NCBI RefSeq assembly: GCF_040712315.1 | Contig: NC_134013.1 | Span: 82,590,001-82,654,000, forward strand | Length of the DNA: 64,000 nucleotides | Direction: 5' to 3' | Origin: Castanea sativa | Lineage: Eukaryota > Streptophyta > Magnoliopsida > Fagales > Fagaceae | Position numbers and translations under genes: made by a program | Notes under the pieces: generated by a model | Database searches by the model: none | What the model was told of the DNA's origin: nothing | What the model saw: only the letters and a program-made list of their open reading frames with translations | Shown: in pieces, positions 1-64,000 of the stretch | Layout: each line of letters begins with the position of its first letter | Position numbering within the stretch: position 1 is the stretch's first letter

Positions 1-2367
1 TACAATCACCGCGGACAATGCTAGTTCTAATGATGTGGCAATTGATTATGTGAAGAAGAAAACAAAAGAAAGAGATAGTAGCATATTGGGTGGTGAGTTC
101 ATGCATATGCGTTGTTGTGCGCATATCTTGAATTTGATAGTGCAAAGTGGGTTGAAGTCCATTCATGAACCAATTGCCAGGGTTAGGAATGCGGTGCGAT
201 ATGTGAGAGCTTCTCCCGCAAGGTTTGAGAAGTTTCAAGAATGTGTTGAAAATGAGAAAATCAAAACCAAATGTTTGTTATCCCTTGATGTGCAAACAAG
301 GTGGAATTCCACTTATCTCATGTTAGATTGTGCTTTGAAATTTGTGAGAGCATTTGATAGGTTGGAAGAGGAGGATGGGCATTACAAACTTTATTTTTGT
401 GAATCAGATGGGAATGGGAAAAAGCCCATTGGTCCTCCTAACTATCTTGATTGGGAAAATGTCAAGACCTTTGTGAAATTTCTTGGCATATTTTATGACG
501 AGACATTTAGATTTTTGGAGTCCTTGTTTATCACTTCTAATACACACTTCTATGAGCTAATTAGCATTGAAAATCAATTACAACAATTGTGTAGTATTGA
601 TGGGGATCCACTCTTGAAGACTATGGTGGTAGAGATGAAAAGAAAATATGATAAGTAATGGGGAAGTATAGATAATATCAATTTGATACTTTTTGTTGTT
701 GTTGTTCTTGACCCAAGGTATAGATAGAAGTATGTAAAATTTTGGTTTAGGGAGTGGTATGGATAGGACAAGGGGGATGCGATGAGCTCTAAAGTTCGGG
801 ATGCATTGAAGAGGTTGTATATAGAGAGAGTGGGTCAAAATGGAGTTTCGAGTTCTAGCGGTAGTGGTGCTTCATTGTCTAGGGACTCTAAGCCAAGTGT
901 TGGTAATGTTTCATTGTCTGATAGCATTAAAAGTTATAATAATAGGTTTAAGCAACACTTGGCGACAGGGACAAGTGTGGAAAGCAACTGAGTTGGATAG
1001 GTATTTGTTGGAATCTTCGAGGACCCCGATGTGGAAGATTTTGACATCTTGATGTGGTGGAAAATGAATTCTTCTAGATATCGAGTCCTTTCCCAAATTG
1101 CCCGTGATGTGTTGGCTATTCTCGTCTCTACAAGCTGTGCATCCGAGTCTCGTTTAGTACAGGGGGCGTGTTTTAGATTCGTTCCGTAGTTCACTATCTC
1201 CTAATACAAATAAGCCCTTATTTGTACCCAAAATTGGTTAAAGGATGCAAAGAAAAAAAGACCAATAAAGCTTCGGGAGTGCATGGATAATGTGGAGGAT
1301 ATGGATGGTTTTGAGATTAACACTGGTAAATATATGTTCATTTTGTTTGTTGTATATATCAATTGTTTATTTATTTGCTCAATGCTTACGAATCATTTTA
1401 TTTTGAATGGGATTGTAGAAATTGCATCGGTTTGCCCAATGCCTATGGAGAAGGATCCAAGCACCGTTGTGTTGGATGATAATGAGTGATATGTTGCTCT
1501 TTGCTTGGAGTTAATTAGTAGTTAGTATTATGTAAGTATACATTTGTTTGTGTTAATTATAAATATTCTATTGTTCATAAACATTTTATTGTTATTAACA
1601 CATGTTTATTTTGATTTATTTAGTATTTTGTAGGAGTTCTAGAATGATGCATAGTGCACAGACTTACTGGACAAAGGACTTACAAGAATTAGCATTCTTT
1701 TGCCTGAATTAGCATTCTTTTGCCTATATGCTAATTATATCTGTACATGTTATTGGTAGTGGACTTTTCACTAATGATAGTTATTTAGGTATTCATGGAT
1801 GGGATTATTATTGGGGATACAAGCAATTAGCATTCTTTTGCCTAAATGCTAATTTAATTTGTATATCTTTCTTTTGGCATTTGTGGACAGTGATAAATGG
1901 TTCTGTAATACGTTATTAAGTGGATACATTAACGCTTATTGTTATTGACACTGACAAACAAAGTGATACCAATGATATTATATGCTACATGATAGTATTT
2001 TGGGAGTTGAACTCTTATTGAGGCAATTTCAAAATATTTTTGCATGGTGAATTAAATGAAAAAATTTGGATCATTATGTGAACAGATTTTTTGCACAGGT
2101 TTTGGAATATGTTTTTATTGAATAGGTTGATATATTGATATTAGGCTTGAAAGCCCAATTTTTTTATTATTAAAAAAATGGTTTTTTTTTTTATATTTTA
2201 AACCGACCAAACCGACTAAACCGCACCGCAAAAAACCGCACCGCTATAGGTCGGAAAACCGACCTTAGGCGGTATGCATCGGTACCAATTATAAAAAAAC
2301 CGATCTCTATCGGTTCGGTAATAAATTTGGAAAAAAACCGTCATTACCGAACCGCGCACACCCCTAG
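1..2367 (+). mobile_element. hAT (Ac-like) transposon, 3' portion; 5' end outside the window
   Basis: A decayed transposase reading frame fills the first ~1.3 kb and is followed by ~1 kb of AT-rich non-coding DNA. In that stretch an 18-bp motif (ATTAGCATTCTTTTGCCT) occurs at about 1690, 1710 and 1832. From 2200 to 2355 the DNA becomes rich in ACCG/CGGT motifs, including a palindrome at 2248-2265 (AGGTCGG, four A, CCGACCT), which is typical of hAT subterminal transposase-binding repeats. It ends in ACCGCGCACACCCCTAG. The reverse complement (CTAGGGGTGTGCGCGGT) is the usual form of an Ac-type hAT terminal inverted repeat. The 8-bp target duplication cannot be confirmed because the left end is missing. 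Confidence 0.8.
2..1308 (+). pseudogene. Broken hAT transposase (RICESLEEPER-like)
   Basis: The frame from 35 to 658 encodes 207 residues of a hAT transposase RNase-H-like core. It includes the CCAHILNLIVQ motif and a conserved DVQTRWNSTYLML stretch. It stops at 656-658. The same family continues downstream through several stops and frameshifts: a LDPRYR-like piece near 708-725, then a piece at 782-991. The C-terminal dimerisation region (YRVLSQIARDVLAI, then ALICTQNWL) runs to about 1240. The SESAFSTGGR-type motif expected before that segment is scrambled near 1140-1170. Intact relatives are about 650-700 residues long. With multiple stops this copy cannot make active transposase. Nothing upstream of position 1 is visible. 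Confidence 0.85.
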
Positions 2368-2406
2368 GTAATGGTCTAATTGGCCTAGTAGAAGGGCTGG
2401 CTCTAC

Positions 2407-3878
2407 ATGCAACTAACCTACTAAAAGAGATTGATTTGGTGGTAAAATTAGAAGTAGGAAACTAACTGTAAGGACAAAGACAAAAAGGAAAACTAATTAA
2501 ACACAAAGTGAAGTTACTCTGAGGTCATGGTTTTTTTTTTTTTTTTTTTTTTCCCGAATGTGAATTTTCTCTGAGTGATTACATAGTTGTATGCTAGTTG
2601 ATAACAATAATCCTCCATGACCACTTATTGCATGCATGCATGGTGCGTGACGTGTGCATATATATAATTTTGGAGGTGGATTTAAGAATAGGAGAAGATC
2701 ACAAGAAAAAGGATGGTTGGTGGCTCGATCTTTCTTGCAAAGAAAGAGTAAGCCCTCTTCATGAGATCGATCCTCAGCTAAGGACAATGATGGTTAAATT
2801 GATGCTCTGGTTTAGGTATTCTAAACAATGAACAAGACATCTCTCAAGTTTTTTCACATATCTCTTCCCTAGGGGTGAAATACATTTTTATATGTGCTAA
2901 ATTGATCTATTCCTTACCTAAAAACATCACCTGGAACAAAGTTTTTTAGAGGATATATTTGCCTTTTCAACATATGAATATTACAGTAAATCGCTTCCTA
3001 CCTTTCTATTTGATACAACATGTACAACAAATTACATGGGAACAATTGCCCCCCCTCCCTTCCCCCCCCCCCCCCCCCCCCTCCCTTCTTCCCCACACGC
3101 AAAAAATAAAAAAGGTACAACGAAAACTCTTGATTTTGCATCCCTAAGATGACCTCTTAAATTTAGCTCCTACAGCAAAGAAACATTTGCGGCAAATATT
3201 TCATCTGCGTCTATCTTCCCCTCAAAAAATCAGAGAATGTAATGGTATAAATTTTCATTATGGATAATTTCAGCCAACAGCCTTTAATCCAAAACCAGCC
3301 TGTTATGCTATGATTTTAATCACTATTTCAGGACAATAGTCCCAGCAGTACTTGCAGGAAACAGCATGGTTTGGAGAAGAATAGAGATAATTTAATTAAA
3401 TTTTGTTTGATATATGGTTGTTTTAGTCAAGTGATAAGTTTTAATTGGTCCTATCAAGTTGTAACAATTTAGCACCTCTTACTTTAAAATATTGGAATAG
3501 ATGGTGCTGAAATCTTAAAAAATCCAAAAAGCCTAGGACTAGAACTCTGTAGCTTATTCTAATAACAATTATATTACAAATATTTTCATTGGTGAAATAT
3601 TCCATTTGTAAAAAAATTTCAATAAAAAATTTTCAGATGTTTGATATAACAAGTAAAATATTTTAAGCAAACCTCCAAAATTAATAGCTCAACCACCTGA
3701 GCCGTTGGTGCCGGAGATCCCGTGACTGGACCGCGCCTGTTTAAAGCTTTACCTAAAACTACAGTTGGAAGTCTTTCGAGAAATCACTGTTTATATTGGC
3801 AGCGCCCAAACTTTTTGTTTTCATTTACCATTGGACAGTGCACAGAGCACTTGACATGGGTTTGTTGGTCCCTTTTGC
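2407..3878. repeat. Segmental direct repeat, copy A
   Basis: This block aligns, with scattered substitutions and small indels, to 14371-15989 (copy B). Both start at ATGCAACTAACCTAC and both run to GTCCCTTTTGC. Shared landmarks are a T-tract after AAGTTACTCTGAGGTCA, the TGGAGGTGGATTTAAGAATAGG block and the GAAACAGCATGG block. A shorter part (about 2958-3370) also matches copy C at 21148-21561, next to the last RPOT3 exon. A and B lie on either side of the receptor-kinase gene in the same orientation, about 12 kb apart. No coding frame is conserved between copies, so I treat it as duplicated non-coding DNA. A run of C at 3061-3083 is a copy-specific expansion. Confidence 0.8.
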
Positions 3879-5751
3879 GTTCCAAGTCCATCAGAAAGTA
3901 CTTGAATGAGCCCATTAATGATCACCTTATTCCACGTGTTGGATCCTTCCTCCTATGTATTGGTTTGGTCCATACAGCAGAAATGAGAGGTAAAAGACAA
4001 GAAAGATGGTTCAGCCATAGACATAGTTCCTGATGCTGATTAGAGTGGGGCTTCACGTTTGGGTTAATTAATCATTTCCTTTTCTTTTCTTCTTTCTTTT
4101 TTTACTTTAGCACACATAAAAAGTAAAAACAGCTTCATTTCTTCTTGGGTTGCTGTGTGGGCCTTCCATCAGACTACTTCTCAGTGTGTTGGTTTGGCCC
4201 ATGGCCACGGACTGGGCTACTACAGGGCCCATTCGGAGTTAAGCTTGTAAACCACTCTGCATGTACTTTTTGTCCATCATTTGGACTTAATCTTGTTGTG
4301 GAATGGTCTGGTGAGCCTTGGACATACTTGATTTGTTCCAAATACAAACTGCCCTTGACAATGTCAAAGCTCAAAGGAGACAAATGGGATACTAGTTTAA
4401 TTTTCTTGAGGGGGGGGGACAAATAGTCTGAGAGATTTTGATTACAATCAATGATTTTGATGCATAAAATCAAAACCTGGAGAGGAGATTGGAAGCAATA
4501 TATGAGGGTGTGGGTGTCTGTGTGTATTACATTTCTATGTTCATGTGTGTATATGAATAATGAATTTATGTATATCTTCTTCTTTTTTTTATTTTTTTAA
4601 GTAATTGATGAGAATGTATCTCTATCCATTATAAAACAGCTTAATGATACAAAATCTCTGAATAAATGTAGTAGTTTCACAATTAAATTGATCTAGCCAA
4701 CTGGCCAAGAAAATATTGCCTGATTTAAGGCAAAACTTAAGGGTACCATTACATGCAGTGACCTTCCAATAAATTTGCATAGCGATCTTCAGTACCAAAA
4801 AAGAGAATATACATAGGGTCATCACAAATCTATCGTGTTTCTGGATCTAGTTAATGGGAGATATACATTAGTACGAAACTAGTTTCATCTAAATTTGATA
4901 CCCAATCATGGGGTATAGTATGACCATAGTCATAAAAGATTATTAATAATATGAATTATGTTTGAATATATGAACTATTTTAAGTCTATGAAACTTCTAA
5001 TGTTTATTTTGAAACTCATAGTATATTATAATTTTTGATATATGTGAAATATTTGATCCTATGTAAAATGTATTATTTTTTCAAACTATATGCTTGTCTC
5101 AGCTAATTAGGATTTGGTTATTTATTGAGTAGTCAACTTATCCCCTTTTCCCTCCAATTTCAGATTGTGAAGAATAGTAAGTTTTGAGAGTTTTGCTGTT
5201 GTGTTGTGAGCAGGGGAAAAAAGCTTGGTAATTTTGGGATTAGATGATCTTGTAATAGTCTTATATCTATTGGCCAATTGGCATTATGTGCATGAAGTTT
5301 AGGTTTTGTTCCTTTTGAATTATTGGAGATCTACTCATAAAGAAATTGTTGAGATATTTTGGATTTATCTATATATATTTAAAAACTGAAACGTAGTATT
5401 TATTGTTGCTACATTTCTGTTGAGCTACCTCATCTACCATGTCATTATTCTTTTTCATATTTATATTTTTAATTTTAATTTTTTTACAATATTAAATATA
5501 TAAATATATTGTCTTTACAAATTCATCTTAGATTGTTTTAATTTTACATATTCAAGGACTTTAATTTTGATGTTATAAATAAATAATTCAAAACAAAACT
5601 ATTGTCTATACATATTCATCTTGGGCGGTTTAAATTTACATATAATTTTTGCCAATTTATCTTCCTTCATTTTGGCTCTTCTTATTCCCAAACTTTAACT
5701 ATAAATTTGTCACTCTCTTCCATTCGAGGCATAGTTTTTCCATCAAAAAAG

Positions 5752-5754
<3 letters not shown>
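3879..5754. other. Intergenic DNA; contains a relict match to an RPOT3 intron
   Basis: No gene is supported here. The stretch at about 4424-4545 (AGTCTGAGA..., then GCAATATATGAGGGTGTGGG) matches 21939-22062, which lies in the last intron of RPOT3. Copy A therefore extends the homology past a gap in which the RPOT3 last exon would be expected; that exon is absent. The remainder is AT-rich with no recognisable motif. Confidence 0.5.

Positions 5755-5801
<47 letters not shown>
5755..5801. repeat. (CT)n microsatellite
   Basis: About 23 uninterrupted CT dinucleotides. Reading frames through it encode only alternating Leu-Ser and are not genes. Confidence 0.95.
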
Positions 5802-5804
<3 letters not shown>

Positions 5805-6044
5805 TTTTTCATTTTTTGTTGGATTTTTTTTTCTTTTGCATCTCTACCTTAAATTGATGAATATTTGTGTTTTCTAAAACTTTACTTTTGGTTTATTATA
5901 ACTGAAAATGAAAAGATAAAAGGCTAGCCACTATACCTCCTATTATCTAACTCATCATGTACATAACTCATAAACTTAATGATTTTCTAATGAATGAAAA
6001 AGATAGAAACCTATACTATGGATATTTTGTAATATATAGAAACA

Positions 6045-6615
6045 TTTCCCTCTCCCTTGTGTGTGTGTGTGTGTTTGTTTCTTAAAAAAAAAAAAAGAAT
6101 GAGTAATTGTCCCACATTGCTTAAGAGAGTGTGTTGTGTGTAGTATAACTTGTCACACCCTCCCTTAAAAGTTACCATGGCTTTTGAGTGGAGTTGTGGG
6201 TGCATTTGTGTTAGAACTCATTTCCCTCTCCATTGTGTGTGTGTGTGTTTGTTTCTAAAAAAAAAAAAGAATGGGTAATTGTCCCACATTGCTTAAGAGA
6301 GTGTGTTGTGTGTAATATAACTTGTCCCACCCTCCCTTAAAAGTTACCATGGCTTTTGAGTAGAGTTGTGGTGTACCTTTGTGTTAGAACCCCTTTTCCC
6401 TCTCCCTTGTGTGTATGTGTGTTTGTTTCTAAAAAAAAAAAAGAATGGGTAATTGTCCCACATTGCTTAAGAGAATGTGTTGTGTGTAGTATAACTTGCC
6501 CTACCCTCCCTTAAAAGTTACCATAGCTTTTGAGTGGAGTTGTGGTGTGCCTTTATGTTAGAACCATTTTCCCTCTCCATTGTGTGTGTGTATTTGTTTC
6601 TTAAAAAAAAATAAA
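6045..6615. repeat. ~175-bp tandem repeat, 3.2 copies
   Basis: Units begin with TTTCCCTCTCC at 6045, 6221, 6395 and 6568 (periods 176, 174 and 173 bp). Each unit contains a short GT run, an A-tract, GTCCCACATTGCTTAAGAG and TTAAAAGTTACCAT. Units differ mainly in the length of the GT and A runs, so the array is probably length-variable. I see no coding capacity. Confidence 0.9.
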
Positions 6616-6857
6616 TAAAAAAATAAAAACGTCTTAATTTAGGATTAATTGTAATGTCTATGCATTGTATCCAAATGTTTGATTGCCTTAATTGTTATAG
6701 TAAGAATGCACATTGACATTGTAAGTGTTTGTTAATTTAGACGCTGATTACACACTGTCATTTATTACCCTTAATTTTTTCAAACCAGTCTTAATTATCA
6801 CCTAGATTATTGCAGGACAAATTGTTTTTGTTTTTATGTTTCACTTGAAACCAATCT

Positions 6858-7095
6858 AAAATTCTTTTTATAAATTCATTCTTTTATTCTCTATCTCAAA
6901 AACAGATATGAAATTCTTTTTATAAAATTCATTCTTTTGTCTTCTGTTCCAAAAAAATATTTGAAATTCTTTTCATAAAATTCATTCTTTTATTTTCTAT
7001 CTCAAAAACATATCCGAAATTATTTTTATGAAATTCATTTTTTTTCTATCTCAAAAACATATCTGAAATTATTTTTATAAAACTCATTCCTTCTT
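6858..7095. repeat. 53-bp tandem repeat, ~4.5 copies
   Basis: Units begin with AAATTCTTTTTAT-like sequence at 6858, 6911, 6964, 7017 and 7066 (periods 53, 53, 53 and 49). Each carries TTCATTCTTTT and a CTATCTCAAAAACA segment. It is AT-rich and non-coding, and it lies just downstream of the 175-bp array. Confidence 0.85.
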
Positions 7096-9320
7096 GCATC
7101 ATAAAACTAGATTTGTATTTTCTATTAAAAATATGAATTCATAGTTTTTCATCATAAAATTAGATCTGGGATTTTCTATTATGAAGTCATGGTATTCTCG
7201 TAACAAAATAAATAAAACGTTTTTCTTTATTTGCATGGTGCAAGGTGTAGATCTAGGATTTTTGAATGACATTTTATCATAGATCTAGGAAAACTAACAC
7301 AACATATTGCATTTCATAATTTGTTGCATGTCATTAGTCAATATATAAGTGTTCCTTGATGCAAATATTTTTTTTGTCATTTTATTTACAACACTAAATA
7401 CTTTTAATGAATATTTTTTGTTGTTCATATAATTTGGAGAAAAATTATATTATAATATGTCATATTTTGTGTTATTGTCAGGTTTTATTTTATTTGGAAA
7501 ACAACAAGACATAGTCTAGACAATATATATTGATGAAAATGGTCTTTGTACAGTATCCTTTCACTGTTTCTAAATATTTTGTTTAACCAATTAGCAAAAA
7601 GTTATTATGTCTTTGTTATATAATGTTTTAGATATTTGAGTAATTTTTTTAAAGTGTTTATGAATATCATTATCTCATTAGTGTATTGTTTGAGATTTTT
7701 AAGAAAGCAAATTCAATTTTGTGTTTAAAATTATTTATTTATCTATTTATTTTTGACATGTTGGATTAGATGTTAGATTAGATTATAACCCGCACTTTTG
7801 CCTGGAAACAACGGCATATTTCTATTGCGTTACTTCCAAGCCTTATTAAAATTTTGAAATTGATTATGCATTGGATATTTTGATTGATTAAATCATATTT
7901 GATATGTTTTACATATTCAAGAGAAGGAGTTTTACTTTGATGTGAGTTTTATTTTTCCCTTTCTTTTTTATTTTGAATTGTAGCTTTGTTGATTTTTATT
8001 AATTTTCTAGATATGTTTCTCGATGTTTTTAGTGTACAGTAGAAAAAATTGGGTTTGAGAATGAGACCACCCAAAAAATATTATTACGCGCAACACGCGA
8101 GTCGGCGATTAGTGTTGTATAATTATTGAGGATAAAATTTAGTTACTAAGAAGGCCTTGCAAATTTAATAGATTGCTTACTTTATAAGCATGCGACCATT
8201 GTCACATGCGTAGCTTTTGCTTGGGTTTGGGGTGTGACAGAAAAGATGGAGAGGTAGTAGGTTATGGTCATAGTAGGTGAGAAATGGAGAAGATATAGAT
8301 AGTAGACCGGACATTGGTGAAAAGTGATTCTCTAGGCAAGCAATCATTGACAACTTTCTTTCTTTTGTTTTTTTCTTTTTGTGTGTTGAAAAACGGAGAA
8401 AGCATTGACAATTTGATATAGCATAATATTCTTATACCTAGGCCTAGTCATGAAACACAATTGCCTAAGTTTTCTATCTTTATGTTTGTTTAAATATAAA
8501 CATTAACATTACTTTTGTGTGTTATTCAAATCAATTTGCTGCGCATTTGCATATTTCATTTTTATAACCCCTCTATCCTATCGTTTGTGAAGGACAATTT
8601 GACCTACTTCAGCATATACGGTGGTGTAGCGGCCTCCAAGTGCTACATTAGGGATAAAAAAATGATCTCAAGTGGTTTGTATCATCATATAAAGTGAGAA
8701 TATAGTGTTATTATCACCTTCCACTAGGTATTTATTTAGCAATTCCATATCAATTGGTATGCAAAAGGAGAACTGAGTGCAAATGTAATGAAAATCATTC
8801 TGGGGTTGTTACAAACACATCTTGCAATTTTTTAAGACATACATTGACTAATAGAACAAATGAGATTTGTGATTCATGATTCACAACTTTAACCTTCCTT
8901 ACTAATTGCACTAATTAATTAAAATATTATCTGTCAAAGGAGATAACATCTTAAAAGCTAAAGTTCCTATATATTATATTAACTACAAAGCATTATCTCC
9001 CTAATATTAACAAATAGAAAAGAAATCTTTAGATGGTTTTGATGCAATATTGAGATGAAAAGAGCTTGTTGATCTGTAGGAAATAGAGAAAAACAATAAT
9101 ATTCTGTTAATATCCACAACTTGGACAATTTGATAGTCTATGAGAAATTATCACTCTGTCTTTGGTTGCTTAACCATCAACATGTTATGTCTACAAAGCT
9201 GACATCACAGTTCAACATTCAAATAGTGAAAAATAAAAATAATTATAATATATTAAAATAAATTTATTATCATATAAAAATTTATAAAATTGGTTTTTGA
9301 GGGCACATAATTCTAACAAA
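7096..9320. other. Intergenic AT-rich DNA downstream of the receptor kinase
   Basis: I see no gene here. The sequence is AT-rich with frequent stops on both strands. A GGTTTGGGGTGTGACAG motif near 8225-8240 resembles the edge of a plant LTR element, but no partner end was found. The part next to 9320 should contain the 3' UTR of the minus-strand kinase gene. Confidence 0.5.
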
Positions 9321-12300
9321 TCAAACACCATCAATGTTAGGAGGCTCTTCTTTAATTAGCAGTGAGGAAGGATTAGAGAGATAATCCTTCAACCGTCCCA
9401 TTTCACGGGCTACATCCAGCATGGTTGGTCTAGTTGAAGGTGTGAACTGTGTGCACATAAGACCAAGCTCAATCATTTCTAGAATCACATCTCTCCATAT
9501 TTTGGTGTATTCCTTTGGCATGACTGACGGGGTCCACCTATCAAGAGCATGTTCAACTATGGGATCCATCCTGTAGGGGAAGTGACTCTTAACCCATTCA
9601 TGCAAGCTTGAGCCTTCATCAATAAGAACTTTTGTTGGGCGCCTTCCCGTTACAATTTCCAATAAAAGGACCCCAAAACTATACACATCACCCTTAGGGG
9701 AAGCGCTTCTACCCAATCCATATTCTGCATTTGGATAAATTGATGAAAGAGCACAATCAGTATGATAGTGAAATATTTATATTTATTATGCTGTTAAGGT
9801 GACACAAATCATAATTGTTATCATGTCAATTTGTAAATAATTTTTTTTAGTAAAACAGTAATAGCATTAGCAGTTTCCTTAGTTTATTCTATCTTAGTGT
9901 GATGCATCATTTCCTTAGGAGACTTTCGGTGTAATGGAAAATGGGTACCAAGACATGTAGTATGTTGTAATCATTGCTAGCATTGTGAACAAATAATCTA
10001 AGAGTATAGTGAATACTATGCTTAAACCAATAAGGTCATAACTTATTAAATTACGTTGTAATTATTGCTAGCATTGTGAACAAATAATCTATTAGTATAG
10101 TGAATACTATGCCTAAACCAATAAGGTCCTAACTCATTAAATTATTATTCTTATCATTTTACTTGACTTTACAGAGAACTCTATTTATGCTTTTTCTGAG
10201 AAGTATGGGGCTATTCAATGTCTAAGAAGGAAAACCAACTGACTAATTGATTTTGACAAATCATTTGGTCTGCAGAATGTTCAACATAATTTTTTTGCAC
10301 AAACTAGGCAAGAAGTGTGAACTGAATGATATAATAAAGATTTGTGACTTGCTCATAACCTTTTATATAGCAAATATGTAAGGGCAACCATATTGTTACA
10401 TAAACACTATGAAGAATTCTAACTACAAAACTAACACATAATCACATAAGGAAAATATAATTATATTTAATTCTAGGCTTCTAGCTTTGGCAGAAAATTA
10501 CTTACCAGGAGCTATGTAGCCAACAGACCCGCATAATAAGCCATTTGTTGAGTAGATGGAGATTGTTTCCTTCACATTAGCACTCTCATCACCCCCTTTA
10601 ACCAGCCTTGCAATTCCAAAATCAGTTACCAAAGCTGTCAAGTCATCATCAAGAAGAATGTTGCTTGGTTTTAGATCACAGTGTACAACTTTAACTGGAG
10701 AATGATGGTGCAAGTAGGCCACTCCTTCAGCAACGTCACAGCATATGCTCACTAGCTGTATCAAATCTAGCCCACGTTTCAATCCATGGCTTGGGTAGAG
10801 ATGCCTCTCCAAGCTTCCGTTCGACATCAGTGGAAGAACAAGAGCCTTAAAGTCTGGCCTACTGCAAATTGTGATTATCCTTATTAGATTCCTGTGCCTT
10901 GCCCTCTTTAGGACTTGGCATTCTCTCTTAAAGCTCCATGGACTTTCTCTAGCCGTCTTTGTATCTAGAACCTTCACAGCAATTCTTGTATTATCACAAA
11001 GAACTCCCTTATAGACATGACCAAATAGGCCTGAACCAATTAGGCTTGAAGCACCAAACCCGCCAGTGGCTTCATTGAGTTGCCCGTATGAGATTCTAGG
11101 GTGCTTGAGGTCCAAGTCTCCTCCATTGAATATTTCCAATTGTGATTGGATTCTTGACCTTTGTACAAGGCAGTACCCAAATATGCACAAAATAAGAATT
11201 GAAAATAATGAGAGAAGAACCGACAAAATAAGCATAAGATGAGAATGTCTATTTGAGCACTTTGGCATGCCTTCTATTGAGCCACAAAGGCCATCATTTC
11301 CAAGGAAAGAGCTTATGGTGAGCGATGAAAACGCTCCCTCGTTAGGTATTTTTCCAGAGATTTTGTTGAAAGAGAAGTTCACATGCTTGAGAGTAGAGGA
11401 CATCTGCAAAGATTGCGGTATCTCTCCAATCAATTGGTTTGAAGACACATCAAGTGATCGAAGATAAGGCAATTGCCCTACTGAAAATGGAAGGGGGCCT
11501 TCTAAAAAATTATGTGAAAGGTTGAGACTTTCTAGTGAAATGCAGCTTTTGAGTTGTGTTGGGATTGTGCCAATGAGATTGTTATAGGATAAATCTATAG
11601 CTAGCACCATGTCCATTTTACTAAGCTCTAATGGTAAAGGCCCATATAAGTGATTGCTAGACAAATTCAAGTATAACTTCAAGTTCCTCAACCCTGCAAC
11701 TTCACTAGGAATCACCCCAGAAATCTTATTGTGGGAGAGGTCTAAAATTTCTAAATTGACACATTGACCTAAACTTGGTGGTATTGTTCCTGAGAGCTGG
11801 TTTTGATAAAGCATGAGTCTTCTTAACTGGGGAAGGTTTGCAAAGCTATCCGGAATTGAACCCGATAGCCTGTTTCTCGATAAATCTAGAAGACCTAGAT
11901 GGGGAATGTTGCCAAGAGCTGGCGGAATCTCACCCAAGAGTGAATTATTAGACAAGTAAACCCTCTCTAGCTTTCCCATTTGACATAGTTCAGGTGGGAT
12001 TGAATCATTCAATAAGTTACTCGACAAGTTTAGGAGGGTAAGATTCACAAGGTTTGAAATGTGAGGTGGAATAAATCCATGGATAAGATTCTCACTAAGA
12101 ATAATCTTTACAAGATTGGTAGAAAGATCACCAATAATGGGAGGTATTTCCCCACCAAGGTTATTTCCCGCCAATTTGAGTTCTTTGAGGTCAGAACAAT
12201 TTACTAAGGAAGCAAAGAAAGGTTTTAGGTTGTTGTTACCACCATGGCTAACAAAGTCATTATAGGACAAAAAGAGTATATGTAACTTTGGCATTTCACG

Positions 12301-13029
12301 TACAATCTCTGACGGTAACTCCCCAGTTAACATATTAGACCCCAAGTCTAGCCATTTAAGTCGTGTGGAATTTGAAAGGGCTCGTGGTAAATGTCCCACT
12401 AGCCTATTCGACCAAAGCAAAAGAAATTGCAACTCTTTAAGCCCACATTCATTCTTTAAGGGGATTTCTCCACTTAAAGAATTGTTAGAAAGATCTATGT
12501 ACTGCAAGGATAAAGACCCATTACAGAAAAGTGATTCTGGGATTTCACCTTGAAGCTTGTTACTTCCCAAATCAAGATATACCATTTTTTGAAGAAATCC
12601 CAAGTGATAGGGAATTTTCCCTTCAAGAAAGTTCCATGACAAGCTAAGTTGTTTAAGCTGAGTGAGAGAACCTAACTCTTTTGGAATAGGACCTTCAAAG
12701 GAGTTCATTGACAAATCAAGGACAGCCAAGGAAGAAAGATTGGCTAGTGATGGGGAAATAGTGCCACTTAGCCATGTTGCATTGAGAATAAGCTCTACGA
12801 CACTGTCACGTGCATTGTTGCATCTCACTCTTGCCCAGTTGCAAACGTGAACATCCGAAGAGTTCCAGTTCTCGAGGACGTTTCCAGGGTCTGAAACAAT
12901 CTCTGACATGAAAGAAAGCAGTGCTACTTTGTCATTCATAAGCTGAGAATTTTGCTCACCAAAGACACCAAACAAAACAACAATGACCAAATATAGGAAA
13001 TTGTACATGGAAAATTTACAAAAACCCAT
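9321..13029 (-). CDS. LRR receptor-like serine/threonine kinase, non-RD (At2g24130-like)
   Basis: Two exons, 13029-10506 and 9724-9321, join across a 781-bp intron. The donor follows CTCCTG (GTAAG) and the acceptor is TGCAG, which restores the APE motif (GYIAPEYGLG). The joined product is 975 residues. An N-terminal signal peptide (~1-24) is followed by an LRR N-cap with a CNW...VRC pair and about twenty leucine-rich repeats of the IPxxLGxLxxL type. A transmembrane helix lies at ~598-622. The kinase domain (~660-960) has a glycine loop at GSGLFGHV (~665), the AVK lysine (~686), a catalytic loop HCDLKPSN (~783) and DFG (~803). Cysteine replaces arginine before the catalytic aspartate. That is the non-RD class, which includes FLS2, EFR and Xa21 and is linked to immune sensing. 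The ligand is unknown. The closest family member I recall is At2g24130. No lesion is visible. Confidence 0.93.
9965..10147. repeat. 91-bp tandem duplication in the kinase intron
   Basis: Two adjacent copies of a ~91-bp unit, starting at TTGTAATCATTGCTAGC and TTGTAATTATTGCTAGC, differ at only a few positions. They lie inside the single intron of the receptor-kinase gene and do not touch the splice sites. Confidence 0.9.
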
Positions 13030-13164
13030 TGTGGTATTGATTTATAAGGAGAGGGAAAGCTGTATGTGTGTCCAATATTAAGAAGGAATTGTAATGCTAC
13101 AAAAAATCTGAACCCTTTGGGAACTCTAATATTTTGTGCTTCACTGCCGTTGAAGGAGGAGATG

Positions 13165-13172
13165 TATTTATA
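13165..13172 (-). promoter_or_regulatory. TATA box of the receptor-kinase gene
   Basis: Read on the minus strand this is TATAAATA in the context GGCTATAAATACATC, about 136 bp upstream of the ATG at 13029. That spacing suits a plant TATA box with a 5' UTR of roughly 100 bases. It is the only clear TATA motif in the proximal upstream region. Confidence 0.65.
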
Positions 13173-13631
13173 GCCACAAAACAAGTTTGGAACTATGGCA
13201 TGACACATAAGTAACGTTAAGATTCGTGTAGCAAATGCAATGGTGGTGTACATGTAAGCACTTGCCCACGTACCCATTAAGAGTACAACAATTATCACAC
13301 ATGACACACCCATTGTTGCACACATTCCCTACCCACTCCTATGAAATTGTTTAATAACAATTTTGATTGAAACCATGTTTTGAAAAACACAATTTTAATG
13401 GACTGTGTATGAAATTGTTAGAGTTGTGGAGCGTAGTTTGTGTTTGATTTGAATTATAACCCAATCCAATATAAAGTGTTGTTTTTTAACGGGAGATTTT
13501 CTAAGGCTTGGTCTGCTCAAGCCTAAAAAATTTTGGCCAGTTTTTAGCTCATTGTAAATCCTCTGTGTAGGATATAAATACTGTTGTTTCATATTAAAGT
13601 TTTGTGTATTTTTTTTTAGAAAGAAAAACTA

Positions 13632-13824
13632 TGAGAAATGATATGTCCACAATATTTTCACAATATTTTCACAACAAATCCTAAGTGGCAGGTTATTACT
13701 AGTTGTTATTGTTGGGACAAAAAAGTAATCTTAGTGTTAGGTTCAAATTTAAACCAATAACAACTAACCACCTGTGATTTGTTGTGAAAATATTTTAAAA
13801 ATGTTGTGGACGTAGCATCTCTCA
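13632..13824. mobile_element. MITE, 193 bp, with terminal inverted repeats
   Basis: The left end (TGAGAAATGATATGTCCACAA) and the right end (TTGTGGACGTAGCATCTCTCA) are inverted copies. The inner TTTTCACAACAAATC and GATTTGTTGTGAAAAT also pair. The element is non-coding. The same family occurs at 19090-19243 and 19743-19918, truncated at 17251-17390, and in degraded form near 39850-39960. The superfamily is not certain from sequence alone. Confidence 0.8.
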
Positions 13825-14370
13825 AAAACTATACTGCTGCATCTTGTATTTTACCCTGAAAATAATGAAATCACTACTTGGATATAGGCAAATTACCAAA
13901 TCAAGTAATTTCTTGTGTCACGTGATTGTCTTATGTGTATTATTTTTCGGTATGTTTTTACCTTTCACATATATGGAAAATCGTTTATATTCCCAAAAGG
14001 AATATGTGCAATTGAGTGTATCTCTATATTTAACAGATCATTAATAGCAGACAATATTGTGCTTTAATTTGTGAAACATGTGGGTTTCCTTTTTCTTTTT
14101 TTTTAATTGAAGAATAGAAGAACATGGGTATCTTTGTGAGTGGTGAGTTTGGACTAATTTAGTGGATGATGTGCTGTTTAGGAAGAGAAATGTAGCATAA
14201 TAGGCATGCTTAGGGACGGTGATTTGGCATTAATTGGGGGTATTGGTTTTGGCACATTTGTCGTCTGAGAGTGATGTGTTTTAGCACTACGTTGATTTCA
14301 GTTCAAAAGATGATCCATACCTGATTTCATTTGGGTATCATGCATTGCACTCACAAAGATGTAGCCCACC

Positions 14371-15989
14371 ATGCAACTAACCTACTGAAAGAGATTGATG
14401 TCGTGGTAAAATTAGAAGTAAAAAACTAACTATAAGGACAAAAGACAAAAGGGAAAACTAATTAAACACAAAGTGAAGTTACTCTGAGGTCAAAGTTTTT
14501 TTTTTTTTTTTTTACCTGAATGTTAATATTTTGTGAGTGATTACATAGTTGTTTGCTAGTTAATAACAATTATCCTCCATGACCCCTTATTGCATGCATG
14601 GTGCGTGTGCATATATATAATTTTGGAGGTGGATTTAAGAATAGGAGAAGATCACAAGAAAAGAGATGGTTGGTGGCTCAATCTTTCTTGCAAAGAAAGA
14701 GAAAGCCCTTATCATGAGATTGATCATCAGCTAAGGACACTCTGATGGTTAAATTGATGCTTTGGTTTAGGTATTCTAAACAATGAACAAGACATCTCTC
14801 AAGATTTTTTCACATATCTCTTCCCTAGGGGTGAAACACCTTCTTATATCTACTAAATTTATCTATTTCCTACCTAAAAACATCACCTGAAACTGAGCTT
14901 TTTAGAGTATATGTTTGCCTTTTCAACATATGAATAAATCCCTTCCTGCCTTTCTATTTGATACAATATGTGTACAACAAATTACATGGGAACAATTGTT
15001 CCCCCACTTCTTCCCCACACACAAAAAATAAAAAAGGTACAAAGAACCTTCAAATTTTGCATCCCTAAAACTTATTACTTGACTAAAACAACCCCACACA
15101 CAAAAAATAAAAAATAAAAAAGGTACAAAGAAAACTCTTGATTTTGCATCCCTGAGATGACCTCTAAAAATTAGCTCCTACAGCAAAGAAACATTTGCTG
15201 CAAATATTTCATCTGCGTCTATCTTTCCCTCAAAAAATCAACCAATGTAGTGGTATAAATTTTCATTATGGAAAATTTCAGCCAACAGCCTCCTGAGCAA
15301 GCTGCATGCCATAGCCTTCAATCCAAAACCAGCCTGTTATGCTATGATTTTTATCACTATATATATCAGGACAAGAGTCCCAGCAGTACTTGCAGGAAAC
15401 AGCATGGATCCAATTTGGAGAAGAATAGAGATAATTTAATTAAATTTTGTTTGATATTTGGTTGTTTTAGTCAAGTTATAAGTTTTAATTTGTCCAATCA
15501 AGTTGTAAAAATTTTGCACCTCTTACTTTAAAATATTGGTGTAAAGAAATCAGAAATTTCAAAAGAACATTTTAAAAGAAATCCATATTTTCATTTTTAT
15601 ATTATATTTTTAAATTGGAATAGATGGTGATGAAATCTTAAAAAATCCAAAAGGCCTAGGACTAGAACTCCGCAGCTTGACATTCTAATAACAATTATAT
15701 TATGTTTCAGTTGTTTGGAAGTAAGATATTTTCGTACATAAAATCTTATACTTATAAAAAAAAATTTAATAAAAATTTTCAAGTGTTTAATATAGCAAAT
15801 AAAATTTTTTAAGCAAACCTTCAAAATTAATAGCTCAACCACTGAAGCTGTTTAAAGCTTTGCCTTAAACTACGGTTGGAAGTCTTTTGAGAAATCACTG
15901 TTTATATTGGCAGTGCCCAAACTCTTTGTTTTAATTTACCATTGGACGGTGCACAGACCACTTGACATGGGTTTATTGGTCCCTTTTGC
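14371..15989. repeat. Segmental direct repeat, copy B
   Basis: This is the partner of copy A (2407-3878), in the same orientation. It carries small insertions that A lacks, such as the extra ~55 bp near 15045-15110. The match stops sharply after CCTTTTGC at 15989. There copy A continues with ordinary sequence, while copy B passes into a GGGCCGGCCCTG motif typical of a transposon end. Part of it (about 14918-15420) also matches copy C. I see no conserved coding frame. Confidence 0.8.
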
Positions 15990-17096
15990 CTAGGGCCGGC
16001 CCTGAGTGCACAAAGTCCAATCCACATATATGATATATTTTTTTCAGCAAAAAAAAAAAAATATATATACATATATATTTAGTTAGATATGTTTTCCGTT
16101 TGAAGGATTGTGGTATTTTATTTTAATGTTTAAACGTTAAACGTTAAACCCGTGAACTTGCGAAGTCTCCTAAATCAACATGTATCCTATTTCAATAAGA
16201 ATTTTGATGATAACGTGAGGTTCAAGAAATAGATAGTCATCACATCAGATTTTCTTATTACAATTGGATTAGGAGATACTGAGGCGGTAAAGATTATTAT
16301 ATATAATATATATAACATAGTTTGGTGTGGTTTTGCAAAGAGAGCCAAAACACAGCCAAGCCAAGGAGAGAGAGAACTGCGCTTGTGAAAAAGAAATAAA
16401 GAAAGTTTTTTTTTTTTTTTTTTTAACTGTGACGGGAATATCTCAGGTAAATTATATAATATTACTGTATTTAATGTGAATTTTAAAAAATTTTAAATCT
16501 ATGATGTTTAGTTTATGATAATTGCTCCAAGTCACACATCAATTGACTGTTGATAGAAACAGTCAACGACAACAACAATATTGATAGAAACTTTGGGTGA
16601 TAATATTTTGGAGGTTTTTGGAGGATTGATTTCTTAATTCATACACTGAAACAAGACTAGATTGAAACCCAATTTCAAGCCAACATTTTTTAAAAGTCAG
16701 CTGTAGCTAGAGTTTATAGTTGTTTTAAGCTTATTAGTCGATTGTTATATACTTATATGTAAAAATGTCTTTCTTTTTTCTAATTAAAAATAAATACAAT
16801 CAAACAGATGGTATAGATATCTTAAAATAGATACAGCCATACAGGTTAATATTCACAACAACGATCTTTATATGCATGACATTGCACATGCTAGAACAGC
16901 TGGATTTCATAGGTGATTTTCTTTTTCTCAAGAAAAAAAAAAGGATTTTTTTTTTTTTAATGAGTGAGCGATGTCTAGCTATTTTTCTATTACTTGTTCT
17001 TCATACATACATGATATGGTATGCATTTGCATCTCGAGATTTTGGAATTATTTTTATGACTAATATTTGGCAAAGCAGGAGCAGCCATCAATTATA
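15990..17096. other. Transposon-derived edge and region upstream of the F-box fragment
   Basis: The first bases (TAGGGCCGGCCCTGAG) look like the terminal inverted repeat of the hAT group whose ends read CAGGGCCGGCCCTG. The sequence of copy A does not resume on the other side within view. The rest is AT-rich, with T- and A-tracts at 16033-16080, 16407-16424 and 16940-16960. GAGAGAGAG and AAAGAAATAAAG tracts around 16360-16410 may be leader sequence of the former F-box gene, but this is inference. Confidence 0.45.
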
Positions 17097-17234
17097 ATGG
17101 AGCACAAAAGAAGAAATTTGAGCAATATGAATGATAGAGTTGGTGCCACAGATCGAATCTCAGAATTGCCCGAAGTCATCATTCATCATATTTTGTCTTT
17201 CCTTTCTACAAAAGGATTGAAAAGCAATTATTGA
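17097..17234 (+). pseudogene. Truncated F-box gene fragment
   Basis: An ATG at 17097 opens a 45-codon frame ending in TGA at 17232-17234. Residues ~19-40 (DRISELPEVIIHHILSFLST) are the start of an F-box as found in plant F-box/LRR/FBD proteins, which are substrate adaptors of SCF ubiquitin ligases. The motif is cut after about half the F-box, where the usual continuation (a VLSKRW-type segment) would follow. Immediately downstream comes a short ATTCATCATTCATCATT repeat, and then the left arm of the long palindrome at 17251. No remainder of the F-box gene is found beyond the palindrome. It looks like a gene start broken by the rearrangement that made the palindrome. Confidence 0.75.
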
Positions 17235-17506
17235 TTCATCATTCATCATTCAACAAATTATAGGTTATTATTGATTCTAAATTAAACCTATCATTGAAAT
17301 TACTTTTTTGCGTACCAATACCAACTTACCACATATGATTTTTTTTGAAAATCTTGTAAAAATTGTTGTAAACATAGCATTTCTCTAATTAAATCAATTT
17401 AAAAAATTAAAAAATAAAGAAAAAAAATTCCCAACTTAATTGTGGAAGATAGGTCCTCATTCTCTTGAATTTAGTATTGTTTAATTGTTTTGGCGGGAAC
17501 TACAAC

Positions 17507-17514
17507 TATAAAAA
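17507..17514 (+). promoter_or_regulatory. TATA box in the left palindrome arm
   Basis: TATAAAAA in the context CAACTATAAAAACACATT, 125 bp upstream of the ATG at 17632. The right arm holds the mirrored motif at the same distance from its own ATG. Confidence 0.6.
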
Positions 17515-17631
17515 CACATTTTAGTTACAAACTTACAATTTCACTATACCATAACCAAAACAAATAAAAGAGATTAGTGTTTGGGAGTCTTGCTAAAGAA
17601 GAAAGAGAACAACGAGTAGGAAGAGAGAATA

Positions 17632-17956
17632 ATGTCGTTGGCACAAGATGGATGCCGTGTTTACCAAATGTGTTTACCAAATGATTGTGAAGGCTAAAAT
17701 GACCGGCATTATTAAGCTTCGTCCAAATCTTGATAATGGTTGGCGATCACCATTTCTTGATTTTCCCATTAAGGTACTTAACTTTCTTAATTAGTTTCTT
17801 AGTTAGTGTTTACTTATTCAGCACTTAATTCACTTTTCTTTTTCTTTTTCCATTAAGCTCATGTGTGATTATTGTGGAGATGAATCATCATTCCTGTATG
17901 TAAGTCAAAATGACAGAGTTAGGCATGAAGGTAAAGTCTACAACTTCTTGTATGAG
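17632..17956 (+). pseudogene. Captured gene start, left arm (CZIB/UPF0587-like)
   Basis: Exon 1 is 17632-17773 and exon 2 is 17858-17956. They are separated by an 84-bp intron with GTACTTAAC donor and CCATTAAG acceptor, and a further donor (GTAACT) follows at 17957. Exon 2 reads LMCDYCGDESSFLYVSQ, then a run ending NFLYE. Exon 1, compared with the other arm, contains a 13-bp tandem duplication (GTGTTTACCAAAT twice, ~17657-17682) that breaks its frame. The layout of a RLRPNLD-like stretch, then CxxC, then VSxN resembles the N-terminal half of the CXXC zinc-binding UPF0587 (C1orf123/CZIB) family. The C-terminal half with the second CxxC pair is missing. Family assignment is tentative. Confidence 0.55.
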
Positions 17957-18525
17957 GTAACTATTGCCCTTTTCATTTGGTGGGCTTCGTAATTTCTTTA
18001 GTAGTTGCTTTTCTTAGGTTTTTTTTTTTTTTTTCATTTCTTTCGTAATTGCTTTTCAATCCTTTTAATTTGATTTTTTTTTTTTTTTTACCAACAATGT
18101 CTAGATTGCAAGTTAAGAACTGCCCTAGGTACATTGATTAGATTGGATGGCAGACCCTTAACAAAAAAATATCAACACGACTCTCATATATCTGGGCATT
18201 GATGGGATGTCACCCATCCATGGATTACCACTATTTTATTTGCAATGAATTCGCAAAAAAAATAGTGGTAATCCATGGATGGGTGACATCCCATCAATGC
18301 CCAGATATATGAGAGGCATGTTGATATTTTTTGTTTAGGGCCTGCCATCCAATCTAATCAGTGTACTCAGGGCAGTTCTTAACTTGAAATCTGGACACGT
18401 AAAAAAAAAAACATCAAATTAAAAGGATTGAAAAGCAATTACGAAAAAAAAAAAAAAAAAAAACCTAAGAAAAGCAACTACTAAAGAAATAACGAAGCCC
18501 ATCAAATGAAAAGGGCAATAGTTAC

Positions 18526-18842
18526 CTCATACAAGAAGTTGTAGACTCTACCTTCATGCCTAACCTAACTCCGTCATTTTGACTTACATACAAGAATGGT
18601 GATTTATCTCCACAATAATCACACATAAGCTTAATGGAAAATGAAAAAGAAAAGTGAATTAAGTGCTGAATAAGTAAACCCTAACTAAGAAACTAATTAA
18701 GAAAGTTAAGTACCTTAATGGGAAAATCAAGAAATGGTGATTGCCAACCATTATCAAGATTTGGACGAAGCCTAATAATGCCAGTCATTTTAGCCTTCAC
18801 AATCATTCGGTAAACACGGCATCCATCTTGGGTCAGAGACAT
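18526..18842 (-). pseudogene. Captured gene start, right arm (CZIB/UPF0587-like)
   Basis: On the minus strand exon 1 is 18842-18714 (43 intact codons, starting MSLTQDGCRVYRMIVKAKM) and exon 2 is 18629-18526. Exon 2 begins LMCDYCGDKSPFLYVSQ. It then carries a 5-bp duplication (GTTAG twice, near 18564-18573) that shifts the frame relative to the left arm. So each arm is broken at a different place: exon 1 is intact here, and exon 2 is intact in the left arm. Exon 1 to exon 2 joins in phase 0. The likely parent is a small zinc-binding UPF0587-type gene elsewhere in the genome. Confidence 0.55.
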
Positions 18843-18959
18843 TGTTCCCTCTTCCTACTCGTTGTTCTCTTTCTTCTTTAGCAAGACTCCCAAACACTAA
18901 TCTCTTTTATTTGTTTTGGTTATGGTATAGTGAAATTGCAAGTTTGTAACTAAAATGTG

Positions 18960-18967
18960 TTTTTATA
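18960..18967 (-). promoter_or_regulatory. TATA box in the right palindrome arm
   Basis: The reverse complement is TATAAAAA, the mirror of 17507-17514. It lies 125 bp upstream of the minus-strand ATG at 18842 and points towards the loop. Confidence 0.6.
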
Positions 18968-19089
18968 GTTGTAGTTCCCGCCAAAACAATTAAACAATAC
19001 TAAATTCAGAAGAATGAGGACCTAACTTCCACAATTAAGTTGAGAATTTTTTTTCTTTATTTTTTAATTTATTTAAAACCAATTTAATT

Positions 19090-19243
19090 AGAGAAATGCC
19101 ATGTTTACAACAATTTTACAAGATTTTCACAAAAAATCATATATGGTAAGTTGTTATTGGTAGGCAAAAAAAGTAATTGTAATGATAGGTTTAATTTAGA
19201 ACCTATAATTTGTTGTGAAAATGTTGTAGACATAACACTTCTC
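19090..19243. mobile_element. MITE at the outer end of the right palindrome arm
   Basis: Left end GAGAAATGCCATGTTTACAAC and right end GTAGACATAACACTTCTC form imperfect inverted termini. The interior TTTTCACAAAAAATC pairs with ATTTGTTGTGAAAAT. It belongs to the same family as 13632-13824. The left palindrome arm carries the same MITE without its last ~28 bp; at that point (17251) the F-box fragment side begins. The right copy is therefore complete and the left one truncated. Confidence 0.75.
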
Positions 19244-19564
19244 ATTTAATTAATCACATTTTTTATATATAAAAATAAATAAAGAGAAATAAGTTAGAAT
19301 ATAACTATAATTGTATTGTATCATTTTTATAAATGTATCCAATTAGTTCGTATATACTATGTAATCAAGACATAAGAGTTACTTCACGCAAACTACCTTT
19401 TCCATCCTCACACTTTTCTCTTCAAACAAACTCATAAGTTTTTTACCCCTCCACTTTTCCATTCCTCAACCAAACACAAATGAGGGAAACTAAAATATCT
19501 TCTATCCCCTTACTTTTTTATCATCTATCCATTTTCTATTCTCCCACTCCAGAAGTGAAAGTGA

Positions 19565-20203
19565 CAGTGTCGGCTCTATGCTATAAGCAATTGATGCAAT
19601 CGCTTAAGGCTCCAAGTAAAAAAAATGCCCCCAAAAATTTAACCAATAGGATTATTTCTTCTATTGTAATAGTATTAATTAAACCCAAATATTAGCCAAT
19701 AAATAAAAAAATATTTTTTTATCAAATGAAAAAAAAAAAAAATTTCTACATTCCACAAGATTTTTCACAACACTTTTACAACAAATCCTAAGTAGTAAGT
19801 TGTTACAGGCTGTTATTGTTGCCAAAAAATAATTTTAGTGGTAAGTTCAAATTAAAATTAGTAATAATTTAACACCTAAGATTTGTTGTGAAAAATATTG
19901 TAAATATAGCACTTCTCAAAAAACAAAAGCAATACACAAAAAAATTTACAACATTTTTCACAATAGTTGAATTAGCAAACTTTTACTAGTTGTCATTTAA
20001 ATTCATCATTAACATCACTCTATTACTTACCACCTATTAATCTGCCACATCAACATATGTGAAACATTTTGTCAAATTTTGTGTGTTTATACTCTTTGTT
20101 TAAAAAAAAAAATTCTACATGGTTCATCTTAATTGTAATAATTTTGCATTTAAAATAAAATAATTAATTTTCACTTTAGGCCCCAAATGCTTCGGGCCGC
20201 CCC
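19565..20203. mobile_element. Non-autonomous hAT-like element with a nested MITE
   Basis: The left end CAGTGTCGGCTCT is followed by GCTTAAGGCTCCAAGT and a GCCCCCAAAA motif. The right end reads CTTTAGGCCCCAAATGCTTCGGGCCGCCCC, which in reverse complement repeats the same order of motifs. This pattern is common to a group of plant hAT elements with GGCCGGCCC-type ends. It has no coding capacity. A copy of the local MITE family sits inside it at about 19743-19918, so the MITE came later. The exact ends and target duplication could not be settled by eye. Confidence 0.6.
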
Positions 20204-21147
20204 AATCCAAGAACGTCAGTTTCAATTTGGGGGTAGTTGGCTTATTTGGTTGATGGCCAAGAACACCCTCTGGGCTGGCATCTGCTTACTCTACTTAAGT
20301 CATATTTGTTTAATTGGAATTATCAGTCCAACCGTGATACATTTCTACAATACGAATTATATAAAGGTTAGGCTTCTCAAATATGATCAAAATCCCCAGG
20401 GGAAAGAGTTGGAGGGATTGAGCTTGGGTTGAAATCAGGGTGTTGAGTGTGTAGTCACAACAAAGATCCAAACTTTAATCATCATAGGCACACAGTGGGT
20501 TAATGGATGTTGCTCCAAACTAATTGGGAGCTAAAATTAAAACATTTTGATTCAATCCTATTCATCCAAGTGTGATAGCTGATAACCATGAAAATTGCAA
20601 ACACGATTAATTAAAGTTGAGAAAAATATTTATTTGGAAAGTATTTAAAACAAATGAGAACAGAAGAATTGTAGTCCATTAGAGAGAAATTTTAGGTACT
20701 AAGGAGTCGAGCTGTTTTTATGTCATAAACAAACATAAGAATGATGAAACTAAATCAGAGAAGGCTTGGGACTGTCTTTTTTTTAGAGATAATTACAACA
20801 TGTTGCTAATCCCGTAGCTCGAACACTTTCTCCACTAGACCCTCAAGCACTTTGTGCATGGAGAGGTGTCAATTCAACTACAAGGTCTTTGGCGGCTTGA
20901 GACTGTCAAGTATCTATGATTGTAATTATCATTTATATGTGCTACTCTCCAGTCTCAACAGTTCATTTCACAAGAACTTTTGCTCTCTAGAAATCAATCA
21001 GTCAAAAGCTGCATACAAGGCTGAAACATGTACTAAACATCCACAATTTTTCTTCTGCTATTTCGATATTCAGTATGAAAAAGGATTTCACAAAAAAGGG
21101 GGAAAAATCCTTTCAAGTTTATTATCTACCACAGAGATGCACTTGAG
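20204..21147. other. Intergenic DNA between the repeat nest and RPOT3
   Basis: No gene is supported. Frames at 20187-20432 and 20852-21271 lack any recognisable motif and run through repeat boundaries. The distal 3' flank of RPOT3 may begin near its right end. Confidence 0.4.
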
Positions 21148-21561
21148 TTTGCCTTTTCAACATATGAATACTACAGTAAATCCCTTCCTGCCTTTCTATT
21201 TGATACAACTTGTGTACAACAAATTACATGGGAACAATTGTTCCCCCCTTCTTCCCCACAAAAAAAAATAAAAAATAAAAAGGGTACAAAGAAAACTCTT
21301 GATTTTGCATCCCTAAGATGACCTCTTAAAATTAGCTCCTACTGCAAAGAAACGTTTGCGGCAAATATTTCATCTGCGTCTATCTTCCCTCAAAAAATCA
21401 ACCAATGTAGTAGTATAAATTTTCATTATAGAGAATTTCAGCCATCAGCCTCCTGATCAAGCTGCCTTCCATAGCCTTCAATCCAAAACCAGCCTGTTCT
21501 GCTATGATTTTAATCACTATATCAGGACAAGAGTCCTTGCAGGAAACAGCATGGATCAAAT
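21148..21561. repeat. Segmental direct repeat, copy C (RPOT3 3' flank)
   Basis: It matches copies A (2958-3370) and B (14918-15420) from GCCTTTTCAACATATGAATA to GGAAACAGCATGGATCAAAT. It lies 170 bp beyond the RPOT3 stop codon, so it is probably 3' UTR or immediate 3' flank. The homology with A resumes within the last RPOT3 intron (21939-22062). This suggests that A and B descend from a duplicated RPOT3 3' end whose coding exon was lost. Confidence 0.75.
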
Positions 21562-21731
21562 TTTTGTCCACTTGTCAGCCTCTACAGAGGCAACCATGTG
21601 CTGCGCTTTCCCACTCCAATTTCAAGTCCACTTTGGTGGATGAATTTTCTCAGAAAACTCGATGACACTTTTTGCATCAGATATAAAAATGCTTCTACAT
21701 AAGGATATGATTGTTGCTCTTGCATGAAGGA

Positions 21732-24700
21732 TCAGTTGAAAAAGTATGGAGATTCAAGAACCTTTCGCAAGTCAAAGTCACCTCTCTTTGGGAGGGGAGG
21801 AAACATCAGTTCTGGATATGACGCCTGGAAGCTCTCAAGCAACTGGAGACAAGAAGAATTAAAAGCTATAATTATGTCAAATGAGAAAGATGGGATATTC
21901 ATTCATTTTTCTCTTTTCTCCAGAAAAAAAAAAAAAAAAAAAAGTCTGAGAAACTTAATTACAACCAATGATCCTGATGAATAAATCAAAACTGAAGCAA
22001 TATATGAGGGTGTGGGTGTCTCTCTGGTGTATTATGTATGTGCAGATGTATGTATCAATTTATGCATCTCTACACTTTGATGCAGCCAACTGGCCAAGCA
22101 AATATTTGCCATCAAGCCTCATTATAAACGAAAATTCCATTCTATTTTTTAGGTATGCACTGATTATAAAAAACACAGACTACTTCTTTTCCAACAAGGA
22201 GAATGTTCAATGCCTTTAGCATCAAAGACCTTGCCACCAGCACCACACCGGTGTCCTTACAGTTACCTTTTTGCAGGTGTCCATTGTCCACATCAGCCAT
22301 ACAATCAACTTATTCACCACATACGGAAGTGCCACAGCTTTTAGATTCATTTCCTGTTTTCCCTTTGCAAGAGACAATTAATTTATTTCTTTATTATTAT
22401 TGGTATTTTTAAGAAGATGATTATTATGTTGATGTCTCAGGAAATCATTCATTTGGGAATATATATTCATTCTTCCCTAGGTAAAGTTAACATAGACTCA
22501 TGTCAGTTCTCGATTTAGGCCTCTTGTTAATGAAGAGAAACAGGGTCATGGTGCTTACATTTCAAGTATTGGCACGCTATAAATGTCTGTGTGTGTGTGT
22601 GTCATTTGTAAAATGGGTTTCTGCATATTACCTGATTCAAGGCATTGTTTGAAGTGCCATTTTATATTAAAAAGCCTTCTAATAAAGTCACAGAAGAAAG
22701 GGCTGCAAGTTTTCTCCCAACATTGGAATGCGTCATAATACACAAAGCATTCTAATTAAGTTGCTGAAAAAGTGAAACTTTTAAATCCACTTATTTTCCC
22801 CAGCAAAGGACTTTTTTTTGGGAGGGGAGCAGAGAGACCCTGAAATTGTTACGTAGCAAATACAAGCCCACGATAGCTTTCAATTAACAATTTTGCTAGT
22901 TAATCCAGGTCATGAAATACTTACATTTTCAAGTATTGGCTTGCTATAAAGCTCCACAAACTTTTCTCTAAGTATCTGATTCATTTTGTCCACATCACTC
23001 GCATGTGTCCAGAAGGAGTCGTGCACCCCTGTAAACAAATTTATTTGACAGGATCGTGAGAATTGATGTAGAAATTAAAACGGCTTTTAACACAGTTTCT
23101 CTCTCAGATCTTCACAAGTAGCACATATAGCAGGATTGAAGTTTCACATATATAGACAAGTCAGAATTTTTCCTTTTTTTTTTTACATTCAACAAAAGCC
23201 AAATATATTAGATTTTTTTTAATGATAAACAGTGCTTCTTATACTTGAGTTGTCACAATTTAACTTTAATTTTTCACTTTTAGCATGATATTCATATTTT
23301 CATACCATGTGTCAGGTATTAATGTATCAAAGCCTTGCAGCACATCTGAGTGCAAGTCAAATTTGAAGCAAGATTATGAAATTTTGGAAAGTTGTGGTAA
23401 TATAGAGAAACAATTACACATCATACTGACAAATTTGATATTAATGTATCAAAGCCTTACACATCTAAGTGCAAGTCAAATTTGAAGCAAGATTATGAAA
23501 TTCAGTGTGTTGAGACAAAAAATCGGACAAATTCAGTAAATCGTAGCATTTTTATTTGTTTATTGGTAAGTTACGCATGCACCCAGCTTTAGAAACCTTT
23601 TTCTTTTTTTTAATAAGTAAAATACTTCATTGAAAAAAAAAAAAACACTAGTACAAAAGGGGCTAGAGCACACAGGACGTGTACTAAGAAGAAAACAGAG
23701 TTCATCCATCAAGCAAAACAACTAACGAAAAAATGGAACTTTTGTTTCCTTCAATAGTTCGAGCATTTCTCTCCCTCCAAATACCCCACATCAAACAATG
23801 GGGAACCATGTTCAACTTCCAAATCACCCCATTTCTATGCTTCCTGAACTTGCCTGGCCAGCAAGCTAATAATTCCACTACATCCTTGGGCAAAACACAA
23901 AAAAAACCCCCAAAAAGCATAGACACCATACTCCACAACTGACTAGCTATCGGGCAACGCAAGAGAAGATGGTTAGAAGACTTCCCTGCCCTCTTACACA
24001 AACAACACCAATCCACAACAAGCCGACACTTCCTCAAATTATCATTAGCCAAAATTCTACCCAACACCATTGTCCATACAAAGAAATTAATCCTTGAAGG
24101 CACTTTGGAGCCCCACACAGTCTTCCACGGAAAAGGAATATGAGAAGGGGATTTGTAAAGCTTTATAGAAGGATCTAACATCTAAAGTTCCCCAAGCAGA
24201 CGGTTTCCACCATATCTTATCCACCCCTTCCCCTTTCCACACTCCAGAATATAGCAAGTCTATTAAGGAGGCCACAGACTCTAACTCCCAATCTTGGACT
24301 GATCGGATGAAAATTAATATTCCAGTGGTAGCTGTCCCCCAAGAGAGAGATTAGCTCTACTACTGATGCATCTCAGTAACGAGGAATGCCATACAGTTCA
24401 GGGAACATCTCCTTTAAAGGAGGTCCTCCACACCAAGGATCATGCCAAAATATAATAGAAGAACTGTCCCCTGCCTTAAAACTAACACAACTACAGAACT
24501 TCTCCCACCCTTTCCTTATGCTCTTCCAAACAAAGATAAACCCCATAAGGCCCTTGAACACTGTTGGAACACCAACCCCACCAACCCCCATAAACTTCCA
24601 TACTTTAAGTCAATAACCCTTCTCCACAGTGCCTCCCTCTCCACATACTGTCATAACCATTTCCCCAACAATGCTTGATTATATAGAACCAAATTTTGAA

Positions 24701-27700
24701 CGCCTAGCCCCCCATTTTGGAGTGGCTCACACACATTCCCCCAACTCACCAAGTGATATTTGAATTCATCTCCCAATCCTCCCCAAAGAAAATCTCTTTG
24801 TAACTTCTCAATACGTCTAGCCACATTCAAAGGGATAGGAAGGATGTAATTTTAGAACCCATGACATCACCCTTGACCCATTCTTATGGGAGAAGCAAGT
24901 AACACTTGAGCTAAAGCTCATTGGCGTCAGTGAATCATTGTATTACTTTTTAACTCTTTCCATGACAATATATGACTTAATTTTAAAGCAAAACTATGCA
25001 ATCTTTGCCAAAATAATGAGAATGTTAATTAATAAATAGGGAAAGTCTTTGTTTTTTCCCTTGTCATCTGAAGTTACCAAGTTATATTCTTGGCAACATA
25101 TCGTAAAATTCAACACAGAACTATGCATTTAAGAAACATACAAATAAATTGCCAATGGTGAATTGCCAAATGTAGGAGGAAACATGCCTCTCACAGGTCC
25201 GTGGGTCCCACACCCATGGGGCCCATAGGCTTGTGAAAAGAGTGGACACATGCGATAATTATTGCAATTGCAGAACATGCAGTACGCTCCATGACTCCAT
25301 ACAAAGTAATTTCATTTTGTTAATCAAGATAAACTCAGTTATATCTTCACACCCAATCCACGTCCGAATTTTTAAACAATTTAAAAGTATACTTCAAGGC
25401 TCTTAGTGAATAGTTCAAGCTCAATCAAATACAGAATAGCATGACAAACCTGCAAAACGTAAGCCAGCATCCCTGCAGGCAACAGCAGTCATCATCATGT
25501 GTGTACCGTCAAGCGAGTGTACAAAATTTGGAGGAAATGCAGTTCTCTGTTTTCTAACATCTACCTGAAATTGACATAATAATGAAGTTCTCCAATGACT
25601 GAATATAATATCAAGGAAAGAAATGCTGAAAACAAGACCATGACATAAGCCTACCATGTTACCCTCCCGCTGCAAAGCCAAAATCTGAAGAGACGTCCTT
25701 ATCTGCAGCCCCATTGTCAGAAAAGTTAGTACAATATTTAGATTATTTATGGAGCAGATTAGATAATATTGGAGTAACTCGGCCTGTATTATTACTTAGT
25801 GTTTTATTTTTTACTCGTAAGCAGTCCCAAGCCCAGAAAATGGATTGTTGGCTAGCATAAAAATTAGTCACTTTTCCCGAATGATACTATCGAGTAAAAT
25901 TTTGAACCAAATATGGTTTTTGCATCCTACAATGAGCCAGTATCAAAAGTGGTCAATGTGTGCGTGCACATGTGTGTTTTCTTTTTTTGTATCAACAGTG
26001 TTCACCAAATCTGTAGCCTCAAGTTTTGTTGCCACTCAAGTCATTTCACATCAACAGAAAGTTGAGGTCACAACTGTTATTCCATATGCCAGTGAGTCAG
26101 TGACTATTGAGTCATCTATCCATACAACACGCTTTAAGCAACAAGATAACCAATTTTTTTATTTGGTTTTAACACAATTTTCCCCAGTGCAGCTGATGAG
26201 ATACTCACTGATCATCTATTGATGACCTCTTACCAAACAACACTATCCCTAATAATTTACTCATAAACGATTTCCACTTCCTTGTGCCAGCCATTAAAGA
26301 TATTACAAAATGTACATGACCTCTATTTGGATCAGTAATAATCAGAAGTCACACTCACAAGATGCCTTTCACTTCTGCAGTAGGGTTGTACTACTGGGAG
26401 ACCAAGAGGAGTGGTCCAACGCACAGGTTGATTTTCTGAAGCAATTATCTGCAGAAGTTCATATTTCAACAGTTCAGATTTATTTATTTATTTGTAATTA
26501 CACACACCTGGTGGGTTTTGAATCCATGATCTCACCCTCCACCCATTCTTGTGGGAACAGGAAATTCCATTTGAGCTGTCAGTGAAATTTCATATCCAGA
26601 TTTTGAAAAGAACACATATACCTTGGCACAATCACCAAGCCAACCCATAATGCCACGTGCAGCTTCAAAAATCTCTCCAAGGGCAGCCAATGTTACCTAT
26701 AAAAAAGAGAATAAATTGTTGACAGGAAAATTCAGCTGTAATATGCTAGTGTTTAGAATCACAAAAGCATGTAAATATGAGATTCAAAGAACTACAGGAA
26801 ATTATATTTCCACACAGGTCTTGTATTACTCTGCATCATCATGTGGAGGTGGTGGGTTCCACAGTGGGTCCCACCATCACTCACATGATGGTAACCCAAA
26901 AACCATTATAAAATAACTTATAATTATGCTGTTATGCAAGCCCATCATCTAGGTCTAAAATCTGATACTTAAAATATAACACCAAACTGGCTGACTTTGC
27001 ATTCTATCTTCAACTTCCTGGAGAATTTTCTTCATAAATAAATCCAAGAACCGCAAGTAACCCCAGACCCCCTAACATATTATCAGAATATGCATTTCGA
27101 GGCAAATATGGTCTCTAATAGCTAGAACCAATTCCCAACTGTTTAAGTGGCTGGTTGCTTACTTTAGCAGCATAGCAAGCTGCAGTAAACAGTTGTCTGT
27201 CATCAGTAATGAGACCTTTCTCCTCTAGTCTTCTTTTTATCTGCTCCCGTGCCCCAACATAAGTAACCCCATATACTGAAGTCATCACTGTTTGTTTCAC
27301 CAATTTCCGATCGACCTGAAAACTTCAACAACCTAAAACTGTCAGTTGAAAAGGCAAAAAGTATTTAAAAAATCAGAAATTTTGATATGTAAATTTTCTT
27401 TGGTAGTACAATGCAAAACTCAGAAGAAATGAGGAAGACCAACCTGATCAATTAAGACCTTCGCTAATAAAGCATGTGGATTTGTAGCTGGGTCCTTGTT
27501 GCTGTCCTTTTTCATAATATCATGCACCCTGCCCACATTAACATGTAGAAGATAAGGCAATGGAGGTATTACACAGAAGTGTTGACCATTGAGTTTTCAC
27601 TAAACAGAACATAAACTGTTGAGTATGCATACAGAAGACATCGAATGTGTCTCTGAGACCTATGGGAGGTAATGATCAAGTTAATATGCTAAAACTAAAT

Positions 27701-30700
27701 CTTAAAATACCTCACAGCAATTTCAGAGTAAACATCAGCAGGTTTGTCACCAGCAGTTAAGTTGACTGCAGCTGCTTCCATCTGAGAATATGAATTTACC
27801 ACAGGAGACAAGTTAGGACACAATTGCATTTCAAATCAATCAGCAAAACAAAGATCTTATACCATAAGTACTCAATGATCAGATTGTATAATGTAAGGAA
27901 TCAGATAAAATATTCTGATCAAAGAAAGAAACAAATAGAATTTCAGGCACAGCTTTTACAACATTTTACACTTGGCAAGCACCATGCAAGGATTTAAACT
28001 CAATTTTGCAGTAAAAGCTACAGAAGTAGAGTTTATAACCAGATTTCAAATCAAGTAGTAGAATGATTTTCAAATCAATGCTCTTCATATTTAGCAACTC
28101 AGAACACCAGGAAACAACTTCGTGAAAATTTAAAGCATGCCTCCTAGGTTGCTAAAAGAAATGATTTCCAGCAAAATGGCTAGAACATCAGAGCTGGGAA
28201 TAAGTCAATCATTAAGGACCTTCTAGATTTGTACAAACAATGACGAAAATTTTAAAAGAAAAATAAAGTCTGATAATAGAAAACAGTTCTCATCATTGAC
28301 ATTATATGTTCATGAAGCTATATTACCGAACAAGTTGCATAACATGAAAGAATGATGCTGGTAAAGGCATCTCAAAATAATTGAAAAGTGAAATAAGGAA
28401 AAGGAAATAATTTCTAAAATTTCCAGCACAAAATTGCATTCAACAAAGAAGACAACAAATAAAATATTCTGACCAAAAATGAAAACAAATGGAATTTGAG
28501 TTGATCTACCAAGTCAACTTAGTCTAAGTACCCACCAGAGCCATAAATGAATGTTAAATTATATTGTAACATCAGCCTTATGAGTTCTGGAACCATTTAT
28601 TTCAGGAAACACAAAAATCTAATAAGGAAACACATCTGGAGTGTGACGAGCAAAGAATAAATCATCTAGCGCAGATAACAAAAAGTGTACATGTGGACAA
28701 AGCAAACTTACACTGTCTCTTCCCAGAGCTGCATAGTGCTGTAAACCATTGCATGAACCATCCTAAAAATATTTGAGCTCTGCATTAATAATATACTCCC
28801 CAAAAAAACACTAAATAAAGAAACATTAATATAAGAAAGGTAAAGAAACGATGGAAAAGGTATACAATAAAGAATTATGCAAGAAAATTATCAAGAACGC
28901 CCAAGGAAAGGGATAAAAAAATCAACATAAGATAATAGATAGCTTTTAGTTTTAGAAAAAACAATGGAAAAGACATCGATAAAAATACAAGCAAGAAAAA
29001 ATATCAACAAAATTTAGTGAAAAAGGCATGAGGTAATAGGTCACTCTCAGACGTTTCTTTAAAGTGGCAAAGCTCAACACAGACTGTAGCACAGAAAGAA
29101 GATGGCTACAAATCACGAATCGATAGTTAGTGACCTCCATATATGACATACATGAAAATATCTGATGACTTCTTTAAGAATATTTTAAACACCAAAATTT
29201 GATCCAAAATCCGAAATGATAGCCTAGTATATGCTACTTTATAAAACCGTGCACAAAGAAATCACTGTTGTGACTTTAACAGAATTGTCTCTTATCAAAG
29301 ACATGCTGTCACTAGTGTGTTAACTTTATATTCCAATAACATCTGGCTATAATGGAATTCAAAAGTATTAACTTGATTACTTCTACACAATTATGTGAAT
29401 TATCAGACTTAAAAAGTTAACATTATGATAGTAAGATGACATTCTCCAGAGGTCCAGCCTATGACAATAATAGCATATTTGATGACAAAAGAAGCAAACT
29501 CATCAAGTTCATTCTGAGTCTAGCAGGAAGAGTAACTAAAATAGTTTAAGGACTTTGCTCCACATCAGGTCCTTACAAATCCAAGAACACCTCAATTAGA
29601 TATTTGGTGGGAAAATTGACAAAATTAACGGTGCCTGTTAGTCAAAAGGAAAATAGAACAAAGAACTTTGACATTGCTCCATGCTGCAAAAGAAACAAAA
29701 GGTTCCCTTTGAACTAACAATTTCTGAGTGTGCCAGATATTCATACAAATATAGAGGATATCTACACCAAGGATGAGCCTAAAGAGTACATTTTCATTTT
29801 GCTTTGAATTTATAAAAACATAAGGGATGATTTACTTACAGAAATCAAGTTAATAATTATTAAAAAAATTAACGATATATTTTCATTTTGGAGATATTGG
29901 CATGAGCTAGATTTTTATTTTCACTACTTTATGGCTTCAGATGTATCACTTTACCTGATGAATCGGCAGGTGGGAGATGACGGTATGTGGTGATGAGCTT
30001 CTTAAGGCTTCTGAAAGATTAATACAAGCAGCTAAGAATTGAAAAGGATCTTCAGCTGTTAACCACCACTGGTTTCCATGAACAGGGTTGTCTGCTGAAT
30101 CAAATATATCATCGAGATGATTATCAACAAAGGCTAAACGTCCATCATGTGAAAGCTTCTCAACACCACCTGAATACAGGTTTGCTAAATGTATCTTCAG
30201 CCAGTGTAAGCCAGACTTTCCTAGCGGTCGTCCTTCAGCAAACTCAAGTATCCCTCGACAGAGATCAGAACTCAAATGATTCAAATGTGGATGCATTGGG
30301 TATGCTCGGCCACGAAAATCAAGATTGTGAGGATAATAAAAGCCTTCCTCATCAATCATTGTTCGAGCCACCTATATCAATGAGTTTGATCGATATCAAT
30401 ACTTACAAAAGGAATAGCATATGTGAACGCAATTCTTCCCACCAAAGTTTAGAAAGTTTTATACAGTTAAATCGCATTTATATTACCTATTCACAATAAA
30501 TTACACATAACATTTTCCCCCCTTTTGTTGTTGTGACATATGCAGGATTACAAGATAACCAGCTTAGCAAGTGGATCGATGGACTTCCCAATGTCACAAG
30601 ACACTAACATAAGTTTATTAATTAAATTCATATGTGAGAACTGAAGATCTTACAGAAAGCTTAAGTTCAGTGTCACATCGTTGAGAATGCCTCTCTAGAT

Positions 30701-33700
30701 TAATCTTCTTTGCCTTTCTCCAACTCCATTTCCATTCTTGAATTTCTGTTAAATCCTCTGAGGATGGCTTCTCAGGTATAGGCACCTACAAGAAAATGGA
30801 AGCATAAATACAGGCCAGATGAAATAGTTAAGAAACAGATGAACACAACAACCCTACTATAATTAGCTATAAAAATTACCAATCAAAAGAAACTACAAAA
30901 TTCAATCCAGGACAGTTTTACCACAAAGCAATTGATTGAGTGATCTTTAGTCAATAGCATTTCTTATGGGTTGTCTCAATGTGTCAGGGAAATAATATAA
31001 TTATCTAATATCATGGATATATTAGCCAAACAATAAGGCAAAAAAATCATTTTTGCCCCTACATTTTGGGGTTATTGTCAATTTGGTCCCACACTTTGGT
31101 GACGGTCAATTTAGTCCTTGTTATTTTCAACTTGTAGTCAACTCGCAATCAATTTTCGTTAGTGAGTTGACGGAAATGACCAAATTGACTACAAGTTGAA
31201 AATAACAAGGACGAAAATGACTAAATACCAAAAATATAAGGACCAAATTGATAGCGACCCCAATCTAGGAACCAAAATGGCATTTTTTTTTTGATAAGTA
31301 AGAAAGATCTATATTCAAAAAATTGCTAAATGCAAAGAAGCACAAAGCATATCAAACAATACAAAAAAAGAAGAAAAAAGCAAAAACAAAAAAGAAACAC
31401 TAATTACAAAGAAAGAGAGAACTAAGGAACAAAGGGAGAGAATCACTAGACGTAAGCCCCCAAGCCCTAGACCAATCAAAAAGGAATCCTGAGAAGAGAG
31501 CAAGCAGCTGGTCATCCGATCTATCCAAGTCCTCGAAAGTGCGCCGATTGCGTTGCCTCCAAATACATCACATCAAACACAATGGAACTAAATTCCAAAT
31601 GTGAGATGAATGCTTCCCCAACCAATTCCACCAACTAAATAGAAAATTTGTCACCGAACGTGAGGGAACCCACGAAATCCCAAAACTGGTCCAATCAAAG
31701 TTTTTAGTTTCATTGATTTTAGTTTCCTTTATCTTCACCAAAATTTAATATCATGGATCATTCAACCAAGTCAATTTTGGTGTTAAAGAGAATATTTGCA
31801 AAATGGGAGCCATCACTTGGTGGGTGCTGGCATCCTGCATCTGCAAAATAACCATAATAATATTGTTGCAAGTACCACATCCTCACAAGCATATATTAAA
31901 CAGCAAAAAGGCAAAGGTGTGACGTCTCAACCCTGAGGTGAGGCAAGGACCTTGAAAAGATTGATGCAATTGACAATTTATTAAAAAGATATCTCATTTT
32001 AATTATTCAATCAAAGATGAAAATTCAAAAAGTGAAGTTGTCATCCCAAATTAAATAGTAAACACTCAACACAACAGAGTACATTTGGACATATTGTTAA
32101 GAATATGCAGCTGAAAACTGCAATAATAGGACTAATTATATGGTAAAAGTTGAAAAATAAAGAAAGGCAGAACTAACAATCAGCTACACATGCCTATCAC
32201 TACCGAGCAAACTGAAAAGCAGGAACGCTTTAGTCCTCAAATATTGCCCAACCAACATCCAGCAAACTGAAAACTGGAAGAAAAAAACTTTGATTGAACC
32301 AGTTTTGTGAGGAAAATTTGCACTAAAGATAAAGGAAACTAAAATCAATGAATGCAGAATAAAGGCAAGGATTTCTTTTAAGAGGACGAAACAGAAACAC
32401 TAGCTGAGATCAATTTCTAGAGAGAAACTCACAGCAAGTAGGAATTTGTTGCCAACACAGCTGTACTCTGTTTTCCCTCAACTCAATTTAAGAAAGCTTT
32501 GTTTGGCCTCACTAGTTGTGAAAGGTAAAAGAATATTGATAGTTTGGTTTAATAATGGTTGGCTCTAAAGGTGACCATGGCTTACTTCAAACCGCAAAAT
32601 CTATAATAGAGGAGCACTCAACAAAAGGTTTGCCTGGTATGGCTACATAGGAAAAACAAATCCCACCATGTGATGTACATGCTTATGCCAACAGATGCAA
32701 AGAATACCTTTCAGGTGTCCACAAGGAATATCTATGCCCAGAGGCAATCAATCTATGTCTTAGTGCAAATTTGTTGCCCCTCCCTTTACAGCAAGCCTTG
32801 AAAACACTAATTTCAATAATGCTCACAAGACTGTAATGCAAAAGTAGAATGCAACCTTTTTTTATAATAAGTAAAGAAAAGTAGAATACAAAACATATGT
32901 TTCAAAAAAGAAAAAAGAAAGGAAAAGAAAAAAAAAAAGAGAGACATTGTTGTTTCTCAGATGTTAAACTTCATTAGGTACTCACATCTTCACAGTCAAC
33001 CAAGCCAGCAATATTGCCTCCTCTAGCCCAAATGCTCTCCACTACACTAAATACTCTTCTATTTACTCTCCATTTGGTGTTACCAAGCATATCCAGAGCC
33101 TGTACATTCAGAACAGAAATAGGTCAACAACTTCATGATGAAGAAAAAGTTAAACCCAAGTCCCAAGTTAAAGAAGCATTATTAATCAGATCCAAACTGT
33201 GATCAAGCATGATGCATCTAGAAAGAGTGTGCTGCATTTAGAATTTTAGAAACTAACACAACGTGTTGAAAACAACATCCAGAAAGCCATAAATTAGGAT
33301 ACATTTAAATTATGAGTCAGTCTAGAATTTTATATGTCCTTATACATGATTACTGGTAGAGAAACTGTTGAGAGTAAAACAAAGACAAATTATTAAAATG
33401 TTTTTTTTTAACACAAAAAGGGAAAACTGATTATTAAATACAATTCCAAAAGTAAATGTGCCACTCCTTTGATGCTCACATCAACAAAAAACAAGCTTTG
33501 CATCTTCACGGCTAAGTTTAACGTGAAGTTACAACTATCAAAGGAAGGGAAAAAACAAAATGGAATAAAAAAATGGAACAAGGAAATAACCAACAAAGAT
33601 GGCCACCATCTATGGCCTCAGCCTAGGCCTAATACCACTAGAAAAGAGATGAAATTAAGCAAATAAGAGAACTTTAATTGTTTCTCTTACCTCAAAAACC

Positions 33701-36700
33701 TTTTGCATCTGTTTAACAGGAACATTCTTTACTGCATCCTGTTGCTTCCTAGATCCATGAGTACGCATGGCATAAGAAGGTAGGAATAAATGCCCACCCT
33801 TGTCATACCTGGTGGGAGTTTCAAAAGATTTTTAAAATAAGAATTGCAAAATATTAACAATATTCAGGCAGCGGACTGCCAACTGCCAATTATTCTCTTC
33901 TATTTCAAGTCAATTATTAAGTTCCAATAATTACAATTTTTAATTTTCCACTCATAGATCAATTATTGTTTCAATTTCGGAAGGGATGGAGAACTTAACG
34001 AAGCATGTTAGCTTTACAGCCACATAAGCATACCCAATAACAAGTCTCCCTAAGAAAAACTTCAACATTAAGATCACTGATTCTATCTATATCATACCCT
34101 TTCCATTTTTTGGGAGGTACCAACATGGGCACATAAGGAATCAACGCATGCTTAGCCTGCACAGAAACAAAGACATGTGATAGTAATTAAGTAGCAGAAG
34201 TTAAAAGCAAATTCACATCCACAATACCTGCACCATGCTCAGAATCTCAACATGCAATTACAAATAGGTTTGACAATATTAACATGACTAATATGCACTT
34301 TAGTGAAAGATGAATAATCCCCACTTAGAAACTTCATGTCATCTTTTGGTAGAACCACCCCAAAGTAAAGAATTGAAAAATTATGAAGTCCATTCAAATG
34401 CAATATCTTGGACAACATGTTAGCAAATATGTAGAAAAAGCAAGAAATATTAAGCTGATGCATTTGCATATACTAGGTTCTGATAATCTGATTATCTTAA
34501 GTGGACCAAACGGGTAATATCACAGATCAAAGTGGTATTTTTTTTTCTATTTCAAGTCACAGAATTGCACCAAATGACAGTGCATTTAATTGAGTTCATA
34601 ATCCAAACTAATTTCTAATGCACCAAACAGGTAACATCAAAGCAAAAAGAGATAACTTACAGTTTTATCAAGCCCCGTAAGGATTAGAGGGTCACATTCT
34701 ATAATCCCATAATTCTTCACAATTTTGTGTCTACAAGGAGCAAGAATGATTCAGAATGACAATATTGACATGAGTGAATAAAAGTTCACCACTGGTCAGG
34801 CTCATAGTATAAAAATATATGAGGAACTTAAGCATCAAATACTAACAAAGATTAATCAACTCCGATCTTGAGAAATGGCCAAATGATTGACCGTGTGAAG
34901 GTGAACATAATTTAGAAGCACTGGGTCCAGTCCTAAAAGATAATCTGCTGGAAAGGAAAAAAGATTAACTTCTCACCCTGGATTCTTTGTTACAGGCTTA
35001 AATTTATGCCTGAATGCAGGTCGAATGTCAGGTGGACCATCCGCTGACTGGTTAAGTGGAGGTTGTACATAAGCTGTTTCAGTTAATAATTCTATCAAAC
35101 GACTTCCCAGCTGCAAAATAGCATTTGGGGACAATTAATTTCCAAATTTAGAAAATAATAAAATATAAATAGGAAATTTTGACATATTAGCCCAGTGAGG
35201 AAGAAAATTCAAAATAGCCACAAACCTTAGCCTGGGTATCTCGACCCCAAGGCTTAAATTCTTCTTTCTTCAATAGTTTCTGTGCCTCCTTTAGTTTTCT
35301 CTTTCTAATTAAACTATTTACACGTTTTCTGAGTATCTGCTTCTCCTTGTGCAGACCATCTTCAGTATCAGCTACAATCTTCTTGCTCTGGGAATTTTTA
35401 GTTTTCTCCAAGAAACTATGAATTCTAACCTGAGAAAATAAGAACAATAATAAGATCAAGTAACTACACCACATGTTTGCATGGTTTTTTTTTTTTTTAC
35501 AAATAAAGCATTATATAAAAGTACAAGAAAGATGAAAACCCCAGAACATGGGTGCTAAATAAGAGAAGCCGCCTGAACAAGTTTTTTTTTTTTTTAATAA
35601 GTGCCTGAACAAGTAAAATAGAACAAAGAAGAAACAGAATTTAGGAGGTCCAAGAAATCAAGTGAAGTGGAGAAGGTCATGCTATTATTTGCAGCTATCC
35701 AATCATAAGGTGATCTCAAAATTGCCACTTGACTTCTCAAAACCTTCAAATGACCTAGTGTTCCTCCATCCCCAGTTGCACTACGTGACACGAGGGGATC
35801 ACTCACCAAATCTCACTATTTTTTGCCTGCCAAAGCACCCATTTCATCCTACAAACACCAACACCTCCACCGCTGTTCTAGGCATAACCATAAACAAAGA
35901 GAATACAAAGCAACCATGGCTTCTATTGTCTGAAATTCATACACATATTAACCAAGACCATAAGATTGTTGTATGTGAGTGTCAAATCCCCCCACCCCCC
36001 TAACTATCAAATTATTAAAAATAAATATATTTTCTTAACTATTTTTACTTATGAAAAGAGATTGTTGTATGTGAGTGTTTGATTTTCTTTCAGAATGACC
36101 CCTTTAACATCCTGGCAGCTTCAGGGAGCTACTTGGAACCATGACAATAACCCATTCAAACTCTAGCAGTGGGAATCTGACACAAGCAACAATTACAACA
36201 GATTCAGACAATGCCATCGAGCATACAGCTCACTAGTTCTTGGACCAAGCCATAATTCAGTTTCTACTTCTTAACTTCACAGACAGACATCTGATTTGTT
36301 GATCAGTTGGATCTGATCATTTGAGTATGCCAATTATAAATCTGCCCTATGTAAACAATTTCACTAATTTTATTTCCTTCTAAAAAAAACTTTTTATGTT
36401 TCATATTTTTATAGTCTAAAAGATTTCCCATAGGCTGTTGCCATATTTTTCTAGTAACCATTTAGTACCCAATAGGAAATTGAAGAGCAAAGCAACCAAC
36501 ATTATGAAAATAGATTGTAATCACAACTTTAATGTTTTACACTTTTTCTTAAGATTGACTTAATTATACTTCGAAAACAATGAGAAATTCCTGCATAAGT
36601 TCAATAACATTGCAGACTTAAAATATTTTTAATCATAGCTACATATCGGCACACTTTATGACATTAATTTAAAAACTATGCAAACAACCAATAAGATTAC

Positions 36701-37596
36701 TTTTTTTATATATAAGTAACAACCAATAACATACTATTTACCTAATTTTAACTGAAAATCTGAAAGCAACAGAACAAAATCAGAACTTTATCACTCACCT
36801 CCTGCTCTATAGCCACACCAATTTGAATTGCAGCCTGAACAACCTGAACATAACCCTCCTGATTTCCCATCATAAACAACCCCATCATCTTATGCATAAC
36901 AATAACCGCCATCTTATCTGCCGGCAACAAATCAATGTGAGGTGCAAACGCCGCCTTATGCTTCTTCGTCCGCTGCGTCTTCTGTTCCTTCTCTATTGCA
37001 TCCCTCAAAGGCTCAAACCATCCCAAAAACAATGCCTTTACATATGGCAAAGTTGGAGCCAACTTCTTCTCACACATTTCTCTTTCTAGCTCCCTATACT
37101 CCTCCACCATTCTCTCCCACGCCTCGGTCTCCGCCTTAATCTGCCTCCTCCTCAACAAGTTATACTTCCTCTTCTCCATTTCTTTGCACTCCAATTTCAC
37201 TTCTTGGTTGGTCTTTTTGTACAGACCCTTCAAGAATATTGAGGCAATCCAAGGTGGGTCTTGGATGAAAATTCTCGGGCTCGATTCTAGCGGCGTAATT
37301 TGGCAAATTTCGTTAATGGGTATGTGAGAATTCACAGAATTCTCAAGGTCTTCGACTAGATTGTCATGGATTGAATCTGACAAAGGGTGGAACTGAATTG
37401 GGTTTGAAGGGGTTTTGAGGTTGAGTGGGAAAGTAGTGGTGGAAGAGAGTGAAGGTTTGAAGAAGGCACTGGAGCTTGAGCTGAAGAGGAAGACGAGGTT
37501 TTTGTGGGACTTTGGGTTGAGTTTTAGGGGTCTTTTCAAAGTGTTGGTGTATATTTGAGGTTGTGGACTTGGAGAGAATGAGGCTGCGAATGTCAT
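21732..37596 (-). CDS. RPOT3: Plastid phage-type RNA polymerase RpoTp (19 exons)
   Basis: Single-subunit RNA polymerase of the T7 family, the nucleus-encoded polymerase that transcribes plastid genes. Exons: 37596-36799, 35429-35226, 35110-34977, 34730-34661, 34156-34098, 33808-33691, 33099-32986, 30785-30654, 30371-29955, 28762-28712, 27781-27711, 27528-27444, 27315-27163, 26696-26622, 26448-26359, 25702-25655, 25564-25450, 23028-22925, 21842-21732. All have GT/AG borders and join in frame to 982 residues. The Ser-rich first ~60 residues look like a transit peptide. T7 motifs are intact: DGSCNG (Asp683, T7 D537), [11 protein letters not shown] (Lys758 and Tyr766, T7 K631 and Y639) and VHDSF (Asp915, T7 D812). 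The C-terminus ends YFFN. The N-terminal half resembles RpoTp (At2g24120/SCA3) more than the mitochondrial paralogue, but that choice rests on memory. Introns carry LINE, SINE and MITE insertions without damage to exons. Confidence 0.96.
22545..22588. repeat. RPOT3: Echo of RPOT3 exon 18 end and splice donor
   Basis: The stretch GGTCATG...CTTACATTTCAAGTATTGGC resembles the true end of exon 18 with its donor at about 22909-22952. On the minus strand it encodes YSVPILEM followed by GTAAG, against YSKPILEN followed by GTAAG in the real exon. It lies 340 bp downstream in the last intron. No acceptor-bounded exon is evident in front of it, so it is probably an inert local duplication or a cryptic donor. 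Confidence 0.55.
23600..24842 (-). mobile_element. 5'-truncated LINE in RPOT3 intron 17
   Basis: On the minus strand, from 24842 down, conceptual translation gives LINE ORF2 C-terminal pieces. These are [12 protein letters not shown] and a GNVC...NGGLGVQNL segment, then [13 protein letters not shown] and [10 protein letters not shown] near 24400-24550. The reverse-transcriptase zinc-binding domain ([18 protein letters not shown], then [19 protein letters not shown]) follows at 23702-24181. Stops and frameshifts separate the pieces. An A-rich tail (TTTTTTTTAAT on the plus strand, ~23605-23618) marks the 3' end. The reverse-transcriptase catalytic core is missing. It has the same orientation as RPOT3. 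Confidence 0.85.
24845..24930 (-). mobile_element. tRNA-derived SINE fragment
   Basis: In reverse complement it reads CCAATGAGCTTTAGCTCAAG (box A-like), then a CCCATAAGAATGGGT stretch and CATGGGTTCTAAAATTACA (degenerate box B). The same pattern is found at 26479-26585 and, in part, at 51490-51530 and 63350-63425. It directly abuts the truncated LINE. Confidence 0.55.
26479..26585 (-). mobile_element. tRNA-derived SINE in RPOT3 intron 14
   Basis: The reverse complement begins CACTGACAGCTCAAATGGAA (box A-like) and continues through CCCACAAGAATGGGT to GGATTCAAAACCCACCAGG (box B-like). It ends in a TAAATAAATAAAT tail. It lies between RPOT3 exons 14 and 15 and does not touch the splice sites. Confidence 0.65.
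26837..26890. repeat. 54-bp hairpin in RPOT3 intron 13
   Basis: CATCATGTG pairs with CACATGATG, and the inner GGTGGTGGG pairs with CCCACCATC, around a GTTCCACAGTGGGT centre. It is a compact GC-rich foldback in an AT-rich intron and could be a small MITE remnant. A regulatory role is not supported. Confidence 0.55.
31040..31287. mobile_element. MITE-like foldback element in RPOT3 intron 7
   Basis: The left end (CATTTTTGCCCCTACATTTT) and the right end (AGGAACCAAAATGGCATTTTT) are imperfect inverted repeats about 48 bp long. Inside, CCTTGTTATTTTCAACTTGTAG (~31115) is exactly mirrored by CTACAAGTTGAAAATAACAAGG (~31186-31212). It is non-coding and sits directly beside a LINE remnant. Confidence 0.75.
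31288..31690 (-). mobile_element. LINE 3' fragment in RPOT3 intron 7
   Basis: On the minus strand the frame reads [20 protein letters not shown], then [10 protein letters not shown]. This is the C-terminal part of a plant LINE ORF2, matching the [19 protein letters not shown] segment of the LINE at 23702-24181. It ends in an A-rich tail (GATAAGTAAG and T-tract on the plus strand). Everything 5' of the zinc-binding domain is missing. Confidence 0.75.
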
Positions 37597-37740
37597 TGTG
37601 GTGATGATAATAATAAATAGTTCATACAGGATTTGAATGAAGAATGGGAAGAGAAACTCTCAGTGTGTGTGTGTGTGTGTGTGTGAATCTCACTATGTGT
37701 GAAGAAGAAGAAGAAGAAGAAGAAGAGGTTGACAGTGAAA
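37597..37740 (-). promoter_or_regulatory. RPOT3: RPOT3 leader region with GT and GAA repeats
   Basis: Directly upstream of the RPOT3 ATG, read on the minus strand, lie a (CA)n run (37662-37685) and a (CTT)n run (37700-37727). Pyrimidine-rich microsatellites are common in plant 5' leaders. An AT-rich TTATTATAAG segment near 37780-37795 could serve as a TATA element; this is weak. Confidence 0.4.
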
Positions 37741-39298
37741 CCTCCCTAAAACCTTGGCCATTTTGAAGATATTTCTTATAATAAATATAATAAAAATATG
37801 CTAGAATTCTCTTCTTTTTTTTTCTTTTTTTTTACCCTTTATTTGTGAGATGTTTTCATTTTTGTCTTTATATGGTTTTATTTATGTTTCATTTATAGTC
37901 CCTGATATTTTTTAGTCTATTTCAATTTCGTCTTTATTGTCTTATCACATTGGGGGATTAGATGAATTGTGTCCATTTGAATGTTTTGTAGTTTTTGATA
38001 ATTTATTTGTTAAATATGAGACCATGAATATCATTTTTGATAGTTTTTAAATGTTATATATATGACAAAAAATAAAAAAGTTACACTATTTAAAAAAAAA
38101 AATTAGTTTGTATAAATTTAAATAAAAAAAACTGAGACAAAAAAAAAGGTAAAAAATAAAAAATAAAAAGCTTTTTATCAAACAGATACTTAAAAGAATA
38201 AAAGATGATGTGTAGAGTATAGACTAATTATGAGATGACACGTCAACAATTCTGTGGCTAAGTCAGCTTCTTGCCCAATTGAATTGGACATGTCCCCGCA
38301 TGTAAAAAAAAAAAAGTCTGAGGACCAAATATTTTTGACAAGGAACCAAAACTACTTGATCTTGACCTTGAAGAGATTCTTGTGGTGCGGATTGGACAAG
38401 ATTGGTGCTACATTGAAGAGATTCACTTTATCATGTACAAAACCGTAGTTTCCATGGTTTTTTTGGTGGGCAAAATGTTAGGAACCACAGTTGCATTTTT
38501 TGAAATGATAATGTGGTTATTTAAAATTAGAATTTAGAGGTAAAATATAGATAATTTTTTATTTTAATCAGAAAAATACATTTGGTGGAGATTTAAGGAT
38601 TAAAAATACAGATAATTTTTTTAATGTAAACTTTAAGATCCAATCCAATTAACTCAACTAGTAAAATTTTTAATGATTGAATAAGAAATATGAAATTTAA
38701 TTCTCGCTTACACTAAAAACCGATTAGTGTCTTAGTCTAACTATAAAGAATAGTGCTAGAACCTAGCACTCTAGCACACTCTAGCACTTTAGCACTATCC
38801 TCTCAACTTATGACACCCTAGATTGAAACTCTCAAAATAAAACTTTGAGTTTTACCTTTTTGGGTACATTTCTTTTCCATCCTAGTGAAGAATGGTGCTA
38901 TAGTCTATCCCTCTATATAAGCTAGTGTCATGTCACTCTTGTGACAAAGTTTTTCATCAACTTAACTAGGAAAGTGACTAAAGGAGAGCTGAGTATGACA
39001 AGGTTTTGGTTTTAGAAGGAGAATCATGCATTTTTATAGTTCATAGAAACAAGTGTAAAATTAAGTATAATTTAGGGAAAAATATAAATAAAAAATGTGG
39101 GAATAAATTTGGAAGATAATAAATTAGTCAAATGTTTAATCCCACGTTCAAAATGTGAGAAATTCTTTTATTTTTTTTTTATAAGTGTGGAGATTAATGA
39201 GTTAAAATGTATTAAAGTATACATCATGTCAAATACGTGCACAAAGGAAAGTGAAAGGAAGAGTTAAAATAGTTTGGATACCTAAACCATAGAACTTA
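37741..39298. other. Intergenic spacer between divergent genes
   Basis: AT-rich DNA without a supportable gene. It should contain the upstream region of RPOT3 at its left. A repeated CTAGCAC motif lies near 38758-38792. Confidence 0.45.
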
Positions 39299-39760
39299 GG
39301 CTCCGTTTGGGAGTTCATAAGGGAATGAAATGGAATGATCATAAAGGAATGGAAATGAATGGAATGGAATGAAATAGAATGTATTTAAGTAAGGGAAATG
39401 AATGAAAAAGAAAGGAATGAAATGAAATTAAGTAATCTTGATTGGATGTTTTAAAATAAAAGAATGGAAATGAATAGAATGTAAGTAATCTTGTTTGGGA
39501 GCAACATGGAGGGAATGACATGAAATCAATTTATGACAATATTACTATTAAATCTCTATTTTAAAATAAAGAGTTTAATATATAGGGGTATTTTGGGAGT
39601 TTTAGTAAAAAATCATTAAATCAATTACATTCCCTCTCATTCCTCCCAATTTCGAGGGGAATACAAATTTGAGGTTTTAAGGAAATAGAAAAGAATGAGA
39701 GTTCCCTCTTACCCATTCCATTCTCTTCCATTAAAACTTCCAAACAAGAGAAGAGAAGAA
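39299..39760. mobile_element. MITE-like element with GGCTCCGTTTGG end
   Basis: It starts GGCTCCGTTTGGGAG and ends TTCCAAACAAGAG, giving short inverted termini. Between them are GGAATGAAATGGAATG-type repeats, mirrored as CATTCCATTCTCTTCCATT. Plant MITEs with a CTCCGTTTGG terminus are common. The exact right end is uncertain. Confidence 0.55.
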
Positions 39761-40028
39761 TATTCTAATATTATTCTTTTTATTCCTTTCAATTCCATTA
39801 CATTCCTTAAGGAACTGTAACAAAATTTAGGCATCTTTTATTCATAAGAAATGATAGATTCACAAGAAATGATAGATTCACAACATTTTCATAATAAATC
39901 TTATATAGCAGGCTGTTACTTGTTATTACTAATAGGTAAAAAAGTATTATGAACATATCATTTTTCTTTTTTTTTTATTTTTTTTTTTACAAGTCTTTTA
40001 TTCATAGTTTGGGTATACTTTCTTTCTA

Positions 40029-40064
<36 letters not shown>

Positions 40065-40254
40065 CATTAGAGAAATATTTCACCATAAAATTTCAAAAAT
40101 CTCATCTCATAAACGATTGAACTGGCGGTTAATAGTTTAAAATGGAGTGCCTTTTGTCCAATTTCTCAGTCTATTTTGAAAAAAAAAAAAAAATTATAAT
40201 ACTCATCTCCTTCCAACGGCTCATACTTCTTCTTCCTCAAGAACACAGATCACA
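39761..40254. other. Upstream region of the plus-strand gene, with MITE relic and (TA)n
   Basis: A degraded copy of the local MITE family (GATTCACAACATTTTCATAATAAATC) lies at 39850-39960. T-tracts follow at ~39962-39990, then a (TA)n run at 40031-40062. The leader of the gene at 40255 should lie in the right-hand part. Confidence 0.5.
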
Positions 40255-40983
40255 ATGCAGCAGCCCATTCACTTCAAACCCCATTCCCACCTCTCACGCA
40301 AACCCATTCGTTCGTACCCAGTTTGTAAAATGAATACTTCTCGTTACAACACCACCAAATTTGCCCCAAATTCTTCTTTCATTCACTCTTCCCTTTTGCT
40401 TTCTCATCAAACCCAGGTGCAAAACTCAATTATCTACACAAGAAAGGTCCAAACACCAGTTGTATGTGCAAGAAGAAGCAAAAGAAGAAATGGGTCTCAA
40501 AGATCAACAAGGTTTATACTCCAATTGATAACAACCATGGCCTCCAAACTCAAGATTTTGCCACAGCCCTTAGATTTGGTCATTGCGGAAATTGGCGGTG
40601 GAGATGGAAATGGGGGTGGTTTCTGGTTCTGGAAAGTGCTTGGAGGAGGAGGGTTTGATGGGTGGAGAAGGAGAAGAAAAAGGAACAGGAATTTGCTGAT
40701 TCTTGGGCTTTTGGTGATTTGTGGTTTGGGTTTTTTGTTTGGGAAAGAGTTACAATTACAAAGCAATGTGCTTGGTGGGGTTTTGGGTTTTGGGCTAATT
40801 GGAGCTGTTTTGATTCAGTGGTGTGAAAATAGAGGAGCTAAAGATTGGATTTTTGGGTTTTGTGTTGGTGGGGTTTTGACGGGTTTGGGGTTAAGGAAGG
40901 AGGAGATGCAAAAATGGGTGGAAAGGGTCAGAGTTTGTTCTCCAATAATGCAGGTTAAGAAGATGAAGAAGAAAAGTTGGTAG
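40255..40983 (+). CDS. Hypothetical plastid-targeted two-helix membrane protein
   Basis: A single-exon frame of 242 residues. I do not recognise the family. A second in-frame ATG at 40330 (MNTSRYN) would give 217 residues and may be the true start. Either way the N-terminus is rich in Ser, Thr, His and Asn and poor in acidic residues, and the stretch before VVCARRSKRR looks like a chloroplast transit-peptide junction. A Gly-rich linker (EIGGGDGNGGGFWFW) and an arginine/lysine block (WRRRRKRNRN) precede two hydrophobic segments: about 146-163 (LLILGLLVICGLGFLFG) and 173-187 (GGVLGFGLIGAVLIQW). A third weaker one (IFGFCVGGVLTGLGL) follows. The C-terminus is basic. Function unknown; a thylakoid or envelope membrane protein is a guess. 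Transit peptide and helices argue for a real gene. Confidence 0.7.
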   Translation: MQQPIHFKPHSHLSRKPIRSYPVCKMNTSRYNTTKFAPNSSFIHSSLLLSHQTQVQNSIIYTRKVQTPVVCARRSKRRNGSQRSTRFILQLITTMASKLKILPQPLDLVIAEIGGGDGNGGGFWFWKVLGGGGFDGWRRRRKRNRNLLILGLLVICGLGFLFGKELQLQSNVLGGVLGFGLIGAVLIQWCENRGAKDWIFGFCVGGVLTGLGLRKEEMQKWVERVRVCSPIMQVKKMKKKSW

Positions 40984-43943
40984 TGCAGTAAGAAGAAGCC
41001 GAAATACAATCATTTAGATACAAATTTTATCTTTTGGAAGATTGGAATGTCATTATTCAAATTTTTTTTTTCTTTCTTATTAAAGACAATGAAAAGATTA
41101 CTCTTCCTAATTCTTTGACCATTTTTTCTTGTAATCGCAATATGTACTCCTTGATTGAAAATTTAAATGAACTTCTTGGCATACTAGTAAGATCAGTGAC
41201 TGTCAATTTGAACATGCTTTGCAGTCTGCACTCTGCATAGAGCTTAAGTTATTGGCATCTTGATATTCAGAACTAGTACCTGATTTTTTTTCTTTTGGGC
41301 ATGACTAACAAGTATGTGATCCTTGTATACTCTCTATTCACATAAAAGATGGAAAGACAAAGACTGTATTTTGTGTTCTAATGGGGAACAAGATTCCTGC
41401 TCCAGGTATTCACATTTCTCATGGGTAAGCATACTTAATACCTTTTCTATGTTACATATGCTTAACTGCTGTATTAGATTAATGTTAGTTTGTCATATGC
41501 TTAACTGCTGTATTAGATTAATGTTAGTTTGTCATATGCTTAACTGCTGTATTAATGTTAGTTTGTTACATTTGCGAACTAGATTGTAATTTGAGATAGT
41601 TATTCGAAATCTTAGTGAAAGACGGGATTTGTTATCTCGCCTTTTGTTCTAAGCCGTCTGTGGCAATAAATCAACAATTCAGCTTTCTTGGTTAGATTAT
41701 ATTTGCATCTCGTTTAATGTTTATGATTGAGATTTTTGCTTAGTGATGTCTTCTTTTATTATGCAGTTTCATATTCAATTTACTACTTTTTACATGTGTT
41801 TTAGACATCACTCATATGATACAGTAATTTTTCTAAAACTTGCACTCTTTAGTAACAATGAGAATGTATTTTGTAATACACTATAGTGTGTACTAGTGTT
41901 AAAACAAGTTTGATCCGTTTTCCAGATGTTAAGTTCTTCAGACTTAGATTGGATGTTGCCAGCATGAAGTCCAATAGATGCATCAGTGTAAAAGTTAAAT
42001 ATCTACCAATTTATCTTTTGTTCTTTTGCCCAGTAACGATTTATGTAATGACTAAGGAATGAGTGGATAAATTAGCTCTTTTAAATAGCTCTTAATATGT
42101 GCAAATTCCTTAAGGCTTAAGTAGTGCCTCAAGTTGACACTGCTTTTAAAAGAATCTGCAAGGTACCTGTTCAACAAAATGTCCCAAAGAAATTTGGTGG
42201 CTTGGAATTCTAGTAATGGTACTTATAATCCGCTATGCAAGGCCCCAAGTAATTTCCCTAATATCTATTGAAACAAATAGAAGTGAACTAAATATTAGCT
42301 GTTAAGCTTTGGTTATCTTGTAGTATTTTTTTTTTTTCTTCTTTTGTTAATATGAACATCGCGCACGCGCCGGTGGGGGGGGGAGGGTGGGGTGGGGGAG
42401 GAGATATGAAGAAGTACTTCGCAGTATTCCTATAGATTCATGAGCATAAGTACATGAAATCACAAAGCCTAATGCTGAAGATATCTATATATAACTGTTT
42501 CAATCCACATTGATTTATGGGGTAAAATAATCAAATTAGAGTTACAAATACCAATCCTAGAATGAATTGCAATACTTTGACAGAATAAACAAGCAACACT
42601 GCTGTGTTCCCAAAAGTTAAACTCTTAGCACATCCATAGAAAGTTGCCTTAGTGGCATCTACTCTTAAGAGAAGTGTGACATCTGCGGCCTCATTTGAGT
42701 CCTTCAGTGGCATTTTACCTCCCCTTCATTTTTTTGTACCTCTCTTAGTCATAGCATTTACCAAGATGCCTGTTTGTAATTTTTTATCTTCTTTTACAGC
42801 TTATGCCAGCCAAATTCCTGTACTGCTTGTTGGCTTTGATGTAAAGAACAGTTCAATTCTGTTGGAGAACCCCTAATATAAGCAGATATGCTACTTTAAT
42901 GTCAAAACTCAAGGTTTATCTTACCCTACAATCAGCAACATCATTCAGCCTGCACAAAATAAAAAGAGCATACATAAATATTTATATCAAACAGGATTAT
43001 CAACATGAGATTAAAAAAGAAATCTGATGCCAACAACATTCATATGCAGTGATCAGAGACCTCAAAGAAGAATGCAGTTGTTATAAAAGAAGTAACAAGA
43101 TGCTTTCAACAAACAAGGGTAATGTTTCATTCTTAATTATTGCAAAAAATGCATTCCCAAAACCTCTCGATAGCTGTTTGAGCTGCAGCTCATAATGGAC
43201 TATGTAACTTTACAATGAGGAACAATTTACATCAGTTTCCGCAAGCAAAACAGAAGGGACACACATGAACTTACTGTCCTGTCTACCGGTCCCTGCAGCA
43301 GTACCAGATGTCACAAGCCAATATAATTGTGCTGGAAAAAAATGTGTTCTAAGGTACAAGCATTAAAGAAAAGAAAAACAAAACAATTTGTGAGGATTCT
43401 GGAGAACAGTCCATTCCACATTTGACATGATTGCTAAAGATTTTTAACAATTGCTTCATGTGTAATTCAGCTATCATAACATAAATGTAATCTGCAAGTG
43501 GTACAAGTTTTTAAAGTCAGCCTTAAATTATTTCACGATCCTTTTCTAACAGTTACAAGCAAAATAAACTGAGGTGGATACTTATAAGACTGCTAAATTT
43601 AAACTAAACCAGGGTAGTTATCCCACATTTTTTGGCATTTCTCAAGTTGAAATTAAATGTAGATTTAGTAAATGCAGAAGCTGCAATCATAAGATGATTA
43701 CAATTAATGACAGAAAAAATCACTTGGGATTCGGTCATGAAGTTAGAGAAATTTTTATTAAAATAATAAGTAAAAAAAAAAAATAGATGCAGGAAAAAAA
43801 AAAAAAAAAAAAAAAAAACCCTTACCGCAGACAACTAAATTCTGAGAGGTGTTAGTAGGATCTGATTCCTAGAGCCCAGGCTTCTTTCAGGTGTCGAGAG
43901 GCTTAAAAAGCAAAACACCCAAACATATTATATATGGTCTATG
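40984..43943. other. Spacer between convergent genes
   Basis: It holds the 3' flanks of the plus-strand gene and the minus-strand PPR gene. Contents are a 39-bp tandem repeat (41455-41566), a G-run (42376-42402) preceded by GCGCACGCGCC, and A-tracts near 43770 and 43794-43818. Frames of 60-90 codons here show no motif. Confidence 0.5.
41455..41566. repeat. 39-bp tandem repeat, 2.9 copies
   Basis: Units starting CATATGCTTAACTGCTGTAT at 41455, 41494 and 41533 are identical apart from a short deletion in the third. The period of 39 keeps one frame open across the array, which explains the repetitive short ORF; it is not a gene. Confidence 0.95.
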
Positions 43944-46637
43944 TCACAAACCCATCTGCTTCATCCACAAGGACCACTTAATGGCCTCTAAAAACTTATC
44001 ATTCTTACGCAGTGCAGAGATCAGATTGGTGTAGGTTATCTTATCAGGTTCTATCCCATTTTCTCTCATTTCCTTGATCAAATGCACAGCATCTTCAACC
44101 ATTCCTGCAATTCCATATGCCTTGATCAATGTGTTATAGCTGCACAAATTAGGTCCAAGTCCCCGCTCTTTCAATTCTGTGAGCACACCAGCTACTTCAT
44201 CAATCCATCCCTGTTCTCCATATATATTGATCATTATGTTATATGTGTAGTGGTCAGAAGCACAATCTGATTCCTTCATTCTCTGTAAGACGCCTTTAAA
44301 GATATCCATTTGCCTGTCTTTCCCATAAGCATCCAACATACAATTGTAGGCTTCAAGTGAAACCGAAAAGCCATTAAGTTGCATCTTTTGAACCGTAGAT
44401 GACATGTTCTTGAAGTATTTATTTTGGCCATATGCAGCTATAATAGTATTGTACGAGATCACATCTACCAAACCTCGTTTTTGAGCCATCCAGAACAACT
44501 TTTTAGCTTTCATGAAAAGCTTGGATTTTCCATAAACATCGAGCATCACATTGATGGTAATGGTATTAGGAAAAAACCCACGGTGAAGCATTTCATCAAA
44601 AAGCCTAGAAAGCTCATCAACTGGCAGAGCACGAGCACAGCAGTTTATCACACAATTGTACATTTCCTGATCCCAAGTCACTTCACTCTTCAAGATTTTA
44701 TAGTATAGATCAGCTAATTTATCCAACATACCACATCTTTGATATATGCGAAGCATATCACGGAACAGATAAACGTCTGGAACAATGTCCCTCTGCTTGT
44801 CCATCATGTCTAAAACAGAACAAGCCTTGTTCAACGATCCAGCTTTGATATACATTCTCACAACAATGCTAAAAGCAATCATGTCCAAAGAAATTCCCAA
44901 AGATTTCAACTCCAAATAGAGTTGCTCGGCTTCAGGGAAAAGACCCATGACACTGTAAATGTCAATCATTGTACATGAAATGTGCAAGTTTGGCTTGCCA
45001 TCATGTTTGGGCATTTGAGTGAATATCTTAATAGCATTCTCAAGATGACCCCACTCCTTGCATGAGCAAATCAACAAATGATACAAGTTACTCTCAAAAA
45101 GTGGATCCTTCCAGAGTTTTTCCCCCAACACTTTTATTGCATCATCCACCATGCAGTATTTCACATATGCCATGACCAAAATGGAGCAAGAAGTCTGGTT
45201 AACAAGAACGTGTTGATATAACGAACCTTTCAAAATTAGGGGCACTTTATCAATCCTTGCAGTCCTCTCATATGCCTGTAAAAGAGTTCCAAGGATAGAG
45301 GAATGTTGGCATTCCATCTTCAGCATGTCATCAAGAGTTCTGACAGCACCTTCTTCATCCTCATGTCTGGCTTGCACGTTTATTAGTGTGTACAGGTTAG
45401 ATGAGTTAGGAGTGTATCCCAACCGCTTGAGCTCCATGTAGTACCATTCTGCCTCCTTATAATTGTCTGCACGACCCCAACCTTCAATCATGGAACGATA
45501 AGTTGTTTCATCAGGCTCTAGTCCAACTTCTTGAATGCTCAGAAACACACGTTGAGCAGCATCCATATTGGATATCTTCCCATACCCAGTTATCAATGTA
45601 TTGTATGCAACAATATTTGGGGAAAACCCTGCTTCTTGCATCGAGACCAATGCCAGCTCAGCTTCCTCTAATTTGCCATTCTGACTATACGTATTCAGCA
45701 TTACCAACCAATTCTCCAGATTTTTTTCCACTTTATCCTCTCTCATTAAGCCAATAACCCCTTCCGCCTTGTCATACAACCTCAATCGGGTATAAATTGT
45801 GATCATGGCTGAGTACGCAGAAGGACAAACAATTCCAAAATTCCTCATTTGGCAAAAAGTAAACTCTGCCTCTTCAACATTCCAACCCTTCTGGTAAAGT
45901 CCCATGAGCATCCCAAAAGTAGCAACATTAGGCTGAACCCCTTTTTCCAACAGCAACCGAAACCACTTTGCACCCAACTCCATTCGCCCCAACTTACAAC
46001 AAGCATAAATAACTGTATTAAAAACCCGACAATCTAATTCACTACCAAATTTATTACTTAATTCCTGAACCATCGCCTCCGCTGCATCCCAATCTTCTCT
46101 TCTACCCATCACCCGAAGAACTAAATTATAAGCACTCACATTCCGCTCTAACTTTCCATTGTTTCTCATCCACTCAAAAAATGTCAGAGTTTTGCTATCA
46201 CTACACTTCTCGAGCCGTTTCAAAACAGCATTACAATGCTCTAAGCTCAAGCCAGACCCAATAGCAGAGTAATTAACATCCAATTCACCCTCACCCACAA
46301 ACAAATTCTCTATTTCTCGTTCACTACCATAACTTTTGAACCTATATTTCAAACCCACCTCCCTTTTAATCCCCTTCTTCGTACCCAACAGCCTTTTCTC
46401 AACCAAGCTCTCATTATCAAAACCATTAGATTCAGAAGTGTTCGGCAAGTCAGTCTCAAACCGAGAGACCTTAATGTGAGTGACCCTATTCAAGGAATTA
46501 ATTGTACAAGCTTTACTTACATGAATGTAACTAAAAATTGAAGATACAGAGCACCAATTCAAGGGTTGAGGTGGGTTTACATTGAACTTCTTGGAATCAT
46601 AGGTTTCCAACGAAATGGAAAGCTTCAGCGAGGCCAT
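43944..46637 (-). CDS. P-class pentatricopeptide repeat protein, BFA2/At4g30825-like
   Basis: An intronless gene of 897 residues. The first ~60 residues are basic and rich in Ser, Thr and Asn, as in a chloroplast transit peptide. From about residue 160 to the C-terminus the protein consists of roughly twenty 35-residue PPR motifs (for example AYNTLITGYGKISNMDAAQRV and YTYNIMINIYGEQGWIDEVA). There are no E or DYW extensions, so it is P-class and should bind a specific plastid RNA rather than edit it. The length and repeats match the protein I recall as At4g30825. That protein is BFA2, reported to stabilise the atpF-atpA transcript for ATP synthase assembly. The position next to MAT1 and an SCPL gene agrees. 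Function is transferred by similarity; orthology should be confirmed. Confidence 0.9.
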   Translation of the reverse strand: MASLKLSISLETYDSKKFNVNPPQPLNWCSVSSIFSYIHVSKACTINSLNRVTHIKVSRFETDLPNTSESNGFDNESLVEKRLLGTKKGIKREVGLKYRFKSYGSEREIENLFVGEGELDVNYSAIGSGLSLEHCNAVLKRLEKCSDSKTLTFFEWMRNNGKLERNVSAYNLVLRVMGRREDWDAAEAMVQELSNKFGSELDCRVFNTVIYACCKLGRMELGAKWFRLLLEKGVQPNVATFGMLMGLYQKGWNVEEAEFTFCQMRNFGIVCPSAYSAMITIYTRLRLYDKAEGVIGLMREDKVEKNLENWLVMLNTYSQNGKLEEAELALVSMQEAGFSPNIVAYNTLITGYGKISNMDAAQRVFLSIQEVGLEPDETTYRSMIEGWGRADNYKEAEWYYMELKRLGYTPNSSNLYTLINVQARHEDEEGAVRTLDDMLKMECQHSSILGTLLQAYERTARIDKVPLILKGSLYQHVLVNQTSCSILVMAYVKYCMVDDAIKVLGEKLWKDPLFESNLYHLLICSCKEWGHLENAIKIFTQMPKHDGKPNLHISCTMIDIYSVMGLFPEAEQLYLELKSLGISLDMIAFSIVVRMYIKAGSLNKACSVLDMMDKQRDIVPDVYLFRDMLRIYQRCGMLDKLADLYYKILKSEVTWDQEMYNCVINCCARALPVDELSRLFDEMLHRGFFPNTITINVMLDVYGKSKLFMKAKKLFWMAQKRGLVDVISYNTIIAAYGQNKYFKNMSSTVQKMQLNGFSVSLEAYNCMLDAYGKDRQMDIFKGVLQRMKESDCASDHYTYNIMINIYGEQGWIDEVAGVLTELKERGLGPNLCSYNTLIKAYGIAGMVEDAVHLIKEMRENGIEPDKITYTNLISALRKNDKFLEAIKWSLWMKQMGL

Positions 46638-47012
46638 GATTCACAGTGACCTACTTACAAACAAGTTCCATGCATCAGTGAATGAATTTGTTATGGAATT
46701 TGTAACAATGAAACCCAGCAAGAGTATGTGTATGTGTGATGCTAGGCATACCTTGGGTTTTAGAGATAAAGGGAAGTTGAAGCAGTGGAGGAAGTTAGAA
46801 GTTAGAACCAGTGTGTACGTGTGTAAAATATTGTCCAAACCAGAGCCAAGATTTTTTTTTATTACGGATATAAGATATAGAGAGATATTTCGTGGGGGTT
46901 TTTTTTTTTTTTTTTTTTTTTAAAAGAATGTCAACAGGTGGGTATGGGGCAAGTTGCCTATTCTCTGCCTCTATCCCACTTCCATTTTTGCAGGGTTCAT
47001 CCTGCTGCACCC

Positions 47013-47016
<4 letters not shown>

Positions 47017-47083
<67 letters not shown>
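47017..47083. repeat. (AT)n microsatellite with flanking T-tract
   Basis: About 33 AT units followed by a ~25-base T run (47083-47108). A second T run at 46901-46921 lies nearby. Frames through it encode only Ile-Tyr and Phe and are artefacts. Confidence 0.95.
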
Positions 47084-47100
<17 letters not shown>

Positions 47101-47177
47101 TTTTTTTTGTAAGACGTGAATTGGTTCACGGTCCAATAGGTTTGGACAATGACACAACCAACCCACAACAATAAATT

Positions 47178-47935
47178 TGTTAGAGAATGAGTATAATATT
47201 GAACGTTAAATGAGTCCAGTAAGAATCACTACGACTTAGTTTAATCTTAGAATGAATGAGAATAACAAGTTGAAAGAAAAACACTCATCAGTCAAATCCG
47301 AGGATGATATGTTCTTGTATATATCTCTCAGACTTATACAAATATTTGAGTTCTTGGTTACAAAGAGGTTTTCTTTCTTCTTTTTCTCTGATCCCCCTTT
47401 TTCTGTAAGAGAACCATTTCCCTTTTATACTCCTTCCCCTCCACTCATCTTAGCCTTCTACCTGTTGATCAAGTAACTAATCTCGTTAATACTTGTTCCA
47501 TCATAACATTCTTGAAGTCTTTGGTGGGTAGTTGTAAACTTGTAAGGCTAGAAACCACTGTTCAGGCATCACCTCCATATTAATGTGGCCAGTTGATTAG
47601 GTGCAGAGCATTCAATGCAGTGATCGCAGTTTTATTCCCAAATATTTCTCAATTCCCTGTTGATTCTCCTCTCTCCAAAGCTTATCCTCTTTCCAAGCAT
47701 GGTTATCTCCTTCCCAATACTTGTTGGGTGATCGGACTTCAAGCTTCCACTCTGTTTCCCGAGGTTTGTCTCCTCAGACAACATCATTTGCTTGTCCTGA
47801 CCAACTTCCGTCCTCGGCCTGATGACCTACTTACCTCTACTAATACTTGTTTGTCATCAGGCTCTTTGACATCCCCGGGCGCAACCCACAACCCAATACC
47901 CTTATCCAAGCTATTTATCCCCACGTGTGTATATA
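47178..47935 (-). mobile_element. Solo-type LTR, minus orientation
   Basis: Read on the minus strand it ends in ...CTCTAACA at 47178 (TGTTAGAG on the plus strand). It contains a TATA box (TATAAAAG at 47422-47429), followed by CTTGGTTACAAAG-complementary sequence. The segment around 47550-47640 (GCATTGAATGCTCT, CTGGCCACATTAA, CCTGAACAGTG) is shared with the LTR at 48235-48908. No internal retrotransposon coding sequence accompanies it. The 5' boundary near 47935 is approximate. Confidence 0.6.
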
Positions 47936-48234
47936 TATATAGTTTATTAAAATTTTATTTTGAATGCATTAAATTAAAACTCATAAACATTTATTAAAAA
48001 AACAAATTTTAACATTTCAAAACATTCTCAAAGCATAACAATACAACAATTCAAGTAATAAAAAAATACAAAAACAATTCAAACATAACCGTACAACAAC
48101 TAGAAAATATAAACAACATAAATATTAAAAACATAAAAGTATAAATTCAATAATAAAATATAAAAAACATCATAAATTTAAAGGTAGATGGCTGAAAACA
48201 CATATGAGTATCTTGTAAAAAAACCTATAAAAAT

Positions 48235-48908
48235 TGTGAGAGGATGAGAAGCCGAGGAAAGGAATGAGTGAGAAGAGATCAACACCAGAGGAGCACACCT
48301 CGAAAAGTACAACAAAAGAATCCTTAGAGCAAATATGACAACACAACCACCAATCCAAGAAGATTAGAATGCCCGAGGACCTCAAGAATACTGATACGTC
48401 CTCGGAAGGGCTGAAGTCCAGTCTTGAAGACCATTGGGCACGTACCGAGGAAGGGAAGGAAACTTTGTCATCAAGCAAGAAAGGGAAGTCTACAGACAAT
48501 GCATCTATCACCTCTGCATTCAATGTTCTATACTCACTTAGCTGGCCGCATTAAGACTCCTGAACAGTGTCATCATAACTCACAGTCTAGTAGAGAAACC
48601 TTCTAGTAAGACTCTGATGGGACAAGTATTAGGGTAAATAAGCCCTAGCCCTCCAAGTGGAAGGCCAGGATATAACCTAGATGACTATATAAGAGAAAGA
48701 GATCCCCTATGAAGGGGGGATTAAACATTTGGAGAGAAGAGAAAAGAGAGTGATAGCATTGTAACCCAAGAACAAGTATAAACCTATGCCTTTGACCAAA
48801 CCCGAGGAGCATAACTTAATCAATTCAAGACTAGTATTATTCAATTTCCTTGACTTACATATATTCCAAGCACGTACTCAAATATCACCTGATTAATTCA
48901 CTCTAACA
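48235..48908 (+). mobile_element. Solo-type LTR, plus orientation, same family
   Basis: It begins TGTGAGAGGATGAG and ends ATTCACTCTAACA, so TG...CA. It carries CTCGG-rich upstream motifs, the shared GCATTCAATGTTCT/CTGGCCGCATTAA/CCTGAACAGTG block (48517-48570) and a TATA box at 48686-48693. No gag or pol sequence lies beside it. It faces away from the related LTR at 47178-47935; the two are inverted around an AT-rich ~300-bp spacer. Confidence 0.6.
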
Positions 48909-49165
48909 AGAATAGCTAAGGTTGATTGACATCTCATCTTTATAAATAAATTGTGTGATGTTAGAATTTAGCTTATTCAATTTTGACCCCGCCACAAAAA
49001 TATTTTTTAATTATTTAAATATAAACGGGGCGGGTGCAGGGGAAAATGTTAAGCTCCACTCCTGCCCCATATGTTATGCGAGGCAGGTAAAACCCTTCCA
49101 TTAAGGGCGGGTGAGGTGGGTACCTGCAAGCGCAGGTTTAAATTGTCATCACTACTTTTTTTGTC

Positions 49166-49298
49166 AAATAGCATAATTTTAGGAAAAAATTAGGAGAAAC
49201 CTATTTGGCTAAACTTATTTAATCATGTAGCACTTTTTTGGAACTCAAGTTCTAAGTGATCGGATTGCCATGCGAGCCCATAATGCTTGGAACTCAAG

Positions 49299-49333
<35 letters not shown>

Positions 49334-49394
49334 ATAACTAAACAAGTTTAGCCGGATGCATTTCTCCTAAATTTTTTCTAAAATTATGCTATTT
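49166..49394. mobile_element. MITE with ~50-bp terminal inverted repeats
   Basis: The left end AAATAGCATAATTTTAGG and the right end CTAAAATTATGCTATTT mirror each other. Pairing continues through TTAGGAGAAACCTATTTGGCT versus GCCGGATGCATTTCTCCTAA. A TTGGAACTCAAGTTCTAA segment is directly repeated in the middle (49238, 49288), and a long A-tract follows. Non-coding. Confidence 0.8.
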
Positions 49395-49525
49395 GGCAAT
49401 ATTAGCCCATCTTTTGGGTCCTAGACTACACCATTTGTTTTGTTTCTTTGTGCTAGTGTGTTACAAATGAGGTTACATAGCTAATATGTTTTGTTTGATG
49501 TCATATTGCGGTATGTTTTCTATTT

Positions 49526-49650
49526 ATTATTAGGCTAATATGCCAATCAGTTTTTTTATAGTAGTGGGAATTGAATCTCAAATCTCTTTTTTGGAGACAA
49601 TTGACTTTATCAATTAAGCTAACTAGAACTCATTTATCAAGCTAAGATGC
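49526..49650. repeat. ~120-bp direct repeat, copy 1
   Basis: It matches 50101-50220: ATTAGGCTAATATGCCAATCAG, then TAGTGGGA..TGAATC and CTTTATCAATTAAGCTAA. The pair flanks the foldback element at 49695-50061. The TATCAATTAAGCTAA and TGAATCTCAAATCTC motifs give it a faint tRNA-derived look, not strong enough for a call. Confidence 0.7.
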
Positions 49651-49694
49651 CAATCCAATAGACATTGTTGATAACTAATATGTTTCATTTATGC

Positions 49695-50061
49695 TAAAAT
49701 GCTATACTGACGATCTAATTTTATTCAAATTTCATTTCAGTCTTCTAACATTACTTTCGTTCATTTCAATCCCCTAAGTTTTAAATTTATTCAATCAACG
49801 CTTTTTCCTTAACTTTTGTTAAAATTTTTTGAAAAAAAAAATCTGGAAAATATTTTTCAATCATTAATTGAATTTTTTTAATTTAAAAAATTTGAAGAAA
49901 AATTTATAAAATTGATAAATTAACTACAACATATAACAAAAGTTGATGGAAAAGCCTTAATTGAATAAACTTGAAAGTTAAAGGACTGAAATGAATAAAA
50001 ACAAAGTTAAAGGACTGAAATGAAATTTAAAGAAACTTAGAAGGTCAGTTTTGCATTTTAC
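49695..50061. mobile_element. Foldback/MITE element with ~130-bp inverted ends
   Basis: Left: TAAAATGCTATACTGACGATC, then ATTTCATTTCAGTC and TTCATTTCAATCC. Right, in reverse complement: TAAAATGCAAAACTGACCTTC, then ATTTCATTTCAGTCC and TTCATTTCAGTCC. A further mirrored stretch (TTATTCAAT...AACTTTTGTTA) lies inside. Non-coding. Confidence 0.75.
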
Positions 50062-50100
50062 CATTTCGTTTAAGGTCATATAACGATATGATTCTTCTTT

Positions 50101-50220
50101 ATTATCATGCTAAAATCCCAATTAGTTTTTTGTGTTAGTGGGATCTGAATCCCAAATCTCTTTTTGGAAATAAGAAACTTTATCAATTAAGCTAATTGAA
50201 ACTCACTTGTCAAGCTAAGA
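50101..50220. repeat. ~120-bp direct repeat, copy 2
   Basis: Partner of 49526-49650 in the same orientation, with perhaps 80-85% identity by eye. The sequence from here to 50914 holds nothing further I can name; its right end is the 3' flank of the MAT1 gene. Confidence 0.7.
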
Positions 50221-50914
50221 CCATGGCAACTTGGTAGTTGGTACCCTTTCTATCTTTCTTTGTAATACTTACATATCTTATTTGTGTATCCTCAACAAAG
50301 TTTGAAAAAAGAAAGTGGTTTTTGTTCTAAGAAAAATATAGATGAGATGGTTATTGATTTTTTTTTAAATTTATTTTTATAATCATTAAATTTTGCAAAC
50401 ATAGAGGGTATATAAGAATAAAATATAATCCAATGGTTGATTAGAGTGGATGTATTTGAGCGGGAACAAAAGGGGACGTGTGTATAAAATGGCCCCATTC
50501 TAGGCCACACATATATGCAATCTCAGTCCAAACATAGTAATTATCTTTCCATCCCAAATATATTGACTTCCACCAATCGCAGTGATGGTAATCCAATAGT
50601 TTGAATGTATGGTAGTCTGAACTTTGAATATAATGACTCCTGATCCATTCGATAATTGATCGTTATGACAAATTATCTTGTTCCAAGCTTTGGGTACTTA
50701 GGAGGGAAGCTAATGGGGGCTAGAGCGCACATCTCTAATGACAAACCTCATCTATCATTTCAATATATGATCTATCCTCAGCATATGTAATTTACACTCA
50801 ATGTTGAAAAACAAAAAGAAAAGCTCTAAGATTGCTTGTCAGAATCTGACAGAAAATTGAATTACCCCACATGGAGGACCCCGAGTTACAAGAAAGGAAA
50901 AACAAACATAGGTC

Positions 50915-53900
50915 CTAATAGATCCAAATGCTTCCAAACGCTTCCTCAAGTGCCCTTCTCTTGCTCAGCTCTGCACTCCACCCTCCTGCCCTTCCACCTC
51001 TCTCTGCTCGGAGCTTCATCGTTTCCTCATCATCAGCAGCATAACCATGGAGGTCGATTCCCCCTCCAAGAGGAACTGGTTGTTGCGCCATGCCGGTTGG
51101 TCGTGGCTGCCCTCCAGCAAATGTAGGAGCATATTGTCCCTGTGCACCAGTACCATATCCTGTTTGAGAGCTTTGGTTTGGGGCCTGTCTCAATAAAAAG
51201 AAGAAAATGCCATCATTGCTTCTACTCCGCAAAAAGAAGTATCAATATGTTCTCATCTCTTTTAGGCTGGAAAAGTTTAACAGAATAAACTCAAAGCATC
51301 ATGATGCAAGCATCCAATTGAAAATGGCCAATGGATTCAACAATTAAATAGAAAACAAGCAAATTAACAATTAACGTTCTCAAGAATGACCGAATCATCT
51401 GGTGTATGTCTCAAATGTAACATATATTGAACATCTTTGGCATCCTATGATTGCCGATGAGCGGAATAACAAGATCCCAAGATTGTTCTGGGGAGAGTGC
51501 CATTTGAGCTAAAGCTCATTGGCATTCCAAGTAGAATGTTATTGCAGGAGTATAAAAGAAAAAGAAAAGCAATCAGTCTTCATGATTTACAGAAATATAA
51601 CTTTCCCTATGCCAGAGCAATGTATAACATGGACAGTTTTTCCGTTGTATTTTTCTCATTGTACAGTCTTTTTTTGCCTGTGAATTGACTAGATGTCTAA
51701 GCTGCATCTAAGAGACCAGGATAATAAACTCAACACATACTTGTGTGTGTTGAAATAATTAAAAATATGGGTCCCATTCACTGGTGGAGAACTTCATTTA
51801 TAATTGATCCTTGTAAAATCTAAACACTGATAGCAGTTAAGACAAACACTTACTCTAACCCATATATGATGCCTTTCATTGCCAAAAAATTGACATAGGT
51901 CATATGTCATTCTTCTCTTACTTGCCCACCCATTTTGAATAATATGCATCTCCTTGGAGGTCCATCCAACTAAACCATTTCTCAACCCAGTGGGGTAAAG
52001 GCTTGGGAATAAAACCAGATTATTTAATTTAGTAACTCTAGTTCATTGAAAAAGCACAAATAGAGAGAGAGAGAGAGGGAGCACCCACCATAGTACACAG
52101 GATGTATACAAAGGAAGTGCCAAAAGGGGAAAGAGAGAAAATTAATAAATGTACACACACACACACATATATACATTTGATAGGTAAGAAGAATTATATA
52201 AATACTAGACTACTCCATCAAAAAAATGAAGTAGGAAAAGAAAAAAAAAAGCAGAAATAGAAAATTATGTACAAGAGAAGAGAAGAAAAAGGCCTATGAA
52301 GCATCATTCATTCAAATACGGTCCTGAGCAATAGAAACTTAACTGTGGCAATGGTAACTCTGTTCCATCAAATGTTACCCTATGGATTTAGATAATCAAA
52401 AAAATAGTGACCACAATTCCCAAGCTGCTGTGCAATGTAATATAAGAAGATTTACAAACTCCCCATGTTACATCAGAGTATGAATCTTTCTCCTTTTAAA
52501 AACATTTATGGACATCTCTCTGAATTATTGGAAAGTCCAAGTAGCAGTAGCAAGAATAATGTGATACTGGCTTTATTATGACAAGTGTAAATCAAGTATC
52601 AACTTAAAATTTGAGTAGAAACACCAATTATGCGCAATGAAAAGGAACTGCATTACCACATTCAAGGTATTCTTTATTTATTTATTAGTTTTTTTTATAC
52701 GTAATTCTTAATTTATTTATTAGTAAATAAATTCATTAAAGAAAAGTGCAATCCCAATACACAAGCTGTGTAGCCACATTCCAGGTATCCTAACATTATA
52801 ATAATAATAAAAAATAAAGCTAAAATGTTGGTTTACGAAAATAATTTTCAAATTAGGAGCAATACATATACAAGGAACACATACGTTATCTGATTCAAGG
52901 GAGTATAATATTTAATATACGCAGCATCAATGATTTCAAGTTACAATGATATATTAATATCACTGCCTATGGGCTCATTCTAAAAGAAAGGCTATTCAGT
53001 TGCAACCATTAAAGTAGCAAACCAAGAGTTGAAAAGGGTCATCAACCAATGCTGGTCCCAAGTGCAGCCCAAGAAGTGTTGCTTAGATACTTTTCCCATA
53101 GCATTTCTGCATTAATTGGCTGCTCTCAAGGCTTGAGATAGAACTTGCAAGTACAAAATTTATATGCTCATAAGTTAGAGATAGAACTTGCAAGTAGAAA
53201 ATTAAAATGGGATTGTCCTGCCTCAATAAAGCAGAGCATTAAATTGAAAATATCAAAAACATGTATATTTTGTCAAAAGTTCACAAAAAATTAAAGATCC
53301 CAAGTTTGCCTTCCGGTTTTTCTATTTTCCATTTTCTTGATTTCCCAGCCAATTGAGAAATGTTTCACTATAGTTAATTCAATATCACTTACATGCTTCT
53401 AGTTAGTTTATATACTATTGGCAAAAGGTTGCATGACAGATATCAATAAATATGCTCCCAAAAACCTCAAATAAAAAATTTGACAAAGTATAAACAAATA
53501 GAAGGAAAAATAAAATCACACCACATCACTAGTTCAAGAAAAATATGATAGTTAAAAAAAAAATCTCATTTCTCACCCCATCAGAATCATTCTGTGCAGG
53601 ACCCTTGCTTGCAGCCTGAGCCGCAGCCAATTCTTCAGCCTGTTTTATTAATATCACCAGAATTAGTAGGCCTTTAAGCAAATATTAAGGGACATATCAC
53701 AAAATTCTCCAGTGCTAGCATGAGGAACTCATATCATATAAATTTTTTTTTTTCTCTAGGGCACTAATTAAAAATTATTAATCCAAATCTCAAACCACTT
53801 GTTAGGGACAAAGTGGCAGATGTTAGGGAAAGAAAACAGAACATTATTCAAGTACCTTCCGAGCTCTGTTTATCATTATTTGGTCATGATTTTCTTTTTC

Positions 53901-55141
53901 ATACTCTGCGATTTTTGCTTCAATAGCAGGGACATCAATTCCTTCAATCAAGTTAAATGCTGAAACAGATTGATTTTCTTTTTGTTAAAATAAGCACTCA
54001 TATGTATGGAAATTCAGTAAGGAAAATTAATAAACTTACTCATGTCCTCCACTTCCTCCAAATAATCATTGTATTCTTTTAGGGACGAAAAATCCTCTTC
54101 TCGTTTATTGAATCTACAATATTGTATGAGTTATAATTAGAGAAGATACTTAATACTACTACTATATATACACTGGCTAAGAAAAAAAAGGGAACAGATA
54201 ATCAAAATCAGAACCTGATTCAAAAAGCACAAACATTAAAAATGTGTCCCAAGTCATTACATTTTCTATGATTGCTATCAAAACATTATGTGTAGAAGTT
54301 GATAAAACAAAAATTCTTCATCTATCCTACATATAGGAAGCTTTGAACCCTTGTTATCATGATATGTAAAAACTCCAATATTGGCATCTTTTCCTCTTCA
54401 GAATTCATGTGTTTGAACAGACCCTTTCTAAAAAGAATAGATCCACTGATTCTAAATTAGCAGTCAATTAAAACTTGACATTGGAGTCTGAAGTACACAA
54501 CCAAAATTATGGACCTCCTACGGACATTCTATCCCTTTTGACTTCCTCACTAACAGTTCATTTGATTTAAAAACTGCTGTGAATCTAAATAGATGCTTCT
54601 GCCATATAAAATTCGTATAAAAAGCACTAAATAAGCTTCTTCTAAGCAAAACAACCTATCACAAAGACATATAGAATCAAAATATCCTACTATCCACAAT
54701 ATCCAAAATCTAAAAATGCCACCATATTTAAAAAGACCCAAATATCCATACTCATGAGTATCATCACATAACTCACAACCCTATTAACAACCAAATTACA
54801 TTTTAACCTACAACCAAGTTCCAGTAATTCGACTCTTAATAAATTCAGCAAAAGCATGGTAAAAGCTAATGTTAAATACATATGCACTAATTTCCCCTTG
54901 TCGTCGGGCTTCAGTAATTGGAATCTAAGGAATAATTCTACATAAATCATGGTAAAAGCAAAGGTTAAATGCATATGCACTAATATTCTCCACATTGTCA
55001 AAGATGAATTCCATTCACATGAAAATAGTTAGATTTTCAATTCTTTACAAATGGACACAGAGAGAGCGATCATTACATGCTGGCAATCCTCCTCCTGATA
55101 GAAATCTCCTTGCTGTGTGGATTAGAACTTGAAACCACCAT
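50915..55141 (-). CDS. MAT1: CDK-activating kinase assembly factor MAT1 (5 exons)
   Basis: Exons 55141-55077, 54113-54040, 53959-53856, 53639-53577 and 51184-50915 join in frame to 191 residues. MAT1 bridges CDK and cyclin H in the CAK module and links it to TFIIH, acting in the nucleus in transcription and the cell cycle. Residues ~20-50 (NKREEDFSSLKEYNDYLEEV) and the MTFNLIEGID stretch match the MAT1 central region. A predicted helical part runs to ~95 (MINRARKAEELAAAQAA). The C-terminus holds the plant-typical LGGG...DDEETMKLRAERGGRAGGW and ends ALEEAFGSIW. The model begins where animal MAT1 has already passed its N-terminal RING finger; plant homologues I recall begin at the same place. 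A 2.4-kb fourth intron separates the last exon. Upstream non-coding exons are possible. Confidence 0.92.
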
Positions 55142-57533
55142 TTTTGTTGCACCCCTCAACCTTTTTTAATTCACTTCCCTTCTGTTCTGCTCCAACACAA
55201 CACAACAGAATTCAAGTATTCAAAAGACCCATCACTGCATTTTACTATAACAAATAAAAAAGAGTAACTTTAAATAAAAAGAGCAGATTTTTAAACCCAT
55301 ACCACTTCAGGAACACCTTTTTTGCAGTTGGGTCCTCAAACCCAAATATTTAAGCTAAGATTTCTGCACCCAAAAAGAAAAACACTGGTTCATGATCGCT
55401 TATTAAGCGAGCAAGTCTAGTTCAAATCACGCTAGTTTTACTAAGGTAAAGGTAAAAGTGTTGAATGAAGACAAGTGAAAAGTTGGGTCAGACATTTTAA
55501 CAAACACGTACCGGGCATTTTCTGACCAGGCTTGTAGGCACCGAGTTTCATCAGAGAGGGTGAGGGATACCATGCAGTTTTGACAGGATGCTACCAATAT
55601 AGGAACTGCTAGGGAAATGGGTCTGATTTTAGATTACTGGTCGAACTCAAATACTCTCCCTCTCTCTCTCTCTCTCTCTAGGGCCTCGAATATAAAATCA
55701 AGCTATCGTGATTGATTGGTAAATGCCTAAAAAATAGAAATAGACTATTTTTAAAAAAAGTTTTTGAGATGGTTTTTTTTTTTTTTTTTTTAAGTAAAAG
55801 GTTAGAAAAATAGACAAATTATTCTGTTAGAAGATTATGTTAAGTTCATATTTTCAACATAGTATATCCTATAGCTTCTTCTTAAATTATGTGTTTAACT
55901 TACTAATTATTTCATTCTAAAAAAAAAACTCACTAATTATTTATATTTAAATTAACATCAATTAGATTCTAAAAAAATTAAAAAGCACTAAATTACCAAT
56001 TTACCTCCATTCTAGGTTTTAGAGTTGAGACAATTCATTTTCTCCGCAACTTATTTTATCTAAAGCACAAAGTAAGGGAAAATGCATTGTTAACATTTTG
56101 GATATTCAACTCACATATAAGTCTTCCTCTTTTGTCAAACATAGAGAATGTAGAATTTTATGAATTACAAGCCCTCACCTTATCACACAAACTCATCCAC
56201 ATGGCCTACAGCTATTACCCTTTTAGGTCACTACACACATTACATAAACAGTGCTAACATGAGGTATTATGATATATAGGGTGTTAAGTTGTTTACTAGA
56301 GGGATTTGCTTCTTGAATTTGGGGATGGCGTAGTGACTCACTACCTGAGCCAATTTTGGATTCAATTCTTGAATTCAAAGATTGCATATCAATTCACTTC
56401 TTGGGCTAATAAAGACTAACTTCTTGAGTTCCAAATTAATTCATCTTGCAAGTTGGCCCCCTTAGAGAACATGCCAATCCTTTTTTCTTTTTTTTTCCAC
56501 TGTTGAGTTAGTATGGCATGTAGTGATTTTTTTAAGTTCTCACACGCCATTTAGCTCTTGTCAAGATTGTGTTTCAACGAGACATAAATGCCCTTTCCAT
56601 CCCCAAGAGTTAGAAGCCTTTAACTTGACAGTGAAAACAAATTGATTTTTACAAAAGTTGTTCCTCAGAACCATTCCTTATTCTCCAGAACAGTTTGGCA
56701 AGCATGACTTCATTCATTAAAACCAGTTTGGCTTAGAAAAAAAAATTCCACCATATTCCAAAATATTATTGAACTTTTCAACAAAATTTAGACTAAGACC
56801 CAAGAAATTGGAGGACTTCACCATTTTTACTCTCAAGTGCTCCTGCACTAAATCTTAAACACCATAAGACAATTAGGACTAAAGTAAATTGCTCTTTTCT
56901 GGGGCGAGTTTGGAATTGCACTTATAGGTTTCATCCTCCCACTCTTTCTCAAATTATTTATTAGAGGGGATAAATAGGCTTAGAGAGTACACACTTTACA
57001 TTCAATGCACTTTGTATTTGTGTATCTTTTTGTTAAATTAGATCGTGTAGTAGTTTTAGAGGGAATGAAATCTGGTGCTAGACGGAACAAGACGACGCAA
57101 ATAATACACACACACAAGAGAGTTTTTTTTTCCTTCTTTTTTTTTTAAAAAATATAAAAAATAATATATATATATATATATAAGCTAGAAAAGGGAGAGC
57201 TTATACAGCAGAATAGTTATGGGAAAAAAAATGTAATCTGCCAATGACGTTTTGACATGATGGCAATTCCAACCTTGTGATCTTTGCCAATGCCAGCAAA
57301 CAACATACACCCTTGTTGATGCCACTTTTATTGTAAACAAACAACTATATAGTTGACACTATTGTTATTGTACACAAATCACAACGTACCAACCCAATAG
57401 TTGTAAAATTTGTTGTCCCTAGACTAATTGTACAGTCTGAAACAACATTAACTGGATAGATATCCACCAATCTACAGTAGACACATGGAAAAGTAATCTT
57501 TCCTTCTGATTCCTGGAACAAGTAATAGGGACT
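55142..57533. other. Intergenic spacer between MAT1 and the SCPL gene
   Basis: The left part should hold the MAT1 leader and promoter. A GTACGTG donor-like site with a short ORF start lies near 55510-55585, and (CT)n near 55660-55682. Further right are a T-tract (55771-55790) and a (TA)n run (57165-57182), with no gene. Confidence 0.45.
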
Positions 57534-63602
<6,069 letters not shown>

Positions 63603-64000
63603 CTAAAGAAATTAGTCTTTGGTCAGGAACTTATTTCAAAATACTGTACTTTATCAATAGCAATCAGAAAAGTAGACGAGCTATCAGTTCTCAAGAGACA
63701 AGAGGGTCACAAGGCAAAAAAAACACAAGTTAGATAAATCTATGCTGTGTTCTTTTTAAAACCCCTCCTCCTTCATCCAAAAAAAAAAACATCAAGATAG
63801 AGAATCATTTTAAAAATAAAGACTTTTTCCAATTACATATTGTTCTAACTTATCAATCAAACAGTATAGAATAATTTAAACAGTAAGATATCAAAAAACA
63901 ACTATATATTAATTCAAAAAGTACAAGTCAAAAACAACAATAACAATTATGAAAAGGGTATCAAGACAGAATATTGAAGTTTGACCTCCATTAAGCCAAA
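63603..64000 (-). other. SCPL intron running out of the window
   Basis: AT-rich sequence upstream of the first visible SCPL exon. The preceding exon, ending in LTLWLNGG-type sequence, is not found before the window ends. Confidence 0.6.

Follow-up and report, generated by a model that had tools for sequence, protein, structure and literature searches.

Introduction

New siRNA and miRNA genes have been proposed to arise from hairpin loci, whose own birth is often blurred. In maize, Mu killer carries two inverted partial copies of the mudrA 5′ part, which run about 1.3 kb in and meet at the inversion point, and the authors favour short antisense transcripts over a long hairpin for this locus (excerpts of PMC3440606). 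In Arabidopsis Cvi-0, PAI4-PAI1 and VIM4-VIM2 are natural rearrangements of host genes into palindromes, with stem-loop RNA described for them (excerpts of PMC13213937), and in soybean the CHS1-3-4 arrangement of the I locus consists of inverted host-gene copies that act as a silencing locus (excerpts of PMC3804491). For Castanea, a literature search on small-RNA hairpins from inverted repeats gave one paper, on enod40.

The locus described here resembles these systems. It is a host-gene palindrome as in Arabidopsis and inverted host-gene copies as in soybean; the arms are placed tail to tail, as in PAI4-PAI1 (excerpts of PMC13213937), and each inverted 5′ copy begins with the same terminal promoter end, as in Mu killer, for which a fold-back RNA has also been proposed (excerpts of PMC3440606). 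The palindrome is real and well preserved and is best read as a fold-back duplication, whose origin is unusually legible; trans-silencing by it is unsupported in this assembly.

Results

Structure of the palindrome

The window, which means the whole stretch of 64,000 nucleotides that was analysed, is C1:82590001-82654000 of a 716-Mb, 13-contig assembly. Five-digit positions below are counted within the window and eight-digit positions are those of the contig. When the two arms (17251-18243 and 19215-18253) were aligned, 906 of the 955 aligned bases were identical, with 49 substitutions and 10 gap runs, which is an identity of 94.9% over aligned bases and of 91% with gaps counted. The sequence-only reading had described two arms around a 9-nt loop, each with a TATA box, a leader, an ATG, exon 1, an intron, exon 2 and a donor. 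The coordinates, the loop and every part on this list were borne out, but the list itself was incomplete: each arm adds about 140 nt of exon 3. Both arms hold a TATA box, leader, ATG, exon 1, intron 1, exon 2, intron 2 and most of exon 3, and they are long, near-identical inverted gene segments such as an inverted-repeat silencing locus has. The features are as follows:

17251-18243, plus strand: left arm, probably an inverted copy of the gene's 5′ half, with its outer end inside a MITE
18244-18252, 9 nt: loop, with the flanks TTTGC/GCAAA
18253-19215, minus strand: right arm, the gene's 5′ half, likely in its original place and orientation
17507-17514, plus strand: TATA box of the left arm (motif only)
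18967-18960, minus strand: TATA box of the right arm (motif only)
17632-17773, plus strand: exon 1 of the left arm, with a 13-bp tandem duplication that makes a frameshift
17858-17956, plus strand: exon 2 of the left arm, collinear with the relatives
18105-18243, plus strand: most of exon 3 of the left arm, acceptor judged by eye
18714-18842, minus strand: exon 1 of the right arm, collinear with the relatives
18526-18629, minus strand: exon 2 of the right arm, with a 5-bp tandem duplication that makes a frameshift
18257-18397, minus strand: part of exon 3 of the right arm, 48% identical to exon 3 of the relatives, with one stop

Inverted repeats of at least 150 nt and less than 5 kb apart were surveyed in a joined 194-kb stretch and in three additional loci of 9-10 kb. 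No other inverted repeat reported in the 194-kb stretch came near the palindrome in length or similarity: the others reached at most 379 nt and 86% identity, and the end of the stretch clips one of these. In the three additional loci no inverted repeat within these limits was listed.

The ATG lies at 17632 in the left arm and at 18842 in the right arm. The left arm has GT donors at 17774 and 17957, and its exon 3 acceptor AG was placed by eye 2 nt upstream of the codon that is aligned to the first exon-3 codon of the relatives. An intact gene reading was found in neither arm: each has a different frameshift, and the right arm has the stop in exon 3 in addition. Other defects, in the exon 3 acceptor and in the frame near the loop, seem by eye to be common to both arms, which suggests that the gene was already in decay before it was duplicated.

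Identity of the duplicated gene

The duplicated gene can weakly be called CZIB-like. Against a profile built from 120 CZIB proteins, most of which are named as plant, the arm peptide reached 12.5 bits, while the best of 2000 shuffles scored 7.0, and the exon 1/2 boundary of the arm gene coincides with that of the canonical CZIB gene. A scan of single open reading frames against CZIB gave weak E values of 0.07-0.09, and a Pfam search of the arm sequence gave no match to PF05907 (CZIB/DUF866). Canonical CZIB is therefore only weakly borne out as the identity of the gene, and tandem CZIB-like genes are closer relatives. These lie at C1:82536411 (82536545) and C1:82574276 (82574410); both have the same exon layout and minus-strand orientation, with a plus-strand F-box gene 1.6-1.7 kb away, and show a per-exon identity to the arms of 34-48%. 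Searched against its own genome, the exon 1-2 peptide gave six matches: four fall in the arms, and these two relatives supplied one each, 44% identical to the query.

A peptide composed from the arms had one match in the protein collection, P0001, which is a 78-residue reading of a 572-bp contig. It differs from both arms at several residues and runs through the same intron, so we take P0001 for genomic DNA from a related gene. The zinc-finger DUF3268 (E=0.13), the TRASH domain (E=0.07-0.14) and UnaG (E=1.7) were dropped as noise. The canonical CZIB gene of the assembly gave four exon matches to a protein of Lithocarpus, at 89-100%, and a CZIB-like gene near the window matched a protein of Castanea dentata at 98%, with 52% of the query covered; both point to a source in the Fagaceae, probably Castanea. 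We also noticed a diverged CZIB exon 3 far from the F-box/CZIB-like cluster, at C3:20194415-20194591, which is 41% identical to the Lithocarpus protein and scores 60 bits with the CZIB profile.

Likely original and copied arm

The arms contain a MITE, which is complete on one side only:

19091-19243: complete MITE, partly in the right arm and partly in the flank beyond it, bounded by 9-bp target duplications ATTTAATTA at 19082-19090 and 19244-19252
17251-17385: truncated MITE in the left arm, after which the target duplication is found copied at 17386-17394 as TAATTAAAT

The arms had been read from sequence as captured gene fragments. The right arm instead looks like the broken gene still in its place, and the left arm like a copy of it. 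On the right, the two flanks of the MITE are identical, which makes a perfect 9-bp target duplication, and the element extends past the arm end at 19215, whereas the left arm stops inside the MITE. The continuation on the loop side also fits the right arm better, because right arm and loop continue as ATTGCAAAT, which agrees with exon 3 of the relatives, ATTGCTAAT, at 8/9 bases, while the continuation in the opposite direction, from the left arm, agrees with it at 5/9; the chance of an 8/9 match at any of 13 offsets is 0.005, for a 9-mer that was chosen post hoc. Finally, the right arm has the same strand as the CZIB-like relatives, whose matches elsewhere in the 194-kb cluster, at four places, all lie on the minus strand. 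F-box matches in this cluster are on the plus strand at 5/5 places, but an F-box relative outside it, at 83157126, is on the minus strand.

Two further MITE-like sequences related to the arm MITE occur in the window, at 13633-13823, seemingly with a 9-bp target duplication AAAAACTAT, and at 19752-19908. Another segment recurs at seven places across the F-box cluster, three in the window (2406-3878, 14370-15989 and 21147-21563) and the others at C1:82510881, 82523326, 82554646 and 82560922, with 77-94% identity in BLAST matches. Two long minus-strand open reading frames at 9321-9776 and 10498-13041 look LRR receptor-kinase-like by eye. The right flank of the palindrome (19245-21140) was compared with the 194-kb stretch only.

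Left junction

Outside the left arm, a broken gene and a short filler were found:

17097-17214, plus strand: exon of an F-box gene (5′ part), breaking off at 17214
17210-17250: templated filler, from an exact-match scan and alignment

The F-box-matching bases start at 17020 or 17024 and end at 17214, and the matches to four F-box copies (82527531, 82575930, 82538112 and 83157126) all stop there, at query base 195. The copy at 82527 kb continues past the break point, with a stop about 115 codons in. The Pfam F-box match of the window exon (E=0.0013) has 19 bits, which is below the cut-off of 20.5. In the exact-match scan, 21 nt of the filler (17210-17230) equal 18421-18441 in intron 2 of the arm, and 14 nt (17236-17249) equal 17176-17189 in the F-box exon. 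A third match of 11 nt, 17227-17237 to 17267-17277 at the outer end of the arm, is weak and has a length that chance gives in the same scan. The first join shows an AAAAG overlap at the F-box break. From these letters we infer that the left junction is a repair scar, made of a broken neighbour and filler copied from nearby.

Alternative origins of the palindrome

A sequence that contains the same junction but no hairpin was found 41.7 kb upstream in another F-box unit, at C1:82565442-82565655. There, the F-box break and the filler are followed by the arm's outermost 89 bases, after which F-box sequence resumes; the identity to the window junction is 97.7%. Just upstream of it, the F-box unit has a 175-bp insert (C1:82565267-82565441). 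This junction copy could mean an origin in two steps, in which it arose first and the hairpin arm was made later by homologous copying from the 89-bp MITE piece. The parts that the two loci share would fit such an origin, but the outer 79 aligned bases of the arms differ at about the same rate as the rest (5/79 against 44/876), and the upstream part of the locus resembles the copy at 82527 kb (99.0%) more closely than the window (96.3%). This suggests that the junction copy is a patch copied from the hairpin locus, ending soon after the entry into the palindrome, and the two-step origin appears very unlikely.

The recurrence of the junction also bears on the question of an artefact. Fold-back reads create palindromes, and a fold-back chimera in the assembly or library was therefore considered, but a read-level fold-back artefact would give identical arms, while these arms differ by 5.1% substitutions and have different frameshifts. 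With this divergence and a junction that is found again elsewhere, an artefact was rejected as extremely improbable. Long arms around a short middle are likewise typical of foldback elements, and the arms do contain a MITE with a 9-bp target duplication, so a long-TIR Mutator-like or foldback transposon with captured gene pieces was considered. The sole target duplication, however, belongs to the inner MITE and none flanks the arm ends, the outer ends of the arms are not element ends (the left one is filler in an F-box exon), and several copies of the unit were not found: 17455-17990 is present in the two arms only in the 716-Mb assembly, and in a whole-arm search that was swamped by MITE copies, with 40 of 979 candidates scored, matches outside the arms cover only the MITE end. 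A transposon is for these reasons highly unlikely, and an in-place duplication of the gene by fold-back repair is preferred.

Silencing potential and target search

According to the sequence-only reading, this is a natural trans-silencing locus against the parent gene of the arms. The hairpin would then be transcribed and diced to 21-24-nt siRNAs that repress an intact parent gene, either a paralog or an allele. Several properties speak for this. The anatomy is that of the known cases, with near-identical arms that have their own TATA boxes. An RNA of 17540-18955 (start assumed) folds nearly end to end with -1060 kcal/mol, by which a fold-back transcript from either promoter is plausible, and of the 973 21-mers in the left arm, 300 have a perfect match in the right arm. 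Little change is seen in the promoter-leader block (17466-17631), with 3/166 differences against 46/789 elsewhere (p=0.03 for a block picked post hoc); by permutation, the 160-base stretch with a single mismatch gave p=0.045 and the longest run of identical bases p=0.31. This low divergence could reflect constraint or gene conversion, and hence function. The related sequence P0001 in a public contig may be counted on the same side.

The target search points the other way. As noted above, 17455-17990 has no second copy in its own genome, within the one haplotype of the assembly, and the exon 1-2 relatives stand at 44% identity. The 21-mers of the arms had at least 5 mismatches to the exons of four relatives, except for one poly-T match of 4. 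When the whole relatives were scanned with introns included, the minimum was 1-2 mismatches, against 3-5 for shuffled arms; we tentatively attribute these minima to low-complexity tracts. In both scans the first 200 bases of each scanned arm were left out. By the segment 17455-17990, the exon 1-2 peptide and the 21-mers, no homologous trans target was found elsewhere in this assembly. The sequence-only reading had itself named the lack of a parent gene elsewhere in the genome as evidence against it, and a closely matching parent was indeed not found, within the limits of 17455-17990 and the exon 1-2 peptide in one assembly. The defects that both arms seem to share, which suggest decay before duplication, weigh in the same direction, and trans-silencing of a parent gene is unlikely.

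A special case would be a host gene that by one repair event made itself a Mu-killer-like silencer, a dominant, paramutation-like allele which silences its allelic partner, because in a heterozygous tree the sole close match would be the intact allele. This we consider quite unlikely.

Two further analyses concerned the arms as a small-RNA source. A known MIRNA gene was rejected since all nine Rfam matches were below the gathering score; the best, MIR3444, had 52.1 bits against 80 (E=2.8e-9) and lay across the loop, where hairpin models are expected to score. C/T differences between the arms were found at 6/39 CG, 6/40 CHG and 22/518 CHH sites (Fisher p=0.0006 pooled), which is a weak hint of past methylation of the arms. 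The CG and CHG excess was also present in 4/4 neighbouring paralog pairs (p≤0.036 each, the pairs being not fully independent), and the additional CHG excess of the arms over these pairs was not significant (odds ratio 4.0 against 1.6, p=0.07).

Discussion

With a probability of roughly two in three, the 5′ half of a small CZIB-like gene was duplicated here in place and in inverted orientation by fold-back repair, and the locus is a relic rather than a selected regulator. The history would have started from a tandem array of plus-strand F-box genes and convergent minus-strand CZIB-like genes, in which one break took out the sequence from within an F-box exon to exon 3 of the CZIB-like gene beside it. 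At this break, the right end would then have folded back on a short inverted repeat, TTTGC-9 nt-GCAAA, whose existence before the event rests on the 9-base match described above. Outward copying would have lengthened the folded end by about 960 nt, across the gene and its promoter and on into the MITE, and the new strand would have switched template, leaving the filler, before it was joined to the F-box end. The outcome would be two convergent promoters, so that transcription from either should give a fold-back RNA in which about 700 bases are paired and which would serve Dicer-like enzymes as a substrate. Because no closely matched target was found elsewhere in the assembly, the likeliest activity of such a relic would be silencing itself in cis, or none.

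Unlike in many hairpin loci, the scar of birth is still legible here, with the broken neighbour, the filler, the fold-back point and the copied promoter. It suggests that one repair event can make a hairpin which already has two promoters, and it offers a concrete locus for asking whether siRNAs come from a hairpin when there is no target except perhaps the allele.

Compared with the known silencing loci, the differences lie mainly in origin, size and target. Mu killer stems from a transposon, MuDR, which it silences in trans, while here a host gene is duplicated and no target was found; its centre resisted amplification, while here the centre is a 9-nt loop (excerpts of PMC3440606). For PAI4-PAI1 and VIM4-VIM2, family members are silenced in trans and siRNAs were measured; VIM4-VIM2 is head to head and arose with a 2.7-kb deletion between two homologous genes, whereas here one gene apparently folded on itself (excerpts of PMC13213937). 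The soybean I locus is a 27-kb cluster with CHS7/CHS8 as targets and with siRNAs, against 2 kb and no target found here (excerpts of PMC3804491).

For the proposed mechanism, the closest parallels come from yeast and human. In the excerpts of literature that combine foldback or microhomology repair with plant siRNA loci, no such birth of a hairpin seems to be described. In yeast, a resected end folds back and then joins the other end, and the likeness extends to the short inverted microhomology and the templated copy of the break flank (excerpts of PMC11724301); human fold-back inverted duplications have the folding back in common, and their inverted microhomology measures 2-8 bp (excerpts of PMC3907307). 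Both analogies are partial. Yeast foldback copies are mostly 5-34 bp with a loop of 41 nt (excerpts of PMC11724301), and human copies span megabases with spacers of at least 766 bp (excerpts of PMC3907307), whereas the copy here would be about 960 bp with a 9-nt loop. It would span a promoter and the start of a gene.
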